Below are positions 1 through 58,133 of a stretch of DNA of 58,133 nucleotides, one piece after another. The stretch spans positions 1-58,133 of the forward strand of contig JADIIU010000085.1 in assembly GCA_027603945.1 (NCBI GenBank), read 5' to 3'. A program made the translations under genes and the position numbers. Within the stretch, counting starts at the first letter, position 1. Each line of letters opens with the position of its first letter. Below the pieces are notes generated by a model. It saw nothing but the letters and a program-made list of their open reading frames with translations. It was not told where the DNA came from and did no database searches. Source of the stretch: Terramyces sp. JEL0728. Its lineage: Eukaryota > Chytridiomycota > Chytridiomycetes > Rhizophydiales > Terramycetaceae.

Positions 1-29
1 GAGGATCATAACCCTTAGACCATTGGCCC
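1..29 (-). tRNA. tRNA-Pro, 5' part only, cut by the window edge
   Basis: The reverse complement of these 29 bases equals the first 29 nt of the tRNA-Pro segment seen at 51533 and 58086: 5' acceptor strand, D arm with GGTCTAAGGGTTA, and the start of the anticodon stem. The window begins before the anticodon loop, so the identity is transferred from the other two copies. The 5' flank is also partly similar to the flanks of those copies. The complete gene probably continues outside the window. Confidence 0.75.
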
Positions 30-99
30 TTGAGTCGGCTTTTTCACAAGCAGGCTGTAACACTTATCTAGGGAAAGAGATTAGACGGCTCAAACTTTA

Positions 100-1051
100 T
101 TAAAACTTAATGTTGGGACGCAACAAGCACAAGACATCTGTGACTGTCAAGATATCCACAGGCTTCAAATCCTCAACCACCCAAATGCGGTCTCTTCCAA
201 GTTCAAGCATCTACATTAGCAAAATACAACCATATGAACGGCTTTTTCAACAAGATCGCCCTTAAAGCTAGTTGCCAAATTTCTTTTTTTTTGAAAGAAA
301 TCAACAATGTTTTTCGACAATAATTGAACATCTGCAACATTTAGTACTTCCAAATCGCTGATCGAACAAGATTCAACAATGTGGTTTTCGCGATTGACAA
401 TTGCAACAGACCCAATGTTCATCTCGTACATATATCTATATAAAGGAGCAGTTACTTGAACGTTTGTAAAGCAGTATTCGTGTCAGGGACAGTAAGTACC
501 TGCTTGATTGCTGGTGATCTGGCCACTGCCTCGCCAATAGGATCTGCTAGTTGTGGGTTCCTTACGTACAGTCTACAAGCTCTGGTTATTGGAATTTGGA
601 ATAAATCCTTAAAATTCTTGTGAATAAAGTTCATCAAGTCTGATTGGGATATCATATTGATTACTCCTGTCTCGTCCTTAATCAGCGCTCTATGGTGATA
701 ATCTTGTCCGGTAAATAACTGTATTAATACATAAATAGTAGTATCGCCGGAAAGGATAAAATTAGTACTGCTTTCTACTGTCACTCCTAGTATAGACTCT
801 ATCGGTACTTGATCGCTCTTGTTTCCGAATAAAATGAAATTCAAGATATCCGCAATCGATACTATTCCAATAATTTCAAGTTTCTTTACTGGTATAGCCG
901 TAATCCTCTTGCTTTGAAGGATTTCAAGAGTTTCATGGAGGGTCTTGTCGTGTGCTATTGGTTCTACGATAGTATTTTTGTGTGATCTGCAGTGGTCTAT
1001 AACCGCCTGGATTGTAGTCTTATTCAACGAATCGTAAGCTTGCTGGTTCAT
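100..1051 (-). CDS. Protein with four CBS motifs (two Bateman modules)
   Basis: Three exons spliced in frame give 303 aa. The introns are 436..455 and 211..230, both 20 nt, GT...AG. I start at the first ATG (1051); the open frame runs a little further upstream but without another ATG. Four CBS motifs are visible at roughly residues 28-75, 88-140, 183-228 and 245-295. Each shows the usual pattern of a strand such as ITAIPV or GRDRIWVV followed by SIADIL, SQSDLM, SISDLE or VTDVL. Paired CBS motifs bind adenosine nucleotides in many families, and four motifs in about 300 aa is the layout of AMPK gamma (Snf4). I do not see enough specific signature to claim that orthology. The gene lies 116 bp downstream of the chitin synthase stop on the same strand. 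Confidence 0.8.
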
Positions 1052-1167
1052 TTGTGGCAAAACAAAAATTATGCCTTATGAAATCCAACGGCAACCGACG
1101 CGCAGATTATTGATAACTAAGATTGCCAAAAGAAATACATTTTATTATTAAAAACTACATTACTGTA

Positions 1168-4100
1168 TCAGTCTTTCATTTCTCGAGGACCCTTTACTCG
1201 AGCCAGTGATCTGTCAAAAGTTTCATTTGTGATTCGATCTAATGATTGCTTTTTTTGGAATGCCTTCTTGAACGCTTTGGAAATAGTACCGCTCTCTCTT
1301 CTAAAGGCATTTTTGAATTGCTCCGTCATTGTTCCTTTTTTCGATTCAGATTTGTTTGCAAACATCTCCATGAAAGATTTGTCTGTTGTTGAAGTTTTAG
1401 GATCTTTGCTGCTAAAGCTAAATTCATTGTCCCAATCACTTGGTATTGGCCTAGGACCCTGAACAGAGCTTCTGGTGGAAGAAATGATGGATATTTCATT
1501 TTCTAGATGTTTCAATGATGGCAGATCTGCCACAGAGTTTCTCCTGGAATCGAAAATAGAAGAGTCGTTCGATTCCATAGAACAGTCAAGAATTGAATCG
1601 TCCAATCTGTAATTGCCGGTTGGATTCTTTTCTCGCGGCAGAGTATTTCGAAGTTTTGGGGTAGACGCACCACTTCGCTCGCTGGACAAGACGCTTACAT
1701 CGATGGAGCTAATAGTGGATACGTTGGGGTCAAAATATTCGTTTGGATGAGCATATGGTGTAATGATCGGGTTTCTTCCGTTTAAAGATTCATTAGTAAG
1801 TTCATTCGAGATATAGGAAGTTGGAAGGATACTGCTATCAACATCGCACAGCTCATCTAAAATATGATCATCTAGAGTTGCTCTCGAGACCTTTTCTTGC
1901 TGGGTATTTGTGGTGTTTATGCCTTGTTGCTGTTCTAAAAACTTTGATCGCCAGAACTTATTAATGGTATCGCCAGCTTGGAAATTAAGTGATGTTTCAA
2001 CACGAGAGTTATCAATAGCATGCGAGCGGCTTGCATCCATGTTTGAGAAATTGATAGCGCTCTTAAAACTCTGATCCATTGTCCTATCAACATTTAGAAT
2101 ACTCTGATTGAGGTTCTTGGAAGTTTGCTTCGAGTAAGCATTCTTGATTCCATAATCCAGGTTTTGTGATGGAGGTATTTGGACTGGCATTGATACACGC
2201 CTTCCTTTGAATCTTGCTTCGGAAGGAGTGAATGAAAAGTCATCGTTTCCATGGTCTCTGGGAATTCTGCCCATAGATAAGAAATCTTTCGGAGGGATAG
2301 GTGGTCCTGTTGGCATGCTGTCATATTGGTTGCTAGTTGAGTGTTTAGGATTTCTATCCATCGATGTAAAGCCTTTTTTGAGCAGTTTAGAGTGAGCCAT
2401 TGAACTCTCGTCTACAGAATCTTGGTTCTTTTTTATAAAAGTGCTTCGTTCTGATTCTTTGAATGCGGTTACAGGACGCTCAATGGAAGAGACGTTACTA
2501 GTTCTTGGCACACTGTTATCGGGAAATTTCCTATTCCATTCTTCCCCAAGAGGCTCCTCTGCAGAAAGCTGTGAAGTAATGGCAGTAAGGTTGGCCTGCT
2601 TATCAATTGCAGGGATTAATACAACTGGCCCCATATTATTTTGCACAGGCACGAATTTCCAAGTTGACTGAGCAGCTTGTTGTTGGGAGACTTGAGTGGT
2701 GACTGCAGAGGATACAACCGATTGGTATTCGCTTTCAGCAGGCGTAATCACTCGAGAGATGGGCATTTCAGATTGAATGACATCTGCAGGGATGAACGGC
2801 AGAGGATGAAGATGCACGGTTGGCCTTTGTACTATTTCCCCTTTAAAATACCTTTTTCGTCTTTCTGCTTCCCATACTTCCCATCTAAAATTAAAATAAG
2901 CTACGTTTTAGGCTGAACAGATCCAACTTGATATATCCCACTGCTAACAGAGTGATCGCCGCCCGGTTCCTCGCCTTCTATTTTTCTAGTATCGCCCCAG
3001 CTGAAATCATCAAAATGCCAAAATGCATATAGCGGTAAAGCAAAATTCCAAATTGGCAAGGCTAAAATGTAAACAAACATCCATAAAGTATACACCGGCT
3101 TGCGAGTAGTGAGCAAAACTAATATTCCGGGTAAGATCAGCGTAATTAAAAGTAGCACAAGCGGAAGCACTGGCGGATCTGCACTGAAAATACTATCAAT
3201 AATTAAATAAAACGTCAAAATAATGGCAGCAGGTAGAGATACAGTGCCAAATAGATCGAGCTAGAATAAATAAGAATTTACCGCTATGACAAATTGCATA
3301 CTAAAACAAAACGTGCCACACAAGCCTGGGACGAATACCAATTCAAGAAGGTTATGTATAGTAGAGTTAATCCAGCGTCTTCTTTGCGACTGTAGCATTT
3401 TGTAGGTATGTGGAACAGTCGTATGACAAATCGCTTGGGGGACAAAGACCATTCTTCTTTTTGGGAACTTTGACAGCATAAGTGTACTCAGAAACCTATC
3501 TTCGCCCAGGAGCAACAGATTCTTTTTGTGCAGCGTATCAACAATGTTTTCAGAATAGTTTTCAATAATGTCAGGATCAACGAGCAAAGTCGTGTAAAAT
3601 CCATCTCCTTTTGGAACTTTGATGCGGTACATACAGAAGCACCCCGGAAGACAAGTAACACCACCAAATACAGACTCGAATGCTTTGCCGAGGTTATGGT
3701 TAGTAAAGTATTCGTATACTTGAATCATTGTTACCCAAGATTCGTTCTTGTTTGCAATTCTTGTTTCCCCACACAGACCCATTACTTTGGGATCGTTTAC
3801 CATCGTTTGCACCATATATGTGATGCAAGTGTTTGAAACAATAGTATCGGCGTCAATCATAAGCAACAGCTGATAATAATCCGGAGTGACCTGGGTCAAT
3901 TGGTGGATCTTCCAAAATAGTTCGAAATCCAATGGAGTCATCCGGTCATTATACGTCACTCTCGACAAGAAATTGAACAATAATAGCTGCGAATCTCTTT
4001 TTCCTCTATTTCCAGCCTTTCTCTTTGCAAGATCTGCTTGGTCGAGTACATTTCGTTCTTCATCGGTTCCACATTTGACCACCACTACTATTGGAACTGC

Positions 4101-5720
4101 TCGATCATAGTACTTGTAGACACCAGCGTACTTGATTAATAAAAACATACCACTTTAGCCATGTTGTGTTGTTTCTCCCCTTCGGCAATTGCAAAATAAC
4201 TCTTTGGCTCTGGGTCTCCCATTGCAGGATCTTGCTCAATCATCGAAACAACAATATCCGGTGTCATTAGAGTATTTCCTTCCCCTTGAATTAAACCATC
4301 GCAAATGACAAACAGTAGTTTTCTTTCCTCAGGATAATCTGTAGCGGCAATTGAATCTAGAGTCCCTCTTATTCCGTTAGCATCTTCAGAATAGCAAGTG
4401 ACTAAAACAATAGTATGCAAATCGGTAGGTAAAGGCTTGGACCCCGATTGTAGTCCTTGGAATATTTTCTGTCCTTCGATTGAATAGAATGGAACATTAG
4501 GAGGACGGTGCAAGTATCCCGCATCATTTTTGCCAAGTTTCATTGTGGTATGAACAGCCATCTGCGGTGCAATGAACCAGTGGAAGACGAATGCCATGAC
4601 AAACCTTGCAAGTATCACGCCTAGAATTGTAACAAGAGCAATCACCATAATCGCATTATATACAGCGCATCCAGCAGATTGAGACCCTAAATAGCCTACT
4701 GTATATCGGGATAGAAGACATTGCATTAATTGACTATTCGCGTAAGATGCACTCATTTCACGAGTTACATCTTTTCCAGGAATTAAATTCTGCAGTGGAG
4801 GTAAATTTTGAAAATAAGCTTTGGCTTCAGAGTTTAAAAACCTGGTAATATTTAGTACCGCGCCGTTATAAACGATGAGTTCGTGTGGGGGTTCATTGTT
4901 GCCAGAAACATCAGACCAACTAAAGAACAGAGTTTCGACCGGATGAAGATCTGCAAGAGCTTTTGCAGCATCGCACTTTGGAGATACAAGTGACGGAGAT
5001 CCAGCTATCCTATCCGGTACTGAGCAAAATGTGCTAATGTCCTTGATGAATTCGGAGCAGGCAGCAGTGGAGGAAAACAGCGCAGCAATATCTTCGCTAT
5101 ACCAATCTAAAGTCAAATTAATCGGAGGTTGCAGTGAAGCCAATGCATTCCCCATCGCAGTAAAATCGAAAGTAGTACCGCGGACAATTGAACTGTTTCT
5201 CCAAGGTTTTATTTTGTCGTTGCCGTTGTTGAAATAGGATGTAGTCTGTCCATTATCGACACATAAAGCAGATTTCAACCCCACAATGAAAAATCCCACC
5301 AGGAACATGACTACAGCAATGATGGCACACAAGGCAATCGAACGTTAGTGTTATAATACCTTTTCTCTCCATGCTTGCTGCACACGCACTCCCCGTATTT
5401 TGAGAAAGTCCAAGAATGACGGGACACAGCAAACTGTTACAATGTTTGCAAATTGGGGCCACCAGTGACTTTGTCCAGCTTTTGTTTGATATTTTGTGAA
5501 TTCAGATGCGGATTCCACTACTTGCTCTGATCTAGAAGCTCCTACAATCAGATCTAAACTTACCTTGTCTAGCTAAAGGAGGATCTTGCAGCGGAGATCT
5601 GAGGTGAATTCCTGTCCTAGATCTTGGACGGAATCTTTTTGGCGAAAGGGGTAACTGCAATTCTTCAGTTCTACTATGCCTGAGAACCGCAATTCCACTT
5701 TGATCGGAATTTGAATTCAT
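1168..5720 (-). CDS. Chitin synthase (class IV-like) with a long disordered C-terminal tail
   Basis: Six exons give 1,482 aa. Introns: 5542..5563 (22 nt), 5339..5359 (21), 4131..4150 (20), 3261..3281 (21), 2885..2904 (20). The N-terminus carries the AWREK...ALC segment that precedes the first membrane helix in class IV enzymes. The family-2 glycosyltransferase domain follows, with NMAKVYAG (about residue 504), DADT (about 602-605), GEDRFL and the product-site motif QSQRRRW (about 760). A block of membrane helices comes next, then [12 protein letters not shown] near residue 890. Known family role: polymerises UDP-GlcNAc into chitin at the plasma membrane. Oddities: about 570 residues after the last conserved block are Ser/Asn/Thr-rich and look unstructured. 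The 5339..5359 intron keeps the frame only if it ends in TTCG, a non-AG acceptor. The gene is divergent from SPR. Confidence 0.92.
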
Positions 5721-6063
5721 ATAAAAAATTAGACTTTTTGTTTTGGTTAGTCTGTTCCAGTTGCTGTGTGGCTTGTATTTGATCTATGAATCACACTCAA
5801 TATATTTATTTTCTTTCGGATTAGTCGGTAATAGTTAATTTCCTCGATAATGGAATTGCTCATACCGGCTCTCGCGGTGTTCCAATCCTTCCTCCCCTGG
5901 TATTTACCCTATTCTTTTATTTAGTGAAAAGAGAGCAAAGTGGTTGCAATTATACATTGATAACAAAATCCCACCACTAACTGGCGTACACATGAAATGT
6001 GTTCCAGAATCAACACTAAATTATCTATGATTGTTGACACTGAGATTTGGACTTTTGCCAAAA
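5721..6063. promoter_or_regulatory. Divergent intergenic region between chitin synthase and SPR
   Basis: 343 bp separate the two divergently transcribed starts. The stretch is AT-rich, has no convincing ORF in either direction, and presumably holds both promoters. I found no motif I could name. Confidence 0.5.
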
Positions 6064-6873
6064 ATGTCGAAAAATTTAGTGTTCATTACCGGAGCTTCGC
6101 AAGGGTTTGGAAAAGAACTTGCCTTGGTTATCGCAAGGTCGTACATGGTAAAAGGTCCAACAGAAGTAGTCCTAGCTGCAAGATCAATCAAAAACTCGGA
6201 ACAAACAAAAACTGAATTCAAGGGAATCAACTCGTCTTCAGACATTACCATCTCTGCCGTCTACTTGAACTACGAATCGGAATCGTTGGAGAATGATATT
6301 GGAGACATGCTTGCCAAGCTCGGTACTCAGTACAATCACATTTATCTGTTCAACAATGCCGGAACTTTGGGGAAACTAGACCATGTTCGCAACTTATCCT
6401 ACCAGGACATTGTATCAAATGTGCAGATTAATCTCACCGGACCTTTGTTTATGACTGGTAAATTCTTGGATAAATACGACCAAAAATCAAAAATTACAGT
6501 CGTAAATGTATCCTCACTGGCCGCAATTCAGCCGTTTGATACATGGGGAATGTATTGCGCAACCAAAGCCGCGAGAAACATGTATCATAGAAACATTGCT
6601 CTTGAAGAAGATCTATTAAAGAAGCAAGTCCGTGTTTTGAATTATGCCCCAGGTCCATTAGACACTGCTATGCAACAAGTAAGCCGGCTTAATATATAGA
6701 GAATCAGACAGGAAATGCCAGATGTGGAATTGAAAAAAGCATTTACAAATATGCATGAAAAGAACAACTTGGTTCAACCGCGAGACTCGGCGCAAGCCCT
6801 AATTACTTTACTTGAAAAGAATGAATATGTAAACGGGGCTCATGTTGACTATTTTGAACTGGTAAAGAAATAA
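6064..6873 (+). CDS. SPR: Sepiapterin reductase-like short-chain dehydrogenase
   Basis: Two exons (intron 6679..6699, 21 nt) give 262 aa, matching the usual size of sepiapterin reductase (about 261 aa in mammals). Visible SDR features: N-terminal nucleotide-binding TGASQGFG, NNAG, a catalytic VSSLAA segment and YCATK (Tyr-x3-Lys). Diagnostic family segments are LNYAPGPLDTAMQQ and the C-terminal LLEKNEYVNGAHVDYF. Known role: NADPH-dependent final step(s) of tetrahydrobiopterin synthesis in the cytosol. Start choice: ATG at 6064 directly precedes the Rossmann strand; upstream in-frame codons lack an ATG. The stop is followed only 28 bp later by the IFT74 start on the same strand. Confidence 0.9.
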
Positions 6874-6901
6874 ACGCGCTTCAATAATTTTACATTTTAA
6901 A

Positions 6902-8891
6902 ATGTACGGTAAGCAGAGAGTTTATGAAAGGACGACCACCAACCGGCTCGTTAGCAAATAGACCATCAAGTAGAGCAGGAGGTTCATCCTGGGGTAGACA
7001 AGGCGGACCTCCAACTGGTATGCCGCCAAGAACAGGTATTTATCACTGACAAAGGAATGGCAAGGTTTGCATTAATATTAGCCTCCAGGAACAGCATCTA
7101 GACAAAACCCACCACGAACAGGAATTAACTCTAGTAAATAAATACCTAACAAAAGGAATTAATGTTGTCGATAGACCGACAACCCAACAAGGGTTAGGAG
7201 GAATCAGAATGAAAGTTCAGGGTCCTGGAAGAATGGTTCAGGATAAAACCTACTTTCAAACTGAGTTGAGGCAAAAGCTCAATGCAATTACCGAGGAAAT
7301 CTATCGGCTAAACACTGAATTGGACGCGACAAATAAAGAAAACAGTAATTATGCTATATTTGAGAAAAAGTAGAATCGCAACTAACAATAGAGCTGATGG
7401 GCTCGCAGCGGAATTGCGCGATTTACAAGGGCAGCTGGGAGATTTAAATACACTTGTTGACAAACTCAATACTGATACAGATCTAGAAGAGTTTGAAAGA
7501 GAACACAACCAACTGCTTGCAAAAAATCACAGAACAAACGAAATGCTGGACGAAATTTTCTTGCAAAGAAAGCAAAGAGAATCGGCAATTCAAGATGTTG
7601 AGCAGCAGATTTTGGAAGAGGAAAAGAAATGCGAGGACCAAATTAATGCTTTGGTACTATTGGGGTAATTATAGGAACCAGAAAAGAGACAAGAATATGC
7701 AAAACTCAAAAATGAAAATATTGATTTCTTGCAAAAGATTATCAGTCAGCAGCAAGATTTGGACAAGTTAAACGCAAAGGCACAGGCGTTAAAAGATGTA
7801 ATTTTGTCATTGATGTTAGGAAGTGTCTCGAGACCCACTTAAAGAAAAAGCCCTCACTCTCTACCAGCGTTTTGCAGAAATAAAAGAGCGAAAAAGGGAA
7901 TTGGAAGCATCTTTAAAGGCTTCAGAATTAGAATCAGGGCCACAAGAAAGGGCAAGATTATTGGAGCAAGTCAAAAGTGACAATTTGGAAACTTCAGGAA
8001 TGGAACGAAAGTTACAAGAAATGGAAGAAGAAACCAGACTGTTAAAGGAAAAGTTGGGCCAAGATAGCGCTCAAGATCCTGCGCAAGGTATTTTAAACTA
8101 ATTCAGCGGAAAAACTTGCAAAATACGAAGAATTGTTAAAGAAAGATGAAGAAATGCAGCAATTTTTAAATAGTTTTGATTCAAAAAAACAAGAAGCAAT
8201 CAATAGAAATGAAACCACAGAGAGTACCATCTTGGAAGTGTTGCACCGCGTTCAAGGGTATTCAAAACACGATTTGCATAACTTGCCTTCCAGACAAGAA
8301 TTCAAGGAATTAAACTCTGATCTTGCTGCAAAGCAAAATGAAGTAACAAATGCAGAAAATACTTCTGAAGCTCTATTATTAGGTATTTATTGTTAATGGA
8401 GAACGCGATCAAAGGATGCAAGATTTGGAAAAAGTTGGCCAGTTAGAAGTGAAACTATCCACAGAACTTGGCCATTTGACAGAACGAATTGAAACTTTGA
8501 AGCAATCTTTAGAAACATTTGGCAACCTTGACCAGCTGAAAAAAGAAATGCAAGACAGCCAAGCAAAAAAGAGCGAGCTGAAAAAAGAATTGCAAATTAA
8601 AAAGAGCAGCCTGGCAGAAGAAATCTCTAGTTTAGTAGCCATCCACGAAGCTAAGCGCGCTCAATTACTGGAAAACGAGACTTACACGCAATTAGGTTTG
8701 TTGGAACAAAGACTTCGCCACTACGAAGGAATTGCGTTTGATTCAAGAGACTGTAATAATTGCTAAATATAGTTATTGCTTCAAAGACTGCCGAGAGTGA
8801 TTATAAACCATTGGCAAAAGAAGTATTGGCTTTGATGGATCAAGTTAATGCCCAAGTAATCAAGATCTTGCAAATGGCTCCAGCTCGTTAA
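6902..8891 (+). CDS. IFT74: Intraflagellar transport protein 74
   Basis: About ten tiny introns: 6909..6930 (22; optional, since ATG at 6924 is in the same frame), 7036..7054 (19), one at 7065..7081, 7134..7155 (22), 7370..7391 (22), 7654..7674 (21), 7798..7819 (22), 8088..8106 (19), 8383..8401 (19), 8753..8772 (20). The spliced product is 595 aa; human IFT74 is about 600. The N-terminus is Gly/Pro/Arg-rich and leads into the family landmark VVDRPTTQQGL and then GPGRMVQDKTYF. The rest is coiled coil, including ELRDLQGQLGDLNTLVDKLN. Role: IFT-B core subunit that pairs with IFT81 and carries tubulin in flagella. Odd: around 7055-7081 the homology requires an 11-nt exon and only 16 nt removed, so that junction is not canonical or contains a sequence error. 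Confidence 0.93.
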
Positions 8892-8898
8892 TATAAAC

Positions 8899-9915
8899 CT
8901 ATCTTTTTATTAACTTTGCACAATTTTGAAGCAAGTCTCTTGGAAGCAATCTACACTCCACTACACCACCAAAAAATCTTTTATCCAACAGCACATTAAC
9001 CAGCAACTTGAATTCATCTGCAGATAGATCTTTTGATAGAAACGAGAGGATATGCATCTTCAGCTCCACCGGCATTTGACTTATTCGCAGCAACAAGCGA
9101 GAGGCAATAACAATATTTTTGCATGATTCCTGTCTGTTCAACTGGTAGCATTCCTGCGTTCTAATCAACTCTTTGCATTCAATATGAGCAATCTGGAGCG
9201 CTGTTTCATTATCAAAATTCTTTATAAATACGTCCGCTTCCATGTCCAAAAACACTTTAACAATTTCAATCTCTCCTTCCACTGATGCTAGATGCAGAGG
9301 CGTGTTGCCCGTTCCGTTTTGCTTGTCCTGCCATGAAAAATTGATTACCATGTTTGCTCCACATTGTAGCAGGTATTTTGCGCATTCCAGCCGACCAACT
9401 AATGCTGCTACATGAAGCGGGGTATATCCTACATCTTCAGTATCTGGATAAGCACCATGATGAATGAGGAATTTCGCTATTTTCAAGTGGTTTCCAGAGA
9501 CAGCCAAATGGAGTGCACCTAAGCCTAGTTTATTCGAAGAGTCGAGGTGCACTCCTGCCTTGACTAAATATACTACACATTCCAAGTGTCCTCGTTTTGC
9601 AGCTGTGTGAAGCGGTGTCCAACCGTTATTGGATTGTGTTTCAATATTCGCCATATGTTTCCTTAATAGTTTCATCACTGCCAACTGGCCGTACATTACA
9701 GCTGAATGCAGAGCGGTAAAGCCCATAGAGTTTTTTGATTCTATATCCGCATTATATTCCAATAATATTCTTACAATGTTTATGTGACCAAAATTTGATG
9801 CCATATGCAACGGCGTTTGGCCCTGTTCATCCTTTACATTAAGATCCTTACCGCTATCAATGTAATCTTTCACTTTTTGTACATCCGCCGTTGCTGCGAA
9901 ATCAAAAACGTCCAT
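8899..9915 (-). CDS. Ankyrin-repeat protein with F-box-like C-terminal helix
   Basis: Single exon, 338 aa. Six clear ankyrin repeats occupy residues about 30-230; TPLH occurs in repeats 1, 3, 5 and 6, and ALH in 2 and 4. A weaker seventh repeat (NETALQIAH) follows. The C-terminal ~80 residues contain PVELKMHILSFL, which resembles the first helix of an F-box or SOCS-box-type adaptor, but this is only a resemblance. Such proteins often present substrates to E3 ligases; that role here is inference. The gene is tail-to-tail with IFT74 with 7 bp between the stop codons, so the 3' UTRs must overlap. Confidence 0.85.
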   Translation of the reverse strand: MDVFDFAATADVQKVKDYIDSGKDLNVKDEQGQTPLHMASNFGHINIVRILLEYNADIESKNSMGFTALHSAVMYGQLAVMKLLRKHMANIETQSNNGWTPLHTAAKRGHLECVVYLVKAGVHLDSSNKLGLGALHLAVSGNHLKIAKFLIHHGAYPDTEDVGYTPLHVAALVGRLECAKYLLQCGANMVINFSWQDKQNGTGNTPLHLASVEGEIEIVKVFLDMEADVFIKNFDNETALQIAHIECKELIRTQECYQLNRQESCKNIVIASRLLLRISQMPVELKMHILSFLSKDLSADEFKLLVNVLLDKRFFGGVVECRLLPRDLLQNCAKLIKR

Positions 9916-10089
9916 TAAAGCTTATATTTTGAAAGCAAAAAATTTGAAGCAATGTGAAACAGCAGGGAATATCAAAGATTTTCAATGCAGCCGAAATACT
10001 ATGGCCTGCAAGATCTTTTATTCTCCTTGCGGGCATTCAGATGGCAACCAATAATATTTATTTACTTGCGTTTAAATAGAGCAAAGACA

Positions 10090-10340
10090 CTTTGTCTAAT
10101 GCGAGATCAAGAGCGGGTGATTGGCAGCACTATTGGTCAATGCCGCAAGACAAGCTCTAGTTAGTTACAAGTACCTAATGGATCAGCAACTGGCGACGGA
10201 GGTTGTGAAAGCGTTGCAGCAAGTGCTATAATAACATTTACTGTCCTATAACCCCAATGATAATATGGATAATTAAAAAAGATAATTCCACTTTGATCCA
10301 AAGTGGGAACAGCGCTACCGGTGAGTGCTTCGATATTCAT
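10090..10340 (-). pseudogene. Decayed seventh GPCR gene of the array
   Basis: A short open frame starts MNIEALTG at 10340, like the MNIN/MNID start of the neighbouring receptors. After about 25 codons it jumps straight into a segment equivalent to receptor exon 5 (71 nt versus 74; ends ...PPSPVADPL as in PAPPFWDSL). An intron-like 18-mer at 10157..10174 (GT...AG) and a TM7-like stretch (LAALTNSAAN, then PLLIS) follow, but the TM7 frame is shifted and soon reaches a stop. Exons for TM1-TM5 are missing. The simplest reading is a receptor gene reduced by internal deletion and drift. Confidence 0.5.
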
Positions 10341-10440
10341 TGACAAAATAGATGAGGTCATCGCCAATCGCGACCAAATAAATTTTGTGCTTTCAACTGC
10401 AAGATACGAGTTTATTCAACTATTACATCGAAGGCGGATA

Positions 10441-11558
10441 TTAATGTTTTTGGCTAATACCAAATAATTCATAAACACTGCTCTTTATGCGGGAGTCTAG
10501 TGTGACTAGCAAAATAGGGTTCACTGCGCTGTTGCTTAGTGCGGCGATAGAAACTAAATTAATTCCCTATTACCAAAATTATCCCAGCCGGAAGGAATGG
10601 GGTTACTGGTTGCAAATGAATACAGTATCATGATTAGATATGGTGTCCTAAATAAGAAATGTTTACCAGCACACTACAAATGTCCCACAAATAATAATAG
10701 ATTTAATCAGTAGTTTTTTTTCTTTCTCTTTTGATGTCGACGTAGTTGAACCCTTAGTCGCTTGCGAATTGCTGCTTTCCATGGTATTTGTTCCTCGCGA
10801 AAAAGTAGTGTTTTCTTTTGCAGTGGTTGTCTGCATGCCTGACTGGAATCCTGAGCTACGGACAGCAGACTGTGCCTTCATATAAGTATAGACAATCATG
10901 ACCAAGTTAAAAATTGAATACAATAAGCGTAAAATATAAATGAAACCGCTAAAGCCAATGCTACTAGGCAAATCAAAATCATTAGGATAGTCATTGGGTG
11001 TTTGTCCCACCATGAATTGGTACATTGCTCCCGTCCTGGCTGTAGTGCAATCGCATAATCAAAAGATAATGTATAGATTGGAAATAAAGCTATGACCAGA
11101 CTGGAACTCCATATCAATGCGATGATTATCCATACTTCCGATAGTTTTAAAGTTCTTCCAAACATTACCGCCAGATATCGTTCGACTGTCACTGCAACTA
11201 GTGTTAATACCGATGCAAAGCATCCTAGAATTAATAACATAAACCTCCAGTAACGAGCACAGAGTCGATTATGCACCCAATTTTCCCACTAGACCAACCT
11301 CCAAATGATAAATCTGATTAATGCCTCCATACCTCTAATTCCAAATATTATCGCACTAAGACAGAATATTAAATCTGCCCAACATAGTGATAATAGTAAG
11401 ATGGTGGAAGGATTATTCTTTCTGGACAATGTCGCAAAAAGCACGATTACTACCGATAAAGCTCCGAATAATCCAGTTATCGTGTGAATCACTAATCCCG
11501 CTACCTCTCCGCCGCTTTCGAATGGTATCAAATTTCCATTAATATTATTGATATTCAT
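10441..11558 (-). CDS. Class A (rhodopsin-like) GPCR 1
   Basis: Six exons, 339 aa. Introns: 11314..11332 (19), 11225..11244 (20), 10902..10921 (20), 10648..10666 (19), 10554..10573 (20). Seven hydrophobic segments. TM2 contains LLLSLCWADLIFC. The TM3 start has GKIGC, with its Cys likely paired to EQC in loop 2. TM3 ends VERYLAV (E/DRY position), TM6 has CWTPY (CWxP), and TM7 has NSAVNPILL followed by LDSRI. The third loop is Ser/Thr-rich. Exons 1, 2, 3 and 5 match the sizes in receptors 2-4 exactly. The third intron must end in TTGG to keep both frame and the 303-nt exon, a non-AG acceptor. The ligand cannot be inferred. Confidence 0.85.
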
Positions 11559-12052
11559 TGGATTTGCGAGAAAAAGTTGACATCATCCACATCAATTTGT
11601 GTTGATCAACGCGAATGAGATTTTAGGATATTCAAATTGATGTACGCGAATAATGCTTAATTCACAGTGATGGTATCATTGGGGTTTTCTATACAAAGCA
11701 ACCAAGATCCTACTTGGCTCCAAAATACATCTCTGCTGGTGAATTCACTAAACAGATGAAACAGCAATCTTTTGAAATCGCAATACCCGGCATATGGCCA
11801 AGTATAATATTGGCAAGTCGGTGAGTACAATCGTAGTTGACAATATGGTTAACCCTACAAGTACATTTCTTAGTCTTTACCGATTATACTGTACCTGAAT
11901 TAGTTCCAAGTGGTTCCCAGCCTTTCTATTATCGGCAGTTCTATTGGAGTTATTAGTAGCGACAAATTCCAGTGACCTCAATTGTAAACAATACGCAACA
12001 GGAATCCGGAATTTTGATTTACACCATTTATTCCAAGATATCTCATTTTCAT
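11559..12052. other. Intergenic spacer between receptors 1 and 2
   Basis: 494 bp, AT-rich. It holds the promoter of receptor 1 and the 3' region of receptor 2. I found no convincing exon, relic or RNA gene beyond the CRE-like site listed separately. Confidence 0.5.
11578..11585 (+). promoter_or_regulatory. CRE-like octamer TGACATCA upstream of GPCR 1
   Basis: Lies 20 nt upstream of the receptor 1 ATG. It differs by one base from the CRE palindrome TGACGTCA bound by ATF/CREB-type bZIP proteins. The same octamer also occurs upstream of the SET gene at 39356, so it may not be receptor-specific. Confidence 0.3.
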
Positions 12053-13191
12053 CTATTTTGCTTTTGGCTTTAGATGCAACAGCTCAACGACGTAGCTTCT
12101 GATTCGAGAGTCCAAAGTAATAAGCAGAATAGGGTTAACCGCGCTATTTAACAGTGCTGCGATTGAAACTAGTTTAGAAAACAAATACTCAGCGAATCCC
12201 AGAATGGGGGTGCTGGAAGCGCAGTTATCAACGAATAAATAATCATCAGCAAATAAGGAGTCCTATGATAAAGCGTAAAGTACCAACAGAAAATAAATGT
12301 ACCTGAAATAATAATAGCCTTGATAAGCAGCATCATTTCTTTATCTTTTGGTGCAGATATAAGCTCACTTTTGGTTGCTTGGGAACTACTGCTTTGCGCT
12401 GAAGCTTTAGCACTTGATTTGATTGCTTTCTTTTCTGGAACTGGATCTGTGGTCGAAGACTGGAGGGAGGGCTTTCCACCAGATACTTTTACAGCGGCTT
12501 GCGTTTGGAAATATTTAAGAACTATCATGACTATGTTAATAACTATTACAATAGGCAAAAAAGATAAAGGAAACAGACGCGGCTAGGGTAAGCAAACATA
12601 GGGTAAGCATGAGGATATTCATTGGATGTCTATCCCACCAGGCTACGGTGCAAATTTGTCGTCCAGGTTGCAAAGCTAGAACGTAGCCATAAGTACCGGT
12701 ATACCATGGAAAGGTAGCTATAAGGAAGCTCAATACCCAAATTAAGCCAATCATTATCCAAATTTCAGAGAATTTTAGAATCTTTCCATACATCACAGCA
12801 AGGTATCTTTCCAATGTTATAGCAAAAATAGTCAACACAGAAGCAAAGCATCCTTAGTTAAGATTATTTTACCGCCCAGGACCAAGAGAGTGTCCAGAAG
12901 GCATCCCAGCTTACCACTCGACCACCCTCCGTAAACCAGATCTACGCGTCAAACCAGAACATTACCTTTGATACCAAATATAACTGCACTAAGACAAAAT
13001 ACAAGATCTGCCCAGCATAGCGACAGCAATAGCATGGTAGAAGGGCTATTCTTTCTTGGGAGTGTAGCAAATAGTACAACTAAAACCCCAACAGCGCCAG
13101 CTACACCCATCACCGTGTGTATTGCTAGTCCTGCAACCTCCCCACTATCTTCGAAAGACAGTATGCTGCTGCTAAGCTGGTCAATGTTCAT
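12053..13191 (-). CDS. Class A (rhodopsin-like) GPCR 2
   Basis: Six exons, 344 aa. Introns: 12942..12965 (24), 12853..12872 (20), 12531..12549 (19), 12263..12283 (21), 12169..12188 (20). Motifs: LSLCWADLVFC in TM2, GKLGC at TM3, LERYLAV after TM3, GRQIC in loop 2, CWTPY in TM6, NSAVNPILL and LDSRI at TM7. The third loop is about 60 residues with many Ser and Lys. The 21-nt fourth intron has no stop codon and is a multiple of three. An ORF search therefore reads through it and loses the CWxP motif; splicing restores it. The WWDRHP motif after the loop-2 Cys recurs as WWD in all six receptors and looks family-specific. Confidence 0.88.
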
Positions 13192-13808
13192 TTAGAAACG
13201 GCAAATATTCCCACGCTCGATGACCTCATCTACCGAACTCACGTGTACCAAGATGAGGAGCAAATAAGGTTCGTTGTCATCTGTATTTCCTTGCCATACC
13301 ATTGATTTAGCGTCGTTTGAATATCCAGCTGTTTAACCAAAAAATCTGAAAATTGCGTGATTTTCCAAAACTTTCTTTTTGATTTGATCAATTCATTGTG
13401 ATCATTTAACCATGGGTATTGATTTTCTTGTGCAAGTGCCGTAATACAAGTATTTGCTGAAATCCATTTTGCTTAATTTTTCCACAACATTAAATGGCTT
13501 CGGCCGCACGATGATCTGTTATTATTCATCTTGAAGTTTTCAAGCCATGGTTCTATTTGGCTATTGAATAGCAAATTTCATATTGGAATCTATTTCCTAT
13601 CATAATTCAACCATGTAATGAAAGGAGCGAAAAATACAATTGTTCAAAGGATTGCGCCTTGAAACAGCTTCATTTTACACAGAAAAGTAGAAAATCAAGG
13701 ATAAGTTGAACTCTTGAACGAGATTTACTATGAATGTAATTCATTCTTTTGATTATTCAACAAGGAAATGGCAAACCATCGGAATTATTCTAGACTGCTA
13801 ATGCTAGT
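13192..13808. other. Intergenic spacer between receptors 2 and 3
   Basis: 617 bp, the longest spacer in the array and AT-rich. It contains the promoter of receptor 2 near 13192-13260. No exon-like or RNA-like structure was recognised in the rest. Confidence 0.5.
13221..13228 (+). promoter_or_regulatory. CRE-like octamer TGACCTCA upstream of GPCR 2
   Basis: 30 nt upstream of the ATG, inside the decamer ATGACCTCAT that receptors 3 and 4 also carry. About 15 bp further upstream is TCACGTG, also present upstream of receptor 3. Confidence 0.35.
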
Positions 13809-14945
13809 TTATTTGCCGTCAACACCAAGCATCTCGAACACGTATCCTCTGATGCGCGAATCCAAAGTGACGAGAAGTAAAGGATTAATTGCGCTGTTGG
13901 TCACTGCAAATACACATGCTACTGTTAGGAAGATTTACAGACGGAATCCCAAGCAGAAGGGGCGGGAACGCCAGTAGCTAATGAATAGAGAATCATCATC
14001 AAGTACGGCGTCCTGTATAAACTAAAATGTTACCAGCATACAATAAACGTTCCAGATATGAGGATCGACTTGATCAATAACATTCTCTCCTTATCTTTGG
14101 AAGTCTTTTCAATCTTTTCAGGTTTCTCAACTTTCGGCGTATGTGCGCTGCTGGTATTTGCAGATCCCCTTACTGTAGACTGGCCCTTGCCTTCACTTTT
14201 TTTGTCGGTAATAGCTGCTTTGATTTCAGACAAATTTTCTGAACTGTGAACAGCAGCTTGGCTACTTAAAAACTTCAACACTATCATGACTACATTAGCT
14301 GGCATTACCATAGGCATACACAATAAAGGAAACTGATAATGCCAGCGTAACCAAACTAATAGTAATCATCACTATTGTCATTGGGCTTCTGTCCCACCAT
14401 GCCACTGCACATATCACTTTTCCAGGATGCAGAGCCAGGGCATACTCTTGACTACTGGTGTAAAGGGGAAACGTTGCTATCAGTATAGACGAAATCCAAA
14501 TGGCACAGATCCAAAATCTTACTTCAGACGAATCCAAATGCCTCCCTTGTAATACTGCTCTATATCGCTCAAGGGTGATCGCGATAATACAAAATACGGA
14601 CGCAAAGCAGCCTATATCAACTAATTTTACCTCCTAGAATCAACACAGAATTCAGAATACATCCAACACGACCAGTAGACCAGCCGCCAGCGGATAAATC
14701 TACCGTTAGCTCAGATTACCCTTTGACCCGAAAATCGTCGTGCTAATGCAAAATATCAAATCCGCAAAACAAAGGGATATCAACAGCGAGGTGGACGCAT
14801 TGTTTTTCTTTGGGATGGTGGCAACAAGAACGATTAGTACTCCAATACACCCCAAAATTCCCAGCATTGTATGGAGTACAACCCCGGCAATTTCTCCTCC
14901 ATTCTGAAATTCTACTAACTGGCCAGACACTCCATTTAAATTCAT
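13809..14945 (-). CDS. Class A (rhodopsin-like) GPCR 3
   Basis: Six exons, 345 aa. Introns: 14700..14719 (20), 14612..14630 (19), 14290..14308 (19), 14013..14033 (21), 13919..13938 (20). Motifs: LLISLCFADLIFC in TM2 (the usual Trp is Phe), GRVGC, LERYRAV, GKVIC, CWTPY, NSAINPLLL and LDSRIRGYV. The third loop has several Lys/Glu-rich Ser/Thr clusters (about 70 residues). The member is full length with all splice sites GT...AG, so it appears functional. Confidence 0.87.
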
Positions 14946-14967
14946 TTAGAAAATGCAAGATATTCAA

Positions 14968-14975
14968 TGACCTCA
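14968..14975 (+). promoter_or_regulatory. CRE-like octamer TGACCTCA upstream of GPCR 3
   Basis: 23 nt upstream of the ATG, again within ATGACCTCAT and followed about 10 bp later by TTCACGTG. The arrangement closely matches the receptor 2 promoter. Confidence 0.35.
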
Positions 14976-15132
14976 TCACTAGTTCACGTGTAGCAGGTTG
15001 ATCTTGAATTTTTGGAGCAGGGTATTTAATCCCAATCAACCGAAAAGTTGGCTTTGTTTCGTATGATAGTTTGGCAATGTTTATTATCGAGACCAAATTA
15101 TTTGCTACAGTGCGATTGTTACCATCAAAAGT

Positions 15133-16275
15133 TTATTTTTTCCCCTTCAATCTCAACATTTCCAAGACATATCCTCGAATTCTCTTATCCAAAGTAAACA
15201 AGAGCACAGGGTTTACAGCGCTATTACAAAGCGCGAATATGGAGACTATGTAAATTGCTCATTACCTAACGAATCCCAAAACGCTGGAGCAGGCAAGCCA
15301 GAAACAAGGGAATAAACAATTACAATCAAGTATGGACTCCTCGTATCAATCGATATTTACCAGCAAGTGATAAAAGTTCCGGATATAATGATTGACTTTA
15401 TCAAAAGTACTTTTTCCTTTTCTCGGGAATTTTCAGTTTTTGGTGCCACAGTGCTTATGCTTTGATGGTGGCTATTTTCTGCAGCTGTAGATTTACCTTT
15501 AGAATTATCCGCAGTCTTTTTGTCGGACGACAGATCTACATTTGAAGAATGTCCCCCAGATTTACCACCCCCACGAACCGCAGCTTGAGATTGCATAAAC
15601 TTCCATACGATCATGACTACGTCAAGGGAAACTTACAGTATGCGTAAAAGATAAAGGAAACGGCAACAGCCAGCGTGACCAAACTGAGAGTAATCAATAA
15701 AATAGTCATTGGTTGGCGGTCCCACCACGCGACAGTGCAAATCTGTCTTCCAGGCTGAAGTCCCACTGCGTCTCCATAAGTTCCTGTATACCAAGGAAAG
15801 AACGCGATAACGAGACTGAACCCCCAGATCATTGAAATTATTAGTCGTACTTTTGTAGCATCAATAAGCTTTCCATACATGACTGCCAAAAATCTTTCGA
15901 AAGTAATTGCGAGAATAGTCAGTACCGAAGCAAAGCATCCTAGAGTGAAATTAAAGTACCTGCCAATACAAACACGTTGTCTATATTACATCCCAGCTTT
16001 CCACTGGACCATCCGCCAGCAGCCAAATCTATGTCACGAAACGGATTACCTTTAAATCCAAAGATTACCGCGCTGATACAAAACACCAAATCTGCCCAGC
16101 AAAGTGATAGTAAGAGCAAAGTAGATGGATTGTTTTTCCTTGGAATTGTGGCAGCCAGTACTGTTATGACACCGACTGTTCCTGTAATTCCAAGCAAAAG
16201 ATGTATAACAACGCCAGCTGCTTCTCCTGGACTTTCAAACGGTATAAGGTTGTCTGGGACTTGATTGATATTCAT
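15133..16275 (-). CDS. Class A (rhodopsin-like) GPCR 4
   Basis: Six exons, 346 aa. Introns: 16029..16049 (21, stopless and in frame), 15940..15959 (20), 15617..15636 (20), 15340..15360 (21), 15246..15265 (20). Motifs: LSLCWADLVFC, GKLGC, FERFLAV (TM3 end; Tyr of the motif is Phe), GRQIC, CWSPY, NSAVNPVLL. The helix-8 start LDKRI replaces the LDSRI of its neighbours. The third loop is Ser/His/Lys-rich. The spacers on both sides are under 200 bp. Confidence 0.87.
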
Positions 16276-16299
16276 TTGAAACTAACGAGCAGAATATTA

Positions 16300-16307
16300 T
16301 GACCTCA
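16300..16307 (+). promoter_or_regulatory. CRE-like octamer TGACCTCA upstream of GPCR 4
   Basis: 25 nt upstream of the ATG, third occurrence of ATGACCTCAT in the array. Receptors 5 and 6 have only half-sites (TGACGTAT at 17560, TGACGTTT at 18908). Confidence 0.35.
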
Positions 16308-16460
16308 TGAAATTTTGAACAATCAGCCTGTCATCATCGATTTCATTGTAATAGGTCATACTCCATCCTCTACAAATCTATCCAATATGTGTGAATGCTT
16401 GATACATTGCAAATAATAGCGTCCATTACTATCCTATGTTTCTGTACAATTTCCATAGTG

Positions 16461-17523
16461 TCAAGTGTGTCGGAACATGTTTTTGATATAGTTACGCACT
16501 CGAGAATCAAGACATATCAATAGGATGGGGTTGGTAGCGCTGCTACCGAGACATATATTTGTTACTTGATTAGAGGATTTCAACCTATCATATCCCATTT
16601 TGGGCTTATTGGAGCTTTCGTAACGATTGATATAATAATAAGAATAAGGTACGGCGACCTAAGTAAGTGTTGAATACCATAGAAATATCACTGCGGTGGA
16701 TATTGTGACAGCTTTCCAAAATAACAATCTCTCTTCTTCCGAAAAGTCGCTGGCTGACGAGAAGGTGTAAGCGGACTGCTGAGGATAGATTATTGATACT
16801 TTCTCGTCAGGTTCTTGATTGGTATTCAAACCATAGTACGAGAGCGACTTTTTTGACTTTTTAAATTTCAGGAATATCATAGCCAAGTTAAATCAGAGTT
16901 ACCATAAGCCAGTACGATAATAAACCCATTCACCGAAAGGCTCCCAAGTCCAATTATACTTACTAACAGCGCTTCCGTATCCCACCAGGCTATGGTACAC
17001 AGCAGCATTGATGGCTGTAACGCAATGGATTTCCCAAAAGTGTTTGAAATAATTGGGGATAGAGCTAGTAATAAGCTTATTGCCCATATTGATATCAGCC
17101 AAATATATACGGATTTGCTTTCCAACGGCTTTGCCCAAACAATCGTAAAATACCTTTCGACTGCTATAGCCAACAGAGAATTTATCGAAGCAAAGCAACC
17201 AAGGATTAACGACGAATACCAAATAATACAAGGACAGAATCTATAACGCACCCCAGTTTCCCCGTCGCCCATCTTCCGTTATACAAATCTAGAATCAATG
17301 ACCTGATACTGATGCTTGCAAAAAACACTTCGCTTGCGCTAAATATAAAATCTGCCGTGCAAAGTGATATTAGGAACATTGCTGACGGATGCAATTTCCT
17401 GGAAAGAGTCGCTGTAATTACCAATCCTGTTCCCAACACGCCAATTATTGCAATACATAATCCAATCACTTCGCCAAAAATCTCCGTCGGGTATATATCT
17501 GCTGCAAAATTATCTATATTCAT
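16461..17523 (-). CDS. Class A (rhodopsin-like) GPCR 5, divergent member
   Basis: Six exons, 320 aa. Introns: 17289..17309 (21), 17200..17219 (20), 16883..16902 (20), 16659..16677 (19), 16565..16584 (20). Motifs: SLCTADFIF in TM2, GKLGC, VERYFTI, MLLC plus WWD in loop 2, LWSPY in TM6 (the Cys of CWxP is Leu), and NPILL with LDSRV. The third loop is the shortest of the array. Two introns need non-AG acceptors: 17200..17219 ends CTTG and 16883..16902 ends TTGG. With those ends exons 2 (69 nt) and 5 (74 nt) keep the sizes seen in the sister genes and the whole CDS stays open. Either these sites are used or the gene is beginning to decay. Confidence 0.78.
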
Positions 17524-17739
17524 GGGCAGTATCCTTTTAATAGAGAGTTTTCTTTGTAATGACGTATCTGGTCCTCCAAGTTGAGCGATATTAGTCTCTA
17601 ACCAATCAAAATAAAATTGCCATTAACACATTTTATCATGCCAGAGGGCTTGTACAAAAAATTCTATTGGAATCGGTTGCTTTCCAAATGTAAGAAAATA
17701 TTACGAAAAATTACCGGAATAAGTGCATTTTTATTTCTT

Positions 17740-18837
17740 CTATATTGAAAATGAGGTTATGCTATGTTGATTATGCTGTTTCCTGTGGAACAATTCTGCT
17801 ACAGAGTTTGCCACTCTTGAATCAAGAGTAATTAGTAAGTACGGATTGAGTGCGCTGCTAGACAAACACAAGTTGGTCGCTGAGATTAGGGATAATTACC
17901 TAGCGAATCCCAAAATGGTAAAACTTGGTTTCCTGTTATTAGCGAATAGGTGATGAGTATCAAGTAAGGCGTCCTAAATCAGCAAAATGTACCAGCAAGT
18001 TATGAATGCTGCAGATATCACTACTGATTTCCTGAATAAAGCCTTTTCTTCGTCCTTGTATACAAAACTGTTAAATGAAGATGATGTAGCAGTGGACGAT
18101 CGCACAAATAACGTCGGTAGCTGATTTTCCGGCTGCTCTTCAATGCTTGAATGTGTGGCCGCAAAGGTTTGTAATGCGGCTTTCGTTTCCCTGTATTTGA
18201 GGACAATCGACACTAAATTAGCAGCATATACCATATGCAAAAACAATAAAGACATCTGTGGCTATTAAAGTCCCAAGACTGAGCAATATCATTAATAGTG
18301 AATTGGGATTTTTATCCCACCACGCAATTGTACACAACTCCATTGATGGCTGCAAAGCAATCGCAGTTCCAAAGGAATAACTGTAAACGGGGTAAAGTGC
18401 AATCAACCAACTAGCTATCCATATTAGTGATATCCACAGCCAAGGATCATGGATATTCATTGGTTTCCCAATAACGATTGCATTATATCTTTCTAGAGCT
18501 ATTCCAAATATGGAATAAACTGATCCAAAACAACCCGCTAACACCATTACAGTACTAATAACACATCCTACCTTTCCAACTGCCCATCCCCCAAAGTATA
18601 TATCTCGAATTAGTCAGATTTACTTAGCGCACTGTATACGACAGCACAGGAGCAAAAAATTGAATCCGCCCAACAAAGCGACAATAGCAAAAGTGTAGAT
18701 GGATGGTTTTTCCGAAACAATGTTGCAACCAGAACTATAGCCACGCCAATTAATCCAATTAATCCAATAATCAACCCAAAAAATTCTCCAACATTCCTGA
18801 ACGCAATTATACGATCCGGAAATTCATTGATGTTCAT
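17740..18837 (-). CDS. Class A (rhodopsin-like) GPCR 6, lacking one intron
   Basis: Five exons, 339 aa. Introns: 18604..18623 (20), 18213..18231 (19), 17974..17992 (19), 17880..17899 (20). The intron that separates exons 2 and 3 in the other five members is absent. The joined exon is 372 nt, exactly 69 + 303, reading straight through MVLAGCFGS. Motifs: LSLCWADSIFC, GKVGC, LERYNAI, MELC plus WWD, CWTPY, and NPYLL in TM7. The C-terminal tail is longest here. It is the most upstream (5') gene of the array and is divergent from OMA1. Confidence 0.86.
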
Positions 18838-19088
18838 ATTTTGTTTAATTTCTGAGGTTTTGATTTATTTTTAGTGGATATGTAACAAAACGCGAAAAGT
18901 GTTGAAATGACGTTTATACACATTCTGCTATTGGTTCAAGTAAATTGGAAGCTTAAATGGTAAGCTGGGATGACTTTCTGCGGCTTTGGTTCAACAGTAC
19001 TGCAAAAACCCATGGCATCCTGCTTGAAAACAATTTTGGATGATCGGCAACTAAAACTTGATTTGACTGCGTCACTAATTCAAAATCA

Positions 19089-20044
19089 ATGAGTCGACAA
19101 GTTCCACAATCGCAAATGTTAAAAAGTCGAATTTGGAGAAACTTTTCGAATATCACAAAATTCACACCAAAGCAAACTACGACCTTCAAGTATTTTGAAA
19201 ACAGGAAAAGGAAACTGGAGCTGAAACCATTGTTATATGTAGGCGGTGGATTTATTTTCTTTGGAGGAATATACTATGCGACCCACCTGGAACAAGTCCC
19301 AATCACTAATAGAACCAGATTCATGGCGGTATCAGAGAGTCAGGAGGTTGCTCTTGGAGGAGATGCGTATCATCAACTAAAGAGGCAATATCAGCATTCC
19401 ATCTTGCCTTCAAATCACCCTGTTACTAAGTTGGCAACAAAAGTTTCAAAATCCTTGATTCAAGTCAGTGGTCTTACTCATTTGGATTGGGAGGTGTATG
19501 TAATTGACCAGAACGTCAAGAATGCGTTTGTTTTGCCAGGAGGAAAGATTTTTGTATTTACTGGGATTCTGCCGATTTTAAAGGATGAAAATGGGCTGGC
19601 AGCGGTTTTAGGACATGAAATAGGTCATGTAGTGGCAAGACATGCTGGCGAAAAGATCTCGTGGTCTGTTGCGCTGGGAATATTTGGTTTCCTAGTTTCC
19701 GTTTTCTTTGATGCAGGAGCTCACACAAGGCTATTTACAGAATATGGAATTATGGTGATTACTGCTGATATAGATGCCATTTTCACGCAAGTATGAATCG
19801 GAAGCAGATTATATTGGATTGCATTTAATGTCCAAGGCGTGTTACAACCCCAAAGCTGCTGTATCTCTATGGCAAAACATGAAGGCTGCACAAACCGGCA
19901 GAACTCTTGAATTCCTTTCTACACATCCTAATGATGGTAATTTACGCTAATCTAGACTCCAGGATTGAAAAAATTCAAAAATGGCTGCCAGAAGCGGAAC
20001 AGCTTTGGAGTGATTCGAATTGCGGCCATGTACTGGTTTACTAA
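19089..20044 (+). CDS. OMA1: Mitochondrial metallopeptidase OMA1 (M48 family)
   Basis: Three exons (introns 19755..19773 and 19937..19955, both 19 nt) give 305 aa. The basic, Arg/Lys-rich N-terminus fits a mitochondrial presequence. One transmembrane helix follows at about residues 48-66 (LYVGGGFIFFGGIYYA). The zinc motif HEIGH is at residues 176-180 in GHEIGHVVARHAGE, and the third ligand lies in KYESEADYIGLHLM (about 228-241), followed by the THPND landmark. Known role: stress-activated inner-membrane protease that cleaves OPA1/Mgm1-type substrates. Without removing the first intron the EAD ligand would be lost, so splicing is required. It shares an upstream region of about 250 bp with receptor 6. 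Confidence 0.93.
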
Positions 20045-20115
20045 TATTAGAATCATCAATTATTGTATTCATTTAATAAATCGCTGTAATTTTTTCACTT
20101 GAACGCGTAATAAAC

Positions 20116-23100
20116 ATGGCTGTTGACAATAAGGGAAAACGCAATAGAAAGAAAGAAAAACAGGAAGTGGTAGACAGGGAATTTTATTTTAAACCGAAAC
20201 GACAGAGAATTAACTGGAGGGTCTTGACTTGTTTAAATGTGGACGATATTATCCGCAAAGTATTTCCTGTTAACCCAGAATGATATCGAGTCGTTGCAGA
20301 GCATAATCGAAAATGTTACTTTTTGCAATGTCCAGGACTCTGGTAATTACCAAGTAACACAAGATTTAGAAGCAGTGGATCCAAATATCTTGAAACTATT
20401 TCAACTCGCGCAGCTGATTATAGAATTCTTGTTGCATACGCAGACAGACTTGATACAAAGGAATGGAGCGATAGATGAATCAAATAGCGCCTTGAAACAA
20501 GAATTGGATCAGACGCACTGTAAATTGGAAGCACAAGCGGCTAACACTGAAGCAGGAAAGAAAGAAATTAAAACTCTAAAGAAAGCTGTATATGCTTACG
20601 AACTGATGACAAAGATTCCTGGCGCACAACCAAACGCGGCACCGGACGTCATATATCACGTAACCTGTATTTCAAACATAGCGATGCAAGTTCTGTCCAA
20701 AAGCATTTTCAAGCAGGGCATACCTACAAGCCCATGAAGAGAGAAGACACTCTGATTTGCTAAGTGAAGAGATTGCTTTAATCCCAAAGCCAAAGCAAGA
20801 TGCAACCAAAAAAGAGCTGGAGAAGATGACTGAGCTTTTGGAAAAATTAACAGCGGCCAGGAATGAACCACCAAAGCAACCAGCGCCAAGTGAAGACTTA
20901 GTAAAGCAAGAAAAGTTGAAATTGGAATTGGAATTGCAGGATATCAAGGTATCGGACTACTAACCAGACCGCGATGTACAAGGAAATTGAACAGGAAAAG
21001 GAACTATTACGGAAAGATAGAGAAGCCTTTGAGAAATTAATTGTTCTGATTTATTGACCTAGGAGAAACAAGGAAAGCAGTTGGTACACGTCGGAAATAT
21101 TGAAAGCGAAGATGAAGATGAAAACAAATCAGCCATGTCCCAACTTACAAATGAAATCAAAAAGATGGCAGTAGTTTCAAAAGATGTAGAAAAAGAGTTG
21201 AAAGAGATCAAAAAGAATGAATATGAATTGAAACACAAGGAATTGGAAAAGCAAAGAGAAGCAAAAGAAAAGGAGCGCGAAGAGTCCGTCAAGAGGGAAA
21301 TTGAAAAATTGCGAAGTGAATTAACAGCTAAAGGTGCCCAACAGTCGGAAAGTCAAGCACAACAGGAAAAGGAACAAATTGCACTGAAACTTCAATTGCA
21401 TATGAAAGAGGAGCTGGAAAATATTAAAGCAAATCTTCAACTTGAAAGCGTACTTGAATTTAATTCCAGGACAAGAAAACTAGTGTGCTAGAATCGAAAC
21501 TGCGTGCCGCTGCAAATCAGATAGAGGAATTAAAAAAGTCAAAGGCTGACTTGAAAGCGCAGGATAAACCAGTGCCAGTAGAGCCAGAACCAGTGGAATC
21601 AATCCCTCCGTTTGAAACCCAAGCCAAAAGGAAAGCTGAATCTAAACTTGAATGGAAAGACTACTTGTCAATAATGAAATCCCATACTTGTAAGCTTAAT
21701 TCTGATATAGACATCCCAAATCCAAGCGCTCCTTGGGCAACTAGTTACTTTGATCATACAGTGCACTCAATGATGGCACAAAAAGATATCATTGCTCACG
21801 AAGTTGAACAAGTTTTAGCACTTCGAGGGCTAACCCAAGCTTCAATGAAAAATTACCCAAAGGATCCTCCAACAAAGATCTTATTTGAGCAAATGAAGAA
21901 TGAAGTCAGTGAAAGGCACGACGAATTACTTCAATACAACTGTTTTGCGGAAATGTATAATTACATGAAAACTAATTTGGAAAAAGCATGTACAGAGGCT
22001 GTGGGTAACCCATTAGCACTCCCAATCTCTAATGCTTCTTCGCCTTTGAAAGCCTCAATGAATAACATTGCGCAGTCCAGATCTCCAATGTCTTCTATTG
22101 CAAATATTACTCAAGGGCAATTTTATTCTCCGTCAAACAGCTACCTGACGCCAACGTACAACAGGAACCTTGCCGCACCAACATACAATGGTCAAAGTGC
22201 TTCTTCGCCAAATTTAAATTCGTCTCCTCGAAGGTCGTCACTAAGACCTAGCAGTGCTCCAAGCGGGGGGAGAAGTAGCCCTACAAAGAATGTTAAAATA
22301 GTCGAGAATGAAAGAGTAAAGCCAAGTAGTACAACTATAGTCACTGAGAATGTCAATCAGCCGTGGTATGCGCAGCAATTTTCTGCTTCGCCAAGCAATG
22401 AAGCTGCCAGCCCTTGGTCTTGGGACAATTATGACAGGAGAAGGTATTGTCAAAACTGAAACATAGCGTTCACTCCCAACAAAACCACAATTTCCACCTT
22501 GCTAATGCGAGCAAATCATCAAAATCTAATCTACCTACTCCAACGGCAATGGATTTGGCACTAGCAATTGCACCCAAGCAGACAATCGACCCTGCATTGC
22601 TAAAAACAGAAGCACCTAACAGGCCGCCTCCATCGCCTCCGAAAGAAAAGTCATTATCAAGATCTCTCTCCATAAAAAGTGCAAAAGACGGTGTAACTGC
22701 CGCCAAAGAAGGCTTCAAAGATATCTTTGGCAAAATGACTCGATCTCTTTCAAAGAAAGGAAAGAAACCATCCGGGACGGAAAAATTCAATATGGCTATG
22801 GAAGTAGAAATTAAAAAGGCATCCAACGAAAATCTGACTCTGATACCTGATGGAAGTGCTGCAAAAAGCGTAGAGTTAGTTGGCAAAAGAACACTGTCCA
22901 GCTCAAAGGAAAATGCTGGACAAGATATTCAAATCCAAGTCCAAAAAGAAATTGATAGGAGAAAATCAGCACAAATAGAGCCGCCAAAATCCGCTAAAGG
23001 TACCCTTAAAATTCAGATCCCTCATACGAATAGCGTTGTAACTACCCCTTCGGAATCTTCAATTTCTGAAACAAGTGAATACACCAGCGAATCCGAACAG

Positions 23101-23660
23101 TTGAGCAAGGCATCAAAAAATACAGGTAGACGGTAATTTACCAAGATATATCTAGATCCAGGACCTTATCTAGCGTTCCAGAAACATCTGAAGACGAGTC
23201 TTCGGAATCCAAGTTGGTTAAAATCAAATCATTGAGCAGCGGAAGTCTTAATAATCGAAAACTCGCTACTCAACCGATCCCTCAAATCAGTATACACACC
23301 ACTGCTACACCAGTAGAAGGGGCTTTCATTGTGCCACTGGTTGATAACTCACAATCACACGGAGAATCCTCTAAAAACAGTCCAGTTAAGCGAACTAGCG
23401 AGGATGTCAAGCAATCGCCAAAGAAAGGCGAAAAGGATACAACGAGTGAGTTTTCGTCATTTTCCATCAGCGAACTAAGTGCTCCAGCACCGCTAGTACC
23501 TAGCAGGTTAAACCAAGCTAATTGTAGAACGGAAGAGGAAGAGGACGAAGAATTAATGGAATTCTTGGAAGAAATTGATATCGCATCAGATAATGCCCCA
23601 AAGAAGCCAAACAACTATGGGATTCCTGATATTGACGATATAGAGGATTTTGACGATTAA
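20116..23660 (+). CDS. DZIP1: DZIP1-like ciliary zinc-finger coiled-coil protein
   Basis: Eight exons give 1,133 aa. Introns: 20260..20278 (19), 20660..20681 (22), 20949..20967 (19), 21043..21062 (20), 21450..21469 (20), 22444..22466 (23), 23126..23145 (20). The N-terminus FYFKPKRQRINWRVL, then ENVTFCNV and LKLFQLAQLIIEFLL are the DZIP1/Iguana N-terminal signature. A single C2H2 finger spans residues 177-198 (C177, C180, H193, H198) and forms only after the 22-nt intron is removed. Long coiled coils follow, then a Ser/Pro-rich region and an acidic end (DIDDIEDFDD). Known family role: basal body and transition-zone protein needed for ciliogenesis. Convergent with the lipase gene, 35 bp between stops. 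Confidence 0.88.
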
Positions 23661-23695
23661 TATACGGTTTAAAGTAGTTTATTTGCATAATAGTT

Positions 23696-24782
23696 TTAAA
23701 ATCCTTTGAGCGCCAAGTTCCGAACCACTGTCAGGTAGAAATTAATGTGCTTGAATGGTTTTCGTTTAAACATATCGGAAATCTGACGCACTCTTGACGG
23801 AACTAGATCCCAATGGTCACATTCAACAACCCCAATGAAATCACCCCATTTAGCGGAATAAACGGATACTAATCCATCGTTATCGCCTTCAATTCTATTT
23901 ACTAAATGGTATGAGAATGCTAGTGGTGCGAAAAACTTCATATCTATGCACGCAGCATATGAAGAATAATATACAGACGGATCGTCCAATGTAACTTTGT
24001 TGAATTGCTCGCAGTATTCCCTTGTCAGATTGGCAAATGCTGGCGCATCGAGCCACTTGATAATTTGATGATATAACTTGGGAGAGGTCACTTTTAGAGT
24101 TTCTAGGTACTCTTGCTGAATAATCTTGTCTTGAAGTTCTCTTGCGACGTACGATTCGAGTTTCCCCACTCCAAAGGTGTCCTTGATGAAATCCATAAAA
24201 GGCGATCCCCTATGAGGAGTAGCAATGGTTGCCAAAGACTTTACAGTATAACTTTTGTTTGGGATATGAGAAATCAAGTATCGGCAATCCAGACCGCCCT
24301 TGCATTAAAAACTATTACCATGGAATGCGCAACAAGGTTGACATCTTGCTTCGCAAAGTTCTTTTCCAGGTATGCGTGTAATTTTTCTGCTCTTGATTTG
24401 ATTGACGATACAGATCCAACACCCGTAGCGAATACGTTACATCCATTTCTTTCCAGTGAATCTGTGATTCCTCGCCAATAATTAAGCTGCAAAAATTTAA
24501 TGTTCGGCGGTCCTGATGTTATTTATTGTTTACCTATTATGTCAAATCCAAACAATCCTACAATTAATTATCAGTACCATGACAGAGAATTACTGGGTTT
24601 TTTGTAGGAATAAAATCACATTCATTAATCAAGTTGATCTTTGGATATGGCTTTACAGTAGGTCGATAATATGGCAGTGGAATATGATGTGCTCTCATCG
24701 CTAGGCAAGGATAATTGGAACGTTTTTTCACTCGTATAACTTTCAGCAAACTTTTGTCCAATGATTTTCCACTTTGGGGCAT
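23696..24782 (-). CDS. Alpha/beta-hydrolase lipase (triacylglycerol lipase-like)
   Basis: Four exons give 341 aa. Introns: 24558..24577 (20), 24513..24533 (21), 24299..24318 (20). The second exon is only 24 nt. Features: PVILCHGLFGFD oxyanion region, NYWRGI, the SSIKSRAEKL segment, and the nucleophile motif AHSMGG with Ser about 140. The intron at 24299 splits that motif just after Met. SLATIATPHRGSPF follows, and a late Asp (EGDNDGLV) and His (ECDHWDLV) can complete the triad. No clear signal peptide is visible, so it may act on internal lipids. The start at 24782 is the first in-frame ATG; an upstream exon cannot be excluded. Confidence 0.87.
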
Positions 24783-24908
24783 GTGAGACGCGACAGGAAG
24801 AGAGATGTGGATACAAAGAAAGACAAAATAATGGGAGACAGGACAGGCTCTTTCATATGCTCAAGGCTGGGCAACCGTAGGATCTATTTGTGGACTGGGA
24901 AATTGAAA

Positions 24909-26510
24909 TTAGCGATTAATTTTATTACCAAGTATTCTTCCAGCATTCTTTTCAGCTTCGTTTTGAATTCTTTTCAATTGCTCAACTTTTACTTCTAGTT
25001 CTTGATTTGATTTTTCTATCCATTCCAGAGAAGTGAGGTGTGAGTTTAGAATTTGGATAATTGAAGATAGTGGAGAGTCTTCCAATGCTTGCTTTGGCTG
25101 GCGGGAAGTGTTTAATTCAGAAATAACAGATCCGAGTGAAACGGTCATTTCGTCAAGCTTGGTGTTAAGATGCTCTGCAAGTGTATAGGCTTTTTCCCTG
25201 TCTTGATCTGCAGGGGTGGTGTTTCTTTGTCAGAATAATAATACCTGAATTTCGAATTTGCGTTATTGTTTTCTTGGGCAACCAAATTCTGAATTTGCTG
25301 ACTGAAAGCATCTAAATTACTATCCAATTCCTTTTGCTGCGAATCGATAAATTCCAAGTTTTGACTGATTTCCTTTTCGATATTTTCAGTTTCTTGCAAT
25401 TCGTTGTATAATTTAGTAATCTGATTAGTTAAAGGGTACCATTGTTCCATTTTTAACTAGTGCGTGATCCCAGGTTTGAATTTGAATTGCTTGTCTTCGG
25501 AATTCGCGTGTGTGTGTATCTAAGTCGGAAGTCCATTTGTTGATAATGTCTTCAAGAGATTTGTTTTTTAAGTTTGATACACTTCCCACAACTGGAGCAG
25601 CCTCTGCTGGTTTAGTAGCAGTAGTAGTTGCTGCAGGATTAGTTGCTGAAGCTGTGGAAGTTGTGGTTGCAGGAACTGTAGCAGCAGGTTTTGCGCCAAA
25701 TAATGCAGCAGTTTCAGTTGGTTTCGCACCGAATAATGGAGCTGTAGTTTCAGCAGGTTTGGTTCCAAAAGTTGGAGCTGCAGCTGGCTTGGTTGCAAAT
25801 AATGCAGGAGTAGCAGCTGCAGCTGGTGCCCCAAATAAATTAGAAGCTGGAGCAGGTTTGTTTGCAGCTGGCTCGGCAGGTTTTGCACCAAATAATGCTG
25901 GTGCTGCTGGCGTTTGAGCTACAATTAAAAAACTCTTACATAAATCTTTTAAAGTCATTGGCCCAGGAGTATTAGCTGGTGCCGGTGTGCCTGTATTGCC
26001 AAACAAATTTCCTTCGGGTTTAGCCGGGGTTTGTGTTGCTCCAAGATTAAATCCTCCAAATCCTACAGGTTTGTTCTCAGCGGTTGTATTCGCAGCCCCA
26101 AATGCTGGTGCAGTTGTTTTCACAGCAGGAGCTGCGGTGGCAGTTGTTCCCCCGAAACCAAAAGCTGGTGCAGCCGTTGTGTTTGCAGCAGCTGGTTGAA
26201 TAGCCGTTGTGTTGGCAGCAGCTGGTTGAATAGCATTTGCTGTTGGGGCACCAAAACCAAATCCTCCAGCAGAAGGTTTGGCTGTGGTGGTATTTGCGCC
26301 GAACCCGAATGATGGGACAGTAGTTCCAGTTGCATTTGCTCCAATAGCTGGTGCTCCGAACAAGTTATTCGCTGGTTTGTTTTGATCTGCTGGTTGTCCA
26401 AAGCTAAATCCAGAAGGCTGGGTATTATTTGTTCCAAATGCTGGCTGTCCTGTATTTTTTGCTGGGTTTCCAAAATTGAATGCTGATTATTAATTCAAGA
26501 TCATACCCAT
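24909..26510 (-). CDS. NSP1: FG nucleoporin Nup62 / Nsp1
   Basis: Five exons give 505 aa. Introns: 26483..26506 (24), 25919..25939 (21, in frame and stopless), 25431..25449 (19), 25225..25244 (20). The first coding exon is just 4 nt (ATG G). Residues 1 to about 310 are Ala/Thr/Pro-rich with many FG and LFGAKP repeats. The C-terminal region is the Nsp1 coiled-coil domain: SLEDIINKWTSDL, then WDHALVKNGT, FIDSQQKELD, DREKAYTLAEHLN and IIQILNSHLTSLEWI. Role: central-channel nucleoporin of the nuclear pore, partner of Nup54/Nup58-type proteins. The FG-repeat DNA also creates long Ala/Val-rich ORFs on the opposite strand, which are not genes. Confidence 0.92.
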
Positions 26511-26567
26511 TTTGAATATAAAAAAAATCACAGCAGAAATAATCCTACAAATTACAGCTACTGCGAA

Positions 26568-26703
26568 ATGAAGATAATCGTTCCAATAAAATCTTGTGCA
26601 TCGCCTAAATATATACCCGATGGAAACCTATCAAATATTGGCCAATCCGTGGCAGACAGGTAAAGCTATTAACTTCAGATATCTATGGTATTTTAATTCG
26701 TGA
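26568..26703 (+). CDS. Possible 38-aa ORF with a 19-nt intron in the Nup62/F-box spacer
   Basis: ATG at 26568, intron-like GT...AG at 26660..26678, and a stop at 26701..26703 give 38 aa (starts MKIIVPIKSCASPKY). No family is recognised. Its intron is of the size typical here and splices in frame, but an ORF this short could be chance or an upstream ORF of the F-box mRNA. Confidence 0.2.
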
Positions 26704-26704
26704 G

Positions 26705-28810
26705 ATGTGCTATTACGGGTTCAATTTCGCCAGTTCAATGCAAGCCACATCGCCAAACCCAAACTTGGATTTCAATATTTTTGTATCAATGGAAGTTGAA
26801 AAAGAATTACCCGCGGATCTATGGATCAGTATCGCATTTTACTTGGATTTGCATTCAATATTGAAGCTTGGATATCTTGGACACAGCTGCTTCCGCATAT
26901 TTTTTGAAGCATCTTTTGTTTTGGGCCATAATTTTAACATGACCAAGGCAAATATCTGGCCAGTGTTCAAAATACCTCGGAATTGTAGTGCCACAATGGG
27001 ATCTTTCATTAGTGCTCTGTTGATGGAGCAGCTCAAATTTCAAATGCCAGCTCTCACAGCTTTTACATCAGCCTCAAGTCTGATTAGGTTGCAGGATTTT
27101 ATTTCATCTGGATGTCAAAAAGAATTGTCTCTTACAGGAAATTACATCACGGATGACGGTGTGGTATATCTAGCAAGCGCATTGGAGGGTGTGCCCATAA
27201 GCAGCTTGGATCTTTCAGAAAACTTGATTGGAGAAGTAGGGTCAAGGCATCTTGCCAAGTTTTTAACAACCAATTTAAAGATATTGAACTTGCAAGGAAA
27301 TCAAATTGGAGATCAAGGGATCCAATCATTGTCGTTTTATCTCTCAATTTCAAATCTGGACGAGTTAAATCTTGCATCAAACGGGATCACCGAAATCGGA
27401 ATACTTTATTTAACTGACTGTATAAAGAAATCACATATAAAGATCTTGAATTTGTCACGGAATCAAATTATGGATGCTGGATGCGAGCCTCTATCGAGAA
27501 TGTTCAAACACAGCTTTGTAGAGTCCTTGGACTTGAGCTTTAATAAGATCGGCCATGTTGGGTTTCGCTACCTCGCAAGCAACTTGGTCGAATCCAAAGT
27601 CAAATCGTTGAATATGAAAGGGAATTTGGCTGGGAATGGCGGTGCATCGCTTTTGGCAGAATTGATCCCAAATACCAACATTGAACACTTGAATCTGGAA
27701 GACAATTTAATTACCGACAGTGGATTCAAAGAACTATCGCCTCATTTAAGCAAATCCAAGCTACAAAATATGGAACTGGCGTCAAATGAATTTGGATATG
27801 AAGGGATTCAGTCATTGGTATATAATATTGGGGACAGCTTGACTTTGCTTGATATGTTTGGTTGCGAGCTTGATGATGCAGCAGTTCATATTTTGTCTTA
27901 TCAATTGGCATCATTAAACCTGAAATCAATATACCTAGGATCAAACCAAATAACTTTTGATGGCGCAGAAGAATTGTCAAAAGCTCTACCTAATAGTACA
28001 ATTGAATTGCTGGAGATTTCTCTGAATAGAATTGGCGATCAAGGAATAGCAGCATTGTCTGAAGTATTGGATCAAACTAAATTAACCACGTTGATCGTGG
28101 GCCACAACCAAATTTCAGAATTAGGCATGAAAAGATTGTGTCGGAAGCTTGCGAAATCTCAGGTGGAGGTTTTGAATCTGCTTGGAAATGCCATTGGTGA
28201 TAACGGAGTGTTGGAGTTGTCACATGTTCTTGCTTCTACAAAGTTGAAGGAATTAAACCTGAATTCCTGTTGCATATCACTGAAGGGTGTCATCCATCTT
28301 TCCGGGCCACTCTCTAAATCTGAACTTACTACTTTATCAATGGACAATAACGATTTAGGGGATGAAGGATGTTTGGAAATGGCCAAAGTAGTGGTAGACT
28401 CAAAGGTCTCACATCTTTGTTTAGGATCAAATAGTATTGGCGACAGCGGTGTGACGGGGTTGGCAAACGGTTTGGTTGGATCCAAAATACATGTGCTAGG
28501 GTTGTATGATAACAAGATTGGAAACTTGGGAGCAAAGGCCTTGGCGAATGCCCTTTTCGAATCCCAATTGTTGTACCTAGATTTGGGGAGGAATCTGGTT
28601 GACGATAGAGGGGCATTGTATCTGGCGCATTCGCTCGAAGGAACAAATCTGGATCATTTAGATTTGTACCGTAACAACATTGGTGATGCCGGAGTTTTAT
28701 CTCTGATAAGCGCCATGAAAAGCTGCAGTCTTTCACACTTGGGGCTGTTGTACAATCCATTTTCAGAGAATGGCGAATCAATGATCAAAAACGCCTATTA
28801 TTGGAAGTAG
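26705..28810 (+). CDS. F-box protein with ribonuclease-inhibitor-type leucine-rich repeats
   Basis: Single exon of 701 aa, unusual for this intron-dense window. Residues about 34-60 (ELPADLWISIAFYLDLHSIL) resemble an F-box. From about residue 130 to the end there are roughly twenty LRRs of 28 or so residues of the RI/NLR type, with repeated LDLSxNxIGxxGxxxLA, LNLxGNQIGDQGIQSL and similar. Known role of such architecture: substrate recognition in SCF ubiquitin ligases; the target is unknown. The start may be 26705 or the in-frame ATG at 26789, which places the F-box nearer the N-terminus. Convergent with the following gene, 31 bp between stops. Confidence 0.85.
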   Translation: MCYYGFNFASSMQATSPNPNLDFNIFVSMEVEKELPADLWISIAFYLDLHSILKLGYLGHSCFRIFFEASFVLGHNFNMTKANIWPVFKIPRNCSATMGSFISALLMEQLKFQMPALTAFTSASSLIRLQDFISSGCQKELSLTGNYITDDGVVYLASALEGVPISSLDLSENLIGEVGSRHLAKFLTTNLKILNLQGNQIGDQGIQSLSFYLSISNLDELNLASNGITEIGILYLTDCIKKSHIKILNLSRNQIMDAGCEPLSRMFKHSFVESLDLSFNKIGHVGFRYLASNLVESKVKSLNMKGNLAGNGGASLLAELIPNTNIEHLNLEDNLITDSGFKELSPHLSKSKLQNMELASNEFGYEGIQSLVYNIGDSLTLLDMFGCELDDAAVHILSYQLASLNLKSIYLGSNQITFDGAEELSKALPNSTIELLEISLNRIGDQGIAALSEVLDQTKLTTLIVGHNQISELGMKRLCRKLAKSQVEVLNLLGNAIGDNGVLELSHVLASTKLKELNLNSCCISLKGVIHLSGPLSKSELTTLSMDNNDLGDEGCLEMAKVVVDSKVSHLCLGSNSIGDSGVTGLANGLVGSKIHVLGLYDNKIGNLGAKALANALFESQLLYLDLGRNLVDDRGALYLAHSLEGTNLDHLDLYRNNIGDAGVLSLISAMKSCSLSHLGLLYNPFSENGESMIKNAYYWK

Positions 28811-28841
28811 AATAAAATAGAAGATAGATAAATGGTATTTA

Positions 28842-31790
28842 TTAAATCGAGTACTTTGAGAGTAGTTTAAGAGCATTTTTACATTTAAGTTCAAAATCAT
28901 GATCAATTTCATCCTGAGTGCCAACTTCGCTTATTCTCGAATCCATTCCCCAATCCAGATTGTGACTGGATAAGGATGCAGAGAGCGGTCCATCGCTGCC
29001 AAGCGAGAGCTGCGCACCAGACAGCGATTTTGACGGTCTTCGTTGATCATGCGGTCTTGCAAAGGATGGCAGGTTTGGCGCTTTAGATGTCGACCTAGAT
29101 CTAACATGAGTGTTCGCTGTGGAGATATCCGATAGACAGTCCCTCAGCAGCGACTGCGCTTCATTCCAGTTTCTAAAGTATATACAGTGGAACTCGGCAA
29201 ATTCAAATAGCAACCGGTGGTAAATGCCAAGACTTTTGTGAGAGTGAGGCAGCTCTTTCGCAATTGAAATCCCTTCACTGTACAAAATCGAAACCAAATC
29301 TGACAGTTTGTCATAAGTATAAACTGTTGTAAAGTGAGATATCACTTCTACCTTGTGTACGACCAAATATTTCAATAAAGTTGCAAGTACTAAGCGATAC
29401 ATTGCATTCAATGCGGGTGATTTAAATCCCGATGAATCGTAATCAACATTCAACTTGATAGCAAGATTGATCAATATCGGAATACAACTTCTGGAACCGG
29501 CGATTGAACAGAGTTCTCCGCGTATATACAAAAGCCAATAGATCACGATTGGTTCTACCCGTCTAACTTCCAGACACCAGTTGATCGTTGCCTTTTCCAG
29601 TTTGATTACGCCAGGCAAATTAAGCTACAATTAGTATTGGTTACCCTTAGCGACAAGTATTTATTCGTTAGTGATTTTGATATTTCCAGATTTATCTGCT
29701 CTATTCTACTTATGGCAGCGGATTGATCTCCAGCATATCCATTTAAAGCACACAAAAACAATCCAGTTGAGAGATCCAAATTCAGCAGGTCGTTTGAGTC
29801 TTCGTTTTCAATAAATTTTTTCCATATCGTGCTAAATATCTGTTCCGACTCTCGAAATTCCTGTTTTAGACAATGCACCGTTGCCATTTCAAATTTAAAG
29901 TGGTTGGAGAAAACGTTGTTGGTAATTTTCAAATTTCTTGTGCAATTACTTTGTGCAAAATCGATTAATCCAAGTCGTTGGAATACTTTTAATATCAAGT
30001 ATCTCTGCAATAGAGATTGGCTATCCGTTAGACTATTGTTACTGGTAAACAGTTTCGATTGCTCCCAACATTGATAGGATTTCTCTTTGCTCTGCAGCTA
30101 GGCAGATTCCAAAGAATGATGGACTAGGAGCCTTTAGTGCATAAAGGAGAAATATCGATGCCAGTGAAGACTTTGAAGTATCCTTAATTGCTATTTGGTA
30201 AAAATTGCGTAATGCCAACCACCTGTCGTCAACCAACCCAGTAGTTTTCAAGTACGAATCTAAAACAGAAGGCCACTATCGTAAATGCAATGCTACCATT
30301 GAGGAAACCAGATAAAAGAAGGATGACGAAAAGCTATGACATTCCGATATATCCATTTTTATAGAGTTTATCGCTTCTCCCAACATCCCAAGTGCTGGCT
30401 TCATTTTCACCTGCGAAAGCTCCACTATTCTATCTGCAATTTTATTGTACATCTTGTAAGCTTTGTCAAAGTTGCTAAATTTAATAGCAGATTACACTGC
30501 TCCCTTCAGGAAACGATTGGTTAACAGCTGCAGTATTCCTTGGTAAAGATATGTATCAGCAAGACAGCACTCTAGATCTAAAAACCAGTATTTGATAAAC
30601 AAGGCTTCTGGATCATCGTTTACAATGTCTTCAGAGCTGTCTTTTGGCGAAATATTATGCGAAGCCAATTTGTGCATGTCAAGGGTGACAGAGTCGGATA
30701 AAACGAGAGCTATCGCCTGCATTAACATTATTCACCTGGGAATCACGAACATTCAATAAACTCTGGGTAACTGATTTGCAAGTATTGAGTTTGTTGAATG
30801 TGGAATGTATAATAATGGGCGAATCCAGTACGTCAGGACAAAATATATCCACCTATTGTCAAGACAAAATACTTCAATCATCTGAAGAGCAAACCGCGGG
30901 AGGATTAAATGTCTGGAATGGCTGGTCAATATTCTAATTGCCTCGTGTGCATTCTGGGCTTGGACCAATTTAATTGCTGTTGCTAGTTCCGCATGCCTCT
31001 TCAGGTAATATCTATAGGTATCCTGATGTTCTATATGCCCACTTTCGTTTATCTTTTCAAGTGGAAATGTCCGAGGAACAGACAAATTGTCCATACTAGA
31101 CTTTTTCCGGAATGACGGTGTGGCAATAGTAATTGGCGCTGATGTGCCCATAGTAATATGAGTGTTGCTGTTTGTAGTTGGTGAGAATTCTTGTCCGGTA
31201 ATATTCAAATTTGGTGTCTTATAAGTGGGCGACTCTGGAAATACAAACTCACTATCTTCAAAATCCAAATTTTGTTCGGGAGCTTCAACATCTGCAATCA
31301 AAGATGTAAATTGAAAAGCCCAATAAAGCGTTCCGTGTATTAACATTGCGTGTATATAACATAATAATTCAGCCCAGCAGAATAGAAATGCGAATCCAAG
31401 CGTAACAAAAGCTGTTGCGGTTGTTGCGAATTTAGCCCTGATCATTATATACAAAAATGAACCCTAATAGGTTAATGATCTGGTTACGAATGTGGTCAAT
31501 ATTGGTATTCGGATCGCTACTAGCCATTTCACTTGGCGTACAAATCCATATAGAAATAAACTCCGAACCAGTGCTAATAGTAATAGATCTAGCGGTACCA
31601 GCTGTTCAACCCTTGGAAATCCATCCCACCACTGTTTGTTTATGTTTATATAAATGATAAATAATACAAATGCAATAATCACATCCACGGCCAACAATAC
31701 GAGCAATACTAGTGAATGTCCACGTCTTTTGTTGCACCATTGAATTTCCGTTGATCGCTCTTCCTGTTCCAACAACGGCTCGTTTTCCAT
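28842..31790 (-). CDS. Multi-pass membrane protein fused to a helical (TPR-like) region
   Basis: Eight exons give 933 aa. Introns: 31464..31487 (24), 30853..30872 (20), 30717..30735 (19), 30475..30495 (21), 30276..30296 (21), 30021..30042 (22), 29625..29644 (20). The first ~170 residues hold four or five hydrophobic helices: VLLVLLAVDVIIAFVLFIIY, LDLLLLALVRSLFLYG, a third after WLVAIRI, and two more. Spacing and a few residues recall the MENTAL domain of STARD3, but weakly. A low-complexity linker follows. The rest is alpha-helical with TPR-like pairs (for example RHAELATAIKLVQAQNAHEA, SLLRDCLSD) and ends in a Ser-rich stretch. The general layout also resembles an SREBP without its bHLH domain. 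No function is assigned. Confidence 0.7.
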
Positions 31791-32070
31791 TGAATTTTTT
31801 CAAAGAAAATTTAACAGATGATCCATCTTATCCAGGATCGCTCACACTTGGTAATCATTAATAGTTTTGATAATTGTAAGTTTTAGGATGTTTATTAGCC
31901 TTCTACTATTCGCTCCGCACTTTGGTTTACACAATATTTTAATAGAGCTGATTTCTAATATAGCGGATTCACATTCAATATTCATTCATGGTTTGTTTCA
32001 CTTATTCACCGCAAATCCGCATTTGGATTGAATGGGTTCCAGTGTTGAAAAACTTTGACAAAAAATAGAA

Positions 32071-32709
32071 ATGAATAGAAAAGTAGGATTAGTGCTTCTT
32101 TGTCAATTGGCACTGGCTCAGAGCCCAACTGCTACTGTGTCTGGTAATAGCACCGTAGTAACAGATATTGCAATGCCTTCTCCAATTCAAGGAATGTGCT
32201 ACAAAAAGAATAGACATACCACTACTACAACTGTACCACCACCTAAACCAACAAAAGCTGCTGCGCCAGCTGCAAACCCACCTTCTCAACCACAACAACA
32301 GGGACTTTCTTCTTTTGCACAAAGCTGTGTCGATGCCCACAACCGTTATCGTGATCAACGTGGGTTACCTCACCTTACTTGGAGCTTTGGTTCATTAGAG
32401 CAGCACGCAGTTAACTGGGCGAATACCATGTTTAGCGACAACTCTATGTTCCATTCTCAAACTCCAGGGATGGGTGAAAATATTGCCATGGGCCAAGGAA
32501 TGAATTGTGGACAAGCTGTTAGTATGTGGATGGGAGAACAAGCATATTGGGATGGTGGTCCAGTCACCGGAAGCAACTTTGGAAGCATTGGACATTTTAC
32601 GCAAGTAATGTGGAGGGACACCAAGCAAGTTTCTTGCTCTGCTGAAGGTTCATACTTGGTTTGCAACTACCTGCCGCAAGGAAACTTGTTGGGCCATATG
32701 CCGTTTTAA
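32071..32709 (+). CDS. Secreted CAP (SCP/PR-1) protein 1
   Basis: Single exon, 212 aa. The N-terminal hydrophobic stretch VGLVLLCQLALAQ is a typical signal peptide. A short segment with GMCYKKNR and a Thr/Pro-rich linker leads to the CAP domain from about residue 85. CAP motifs: HNRYRDQRGLPHLTW, AVNWANTM, HSQTPGMGENIAMG, GHFTQVMWRDTKQVSC and LVCNY. Known family: extracellular Cys-rich secretory / PR-1-like proteins, several of which bind sterols; the role here is unknown. It sits next to a paralogue 313 bp downstream. Confidence 0.92.
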   Translation: MNRKVGLVLLCQLALAQSPTATVSGNSTVVTDIAMPSPIQGMCYKKNRHTTTTTVPPPKPTKAAAPAANPPSQPQQQGLSSFAQSCVDAHNRYRDQRGLPHLTWSFGSLEQHAVNWANTMFSDNSMFHSQTPGMGENIAMGQGMNCGQAVSMWMGEQAYWDGGPVTGSNFGSIGHFTQVMWRDTKQVSCSAEGSYLVCNYLPQGNLLGHMPF

Positions 32710-33022
32710 GTTCAAGTGAAATAAATATGTGAAATACTATGATTTGGGGTTAAAAGCTTTGCCATGCTGTTATTGTATTACCTTCAGAGTCCTGATGGTG
32801 TCACAGAGCCGCGGAGTCCGGGACAATAATCTCAATTCACAAAAGACACCAACTAGAGATTCTATTCAGGCTTCCCTTGATATATTGGCAATCGTGCCAA
32901 CTTTAACATTTTAATATATTGGCTGGACTGCAACAGTAAATCACAAATCAAGACGGATCGGGGCATTTGGTCGCCACAAGCCTTTTTCATCAAAGCGTTT
33001 TCAGAAATTTAGAGAATAGACA
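32710..33022. other. Spacer between the two CAP genes
   Basis: 313 bp containing the 3' end of the first gene and the promoter of the second. No ORF or RNA structure was recognised. Confidence 0.45.
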
Positions 33023-33709
33023 ATGAAGTGGACAATCGCATTACTTTTCATTCAAAGCAGCTTGGCTGGTGACGCAGCAGCACCAGTGCCATCCGTTGCC
33101 AGTCCTACCGTATCAGGTAACGCAACAGTCGCAACTGTAACTATGCCAGCAGTTCCAACACTTGAAGGAATGTGCTACAAAAAGAACAGAAAAACCACTA
33201 CCACTATTAAACCAACTACCACTGTTGCAAAACCAAAGCCAACACAGGCACCGCAAACACAACAACAACAACCAAAGCCACAAGCTCAAGCTCCTCCAGC
33301 ATCGTCTGGTAACAGCTGTGTCGATAGACACAACCACTACCGTGCACAAAAAAATGTTGGTGGTTTAAAATGGGACAGCAATTTGGCTGCTTCTGCCCAA
33401 AACTGGGCAAACACTCTTGCCAGCACCGGGGCATTACAGCACTCTGGTGGTAATTATGGTGAAAACATTCATGAAGGTGGTACTGATTGTTCTGGAGCCG
33501 TCGATTCTTGGATGGGCGAACAAGGCGCTTGGTATGCCAATCCACTCAGAGTTGTGGATTTAAGTAATTATGTAAATTACGGTCACTACACTCAAGTTAT
33601 GTGGAGCGGAACATCCAAAGTTGGATGCGGCTCTGCTAGTGGGTATGGTTCGTTTGTTGTCTGTCAATACTTGAGTCCCGGTAACTTTCCTGGACAAGCA
33701 CCATATTAA
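33023..33709 (+). CDS. Secreted CAP (SCP/PR-1) protein 2
   Basis: Single exon, 228 aa. A signal peptide (WTIALLFIQSSLAG) is followed by LEGMCYKKNR, almost identical to the first paralogue's segment, and by a Thr/Pro/Gln-rich linker. The CAP domain shows HNHYRAQKNVGGLKWD, SAQNWANTLA, HSGGNYGENIHEGG, YGHYTQVMWSGTSKVGC and VVCQY. Better preserved CAP motifs than protein 1 (GHYTQVMW). The shared CYKKNR plus linker outside the domain shows that the two arose by tandem duplication of the whole gene. Confidence 0.92.
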   Translation: MKWTIALLFIQSSLAGDAAAPVPSVASPTVSGNATVATVTMPAVPTLEGMCYKKNRKTTTTIKPTTTVAKPKPTQAPQTQQQQPKPQAQAPPASSGNSCVDRHNHYRAQKNVGGLKWDSNLAASAQNWANTLASTGALQHSGGNYGENIHEGGTDCSGAVDSWMGEQGAWYANPLRVVDLSNYVNYGHYTQVMWSGTSKVGCGSASGYGSFVVCQYLSPGNFPGQAPY

Positions 33710-33869
33710 TGGAAATATTCTTATAAATAAAATCATTTTCCTCTGATATGTTTCAATGGATTTGGCTTTGTGTTAATTGATTTGAATGTGATTCAACCTA
33801 AAAGAACTGGTTACCGAGTCCACCCAAGAAGGAAAAAGACAAACAAAAAAGTTTCATTAGAAATATAGA

Positions 33870-35389
33870 ATGAATCCAGAAATAAATTCAGAGGACGTCT
33901 CGTATGCCGTTGAGAGTATTGCCGACGAATACAGCCAGGCAAATAATTCAGACAGCCGGTGGGAAAAGGGACAAAGTTTTCTGTCACAGGATGAAGTTGT
34001 TATTATCGAAGACGAATATAGTAGAGACCCGATGGATCAATTTCAGAATCACCCCGAATCGCACCTGGAACAAGGCGTTGTGCAAAACCATCAAGAGCAA
34101 GAATGTTACGAGGAATATTCACAAACTTCTCAGCAAATTCACAGTGATCAAGACCTGGAATATTCGCATCCAAGTGACCAATTAGAAAACAATTCATACA
34201 GTCAGGATAGCGACCTGCATTCAAACTCGGACAAAATAGAAGAAATACCAAGATTGCGTCAAGCCGGAACTGGATTCGTTGAAACCCCTACTGCCCATTC
34301 TACTAAAGTCTCTTATGTTGAACCAGCGCAACTTGGTGAAATGGTTTCACTACCAAGGCGAAAAGAAGCACGCTGGTCTTCTCAATTTGATGATGAAGTT
34401 CCTGTTGAAGGACTGGCTGATGAAGTAAGAGTACAAAGTCCGCGTAGTTTTGCTGTTGAAAATATCAAAGCTAGTAAACCTGCAAAGAAAGACGCTCCAT
34501 CGCAAAAACTTTCGGTTAGCCCACCGCTAGAGAACAGAGATACCTCTATGGAATCTGCACAGCCGCTAACAAAGCCAGATTATCCAGACTTGGACACAGA
34601 AAAGAAGAAAAGATTCATGTATTGCTGTATTCCTGTAAACAAGAAAAGCAGATATATCTGCTTGGGTGTAACTTTACTATTCATTGCAGCTGCAGCAATT
34701 GTTGGCTATTTCTTTTATCCAAGGTATTTGTTTTTAATTGCAGATATCCTGACTTCCATGTCACAGCAATCAACGTCAAGAATGGCACCCATTTCAATTT
34801 TACTGCTGTTGATTTGACAGCCAATAATCTTGATTTTAAATTTTCTCTTGACATGATCTTGGACGTGGTAGTTTTAAATCACAATCTATATCACCTAAAA
34901 GTAGAGAATATTGATTTAACTGTAACTGGTCATTGATAATAGGCATATATCTGGGCTAATGCAAGCGAGATTAACAATGCTGGCGTACTCCCAACCCAAG
35001 AAGTATTTGGTAAAGTGAATAGAACGAGAATCAAAGTTGACAGCAGCAATAGACAGCAAGAGATTGGACATGGCGTGTATTCGCAAGAAGTTGTTTTCGA
35101 ACCAGGAACTAATTTTACATTTCAAATTCCATTACGAGTAGAATACGCACCAAATCCTCAATATGGTGCGTTAAACGATCCTGCACTGAACGAAATTTTA
35201 CAACTTTGTCAAACAGAACGCATTTCAACCAGACATACTACAATCCATTATGAAGCGTACAACGAGATTACGCTGTTGAAGATGTTTGGAGTTACACCAA
35301 ACCTGAGAGGGGAACTGAATATCAACTGTCCCTTCCAAGGCGCAGATTATAATGCCTTCTTGGTAGCGATTGGTAAAGGTAATCATTAA
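33870..35389 (+). CDS. LEA2-like single-pass membrane protein 1
   Basis: Three exons (introns 34724..34743, 20 nt; 34922..34942, 21 nt) give 492 aa. The first ~250 residues are acidic and disordered. A juxtamembrane block, KKRFMYCCIPVNKKSRYIC, precedes one transmembrane helix (LGVTLLFIAAAAIVGYFFYP). The extracytoplasmic part has the LEA2/NDR1-like pattern: YPDFHVTAINV, FKFSLDMILDVVVLNHNLYHLKVE, WANASEINNAG, then LNDPALNEILQLC and LNINCPFQG. Function unknown. The two intron positions match those of the next gene exactly in protein terms, proving common ancestry. Confidence 0.8.
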
Positions 35390-35599
35390 TATACTTTTTT
35401 ATTGGCATTCTTTAGCATAATTTCGTATTTACTAGGATAGAACCCCATATAAACTTAATGACGTCTCTTAAGCAGTACTTTTCTCGGTTCCCTTTTTTTG
35501 GTTTGTAACTAATAAGCCCTCCTGGCTCATTGTTTAGAATTGCCCCCTATTGACGCCATCCTATATAATGGAGCGGGAGAGATTCAGCAGTCAACTAGA

Positions 35600-36889
35600 A
35601 TGGCTCGCCGTCGCAACAGTCAAGAATATAGAACTATGGATTCGCTCTATTCCCCTGTCAATTATGACACCTTGGACGCACCACAACAATATTATCAGGA
35701 TTCATATCAAGATAGAGAATATGAAAGAACCCCATACCACCAGAATCGACCTGTTCAACGTCCTCAGCCGCAGAAGGTTGGAAATACTTTCATCACAAGC
35801 GCAGAGGCTCAAGAATACATTACTTTACCAAAAGTAAAAGCGAAACAAGAAAACCCTCGATCTGACCCAGTCAGTTCTCCTCTTCCGATGAATGGACAGT
35901 ATAATGAAGGGTTTGTTGCTCCGCCAGTTGCTGCTGAAGCTTGGACAATCAGCCGGACAAAATCAAGAGAGGAGCTTGCTCCAGAGACAAACTATAACAA
36001 CGTTCCAGAAGATAGAAAAAGTTTTGAAAGTATGCACTCACAAAAGGCAATGACGAATGATAGAAAAAAGCCAACGAAAAGATACATGTATGGATGCATC
36101 CCTACAAATCCAAAATCCAGAAAAATATGTCTGGGGATTACCGCAATGCTACTGGTAGTTCTTGGTGTTGTGCTGTTCCTGTTCTTCCCAAGGTAAATTC
36201 TTGTTGACATAGATTCCCTGACATGCACGTCAATAACATTCAATTGGTTCCTGGAAACTCTTTCAAACTGTCACCAGTTACAAATGTCAATGGGCAGATA
36301 AACTTTAGTTTCCAACTTGATATGATCATGAATATCAGCGTTTCCAACAGCAATATGTACCACCTGAAAGTGGATGCGATTGACTTGAATGTAAGAATAT
36401 TTCTAATTCTAGGCATTCATTATGGCAAACGCAACTGAAATTAACAGCCAAAATCCATCCCCAGCGGAGTCTTTGCTTGGTGCTACGGCTCCAACCAGGA
36501 TTTTTGTAAATAACGCAAACATGCAGCAAAAAATTGGCAATGGTACTTTTGGATCAATCATATTCCCTCCAGGAAAAACAACTACTTTTATGATGAACTT
36601 TACCGTGTTCTACAGTCCAAATCAGGCACTAGGAGCTACAAACGATCCAGCTCTGAATGAAATTATCCAGTTGTGCGTATCTGATCCAAACGTTCCTGCT
36701 GGTCAAAATCGGACAACGATAATCAAATATCAAGCAAGCACTCCAATTTCAATTTTCACCGCTGTTGGTTACACCCCTAATATTCAAAACCAGCTCAATA
36801 TTAATTGCCCATTCCAAGGCCAAGAAAAGACGAAACTTATTCAAACTATCGCTGGCGGTGGTACAAAAGGTGCTACTGGGTCTACTTAA
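35600..36889 (+). CDS. LEA2-like single-pass membrane protein 2
   Basis: Three exons (introns 36193..36212, 20 nt; 36391..36412, 22 nt) give 415 aa. The start at 35600 (MARRRNSQEY) is the first in-frame ATG. The cytoplasmic part is Tyr/Gln-rich. TKRYMYGCIPTNPKSRKICL precedes the transmembrane helix. The outer domain has INFSFQLDMIMNISVSNSNM, MANATEINSQ, NDPALNEIIQLC and LNINCPFQGQ. The middle exon is 178 nt in both this gene and protein 1. Convergent with protein 3. Confidence 0.8.
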
Positions 36890-36965
36890 TATAAAAAAGT
36901 ATTCTATTGGTTTGTTATACTCTAAACGGGTTCGCGGATAACTTTAATGCATTTTATTTACCAAT

Positions 36966-38174
36966 CTATTTACCTTTAGTATTAAGAGCTTTCAAAAATC
37001 CGGCTAATTGGTCACCTTGGAACGGACAATTGATAGAGAGATCCCCAGAAGTGTTTGGAGTAACCCCAATGTACTTTAGCATACTAATATCATTTGATGT
37101 TTCATAGTGAATAGTAGTATGTCTCGTTGGGTCTTGCAAATAGCACAACTGCAAAATTTCATTCATCAACGGATCGTTCAGTGCATCAACGATATTAGTT
37201 GGAGCGGTATACGTGGCCTTAAAGTCCATTGTGAAGGTAACGTTCTTTCCGGCAGGGAAGGTCAATGGGCCGTTTTTCTTTCCGTAGCCAACCTTTACTT
37301 TGTTGTTGCTGCTATCAACTTTTACCCTTTGGCCGGTGGGAATCAGCTTGTTGAAAACAGTTTCAGTAATCAGCGTGCCATCAGCATTGATTTGGGATGC
37401 ATTTGCCATTACATATGCCTAGAATAAAACAAAAAATACCGTCATGTCAATTGATTCAAGCTTAAAGTGATATTTGTTGGTATTCAATACACTGATGTTC
37501 ATGACCATGTCCAATGTAAAGTTGAAATTGAAGGTTGGAGAATTTGAATCGTAAGGAGTAACAGTAAATGAAGTATTTGATTTTGGGTCGATGTTTAGCA
37601 CTTTAATTTGAGGCATTCTTGGGAAGAACAGGAATCCGATGACTGAAATCAAAACACCAAGTACGAGGACAACGGAAACACAAATGTTGCGGCTCTTTTT
37701 GTTGACAGGGATACATCCGTACATGAATCTCTTTTCTTTGGTTTCCCGCAATGATGGATATTTGCTTTCAGACTTTATGCCATCAGAGAACTTGAATCCT
37801 TTGCTATAGTTGTCTTGGCTGTGATCATACGCTTCAAACTTTTCCCTCTTTGCCGGTTCATTTCTGTATTCCAAGTCCCTTGGATAGTCTTGGGCTGGTG
37901 ATTTGTCTTTTCTGACGGAAGCATTTCTAGGAAGAGTAACTGCGTCGCCATATTCCGCGGTTTCAATAAAAGTTTCTTGGGCGACATACTTTGTTGGTTT
38001 AGCTTCATAGCCATTGTAGTCATAGCGTTCTTCTTCACGCCCGTTGGAGTAATTTGGAGAGTAGTTGGGGTCGTCATATCTTCTATTGGAGGGTGATCGT
38101 TGTGGTCTGTCGTTCCTTTCGTTGAAGTTATAAGACATTCTATGAATTCTATGAAAGTTTTGGGAACCCGCCAT
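36966..38174 (-). CDS. LEA2-like single-pass membrane protein 3
   Basis: Two exons (intron 37419..37439, 21 nt) give 395 aa. EKRFMYGCIPVNKKSRNIC is followed by a transmembrane helix and FLFFPRMPQIKVLNI. The outer domain shows FNFTLDMVMNISVLNTNKYH, MANASQINADG, LNDPLMNEILQLC and LSINCPFQG. The intron found directly after the FFPR codons in proteins 1 and 2 is absent here, a clean loss or a gain in the other lineage. Inverted relative to its two paralogues, with 76 bp between converging stops. Confidence 0.8.
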
Positions 38175-38483
38175 TGTCGCTTTTCATAAACAGATCGGGG
38201 CCTCCAAAAAAGGAAACGAGCACAAGGACATCTTTGACTCCGTTTCAATAGGTTGAATGGAGCAGTGTCTCAAGGCTCGAGCTGTTACCGCACAGAGCAA
38301 CCTGGCCACAGGTATCCGTTCTTGCAGTTCGTTTTGGATTCATCAGCGAAACCAACGTTTTTGCTATTTCCGTATCCGATGTGAAACACATACCAATGAC
38401 AACGCCCGACTCTCAAATGGATGGTTAAGTTTAGCTGGACATGAACTAAACAGACAAGTTTCGAAGCCAACAAAAGAATCTCT
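38175..38483. other. Spacer upstream of LEA2-like protein 3
   Basis: 309 bp between the start of the LEA2-like gene and the stop of the SET gene, both on the minus strand. It should contain the LEA2-like promoter. Short ORFs are present on both strands but none resembles a protein. Confidence 0.45.
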
Positions 38484-39356
38484 TTATTGTCTGGTTGAAA
38501 AGTAATTGTCGCCATAGTTGGTAGTGAGTTCTTGGTCCTTGCCTATGTCTCTGCCGGCTACATACAACACATGCCATAATCCATTGCGAGGAACATACTC
38601 TACGTTTGTATTATACTCTTCTGCATGATTTACAAACCGCAGATAGTTGCCGTATTTGAGTCCGTTGATACCAATCCTCACCGGTTCGTCATCCATAATT
38701 TTGGATTGATACTCCCATTCATAGTCTGTATTCCATGAATACGCGGTTAGTTCACCAGCATACATACCGATTACTTGTTTGGCAGGGATATCTCGTTTGG
38801 CAAATAACCCAAATCCTGTTTCTGGTGATGCCCATTTGACGTAAAAATGATCTCTGAGATACGCTTCTTGATCGGGAATATCAAAGAAAGACTCAGTGTT
38901 CAACATCATCTCATCAATGTGATTTTTGTTTAGGAGGTAGTGCTGATCGGTGAACACATTGTGGTCTTCGAGCAGGATTTCCAACTCTTCATCCAAAATC
39001 AGTTCATGGGTAGGTGTCACTTGGAAAATAGTTTCGAAATCGTCATAGGAATAATGAACGTCTGGGTAGAAGGGAACATTGGGGTTCTTTGGATCAGTGG
39101 CAAGGTATTTCAGATAGTTTGTGTGAGGGTTATGCTTGTCGTCTGGTTCAGATTCCTTGCTGATAATTTCCTGATACTGGTGGATAACTTCCTTGTAGCG
39201 GTCGATTTGTTCTACCAATGCAATGTTTTTCTTGTTGACAGCAACCAATCGCGAGCCCATATAAGAGAACAGTAGCCCTGATATTGCAAGTACAGCAAAA
39301 TTTACATCAGTGAGTAACTTCCAGCTGTTTGCTCTTGGTTTGTTTTCTACTGACAT
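38484..39356 (-). CDS. Membrane-anchored SET-domain protein 1
   Basis: Single exon, 290 aa. One N-terminal transmembrane helix (VNFAVLAISGLLFSYMG, residues ~18-34) is followed by a coiled-coil stretch (KKNIALVEQIDRYKEVIHQY) and a linker. The SET domain begins near residue 175: GFGLFAKRDIPAKQVIGMYAGEL, then NYLRFVNHAEEYNTNVEYV (the RFxNH core) and ELTTNYGDNYF (the YG core). SET domains transfer methyl groups to lysines. A membrane-tethered SET protein is atypical, and its substrate cannot be inferred. Pre- and post-SET Cys clusters are absent. Confidence 0.87.
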   Translation of the reverse strand: MSVENKPRANSWKLLTDVNFAVLAISGLLFSYMGSRLVAVNKKNIALVEQIDRYKEVIHQYQEIISKESEPDDKHNPHTNYLKYLATDPKNPNVPFYPDVHYSYDDFETIFQVTPTHELILDEELEILLEDHNVFTDQHYLLNKNHIDEMMLNTESFFDIPDQEAYLRDHFYVKWASPETGFGLFAKRDIPAKQVIGMYAGELTAYSWNTDYEWEYQSKIMDDEPVRIGINGLKYGNYLRFVNHAEEYNTNVEYVPRNGLWHVLYVAGRDIGKDQELTTNYGDNYFSTRQ

Positions 39357-39377
39357 TGAATTTTGGATAAAAAGTTC

Positions 39378-39388
39378 ATTGACATCAT
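39378..39388 (+). promoter_or_regulatory. TGACATCA site upstream of SET protein 1
   Basis: The same octamer as upstream of GPCR 1 occurs about 25 nt upstream of this ATG. It is listed because it bears on whether the site is receptor-specific or a general promoter element. Confidence 0.25.
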
Positions 39389-39447
39389 CGCTGCATTGTC
39401 AAACAGCATTGAAATCAAACAATAGAATTCAAGTGATATATACATAT

Positions 39448-40338
39448 TTATTGCAATGGCCGTGAGCTAAAGTAAGCATCTCCGTAATCGGTGGTAATTT
39501 CTTCACCTTTTTTGATGTCTTTGACAGCTACATACAACACATGCCAAAGACCGTTACGTGGAACAAATTCAGGCTTTGAGTTTGCAGATTCTCCAACATG
39601 ATTCGCAAATCGAAGGTAGTTTCCATACTGCAAAGCATTAACACCAAGATTGACATCTTCGTCATCAACTTCGTCAGTTTGATACTCCCATTCATAATCT
39701 GTATTGGCAGAGTCCGCAACTACCCTTCCGGTGTACACGCCAATAACTTGATTTGCTGGGATATCCTGCTTGGCGTACAATCCAAATCCAGTTTCGATTG
39801 AAACCCATTTAACATAGCAAAGCTCACGCAAGTAAGTTTCTTGATCTTTAATTGCAAAGAATGATTTGGTCTGTTCAATCATTTTGTCGACTTCTTTGCT
39901 ATTTGAAAGGTAGTAATCGTCTGAAAACAAATCGTGCCCATCAAGAATATCTTTGGCTTCGTCATCAACAACCATATAGTGAATTGGCACTACTTGAAAG
40001 ATTGTTTCAAAGTCGTCATAAGTGTACTGCGTGTCTGGATAAAGCGGTTTCTTTGGGTTAAGAGGATCCATTTTGATACTGTCAAAGTAATGAGCATGCG
40101 GTTCATGATCAACCACCAGAGTGTCATTCTTTGGTTCAACGATATGGAATCGATCAATGATGCCTTCATATTTTTCAACCTGCGAATCTAATTGGACAAT
40201 AAGCTTGTTCAACTCCACGATCCTTGTACTCTGGTAGGATATAATCAACCCTGAAATGGTTAGGATGATAAAGTTGTAGTCGGAAAGGAATTTCAGCAAG
40301 CTACCCTTTTTCTTTTCGATTGGCATTTCAGTGTTCAA
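39448..40338 (-). CDS. Membrane-anchored SET-domain protein 2
   Basis: Single exon, 296 aa. Same architecture as its neighbour: hydrophobic helix (YNFIILTISGLIISYQST), a short coiled coil, a linker with YDDFETIFQV shared by both paralogues, then SET. SET motifs: GFGLYAKQDIPANQVIGVYTG, NYLRFANHVGESANSKPEFV and EITTDYGDAYFSSR. The two genes are tandem with 91 bp between them and clearly duplicates, but well diverged, so both have been kept for a long time. Confidence 0.87.
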   Translation of the reverse strand: MNTEMPIEKKKGSLLKFLSDYNFIILTISGLIISYQSTRIVELNKLIVQLDSQVEKYEGIIDRFHIVEPKNDTLVVDHEPHAHYFDSIKMDPLNPKKPLYPDTQYTYDDFETIFQVVPIHYMVVDDEAKDILDGHDLFSDDYYLSNSKEVDKMIEQTKSFFAIKDQETYLRELCYVKWVSIETGFGLYAKQDIPANQVIGVYTGRVVADSANTDYEWEYQTDEVDDEDVNLGVNALQYGNYLRFANHVGESANSKPEFVPRNGLWHVLYVAVKDIKKGEEITTDYGDAYFSSRPLQ

Positions 40339-40782
40339 TCCAATGATTTTATTTATATGAACTGGGCTGAATCAAGGGGATGAAGCCTTCGGTATGAGGC
40401 GATTGCTGATGTTGACGAACTTGAAACGGGTTTTTTTGAACTCAACGGCAGCAAACTTTGTTGTCAACCAAAAAGTCTTTGGTTCAATCTCAATGTGGTA
40501 AATTTGGGCAGTGATGGTATATCGATTAGTCTTCATGAAAATCAATGATTACAAATGCTTTGTTATAATACTGAGCCCTGAATTTTTACCCCTGTTTTAC
40601 TTTTGAATGTGCCACGACACTATCTGTGAATAATCATTCCAAAAATAAAGTAGATGGACTCCATGTCCACTTGTGTTTGTTTTTCACTCTTCGCGCTACA
40701 AGCGAGGCTTGGATATCGCGCTTTTAACTAATTAATTTTTTAAAGCCTTGTAATACAATTAATCACTAATATAGACGAGAAA
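40339..40782. promoter_or_regulatory. Divergent spacer between SET protein 2 and the bZIP gene
   Basis: 444 bp between two starts pointing away from each other. AT-rich, no convincing coding or RNA feature; presumably both promoters. Confidence 0.5.
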
Positions 40783-41665
40783 ATGATGATGCAAGGTAAG
40801 ATAATACAGATACAGTACCCTTACTTATCTCCTATCGCTAATTAACGCGAATTTAAAGAATATCTAATTGTAGGAGTTTTAGATTCAGATGAACAGTATC
40901 TAAAGGACTGTTCTGACCTTCGGTTTCAAGGTTGACATATGCATTAACAGTAGGGAGGCCATACACTAATAAACAACATAATCATCAGTACAAGTTTCCA
41001 GCCCAGCAAGTGGAAGCTACCCAAGGTATAGCTCCTGCCTGCGAACCATATTCTCCGATGGACCCTAAAGTAGTGGACTTGAGCTTGCCTGTCCCACAAC
41101 ACATGTCTGACTTTGGCTACCACTATGACCCTAATCATTACCATCACCATCACGGCTATCAAAATACTGGAATGTACTACTCTATGGGGTTGGAGCAAAT
41201 GCCTGAACATCAGCTGGGTATGGCTGATATGAACATGAACCGTTTAAGGAATATGAGTCAAAATAGTTTTATGGAGGAACACGATGACAATGGAGACGCT
41301 AGTTGGGAACCAGAGCACACAAAACGCAGAGTTACACGTAAACCAAAAAAGCGTGATTCGAAAACAGAAAGTGTAGGGTCGGTTGGCTCAAACGAAGATG
41401 CGATGGAAGATAAACGCAAAAAATTCTTGGAGCGTAATAGACTCGCAGGTAGCTGTTATTTAACCTAGCTTCTAAATGCAGACAAAAAAAGAAGATGTGG
41501 ATGCAAGAGTTGGAAAGTAAATCATCAGAGATTTTTCAACGTAACCGTGATTTACAAAACATGACTAATCAGTTAAAAGATCAAGTTGCGGAATTAAGCG
41601 CTCAATTGCACATTTACCAAACACAATGTAAATGTTCTATTCCGCACATAATGTCCAACAAATAG
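40783..41665 (+). CDS. ATF/CREB-type bZIP transcription factor
   Basis: Four exons give 254 aa. Introns: 40796..40873 (78 nt), 40931..40950 (20), 41449..41468 (20). The bZIP domain lies at the C-terminus. The basic region is ERNRLAASKCRQKKKMWMQE (about residues 184-203), completed only by removing the last intron, and a leucine zipper follows (LESKSSEIFQ...L...L...). The Asn-x-x-Ala-Ala-x-x-Cys-Arg pattern and the QKKKxWMxxLE context match Atf1/ATF2-type factors that bind TGACGTCA. The N-terminal part is His/Met/Tyr-rich with PMDPKVVDLSL. The 78-nt first intron is the longest simple intron in the window. The start is the first of three consecutive ATGs. Confidence 0.88.
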
Positions 41666-41693
41666 ATGGAATTGATAAAAAAGGTATTATATT

Positions 41694-42810
41694 TTACCAT
41701 ATTTTGTACCATGGTTTTAATGATTTGAAAAACCTGGTTTGTTCTTTTTTGAGCTGCTTGACTCGTTCATGAGTATCATCGCCAACAAGAAACAGCATCA
41801 TGTTGCCTTTTGTCCGGTTGATGCGTGAATCCAACAGGACGCCATTGGTGTGATCGTTATTATCCGCGCCAAAGGAATTCGAGACTATATGCTCAACGTC
41901 GTAGGTAGCTATGCATTCAATATCTTTTACCAGTTCCTTGTTTACTTTATCCGCAGTCCACAAGCCTAAACAATCTTTAACCAGCAAGACTTGCTTTTGG
42001 TTGAATTCGATTTGCTTTATATTACCAGGGACTTGCTTCCATTCATTGATAATTCTATGCTTTGCCTTGGAAGCAAACTGTCCATTCTGTATTGGTTTGG
42101 TAGGATCAATGCCAGCCAAATGCAAGAAATGCAGGGTTTCATAAATCATCTTTGCCTTGAATGATTTCGAGTCGTTCTGCCATTTCTTCATCTTGGTTTC
42201 GTTCTTTATTGAATCTGATATATTCCCAACGTATTTAGTATCCTTGTATTCAAATCGATCTCTATCCTTTGGTTTGTGATTCCAATCGTGCAGATATTGG
42301 CCGTCGTACTGCACGTATTTCTTTATTGGCATATCCGATTTCACAGAATTATCTCGCTGGTGTATCTGGTTCTTCATTTTGTACCACGACACCAATCCTG
42401 GAATAAAGTACTTGTCCACACTCTTGCAATGGTATTCAATTTGCCTTTCTGTTCTTTTACCAGTGATCATAGTAACCCTATGCATGTGCGACCATAGGAC
42501 ATATACTGTGTCTTCCTTCAAACCAGCAGAAGCCAGTTTAATCAACCGTTCCATCGCAGGTAAAAATTTATTCCTGTCTTGACAAACTCATCAATTGGGA
42601 TTATACTATAGACAGTGCAATTGAATTGCCAGGAGATGCAACTTGCACAATATTTGTCAGTACTAGATATCACCAAACTTTCAAATGGCTTGCACTGCAG
42701 GCAACTACAAAGATTCAATACAGCGCATGAAACCTCAAGAATACTAGAGTCTACTTTCAAGTGTCTTTAAACAGAGTTCAACGATCCATAAAAATCCAAA
42801 CTAATCCCAT
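41694..42810 (-). CDS. HNH-type nuclease-like protein with Cys-rich N-terminus
   Basis: The main exon (41694..42586) joins in frame to 42607..42753 across a 20-nt intron (42587..42606). The 5' end is uncertain: a 29-nt GT...AG intron at 42754..42782 would add ATG at 42789 or 42810, giving about 348-355 aa. The N-terminal region has several Cys pairs (CSCLQC, CASC), suggesting zinc binding. Near the C-terminus, YDVEHIVSNSF, then N, VLLDSRIN and KGN form an HNH/DUF1524-like core, with EHIV as the first catalytic pair. The rest is Lys-rich. HNH proteins are usually nucleases; in a eukaryotic chromosome this could be domesticated, viral-derived or mobile-element-derived. It lies 54-75 bp downstream of RPS29 on the same strand. 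Confidence 0.65.
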
Positions 42811-42864
42811 ATAATTCCAAGATTAATTTTATTGTCAAAAATACAACAACTGAATCCAGTACAT

Positions 42865-43074
42865 TTATTTTTGCTAAATTAATATAAAATTACTTTCAAG
42901 AAACCGATATCGTTTGCATATTCACGGAAACATTGACGGCACATGTTGATATTGTACTTGCGAATGAGACCAGCTTGGTGAGCACATACACGGCTATATT
43001 AATTAAGAGTACCATTGGCGAGAGCCTTTTCCGTATTTTCTTGGGTGAGAGAACCATACAGCGTCGTGAGCCAT
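42865..43074 (-). CDS. RPS29: 40S ribosomal protein S29 (uS14)
   Basis: Not visible as one ORF; found by reading across two introns (42994..43012, 19 nt; 42874..42893, 20 nt). The product has 56 aa, the normal size: [18 protein letters not shown], then [34 protein letters not shown]. The four zinc-binding Cys (CRVC and CRQC) are all present, and the first one is created by the splice junction. The last coding exon is 9 nt (CAA AAA TAA). Cytosolic small-subunit protein; essential. Confidence 0.95.
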
Positions 43075-43330
43075 CTTTAAAAGTAAAAAGTAAAATGAGA
43101 AAATTTTTGAATGGAATTTATTTAATCCGCCAATCAAAACCATGGTGGCTGGTGATCAATTCTGTGGCTGGAAAACACTTGTGATTGATTAGAAGCACGG
43201 CATCCCGAGTATTCATGATAGAAAGGCTTGTCATATACTTGTTGATCTTGCAAGTATTCCGCAAGTCCAAACTATCAAGCTACCAGGATTACTCTGATAA
43301 AATCTAAATATTAAAACTTGTCCGAAAGTA

Positions 43331-44858
43331 ATGGAAAAAGAGATTTACAATTGCTTCATTCAGTAATAAAAAGACTAAAAAGATTCAATTCAATAAATGA
43401 ACCAAGTTTGCCTACAACCGATCAACCAACAAAGAGACAAGAACTGCTAACAAGAGTAAGAGTTACTAAAACAGATCTATAATGAATTTAAACAATTTGA
43501 TTCGTATTATTCCTGTTTTGAATACTTGGGTTGTTCATCTTCAATTAAAGAACAGAGATTGCTGATTCAAGAGTTGAAAGATGTTCCGAATGAAATACTA
43601 GACTTGATCAATAACGAATTTATTCTTAGGTTTACTGTATATTAATTCTTAGGTAAAACACTTTAACATAAAGGTAAAAGGATTTAACATAAAGGTACGA
43701 GGATTTAACAAAGATTGTCAAAATTATCAAGTATTTTAAATGAATTTGGAAATTGTTTTGTTTCAATTACAGACGAAATCAAAATCACTAATTTAGTAGT
43801 CAAACTTTCTTTTGGTAAAATCAATCAAAATGTAATGGAATTGGAAGATTATTACTCTAGTTTAAAAAACCTGGATTTGTATGAAGACTACTTTGAAATC
43901 TTGGCATTGAAACTAATTGAATTTTTACCAAAACTATCAGAATATACACTTTCTATTGAAAAGAAAATCAATCACAATATCCTTGTTTTCAAGAAACAAA
44001 AGACGGATTTCGTAAAGGAAATGATTGTTTTCGGCAAGTTTATCTCTTTGTTGTTTAAAACCACCAAAGTACCAAACAGTTTCTTGCAAATACTCAATGA
44101 TGGAATTAAAAGATTTGTTAACGAACAAAATATATCTGAATTGGAAATCAATTTATTGCAATATGGATTGCTACTTGAACCATTTACTTTGGAAAAAGAA
44201 AATGCCTTTTTAAAAAGAGCTCAGGACATATTAAAGCAAAAACAAAAGAATATTATCGCAATTAAAAAAGAAACAACAAAGAAGCAACAAGAGGAACTAG
44301 TTGAATATTATATTAGCGACAACATCCAACAAATTCTAGATTTACTAAAAGAATGTGACTACAATACAGGTCAGACTATCCTAGACATGGCTAGAATCTA
44401 TACTACAATAGAAATGATATCTTTTAACGATATGTATCATTTATATAAATATTGCTGTTTAAATGGATTCTTGGATCAGGCTAATTTGTTTATCAAAAAG
44501 CAAAAAGAAATACTAGAAATAGACTACAAATCCACTATTCTGATTCAAGATAAAATAATTGAAAAGTACGAATCGTATAAAGTATTTGTTGTTAACCTAG
44601 CCAATCGCAATTGAAAAAGTGCTAAGCAACCTGATGGGATTGGTTTTGAATGATTATATACTGCTTAAAATCAAAGAGCAAAAGGATTACTATTTGATTA
44701 AACAGGAATTGAAAAAGATTCACCAAATGGGGTTGGTGATTGGGAAGAATCAGTGTAAGAGCTGGGGGCTGCTTCTAGAAGCGATTGATTCGCTAGACAA
44801 GATGGATGTTGCTCTCTTTAGCAAACTCATTGGTGGGGAGGTTTCCGCGCTGGGTTAA
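43331..44858 (+). CDS. Unrecognised 461-aa helical protein; gene contains a stacked intron array
   Basis: Five exons give 461 aa. Introns: 43363..43382 (20), 43456..43474 (19), 43630..43713 (84, composite), 44582..44600 (19). The protein is Leu/Ile/Lys-rich, largely alpha-helical with coiled-coil stretches, no signal peptide and no membrane helix. Segments such as ELEDYYSSLKNLDLYEDYFE and KRAQDILKQKQKNIIAIKK are typical of tethering or scaffold subunits, but I recognise no family. All exon junctions are in frame, including the one across the 84-nt element, which supports the model. Base composition is more AT-rich than its neighbours. Confidence 0.75.
43630..43713 (+). repeat. Four GT...AG intron units stacked back to back
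   Basis: Units: 43630..43652 (23 nt), 43653..43673 (21), 43674..43694 (21), 43695..43713 (19). Each starts with GT and ends with AG, and each has the size of a normal intron here. Units 2-4 are clearly related to each other (GTAAAA...TTTAACATAAAG, with unit 4 GTACGAGGATTTAACAAAG). Every internal border reads AG|GT. Removal of all 84 nt joins ...FILR to LSKLSS in frame. Confidence 0.8.
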
Positions 44859-44992
44859 TCCGCACTAATAAACCCGTTCGCTTAACAATTCAGCTGTGTT
44901 GAAACCCCACACATGACATTGAAGAATTATGCATGACTGGTGAGCCACATTGAGTCAAAACGCCTGCAAAACTTTCAAGATTTCCCAAAGCA

Positions 44993-45148
44993 ATGTTGGT
45001 CAAAGCTGCAATAAGTACTTTTGGCGGAGCTACAATCGGAATACTAGCAATGAAGTCGTACCTAGACAAACCTCGTAGGGTTCAGATATGGACAGTCAAC
45101 AGATCTTTTGACCTGGAGAAACCCAAGCTGTACCAATTATTGAACTAG
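44993..45148 (+). CDS. Small single-pass membrane protein, 51 aa
   Basis: ATG at 44993, no intron. Residues 6-20 (AISTFGGATIGILAM) form one hydrophobic helix, followed by a basic and polar tail (SYLDKPRRVQIWTVNRSFDL). Size and layout suggest an inner-mitochondrial-membrane accessory subunit, but I cannot name one. A 5'-truncated second copy is at 51581. The first 25 nt lie outside the duplicated unit. Confidence 0.6.
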   Translation: MLVKAAISTFGGATIGILAMKSYLDKPRRVQIWTVNRSFDLEKPKLYQLLN

Positions 45149-45193
45149 TTGTAAATAAAGATTCTTTTTTATTCTGGACTGGATCAAAGTATT

Positions 45194-45607
45194 CTAGACT
45201 GATTTGTATTTATACCTCGATTGATCTAGTACTTTAATCTTATCTTGAGTGGAAGCAATATCAAACGAAACCATAGCAATATACATATTAACAACAAGCG
45301 GAACTCCCCAGACTAATTCAAAAGAGGTCAACAAGGGTATGCAGCTGAACCCAACACCAACCAACGAACCCCGCTTATCCATGAACAAAAAACAAGGCGC
45401 AAGTAATGTAGAAACAATACAAACATAATTCAGCTGCGACTGTTGGGTGTAATAGTAACAAGCGGACCATGAAAATATGAAACCGAGGATATTGTAAATG
45501 TTGTTGTATAATTGATCTTGTTTTTGAAAATCCTTGATCAGCTTGTCTTGTTCATCTTCGTTTAGCATTTCTTGTTTTGCAACTCCTTTTCGCTGTCTGA
45601 TTGACAT
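45194..45607 (-). CDS. Multi-pass membrane protein, 137 aa (unit 1)
   Basis: Single exon. A charged N-terminus (SIRQRKGVAKQEMLNEDEQD) is followed by about four hydrophobic helices: YNILGFIFSWSACYYY, YVCIVSTLLAPCFLFM, VGVGFSCIPLLTSFELVW and VVNMYIAMVSFDIAS. The C-terminus is basic and short. The shape is that of a small ER or Golgi protein. No family is recognised. The protein in unit 2 is identical, which suggests constraint or recency. Confidence 0.7.
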   Translation of the reverse strand: MSIRQRKGVAKQEMLNEDEQDKLIKDFQKQDQLYNNIYNILGFIFSWSACYYYTQQSQLNYVCIVSTLLAPCFLFMDKRGSLVGVGFSCIPLLTSFELVWGVPLVVNMYIAMVSFDIASTQDKIKVLDQSRYKYKSV

Positions 45608-45805
45608 TTTTATCTTTTTAGAACTTTGAGGTTGGAGCTGCGAGATAGCGATGAATGAAGAAACACACTCCTCGTGATAAAACAGTGCTTTATTTCAAAC
45701 GGAGCCTCTTTGAATACTTTTCTCTATCAAGCGAATGATCAACGGAAGGCGACTTTACAAATTCTTTTCCATCCATGGTATGTACAAAACTAGGACCTAA
45801 ATCAA

Positions 45806-46917
45806 CTATAAAATACTTTGATTAGTAATCGGTTTAAACAGATTTCTCTTGATGGCTTTCCCACTCATTCCAATAATATCTCTAGACTTTCTTGGTGTCA
45901 AAGTTACACGCTTTCTGCTTGGTGTACGCATAACTTGACACCGAGAGCAGAGTTCTTTTTTGAATTGATCGTCAATACCCCAAATAATAGATAGACTGGA
46001 GTCGTACAGCCCGTGGCAATGCAGTAACAGCTCGAAAAATAGAAATCTCCAGTTATCATTTGATTTATGGATCAATAGCGAAAATACCGTTGATAATTGG
46101 TGTGCCCATTGGTTTCTGGTTCGTTGAGATTCATCTTTGCATAACTGGCAGCAAAAACTAACGATAAACTCTAGTAACTGTCTATACAAGGATGGAATCA
46201 ATATCAGGATATTTCTTGTCAATAATCAAATACCTTATGAGATTCTTTGTGAGTGTACTCGGAGTTTTGATTGTAGTTCCTGCTTTCCTAGTCAGGCCTG
46301 TTGCTTGATTTAGAGCCAGTATTCCTTGGCAAGCAACGTGCAATTCTTCGGGCAACAGTGCTGGAAATTTGGGTAATATGTTGATCAGGATGTTCAACAA
46401 ATCGCTAGTATCGTTTTCAGTAACATTGGAATCTAAATCCTCATTAAAAAACATTTCTTGAATTTCATTTGCCCTTGGTGTCATACTCGTATTTGTCAAA
46501 TGAGACAATTTCGCATTTCCGTTTTTTAGTACGAGTTCGCAAACGTATTGCAAAAGCTCTGTTGTAGGGTGATTCTGATTTAATGTGCATTTGAGTGATT
46601 TCTGAGGCGATTTGTCAAAGTTAAACATCAATTTTGGTTTCAAATCCATATTGATATCGTCTTGGAACGGGTTCTTTCCAATCGGCTCTTTAGGTATCGC
46701 AATCTCTAGGAATAAACTGGATTTAATCTTTTCTTTTGCTATTTGCTGTGCAATCTTGAGTTCGTCCAAGTTTAAATCGCTTAGCGGTCGTAAATCTTGT
46801 AAGAAAAATTATACTTGTTTGTAGATCCAAGTCCATTTCTTCTACCACCGTTTCCTCTTCATCTTGTCTCTGTCTCTTTCTATTTGCCAGTGGGGAATCA
46901 AGTTCACTCGCTAGCAT
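45806..46917 (-). CDS. Unrecognised 357-aa protein (unit 1)
   Basis: Three exons (introns 46796..46814 and 46215..46233, both 19 nt) give 357 aa. The N-terminus has a basic cluster (NRKRQRQDEEE) that looks like a nuclear localisation signal. The middle and C-terminal parts are helical (LLNILINILPKFPALLPEEL; LLEFIVSFCCQLC). The end is Arg/Lys/Thr-rich (MRTPSRKRVTLTPRKSRD), with TP sites suitable for CDK-type kinases. A nuclear or cell-cycle role is a guess. Removing intron 2 changes frame, so the ORFs before and after it do not overlap in phase. Divergent from RPS5. Confidence 0.65.
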
Positions 46918-47320
46918 GGTAAAAAACGGACAAAAACGCGAAAATGCACCAGATAATTATGGATGAGGATTTATTATAGATCTGCCGATCGTATTGTGGC
47001 CATACAATCTTTTGCTCTCTAGATTTGGACCATAGAGTATTAAACTTGCACGGTGATTCTCAAATGATTTCAAATGCATAATCAAATTCTTTCCAGTTTA
47101 AGCTAATTGAATCTGCCAGGTATGGATTGGATAGCTTTATCAATGACGATATTTTGATTCACATACAGTACAATAATCCTGCTTACAATAATCTGCAAAT
47201 ATAATACTTTTGAACTTTAAATCACGTGACATGCCGGACAATTATTTGCAGCCAATTAGCATGCGGCGAAAAATCGTAAAAATCCTTTTTTCTCTCACTC
47301 ATTTTTTGCCTTTATCAACC
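46918..47320. promoter_or_regulatory. Divergent spacer upstream of RPS5 (unit 1), with TCACGTGA
   Basis: 403 bp between the 357-aa gene and RPS5. It carries TCACGTGA at about 47223-47230, roughly 90 nt upstream of the RPS5 ATG. E-box-like CACGTGA sites occur upstream of ribosomal protein genes in several fungi. It is longer than the equivalent spacer in unit 2 owing to small indels. Confidence 0.4.
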
Positions 47321-47921
47321 ATGGAAGTCGAAAACGTCAAGCTTTTCAACCGCTGGTCCTATGAAACCATTGAAGTCAAGGATGTTTCTTTACAAGATTA
47401 TATTTCAGTAACCCAACACCCAGTTTACCTTCCACACACCGCTGGACGTTACCAAGTTAAAAGATTCCGTAAATCTCAGGTATATATATTAAGTAACAAA
47501 GTGCCCAATTGTTGAACGTCTTGCTTGCTCCCTTATGATGCACGGACGCAACAATGGTAAGAAATTGATGGCTGTTCGTATTGTAAAGCATGCTTTCGAA
47601 ATTATCAACCTTTTGACTGATTTAAACCCAATTCAAGTTTTGGTTGATGCTGTCCAAAACACTGGACCTCGTGAAGATTCTACCAGAATCGGTTCACAAG
47701 GTACTGTCCGTCGTCAAGCTGTCGATGTTTCACCTCTCCGTCGTGTTAACCAAGCTGTTCACTTGTTGACCACCGGAGCTAGAGAAGCAGCTTTCCGTAA
47801 CGTCAAGACCATTGCAGAATGTTTAGCTGATGAATTAATTAACGCTGCCAAAGGATCATCTAACTCATATGCCATCAAGAAGAAGGATGAACTTGAACGT
47901 GTCGCTAAATCCAACCGTTAA
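47321..47921 (+). CDS. RPS5: 40S ribosomal protein S5 (uS7), unit 1
   Basis: Two exons, intron 47480..47501 (22 nt), 192 aa. Highly conserved: [20 protein letters not shown], then RFRKSQ joined by the splice to [46 protein letters not shown] and [20 protein letters not shown]. Near-identity with other eukaryotes makes the 22-nt intron certain. Start: the first ATG after TATCAACC. Small-subunit head protein in contact with E-site tRNA and mRNA. Confidence 0.98.
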
Positions 47922-48014
47922 ATATCATGATTTCAATATCATAATAAATACTATGCAAACAGTATTAGGATCAGGAATATTACTGGATTATTGGATTTAA
48001 TTTTTTTCGTGAAA

Positions 48015-49385
48015 ATGGAGGAAGGATGTGAGAAAGTAGTTTTCCATCCAAGTAAACCTCTTTTGAGTATCTGCTCTTATAAAGCAATCTGGTCGTTGTC
48101 CCTGGCGTATTGCGATATTATTCCTAATGATATTGTAAGTATTCGTAACAGTAGAGTTCCTTGTCTGAACTTGCTTGCCTTGGATTTGTCGATGTCTCTC
48201 ATTCAAAGATAAATTTACTACAACTACAACAAGCTTTTCGCAGAACTCATATCATCCGTTTGAACTGTGTAGGTGCCAAGTTGCTGCAAGACAAACATAC
48301 GCGAGGGTTCTTGATATACACCCTCCCTCATATATGGATACTGGATGGTGTTTATATTTGCTGGGTTGAACGCCAGAAATGGCATAATTTCTTTCAAACC
48401 AATCCAAAGGGAATGTACTCTACAATAATCAGAAAATGGAAGCTTGATGATAACTATTATCGTGCCAAACTAGAAGGAAGGACGTGGACAGAGCCTGCCA
48501 AAGAATGTAACTCGAAATAATACAGGGCTATTGAATCTACCGACAAAATTCAAAATGGCGGTTGACTATGATATTTGGAAGCTTGCGCGGTTAGCAAGTG
48601 CTTTGGAATACCACTTAAATCCAGAAACCCCGTCAAGCTGTACAATTAAAAAGCTATTGTGCCCTGAAATATCCAAAGAGCAAACTCAAGACCAAAATTG
48701 TATTTTGATCTTTCTGGTAATAGCTTCACTGTTCAAATTCTACAATCCAATATTATTATGTAAGCTCACTGAAAAGATATTTCCTTGTTTTCCAGCATTC
48801 AGTGAACAGTCACCTATTAATTGGCCTTTAAAGGACAGATTATCGCTGGTTGGACTGATGCTGGGGAGAATTAATATGGATATTGCTTCGTTTATCAACC
48901 AATCGCATCAAAAATTCTTGATCCCAATTTCAATTTTGGATTTTCTTTCAAGATTAATGGAGCTTGTATTGCTTGCTTTGTATCCTGATTCAATTGACGA
49001 TTTGCCAGACTATGACTATGACAGTTACCTGGTCGATCCGTATATTACAAAAGAGATGAAATTCTTGACAAATTTAACTGACGCAGATATTTACAGCCTG
49101 TCATTAGTTCATCTGTACATTTTGGAGCTATTCTGCATATCCTGTGACGATTTGTTATTTATGGATGCTTTCGCGACTCTCTTGGCGCATTATTCTTACT
49201 GTGTACAGACTGTGCTGCCCGATAATCCAGAGCTGTGTCAAATAATGTCCACGGCTGAAATTGAAGAATACTCAAAGAATAGTTTGATGAGCATAGAAGG
49301 GAAGAGCACAGAAATAAGATTACGACTGGCCCTGGGTATCCAACAAGTAAATTCGTACCTCTGCCCGCCAAGCGAACAAGTTTAG
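48015..49385 (+). CDS. LRR-like protein of 443 aa (unit 1)
   Basis: Three exons (introns 48135..48154, 20 nt; 48507..48525, 19 nt). The start is the ATG of MEEGCEKVVF; the frame is open a little further upstream without ATG. The N-terminal ~110 residues look like degenerate LRRs (IWSLSLAYCDIIPNDISSLS, IIRLNCVGAKLL). An LRR-cap-like ILDGVYICWVERQKW and FFQTNPKGMYSTIIRKW follow. The C-terminal two thirds are helical and Leu-rich with an acidic patch (DDLPDYDYDSY). No family assigned with confidence. Same-strand neighbour DYNLT2B starts 28 bp after the stop. Confidence 0.65.
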
Positions 49386-49413
49386 AATAAACCATTTTCT
49401 TTTCGCGTTTCAA

Positions 49414-49855
49414 ATGTTGGAAGACGCATCCTATGTAATACGTCCAAACTTTAAGCAAAAGTAAAACTCATTAACGAGATTTCGCCCAACAGTAGTTGCG
49501 CAAGTTATTCATCAAATTCTGGTTGATAGACTGACAAACAGTGTTTATAATCCGGAAACGTGTTCGCAGTCTTCAAGGGAAATTGCAGATGAAATTAAAA
49601 ACAGACTCAAAGACATGGAGTTTGATAGATACAAGTTTGTTGTGAATGTTATAATGGGGGAAGTGAGGGGAGAAGGTGTAAAGTAAATCATGGTTCACAG
49701 TAGAGTTGGATCTAGATGTTTTTGGGACGCAGACACGGATAATATTGGACAAGATACTTTTATCAACGTAAATATTTCTTACAATAGGATTCGTTATTCT
49801 GCGTTGCAGCCGGTACGCTAATTTTAATGTAGCATATGGAGTTTATTATTACTGA
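49414..49855 (+). CDS. DYNLT2B: Tctex1-type dynein-2 light chain (unit 1)
   Basis: Five exons in 442 bp give 120 aa. Introns: 49461..49478 (18 nt), 49683..49703 (21), 49768..49787 (20), 49813..49832 (20). Family landmarks appear only after splicing: YVIRPNFKQKFRPTVV, LKDMEFDRYKFVVNVIMGE, GSRCFWDADTDN and a C-terminal DSLFCVAAAYGVYYY. This matches TCTEX1D2/DYNLT2B, a light chain of the retrograde IFT dynein. The 18-nt intron is the shortest I can prove, fixed on both sides by conserved residues. No single ORF in any frame reveals this gene. Confidence 0.93.
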
Positions 49856-49871
49856 AATTAATAAACATTTT

Positions 49872-51411
49872 TTAGAATTGGAAATGAAATTGTTGACCCC
49901 CATGACCTTGGAATCCCTGGAAGCCTTGGAATCCTTGAAACCCTTGGAATGGATTTCCGCCGCTTTGCTGTTGATTTGGATCTGCCGGATCTTCACCGTT
50001 ATCATATTTTTCCTTTAACTCTTCATTACCAAGGATTTCATATGCTTGATTGATTTCAGCCATCTTCATTTGAACCTCATCGGCGCTTAGTTCGCCTTGG
50101 TATTTATCTGGATGCCATTCTTGCGCTTGTTTTCGGTATGCTTTCTTGATTTCTCTTTGAGTTGCAGATTTAGAAACTCCAAGGATTTTGTAGTAATCCC
50201 TCATTGATGCCCTCTTGTTCATCAGTTCGGCTTTTCTATAACCTTCAATTGCCTGTAATTACCCAAAACTTACCCTTTGATTTTGGCGATCTCCGTCGTA
50301 TACGGTTTTGAAATCATTCATTGCTTCAGAATACTTTTCCTTTTCCATCAGGGCTTCAGCTCGGTTTAATCTGGCCTCAGGGTTGCCTTCATCTATATCT
50401 ATAGCTTTTGTACAAAAATTAATAGCATCGTCATATTTTTTCATCTACAATTAGGCTGTTATTACTCTGCGGTATGCCTTGCAAAGTAAGGAATAAGCTT
50501 GTTTTTTAAGATTACCGGCACCAAGTTCCTCTATATCTTCCAAGAATTTATCTTCAGTGATGAGCTGGGTTGTTACAGCCCTCCATTTACTTTGAGACTC
50601 CAACTTTTCAAGATTCTTGAATCCTTTTTGGAAATTCTTGATTTTCCTGAATTGCTTTTTGCAGTCTCTTTCGTCAGGATCATTACGGAGACATTCTTTA
50701 ACGTACTGCAATCCACGATCCAATTCGCCCATAGAACTATATAACTGAGACAGTTTAAGTGATATATCGTTTCTGTTTGGCAATAATTTTGACAAGCGCG
50801 CATAATCACCGACAGCCATTTCAACATCATTTATCTTCATGTAACACTCAGCACGACTAGGATCAAGATTGATTACCTCGACAAGATATCTGTAAATTTG
50901 GGGCAATATTGTAGTAATTGAGACATTTCTTCCACAGGACAGTTTGCAATGTTGCTCTTGATTGAAGCTAGCAGATTCTGGCCCTGCTCTGCGTTGCTCA
51001 ATAGCTCTTGAGCCTTTTCTTCATTTGGATGACTCTTCAAATATATTCGTAAATCATCCGCGGCTTTATCCAACGATCCTTGGTATAATAACAACGTAGC
51101 ACGCTTTAGTCGAGCCTGAAATTAGGTATATTTACTGGAGTGTTATCATGTTTAAGTTCCAATACTTTGTTCAAATCTTGGATAGCCAATTCGTTTCTTC
51201 CCAACAATAGATATGCTGTAGCTCTGCGATAAAAAGTAACATGATCCGGATCCAATTCTACGGTTAATTTGCGAATACCTAAAGCTTTGTCATAGAATTC
51301 CACAGCTTCAGTAATCTTGTTTAATCTCATCAACTGCTTGGCTTGGTCCAGATATGTTACTACACTGCCAGATATTAAAGCCAGCAACAAATGTAATGTC
51401 CACAATATCAT
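49872..51411 (-). CDS. DNAJC3: DNAJC3-like ER co-chaperone, TPR plus J domain (unit 1)
   Basis: Six exons give 478 aa. Introns: 51258..51278 (21, in frame and stopless), 51116..51135 (20), 50857..50876 (20), 50445..50465 (21), 50253..50273 (21). An N-terminal signal sequence (ILWTLHLLLALISGSVV) is followed by TPR repeats, for example ALELDPDHVTFYRRATAYLL across the first intron. The C-terminal J domain has RDYYKILGVSKSATQREIKK and the essential HPD in QEWHPDKYQ. DNGEDPADP and a Gly/Phe/Gln-rich end complete the p58IPK layout. Known role: BiP co-chaperone in the ER lumen. Convergent with DYNLT2B, 16 bp between stops. Confidence 0.94.
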
Positions 51412-51532
51412 TTTGAATTTTAGGGAAAGGTTGGTTGATAACTATTCCAAAGTGGCAAAATTTGATTGGCCAAGTTTTTTCGCAGTTGTTGGTCGAGCTC
51501 ATTTGTGAGCAGGGCTGTGAAAAAAGACTCAA

Positions 51533-51580
51533 GGGCCAATGGTCTAAGGGTTATGATCCTCGCTTTGGGTGCGAGGGGCT
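51533..51580 (+). pseudogene. tRNA-Pro 5' half (48 nt) at the duplication junction
   Basis: Acceptor strand GGGCCAA, D arm, and a full anticodon stem-loop CTCGCTTTGGGTGCGAG with anticodon TGG (Pro) are present. The sequence then stops being tRNA: instead of the T arm and 3' acceptor strand it continues with the body of the 51-aa gene. The gene is therefore cut, and this is the joint between unit 1 and unit 2. Confidence 0.85.
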
Positions 51581-51711
51581 CTTTTGGCGGAGCTACAATC
51601 GGAATACTAGCAATGAAGTCGTACCTAGACAAACCTCATAGGGTTCAGATATGGACAGTCAACAGATCTTTTGACCTGGAGAAACCCAAGCTGTACCAAA
51701 TATTGAACTAA
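51581..51711 (+). pseudogene. 5'-truncated copy of the 51-aa membrane protein gene
   Basis: Lacks the start codon and the first eight codons, which are replaced by tRNA-Pro sequence. The remaining codons match the copy at 44993, apart from Arg to His and Leu to Ile changes and TAA for TAG as the stop. The frame stays open upstream through the tRNA half to 51466, giving a chance chimeric ORF. Confidence 0.75.
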
Positions 51712-51767
51712 TTGTAAATAAAGAATCTTTTGCTACTCTTTTTTATTCTGGACTGGATCAAAGTGTT

Positions 51768-52181
51768 CTAGACTGATTTGTATTTATACCTCGATTGATC
51801 TAGTACTTTAATCTTATCTTGAGTGGAAGCAATATCAAACGAAACCATAGCAATATACATATTAACAACAAGCGGAACTCCCCAGACTAATTCAAAAGAG
51901 GTCAACAAGGGTATGCAGCTGAACCCAACACCAACCAACGAACCCCGCTTATCCATGAACAAAAAACAAGGCGCAAGTAATGTAGAAACAATACAAACAT
52001 AATTCAGCTGCGACTGTTGGGTGTAATAGTAACAAGCGGACCATGAAAATATGAAACCGAGGATATTGTAAATGTTGTTGTATAATTGATCTTGTTTTTG
52101 AAAATCCTTGATCAGCTTGTCTTGTTCATCTTCGTTTAGCATTTCTTGTTTTGCAACTCCTTTTCGTTGTCTGATTGACAT
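51768..52181 (-). CDS. Multi-pass membrane protein, 137 aa (unit 2)
   Basis: Protein identical to the unit 1 copy at 45194, with at least one silent nucleotide difference near the start codon. Flanking DNA differs: the upstream spacer has an extra stretch around 52225-52250, so gene and spacer have diverged at different rates. Confidence 0.7.
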   Translation of the reverse strand: MSIRQRKGVAKQEMLNEDEQDKLIKDFQKQDQLYNNIYNILGFIFSWSACYYYTQQSQLNYVCIVSTLLAPCFLFMDKRGSLVGVGFSCIPLLTSFELVWGVPLVVNMYIAMVSFDIASTQDKIKVLDQSRYKYKSV

Positions 52182-52397
52182 TTTTATCTTTTTAGAATTT
52201 TGAGGTTGGAGCTGCGAGGTAGTGATGACCGGATAGAATGAACTGGTTAAGGAAACACACTCCTCGTGATAAAATAGTGCTTTATTTCAAACGGAGCCTC
52301 TTTGAATACTTTTCTCTATCAAGCGAATGATCAACGGAAGGCGACTTTACAAATTCTTTTCCATCCATGGTATGTACAAAACTAGGACCTAAATCAA

Positions 52398-53509
52398 CTA
52401 TGAAATACTTTGATTAGTAATCGGTTTAAACAGATTTCTCTTGATGGCTTTCCCACTCATTCCAATAATATCTCTAGACTTTCTTGGCGTCAAAGTTACA
52501 CGCTTTCTGCTTGGTGTACGCATAACTTGACACCGAGAACAGAGTTCTTTTTTGAATTGATCATCAATACCCCAAATAATAGATAGACTGGAGTCGTACA
52601 GCCCGTGGCAATGCAGTAACAGCTCGAAAAATAGAAATCTCCAGTTATCATTTGATTTATGGATCAATAGCGAAAATACCGTTGATAATTGGTGTGCCCA
52701 TTGGTTTCTGGTTCGTTGAGATTCATCTTTGCATAACTGGCAGCAAAAACTAACGATAAACTCTAGTAACTGTCTATACAAGGATGGAATCAATATCAGG
52801 ATATTTCTTGTCAATAATCAAATACCTTATGAGATTCTTTGTGAGTGTACTCGGAGTTTTGATTGTAGTTCCTGCTTTCCTAGTCAGGCCTGTTGCTTGA
52901 TTTAGAGCCAGTATTCCTTGGCAAGCAACGTGCAATTCTTCGGGCAACAGTGCTGGAAATTTGGGTAATATGTTGATCAGGATGTTCAACAAATCGCTAG
53001 TATCGTTTTCAGTAACATTGGAATCTAGATCCTCATTAAAAAACATTTCTTGAATTTCATTTGCCCTTGGTGTCATACTCGTATTTGTCAAATGAGACAA
53101 TTTCGCATTTCCGTTTTTTAGTACGAGTTCGCAAACGTATTGCAAAAGCTCTGTTGTAGGGTGATTCTGATTTAATGTGCATTTGAGTGATTTCTGAGGC
53201 GATTTGTCAAAGTTAAACATCAGTTTTGGTTTCAAATCCATATTGATATCGTCTTGGAACGGGTTCTTTCCAATCGGCTCTTTAGGTATCGCAATCTCTA
53301 GGAATAAACTGGATTTAATCTTTTCTTTTGCTATTTGCTGTGCAATCTTGAGTTCGTCCAAGTTTAAATCGCTTAGCGGTCGTAAATCTTGTAAGAAAAA
53401 TTATACTTGTTTGTAGATCCAAGTCCATTTCTTCTACCACCGTTTCCTCTTCATCTTGTCTCTGTCTCTTTCTATTTGCCAGTGGGGAATCAAGTTCACT
53501 CGCTAGCAT
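52398..53509 (-). CDS. Unrecognised 357-aa protein (unit 2)
   Basis: Copy of 45806..46917 with introns 53388..53406 and 52807..52825. Differs at the last residue (Ser for Leu), otherwise nearly or fully identical in protein sequence, with several silent changes. Both intron sequences are conserved. Confidence 0.65.
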
Positions 53510-53874
53510 GGTAAAAAACAGACAAAAACGCGAAAATGCACCAGATAATTATGGATGAGGATTTACTATAGATCTGCGATCGTATTGTGGCCATACAACC
53601 TTTTGCTCTCTAGATTTGGACCATAGCGTATTAAACTCGCACAGTGGTTCTCAAATGCATAATCAAATTCTTTCCAGTTTAAGCTAACTGAATCTGCCTT
53701 ATCAATGACGATATTTTGATCCACATACAGTACAATAATCTGCATATATAATCAAAACTGCTTTTGAACTTTAAATCACGTGACATGCCGGACAATTATT
53801 TGCAGCCAATTAGCATGCGGCGAAAAATCGTAAAAATCCTTTTTTCTCTCACTTATTTTTTGCCTTTATCAACC
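53510..53874. promoter_or_regulatory. Divergent spacer upstream of RPS5 (unit 2), with TCACGTGA
   Basis: 365 bp, about 38 bp shorter than in unit 1 because of several deletions or insertions. The TCACGTGA element and the region up to the RPS5 ATG are retained without change, which points to function in that part. Confidence 0.4.
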
Positions 53875-54475
53875 ATGGAAGTCGAAAACGTCAAGCTTTT
53901 CAACCGCTGGTCTTATGAAACCATTGAAGTCAAGGATGTTTCTTTACAAGATTATATTTCAGTAACCCAACACCCAGTTTACCTTCCACACACCGCTGGA
54001 CGTTACCAAGTTAAAAGATTCCGCAAATCTCAGGTATATATATAAAGTAACAAAGTGCCCAATTGTTGAACGTCTTGCTTGCTCCCTTATGATGCACGGA
54101 CGCAACAACGGTAAGAAATTGATGGCTGTTCGTATTGTAAAGCATGCTTTCGAAATTATCAACCTTTTGACTGATTTAAACCCAATTCAAGTTTTGGTTG
54201 ATGCTGTCCAAAACACTGGACCTCGTGAAGATTCTACCAGAATCGGCTCACAAGGTACTGTCCGTCGTCAAGCTGTCGATGTTTCACCTCTCCGTCGTGT
54301 TAACCAAGCTGTTCACTTGTTGACCACCGGAGCTAGAGAAGCAGCTTTCCGTAACGTCAAGACCATTGCAGAATGTTTAGCTGATGAATTAATTAACGCT
54401 GCCAAAGGATCATCTAACTCATATGCCATCAAGAAGAAGGATGAACTTGAACGTGTCGCTAAATCCAACCGTTAA
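53875..54475 (+). CDS. RPS5: 40S ribosomal protein S5 (uS7), unit 2
   Basis: Protein identical to the unit 1 copy. The intron (54034..54055, 22 nt) differs by one base (TATATAAAG for TATATTAAG) but has the same length and ends. Two identical RPS5 proteins with silent changes argue that both copies are, or recently were, under purifying selection. Confidence 0.97.
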
Positions 54476-54568
54476 ATATCATGATTTCAATATCATAATA
54501 AATACTATGCAAACAGTATTAGGATCAGGAATATTACTGGATTATTGGATTTAATTTTTTTCGTGAAA

Positions 54569-55939
54569 ATGGAGGAAGGATGTGAGAAAGTAGTTTTCCA
54601 TCCCAGTAAACCTCTTTTGAGTATCTGCTCTTATAAAGCAATCTGGTCGTTGTCTCTGGCGTATTGCGATATTATTCCTAATGATATTGTAAGTATTCGT
54701 AACAGTAGAGTTCCTTGTCTGAACTTGCTTGCCTTGGATTTGTCGATGTCTCCCATTCAAAGATAAATTTACTGCAACTACAACAAGCTTTTCGCAGAAC
54801 TCATATCATCCGTTTGAACTGTGTAGGTGCCAAGCTGCTGCAAGACAAACATACGCGAGGGTTCTTGATATACACCCTCCCTCATATATGGATACTGGAT
54901 GGAGTTTATATTTGCTGGGTTGAACGCCAGAAATGGCATACTTTCTTTCAAACCAATCCAAAGGGAATGTATTCTACAATAATCAGAAAATGGAGGCTTG
55001 ATGATAACTATTATCGTGCCAAACTAGAAGGAAGGACGTGGACAGAGCCTGCCAAAGAATGTAACTCGAAATAATACAGGGTTATTGAATCTACCGACAA
55101 AATTCAAAATGGCGGTTGACTACGATATTTGGAAGCTTGCGCGGTTAGCAAGTGCTTTGGAATACCACTTAAATCCAGAAACCCCGTCAAGCTGCACAAT
55201 CAAAAAGCTATTGTGCCCTGAACTATCCAAAGAGCAAACTCAAGACCAAAATTGTATTTTGATCTTTCTGGTAATAGCTTCACTGTTCAAATTCTACAAT
55301 CCAATATTATTATGTAAGCTCACTGAAAAGATATTTCCTTGTTTTCCAGCATTCAGTGAACAGTCGCCTATTAATTGGCCTTTAAAGGACAGATTATCGC
55401 TGGTTGGACTGATGCTGGGGAGAATTAATATGGATATTGCTTCGTTTATCAACCAATCGCATCAAAAATTCTTGATCCCAGTTTCAATTTTGGATTTTCT
55501 TTCAAGATTAATGGAGCTTGTATTGCTTGCTTTGTATCCTGATGCAATTGACGATTTGCCAGACTATGACTATGACAGTTACCTGGTCGATCCGTATATT
55601 ACAAAAGAGATGAAATTCTTGACAAATTTAACTGACGCAGATATTTACAGCCTGTCATTAGTTCATCTGTACATTTTGGAGCTATTCTGCATATCCTGTG
55701 ACGATTTGTTATTTATGGATGCTTTCGCGACTCTCTTGGCGCATTATTCTTACTGTGTACAGACTGTGCTGCCCGATAATCCAGAGCTGTGTCAAATAAT
55801 GTCCACGGCTGAAATTGAAGAATACTCAAAGAATAGTTTGATGAGCATAGAAGGGAAGAGCACAGAAATAAGATTACGACTGGCCCTGGGTATCCAACAA
55901 GTAAATTCGTACCTCTGCCCGCCAAGCGAACAGGTTTAG
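54569..55939 (+). CDS. LRR-like protein of 443 aa (unit 2)
   Basis: Copy of 48015..49385 with introns 54689..54708 and 55061..55079. It is the most changed protein of the pair of units: KWHTFF for KWHNFF, RKWRL for RKWKL, PELSKE for PEISKE, LIPVS for LIPIS, and PDAIDD for PDSIDD. All are conservative or mild. Confidence 0.65.
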
Positions 55940-55967
55940 AATAAACCATTTTCTTTTCGCGTTTCAA

Positions 55968-56409
55968 ATGTTGGAAGACGCATCCTATGTAATACGGCCA
56001 AACTTTAAGCAAAAGTAAAACTCATTAACGAGATTTCGCCCAACAGTAGTTGCGCAAGTTATTCATCAAATTCTGGTTGATAGACTGACAAACAGTGTTT
56101 ATAATCCGGAAACGTGTTCGCAATCTTCAAGGGAAATTGCAGATGAAATTAAAAACAGACTCAAAGACATGGAGTTTGATAGATACAAGTTTGTTGTGAA
56201 TGTTATAATGGGGGAAGTGAGGGGAGAAGGTGTAAAGTAAATCATCGTTCACAGTAGAGTTGGATCTAGATGTTTTTGGGACGCAGACACGGATAATATT
56301 GGACAAGATACTTTTATCAACGTAAATATTTCTCACAATAGGATTCGTTATTCTGCGTTGCAGCCGGTACGCTAATTTTAATGTAGCATATGGAGTTTAT
56401 TATTACTGA
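55968..56409 (+). CDS. DYNLT2B: Tctex1-type dynein-2 light chain (unit 2)
   Basis: Copy of 49414..49855 with introns 56015..56032 (18), 56237..56257 (21), 56322..56341 (20), 56367..56386 (20). Substitutions fall inside introns 2 and 3 and at silent positions, while all GT and AG ends are kept, including those of the 18-nt intron. Confidence 0.92.
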
Positions 56410-56425
56410 AATTAATAAACATTTT

Positions 56426-57965
56426 TTAGAATTGGAAATGAAATTGCTGACCCCCATGACCTTGGAATCCCTGGAAGCCTTGGAATCCTTGAAACCCTTG
56501 GAATGGATTTCCGCCGCTTTGCTGTTGATTTGGATCTGCCGGATCTTCACCGTTATCATATTTTTCCTTTAGCTCTTCGTTACCAAGGATTTCATATGCT
56601 TGATTGATTTCAGCCATCTTCATTTGAACCTCATCGGCGCTTAGTTCGCCTTGGTATTTATCTGGATGCCATTCTTGCGCTTGTTTTCGGTATGCTTTCT
56701 TGATTTCTCTTTGAGTTGCAGATTTAGAAACTCCGAGGATTTTGTAGTAATCCCTCATTGATGCCCTCTTGTTCATCAGCTCGGCTTTTCTATAACCTTC
56801 AATTGCCTGTAATTACCCAAAACTTACCCTTTGGTTTTGGCGATCTCCGTCGTATACGGTTTTGAAATCATTCATTGCTTCGGAATACTTTTCCTTTTCC
56901 ATCAGGGCTTCAGCTCGGTTTAATCTGGCCTCAGGGTTGCCTTCATCTATATCTATAGCTTTTGTACAAAAATTAATAGCATCGTCATATTTTTTCATCT
57001 GCAATTAGGCTGTTATTACTCTGCGGTATGCCTTGCAAAGTAAGGAATAAGCTTGTTTTTTAAGATTAGCGGCACCAAGTTCCTCTATATCTTCCAAGAA
57101 TTTATCTTCAGTGATGAGCTGGGTTGTTACAGCCTTCCATTTACTTTGAGACTCCAACTTTTCAAGATTCTTGAATCCTTTTTGGAAATTCTTGATTTTC
57201 CTGAATTGCTTTTTGCAGTCTCTTTCGTCAGGATCATTACGGAGACACTCTTTAACGTACTGCAATCCACGATCCAATTCACCCATAGAACTATATAACT
57301 GAGACAGTTTAAGTGATATATCGTTTCTGTTTGGCAATAATTTTGACAAGCGCGCATAATCACCGACAGCCATTTCAACATCATTTATCTTCATGTAACA
57401 CTCAGCACGACTAGGATCAAGATTGATTACCTCGACAAGATATCTGTAAATTTGGGGCAGTATTGTAGCAATTGAGACATTTCTTCCACAGGACAGTTTG
57501 CAATGTTGCTCTTGATTGAAGCTAGCAGATTCTGGCCCTGCTCTGCGTTGCTCAATAGCTCTTGAGCCTTTTCTTCATTTGGATGGCTCTTCAAATATAT
57601 CCGTAAATCATCCGCGGCTTTATCCAACGATCCTTGGTATAATAACAACGTAGCACGCTTTAGTCGAGCCTGAAATTAGGTATATTTACTGGAGTGTTAT
57701 CATGTTTAAGTTCCAATACTTTGTTCAAATCTTGGATAGCCAATTCGTTTCTTCCCAACAATAGATATGCTGTAGCTCTGCGATAAAAAGTAACATGATC
57801 CGGATCCAATTCTACGGTTAATTTGCGAATACCTAAAGCTTTGTCATAGAATTCCACAGCTTCAGTAATCTTGTTTAATCTCATCAACTGCTTGGCTTGG
57901 TCCAGATACGTTACTACACTGCCAGATATTAAAGCCAGCAACAGATGCAACGTCCACAATATCAT
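56426..57965 (-). CDS. DNAJC3: DNAJC3-like ER co-chaperone (unit 2)
   Basis: Copy of 49872..51411. Introns: 57812..57832, 57670..57689, 57411..57430, 56999..57019, 56807..56827. Protein changes include Lys for Arg (SKWKAV) and Ala for Gly (LGAAN); the J domain and HPD are intact. A one-base deletion just upstream of the ATG opens the frame further 5' to 58085, but the signal sequence still starts at 57965. Confidence 0.93.
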
Positions 57966-58085
57966 TTTGAATTTAGGGAAAGGTTGGTTGATAACTATTC
58001 CAAAGTGGCAAAATTTGATTGGCCAAGTTTTTTCGCAGTTGATGGTCGAGCACATTTGTGAGCACGGCTGTGAAAAGAGATTCAA

Positions 58086-58133
58086 GGGCCAATGGTCTAA
58101 GGGTTATGATCCTCGCTTTGGGTGCGAGGGGCT
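58086..58133 (+). tRNA. tRNA-Pro(TGG), 5' 48 nt, cut by the window end
   Basis: Identical to 51533..51580: acceptor 5' strand, D arm and anticodon stem-loop with TGG. The window ends before the variable and T arms, so it is not possible to tell whether this copy is complete or is again joined to the 51-aa gene. Confidence 0.8.

Follow-up and report, generated by a model that had tools for sequence, protein, structure and literature searches.

Probable head-to-tail stacks of complete ultra-short introns in coding genes of the chytrid Terramyces sp. JEL0728

Introduction

The origin and the lengthening of introns are a long-standing question, and recursive splicing has mostly been discussed for very long introns. 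Both subjects are raised on a very small scale by 84 nt within a coding gene of Terramyces sp. JEL0728, a chytrid whose genus is placed in the order Rhizophydiales. A sequence-only reading of the window (the entire 58,133-base contig C85; the genome comprises 231 contigs and 15,016,339 bases) had claimed that positions 43630-43713 split exactly into four segments of 23, 21, 21 and 19 nt, each beginning with GT and ending with AG. Are these 84 nt four introns, one intron that contains repeats, or an accident of the assembly, and does such an arrangement occur elsewhere in the genome? We consider it probable, from comparisons of sequences and predicted proteins, that they are four complete ultra-short spliceosomal introns stacked in a coding gene, and that this stack belongs to a class that recurs in the genome.

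Results

The four-unit stack and its reading frame

The claimed division of the 84 nt at 43630-43713 into units of 23, 21, 21 and 19 nt was confirmed, with GT at the start and AG at the end of every unit. The units, all on the plus strand, are a putative 23-nt intron with a weak donor, GTTTAC (unit 1, 43630-43652), a 21-nt intron with a branch-like TAAC 10 nt before its end and a weak acceptor (unit 2, 43653-43673), a second 21-nt intron (unit 3, 43674-43694), and a 19-nt intron that has the top score among the four (unit 4, 43695-43713). Segments 2 to 4 had been described as copies of one another, and indeed units 2 and 3 are identical at 18 of 21 bases, while units 3 and 4 share 17 bases with a single 2-nt gap. 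Each border is AG/GT, the AG directly abutting the GT, with a complete intron on either side.

The frame was said to be kept when all 84 nt are removed, and it is: among the 16 combinations of kept and removed units, removal of all four is the only one that leaves the frame open. Retention of some units as coding sequence was rejected, each partial removal leading to a stop codon or a break of the frame. If only introns of 17-26 nt are permitted, the frame has no solution other than the four-unit tiling, and one ordinary intron elsewhere was rejected as well, no single intron and no other combination of introns of that size solving it. When one intron of any length is permitted, the region has four solutions (84, 102, 141 and 159 nt), of which only that of 84 nt yields a product that matches the relative P0002 without a gap. 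The proposal of a stack with AG/GT borders and zero-length exons is supported by this unique tiling with short introns and by the removal of the whole 84 nt.

Chains of abutting GT...AG units of 18-24 nt were compared between the window and 60 dinucleotide shuffles. The window contains one four-unit chain, compared with a mean of 0.017 and a maximum of 1 in the shuffles, and two three-unit chains, compared with 0.73, while two-unit chains showed no excess (38 in the window, 38.5 in the shuffles). The splice signals of this stack are poor. Relative to 326 single introns, the summed splice scores of units 1, 2 and 3 lie at percentiles 1.8, 1.8 and 2.1, that of unit 4 lies at percentile 21.2, and the acceptors of units 2 and 3 lie at percentile 0.6. 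The window stack is among the weaker cases, three of its four units having weak splice signals.

The host gene and its product

The stack lies between an upstream exon (43475-43629, plus strand), which encodes IYNEFKQ...NNEFIL and supplies two bases of the following codon, and a downstream exon (43714-44581, plus strand), which encodes LSKLSSILNEFG... The same strand carries two ordinary 19-nt introns, one upstream at 43456-43474, whose removal joins ...KRQELLTR to IYNEFKQ as in the relative P0003, and one downstream at 44582-44600, which is removed in the annotated protein P0001 too; the last exon (44601-44858, plus strand) ends at the stop codon. Without the 84 nt, the product reads ...NNEFILR/LSKLSSILNEF... 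(the slash marks the junction). Its alignment with ...NNEFIQRLSKLCSILNEF... of Boothiomyces JEL0866 is gapless, and three Boothiomyces proteins match the joined product at identities of 72, 75 and 67%.

Six residues are missing from the JEL0838 protein at the stack junction. An acceptor located 18 nt downstream, which is present in Terramyces as well (the 102-nt solution), would explain this gap in the JEL0838 annotation, and the loss of six residues, as if that acceptor had been used, suggests that there may be an intron at the same place in JEL0838. The annotated Terramyces sp. JEL0728 protein that is identical to part of the host gene starts at 43835 and omits the stack, which lies upstream. 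The residue before the junction is L in Terramyces and Q in both relatives, and the last eight nucleotides of the exon, 43622-43629 (ATTCTTAG), are the same as the final 8 nt of unit 1; the end of the exon was perhaps overwritten.

The start of the product resembles COG2, in our estimation. No name for the gene came from the searches: the joined product had no Pfam match at 0.1, searches at E values up to 10 gave none for P0002 and one weak match, to another family, for P0003, and PDB searches gave three weak, unrelated matches with the single sequence and none with a profile.

Intron lengths in the genome

A gene finder was purpose-built and trained on 258 kb: the window plus a 10-kb stretch of each of the 20 longest contigs. 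The claim that introns of about 20 nt are normal in this genome was borne out, since the intron lengths peaked at 19-22 nt already with a flat length prior, and 326 of the 398 introns predicted by the refined finder were 18-24 nt long, with a mode of 20, a GTA donor and, shortly upstream of the acceptor, a TRAY motif. Many of the introns longer than 100 nt in its output resemble gene fusions. Like the genomes known for ultra-short introns, that of Terramyces has nearly all of its predicted introns in a narrow range of tiny sizes.

A version of the finder that allowed for stacks was run on the 200 kb of the 20 stretches and predicted 237 introns of 17-26 nt, two stacks, and 10 introns of 27-110 nt that cannot be tiled. 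One of the two stacks was that of L018, which this version read as two units; the other was a pair of abutting introns in L020, both counted among the 237. One of the introns that cannot be tiled is an apparent 45-nt intron at positions 4814-4858 of L006, in a gene which we take to be RPS3 (ribosomal protein S3), and it implies that one-step splicing of longer introns is possible. Direct repeats flanking 313 single introns showed no excess over shuffled pairs (at 6 nt or more, 0 were seen and 0.36 expected), and an origin of the single introns by insertions leaving such repeats was rejected; the 8-nt repeat of the window is an exception.

Recurrence of stacks in the genome

Before stacks were modelled, the gene finder had already output a 64-nt intron at L018 that divides into 22+21+21 nt. 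The sequence-only reading had called for a genome search for other stacked units of about 20 nt, and this search found further stacks. Three AGGTA borders at a spacing of 18-25 nt gave at least 63 matches genome-wide, compared with at least 5 at a control spacing of 30-37 nt, while the reversed pattern gave at least 28 at the first spacing and at least 15 at the control spacing. Two patterns that require branch motifs gave at least 24 and at least 31 matches, compared with at least 6 and at least 4, respectively, for their controls. A second control spacing of 39-40 nt gave at least 2 matches, both within the C128 array, and at least 2 when reversed. The pattern matches merged into at least 61 distinct places, part of which are surely due to chance or to other repeats. 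The reversed-pattern control, at least 28 beside at least 63, is not small and counts against the stack reading.

The loci listed for 30 of the 63 three-border matches formed 18 distinct arrays, which together with L018 and the window made 20 places examined. The set of stacks analysed below omits L041, L049 and L051, which have no clear in-frame join across the array, and L048, a near copy of L035, and it includes the second L035 stack and the L020 pair, for a total of 18 stacks and 69 units. The stacks that join in frame contain up to six units, those examined have total lengths of 42-130 nt, and the upstream coding support for the in-frame joins at L022, L027 and L046 is weak. Two further arrays were noted, one of at least seven units at L041 (C51:93511-93673), without a clear reading frame across it, and a group of three stack-like arrays within 1.1 kb at C128:21740-22847, on both strands, one of which has runs of identical 20-nt units.

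Stacks inside conserved genes

Four stacks are located in conserved genes: an 81-nt stack of four units, three of them identical, in the proteasome alpha-6 gene (PSMA6), a 64-nt stack of three units in that of topoisomerase I, a 42-nt stack of two units in that of pyruvate carboxylase, and an 86-nt stack of four units in that of MGM101. In each case the joined product aligned without a gap at the junction with relatives of solved structure. The third unit of the topoisomerase I stack is open in frame, and the alignment with the relatives indicates that it is nevertheless non-coding. A Pfam domain spans the junction in six of ten joined pieces (PSMA6, topoisomerase I, pyruvate carboxylase, MGM101, the MATH case at L031 and a TPR case at L046), while three pieces had no Pfam match and one was matched elsewhere, short of the junction. 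The MATH case had no PDB alignment, and the Pfam match supports its join. As judged by protein homology, no base of a unit is left in the product of the window gene or of the four conserved genes.

The entire 81-nt stack is absent from the GenBank PSMA6 protein (P0005), which reads right across it. The same protein lacks 10 residues beside a predicted 19-nt intron at positions 1225-1243 of L033, which points to probable errors in the annotation of tiny introns in this genome.

How stacks arise and change

The window stack had been attributed to the tandem duplication of one intron in place. This holds for units 2-4, which are copies, and fails for unit 1, which has no recognisable likeness to them (core identity to unit 2, 0.29). 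Related units, defined as pairs more alike than 99% of the pairs drawn from different stacks, a definition to which such short cores give little power, were found in 5 of the 18 fully read stacks, the other 13 being without clear relatedness. The arrays of C79, C91 and C128, which are pattern matches only, include plain repeats.

A change in unit number was found between C37 and C56, which are identical at 2947 of 2985 aligned bases (98.7%) and which have five and four units, respectively, in one stack. The difference there is exactly one 21-nt unit, the other insertions and deletions being located outside that stack, and it indicates gain or loss of entire units, in which duplication has at least some share.

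An alternative origin for the stacks of unrelated units is that they are old, longer introns that newly arisen AG/GT sites cut into bites of about 20 nt while the spliceosome was specialising on tiny introns (compare stwintronisation), and not piles of duplicates or insertions. The 13 stacks without clearly related units agree with such a subdivision, as do the total lengths of 42-130 nt, which fall in the usual range of fungal introns, and the small number of introns of 27-110 nt that cannot be tiled (10, compared with 237 short ones). However, the one-unit difference in copy number and the runs of identical units show growth by duplication in some stacks, and short diverged copies would escape recognition as related. 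We regard subdivision as a somewhat doubtful account of these stacks.

Neighbouring units with unlike 5' halves agree in at least their last six bases in 8 of 65 adjacent pairs, compared with 1.7% of the cross-stack pairs; this comparison is exploratory and its pairs are partly non-independent. Neighbours of this kind that share their last 6-11 bases occur at L025, L035, L037, C51:93511 and C128:21740, and it looks as if the part from the branch motif to the AG had been copied alone.

Units as putative working introns

The three-border pattern demands no branch point. In the units of all 63 of its matches (99 units, 87 distinct sequences), TRAY was found 7-10 nt from the unit end in 62 of the 87 distinct sequences, compared with 14 of 855 at other offsets, and 90 of the 99 units were 20-23 nt long although 18-25 nt were permitted. 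In the 18 stacks, 47 of the 51 non-last units and 16 of the 18 last units carried TRAY at a distance of 7-11 nt from their end. The motif was also kept in 27 of the 31 non-last units that are unrelated to any neighbour; in single introns it was present in 256 of 327. Random GT...AG segments could be tiled by chance in 2 of 28,475 cases at 65-89 nt and in 280 of 28,275 cases at 40-64 nt.

These results bear on a simpler explanation, removal in one step, in which the first donor is used with the last acceptor, the GT and AG sites between them being relics of repeats without a role in splicing. An 84-nt single intron does solve the frame of the window gene, the inner acceptors of its units 2 and 3 are weak, the apparent 45-nt intron of L006 cannot be tiled, and the absence of the whole PSMA6 stack from the GenBank protein leaves the manner of its removal unsaid. 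The branch motifs kept in the 27 of 31 inner units, the narrow lengths of 90 of the 99 units and the rarity of chance tilings at 65-89 nt argue against it. If only the outer sites were used, the inner branch points should decay, and their retention favours excision that would go unit by unit through zero-length exons. We judge removal in one step to be unlikely.

The units of stacks are longer than single introns (mean 21.3 nt compared with 20.2 nt), and the distance from branch to acceptor is 10-11 nt in 23 of 63 stack units compared with 11 of 256 single introns (Fisher p 8.6e-11). This difference was absent from single introns that are preceded by AG or followed by GT.

An assembly error, or a minisatellite that broke the gene, would account for the repeats of units 2-4 but is very improbable, given that substitutions and a 2-nt indel distinguish the units, that the same architecture occurs with unrelated units in conserved genes, and that the remaining frame is open and encodes a product with the identities to the three Boothiomyces proteins given above.

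Discussion

A possible mechanism

In the reading of the 84 nt as four stacked introns, the spliceosome would recognise each unit of about 20 nt by intron definition, across the unit itself, and would excise the units singly. With AG/GT at every border, an intact acceptor-donor border would remain after the removal of any unit, until exon finally meets exon by way of zero-length exons. Stacks would gain and lose entire units; tandem duplication of units may account for units 2-4 of the window and for some other arrays, while stacks of unrelated units would need another route, either the gain of new introns at AG/GT borders or the subdivision of a longer intron. We propose more tentatively, as a conjecture to which we give rather less than even weight, that the Terramyces spliceosome is specialised on introns of about 20 nt, that longer intervening sequences are kept largely as tilings of autonomous introns of this size removed singly, and that a neutral ratchet adds units to stacks and removes them.

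Comparison with known systems

Abutting introns that are excised recursively, through zero-length exons or ratchet points, have already been described (PMC6616335, PMC5126111). The likeness lies in an AG/GT border able to act as an acceptor and then as a donor. However, recursive splicing is known, in these accounts, for large animal introns, whereas the Terramyces pieces would be minimal introns of about 20 nt in a fungus, with a stepwise removal that we infer. The stwintrons of fungi also place several introns at one position, with a proposed consecutive removal, and an origin by duplication has been discussed (PMC7138796, PMC9024468). As portrayed there, they are nested introns, the inner one breaking up a splice element of the outer one, whereas the Terramyces units abut and none is interrupted: no donor, branch point or acceptor is split by an internal intron, and every unit begins with a GT and ends with an AG of its own.

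In fission yeast, gained introns composed of tandem 24-nt repeats are on record (PMC3629103, PMC4974935). In the known repeat system of the AGGT type, the repeats create new borders, as in Terramyces, but they lie inside one exon-derived intron, whereas the Terramyces units are each equipped with a donor, a branch motif and an acceptor, and clearly related units are absent from most of the readable stacks. Mikrocytids, with introns of 16-17 nt (PMC10245619), and Stentor, with introns of 15-16 nt (PMC9505925), resemble Terramyces in confining their introns to a very narrow range of tiny sizes; the word 'tandem' is absent from both main texts, and stacks are not mentioned in these accounts of their introns.

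Introners produce bursts of intron gain, at times adjoining AG (PMC9860276). Terramyces may differ in that near copies between stacks are few in the part of the genome compared and in that the 313 single introns have no excess of flanking repeats. The comparison of the 69 units with one another and with the single introns of the 258 kb, which covered little of the genome and had no control, gave two pairs from different stacks that differ at 4 positions or fewer and two pairs of a unit and a single intron that differ at 3 or fewer. No report of stacks of ultra-short introns was found among the literature matches listed, in a collection with a minority of the subscription journals. If our reading is right, several minimal introns placed head to tail and recurring in one genome are a new architecture.

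Significance

With dozens of candidate minimal-intron stacks in one genome, including one that differs by a unit between near-identical gene copies, short amplicons could be used to test intron gain through the duplication of units, as well as the order in which units are excised. If longer intervening sequences are indeed tilings of introns of about 20 nt under a neutral ratchet, the formation of complex introns by concatenation could be watched directly. The stacks are also a warning that gene models may conceal them and may drop real tiny introns, as in the PSMA6 protein and in the annotated protein of the window gene, which starts downstream of the stack.

Other features of the window

Rfam and tRNA scans of the window led to nothing. 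A tandem duplication of about 6.5 kb occupies the end of the contig (45194-51441 and 51768-58103), where a series of open reading frames is present twice, nearly identical and with the same predicted introns. A run of similar receptor-like open reading frames is located on the minus strand at 10663-18613, and the one that was tested matches the rhodopsin family 7tm_1. Two adjoining open reading frames with similar translations, of which the one tested has a SET domain, are located at 38484-40371, also on the minus strand.
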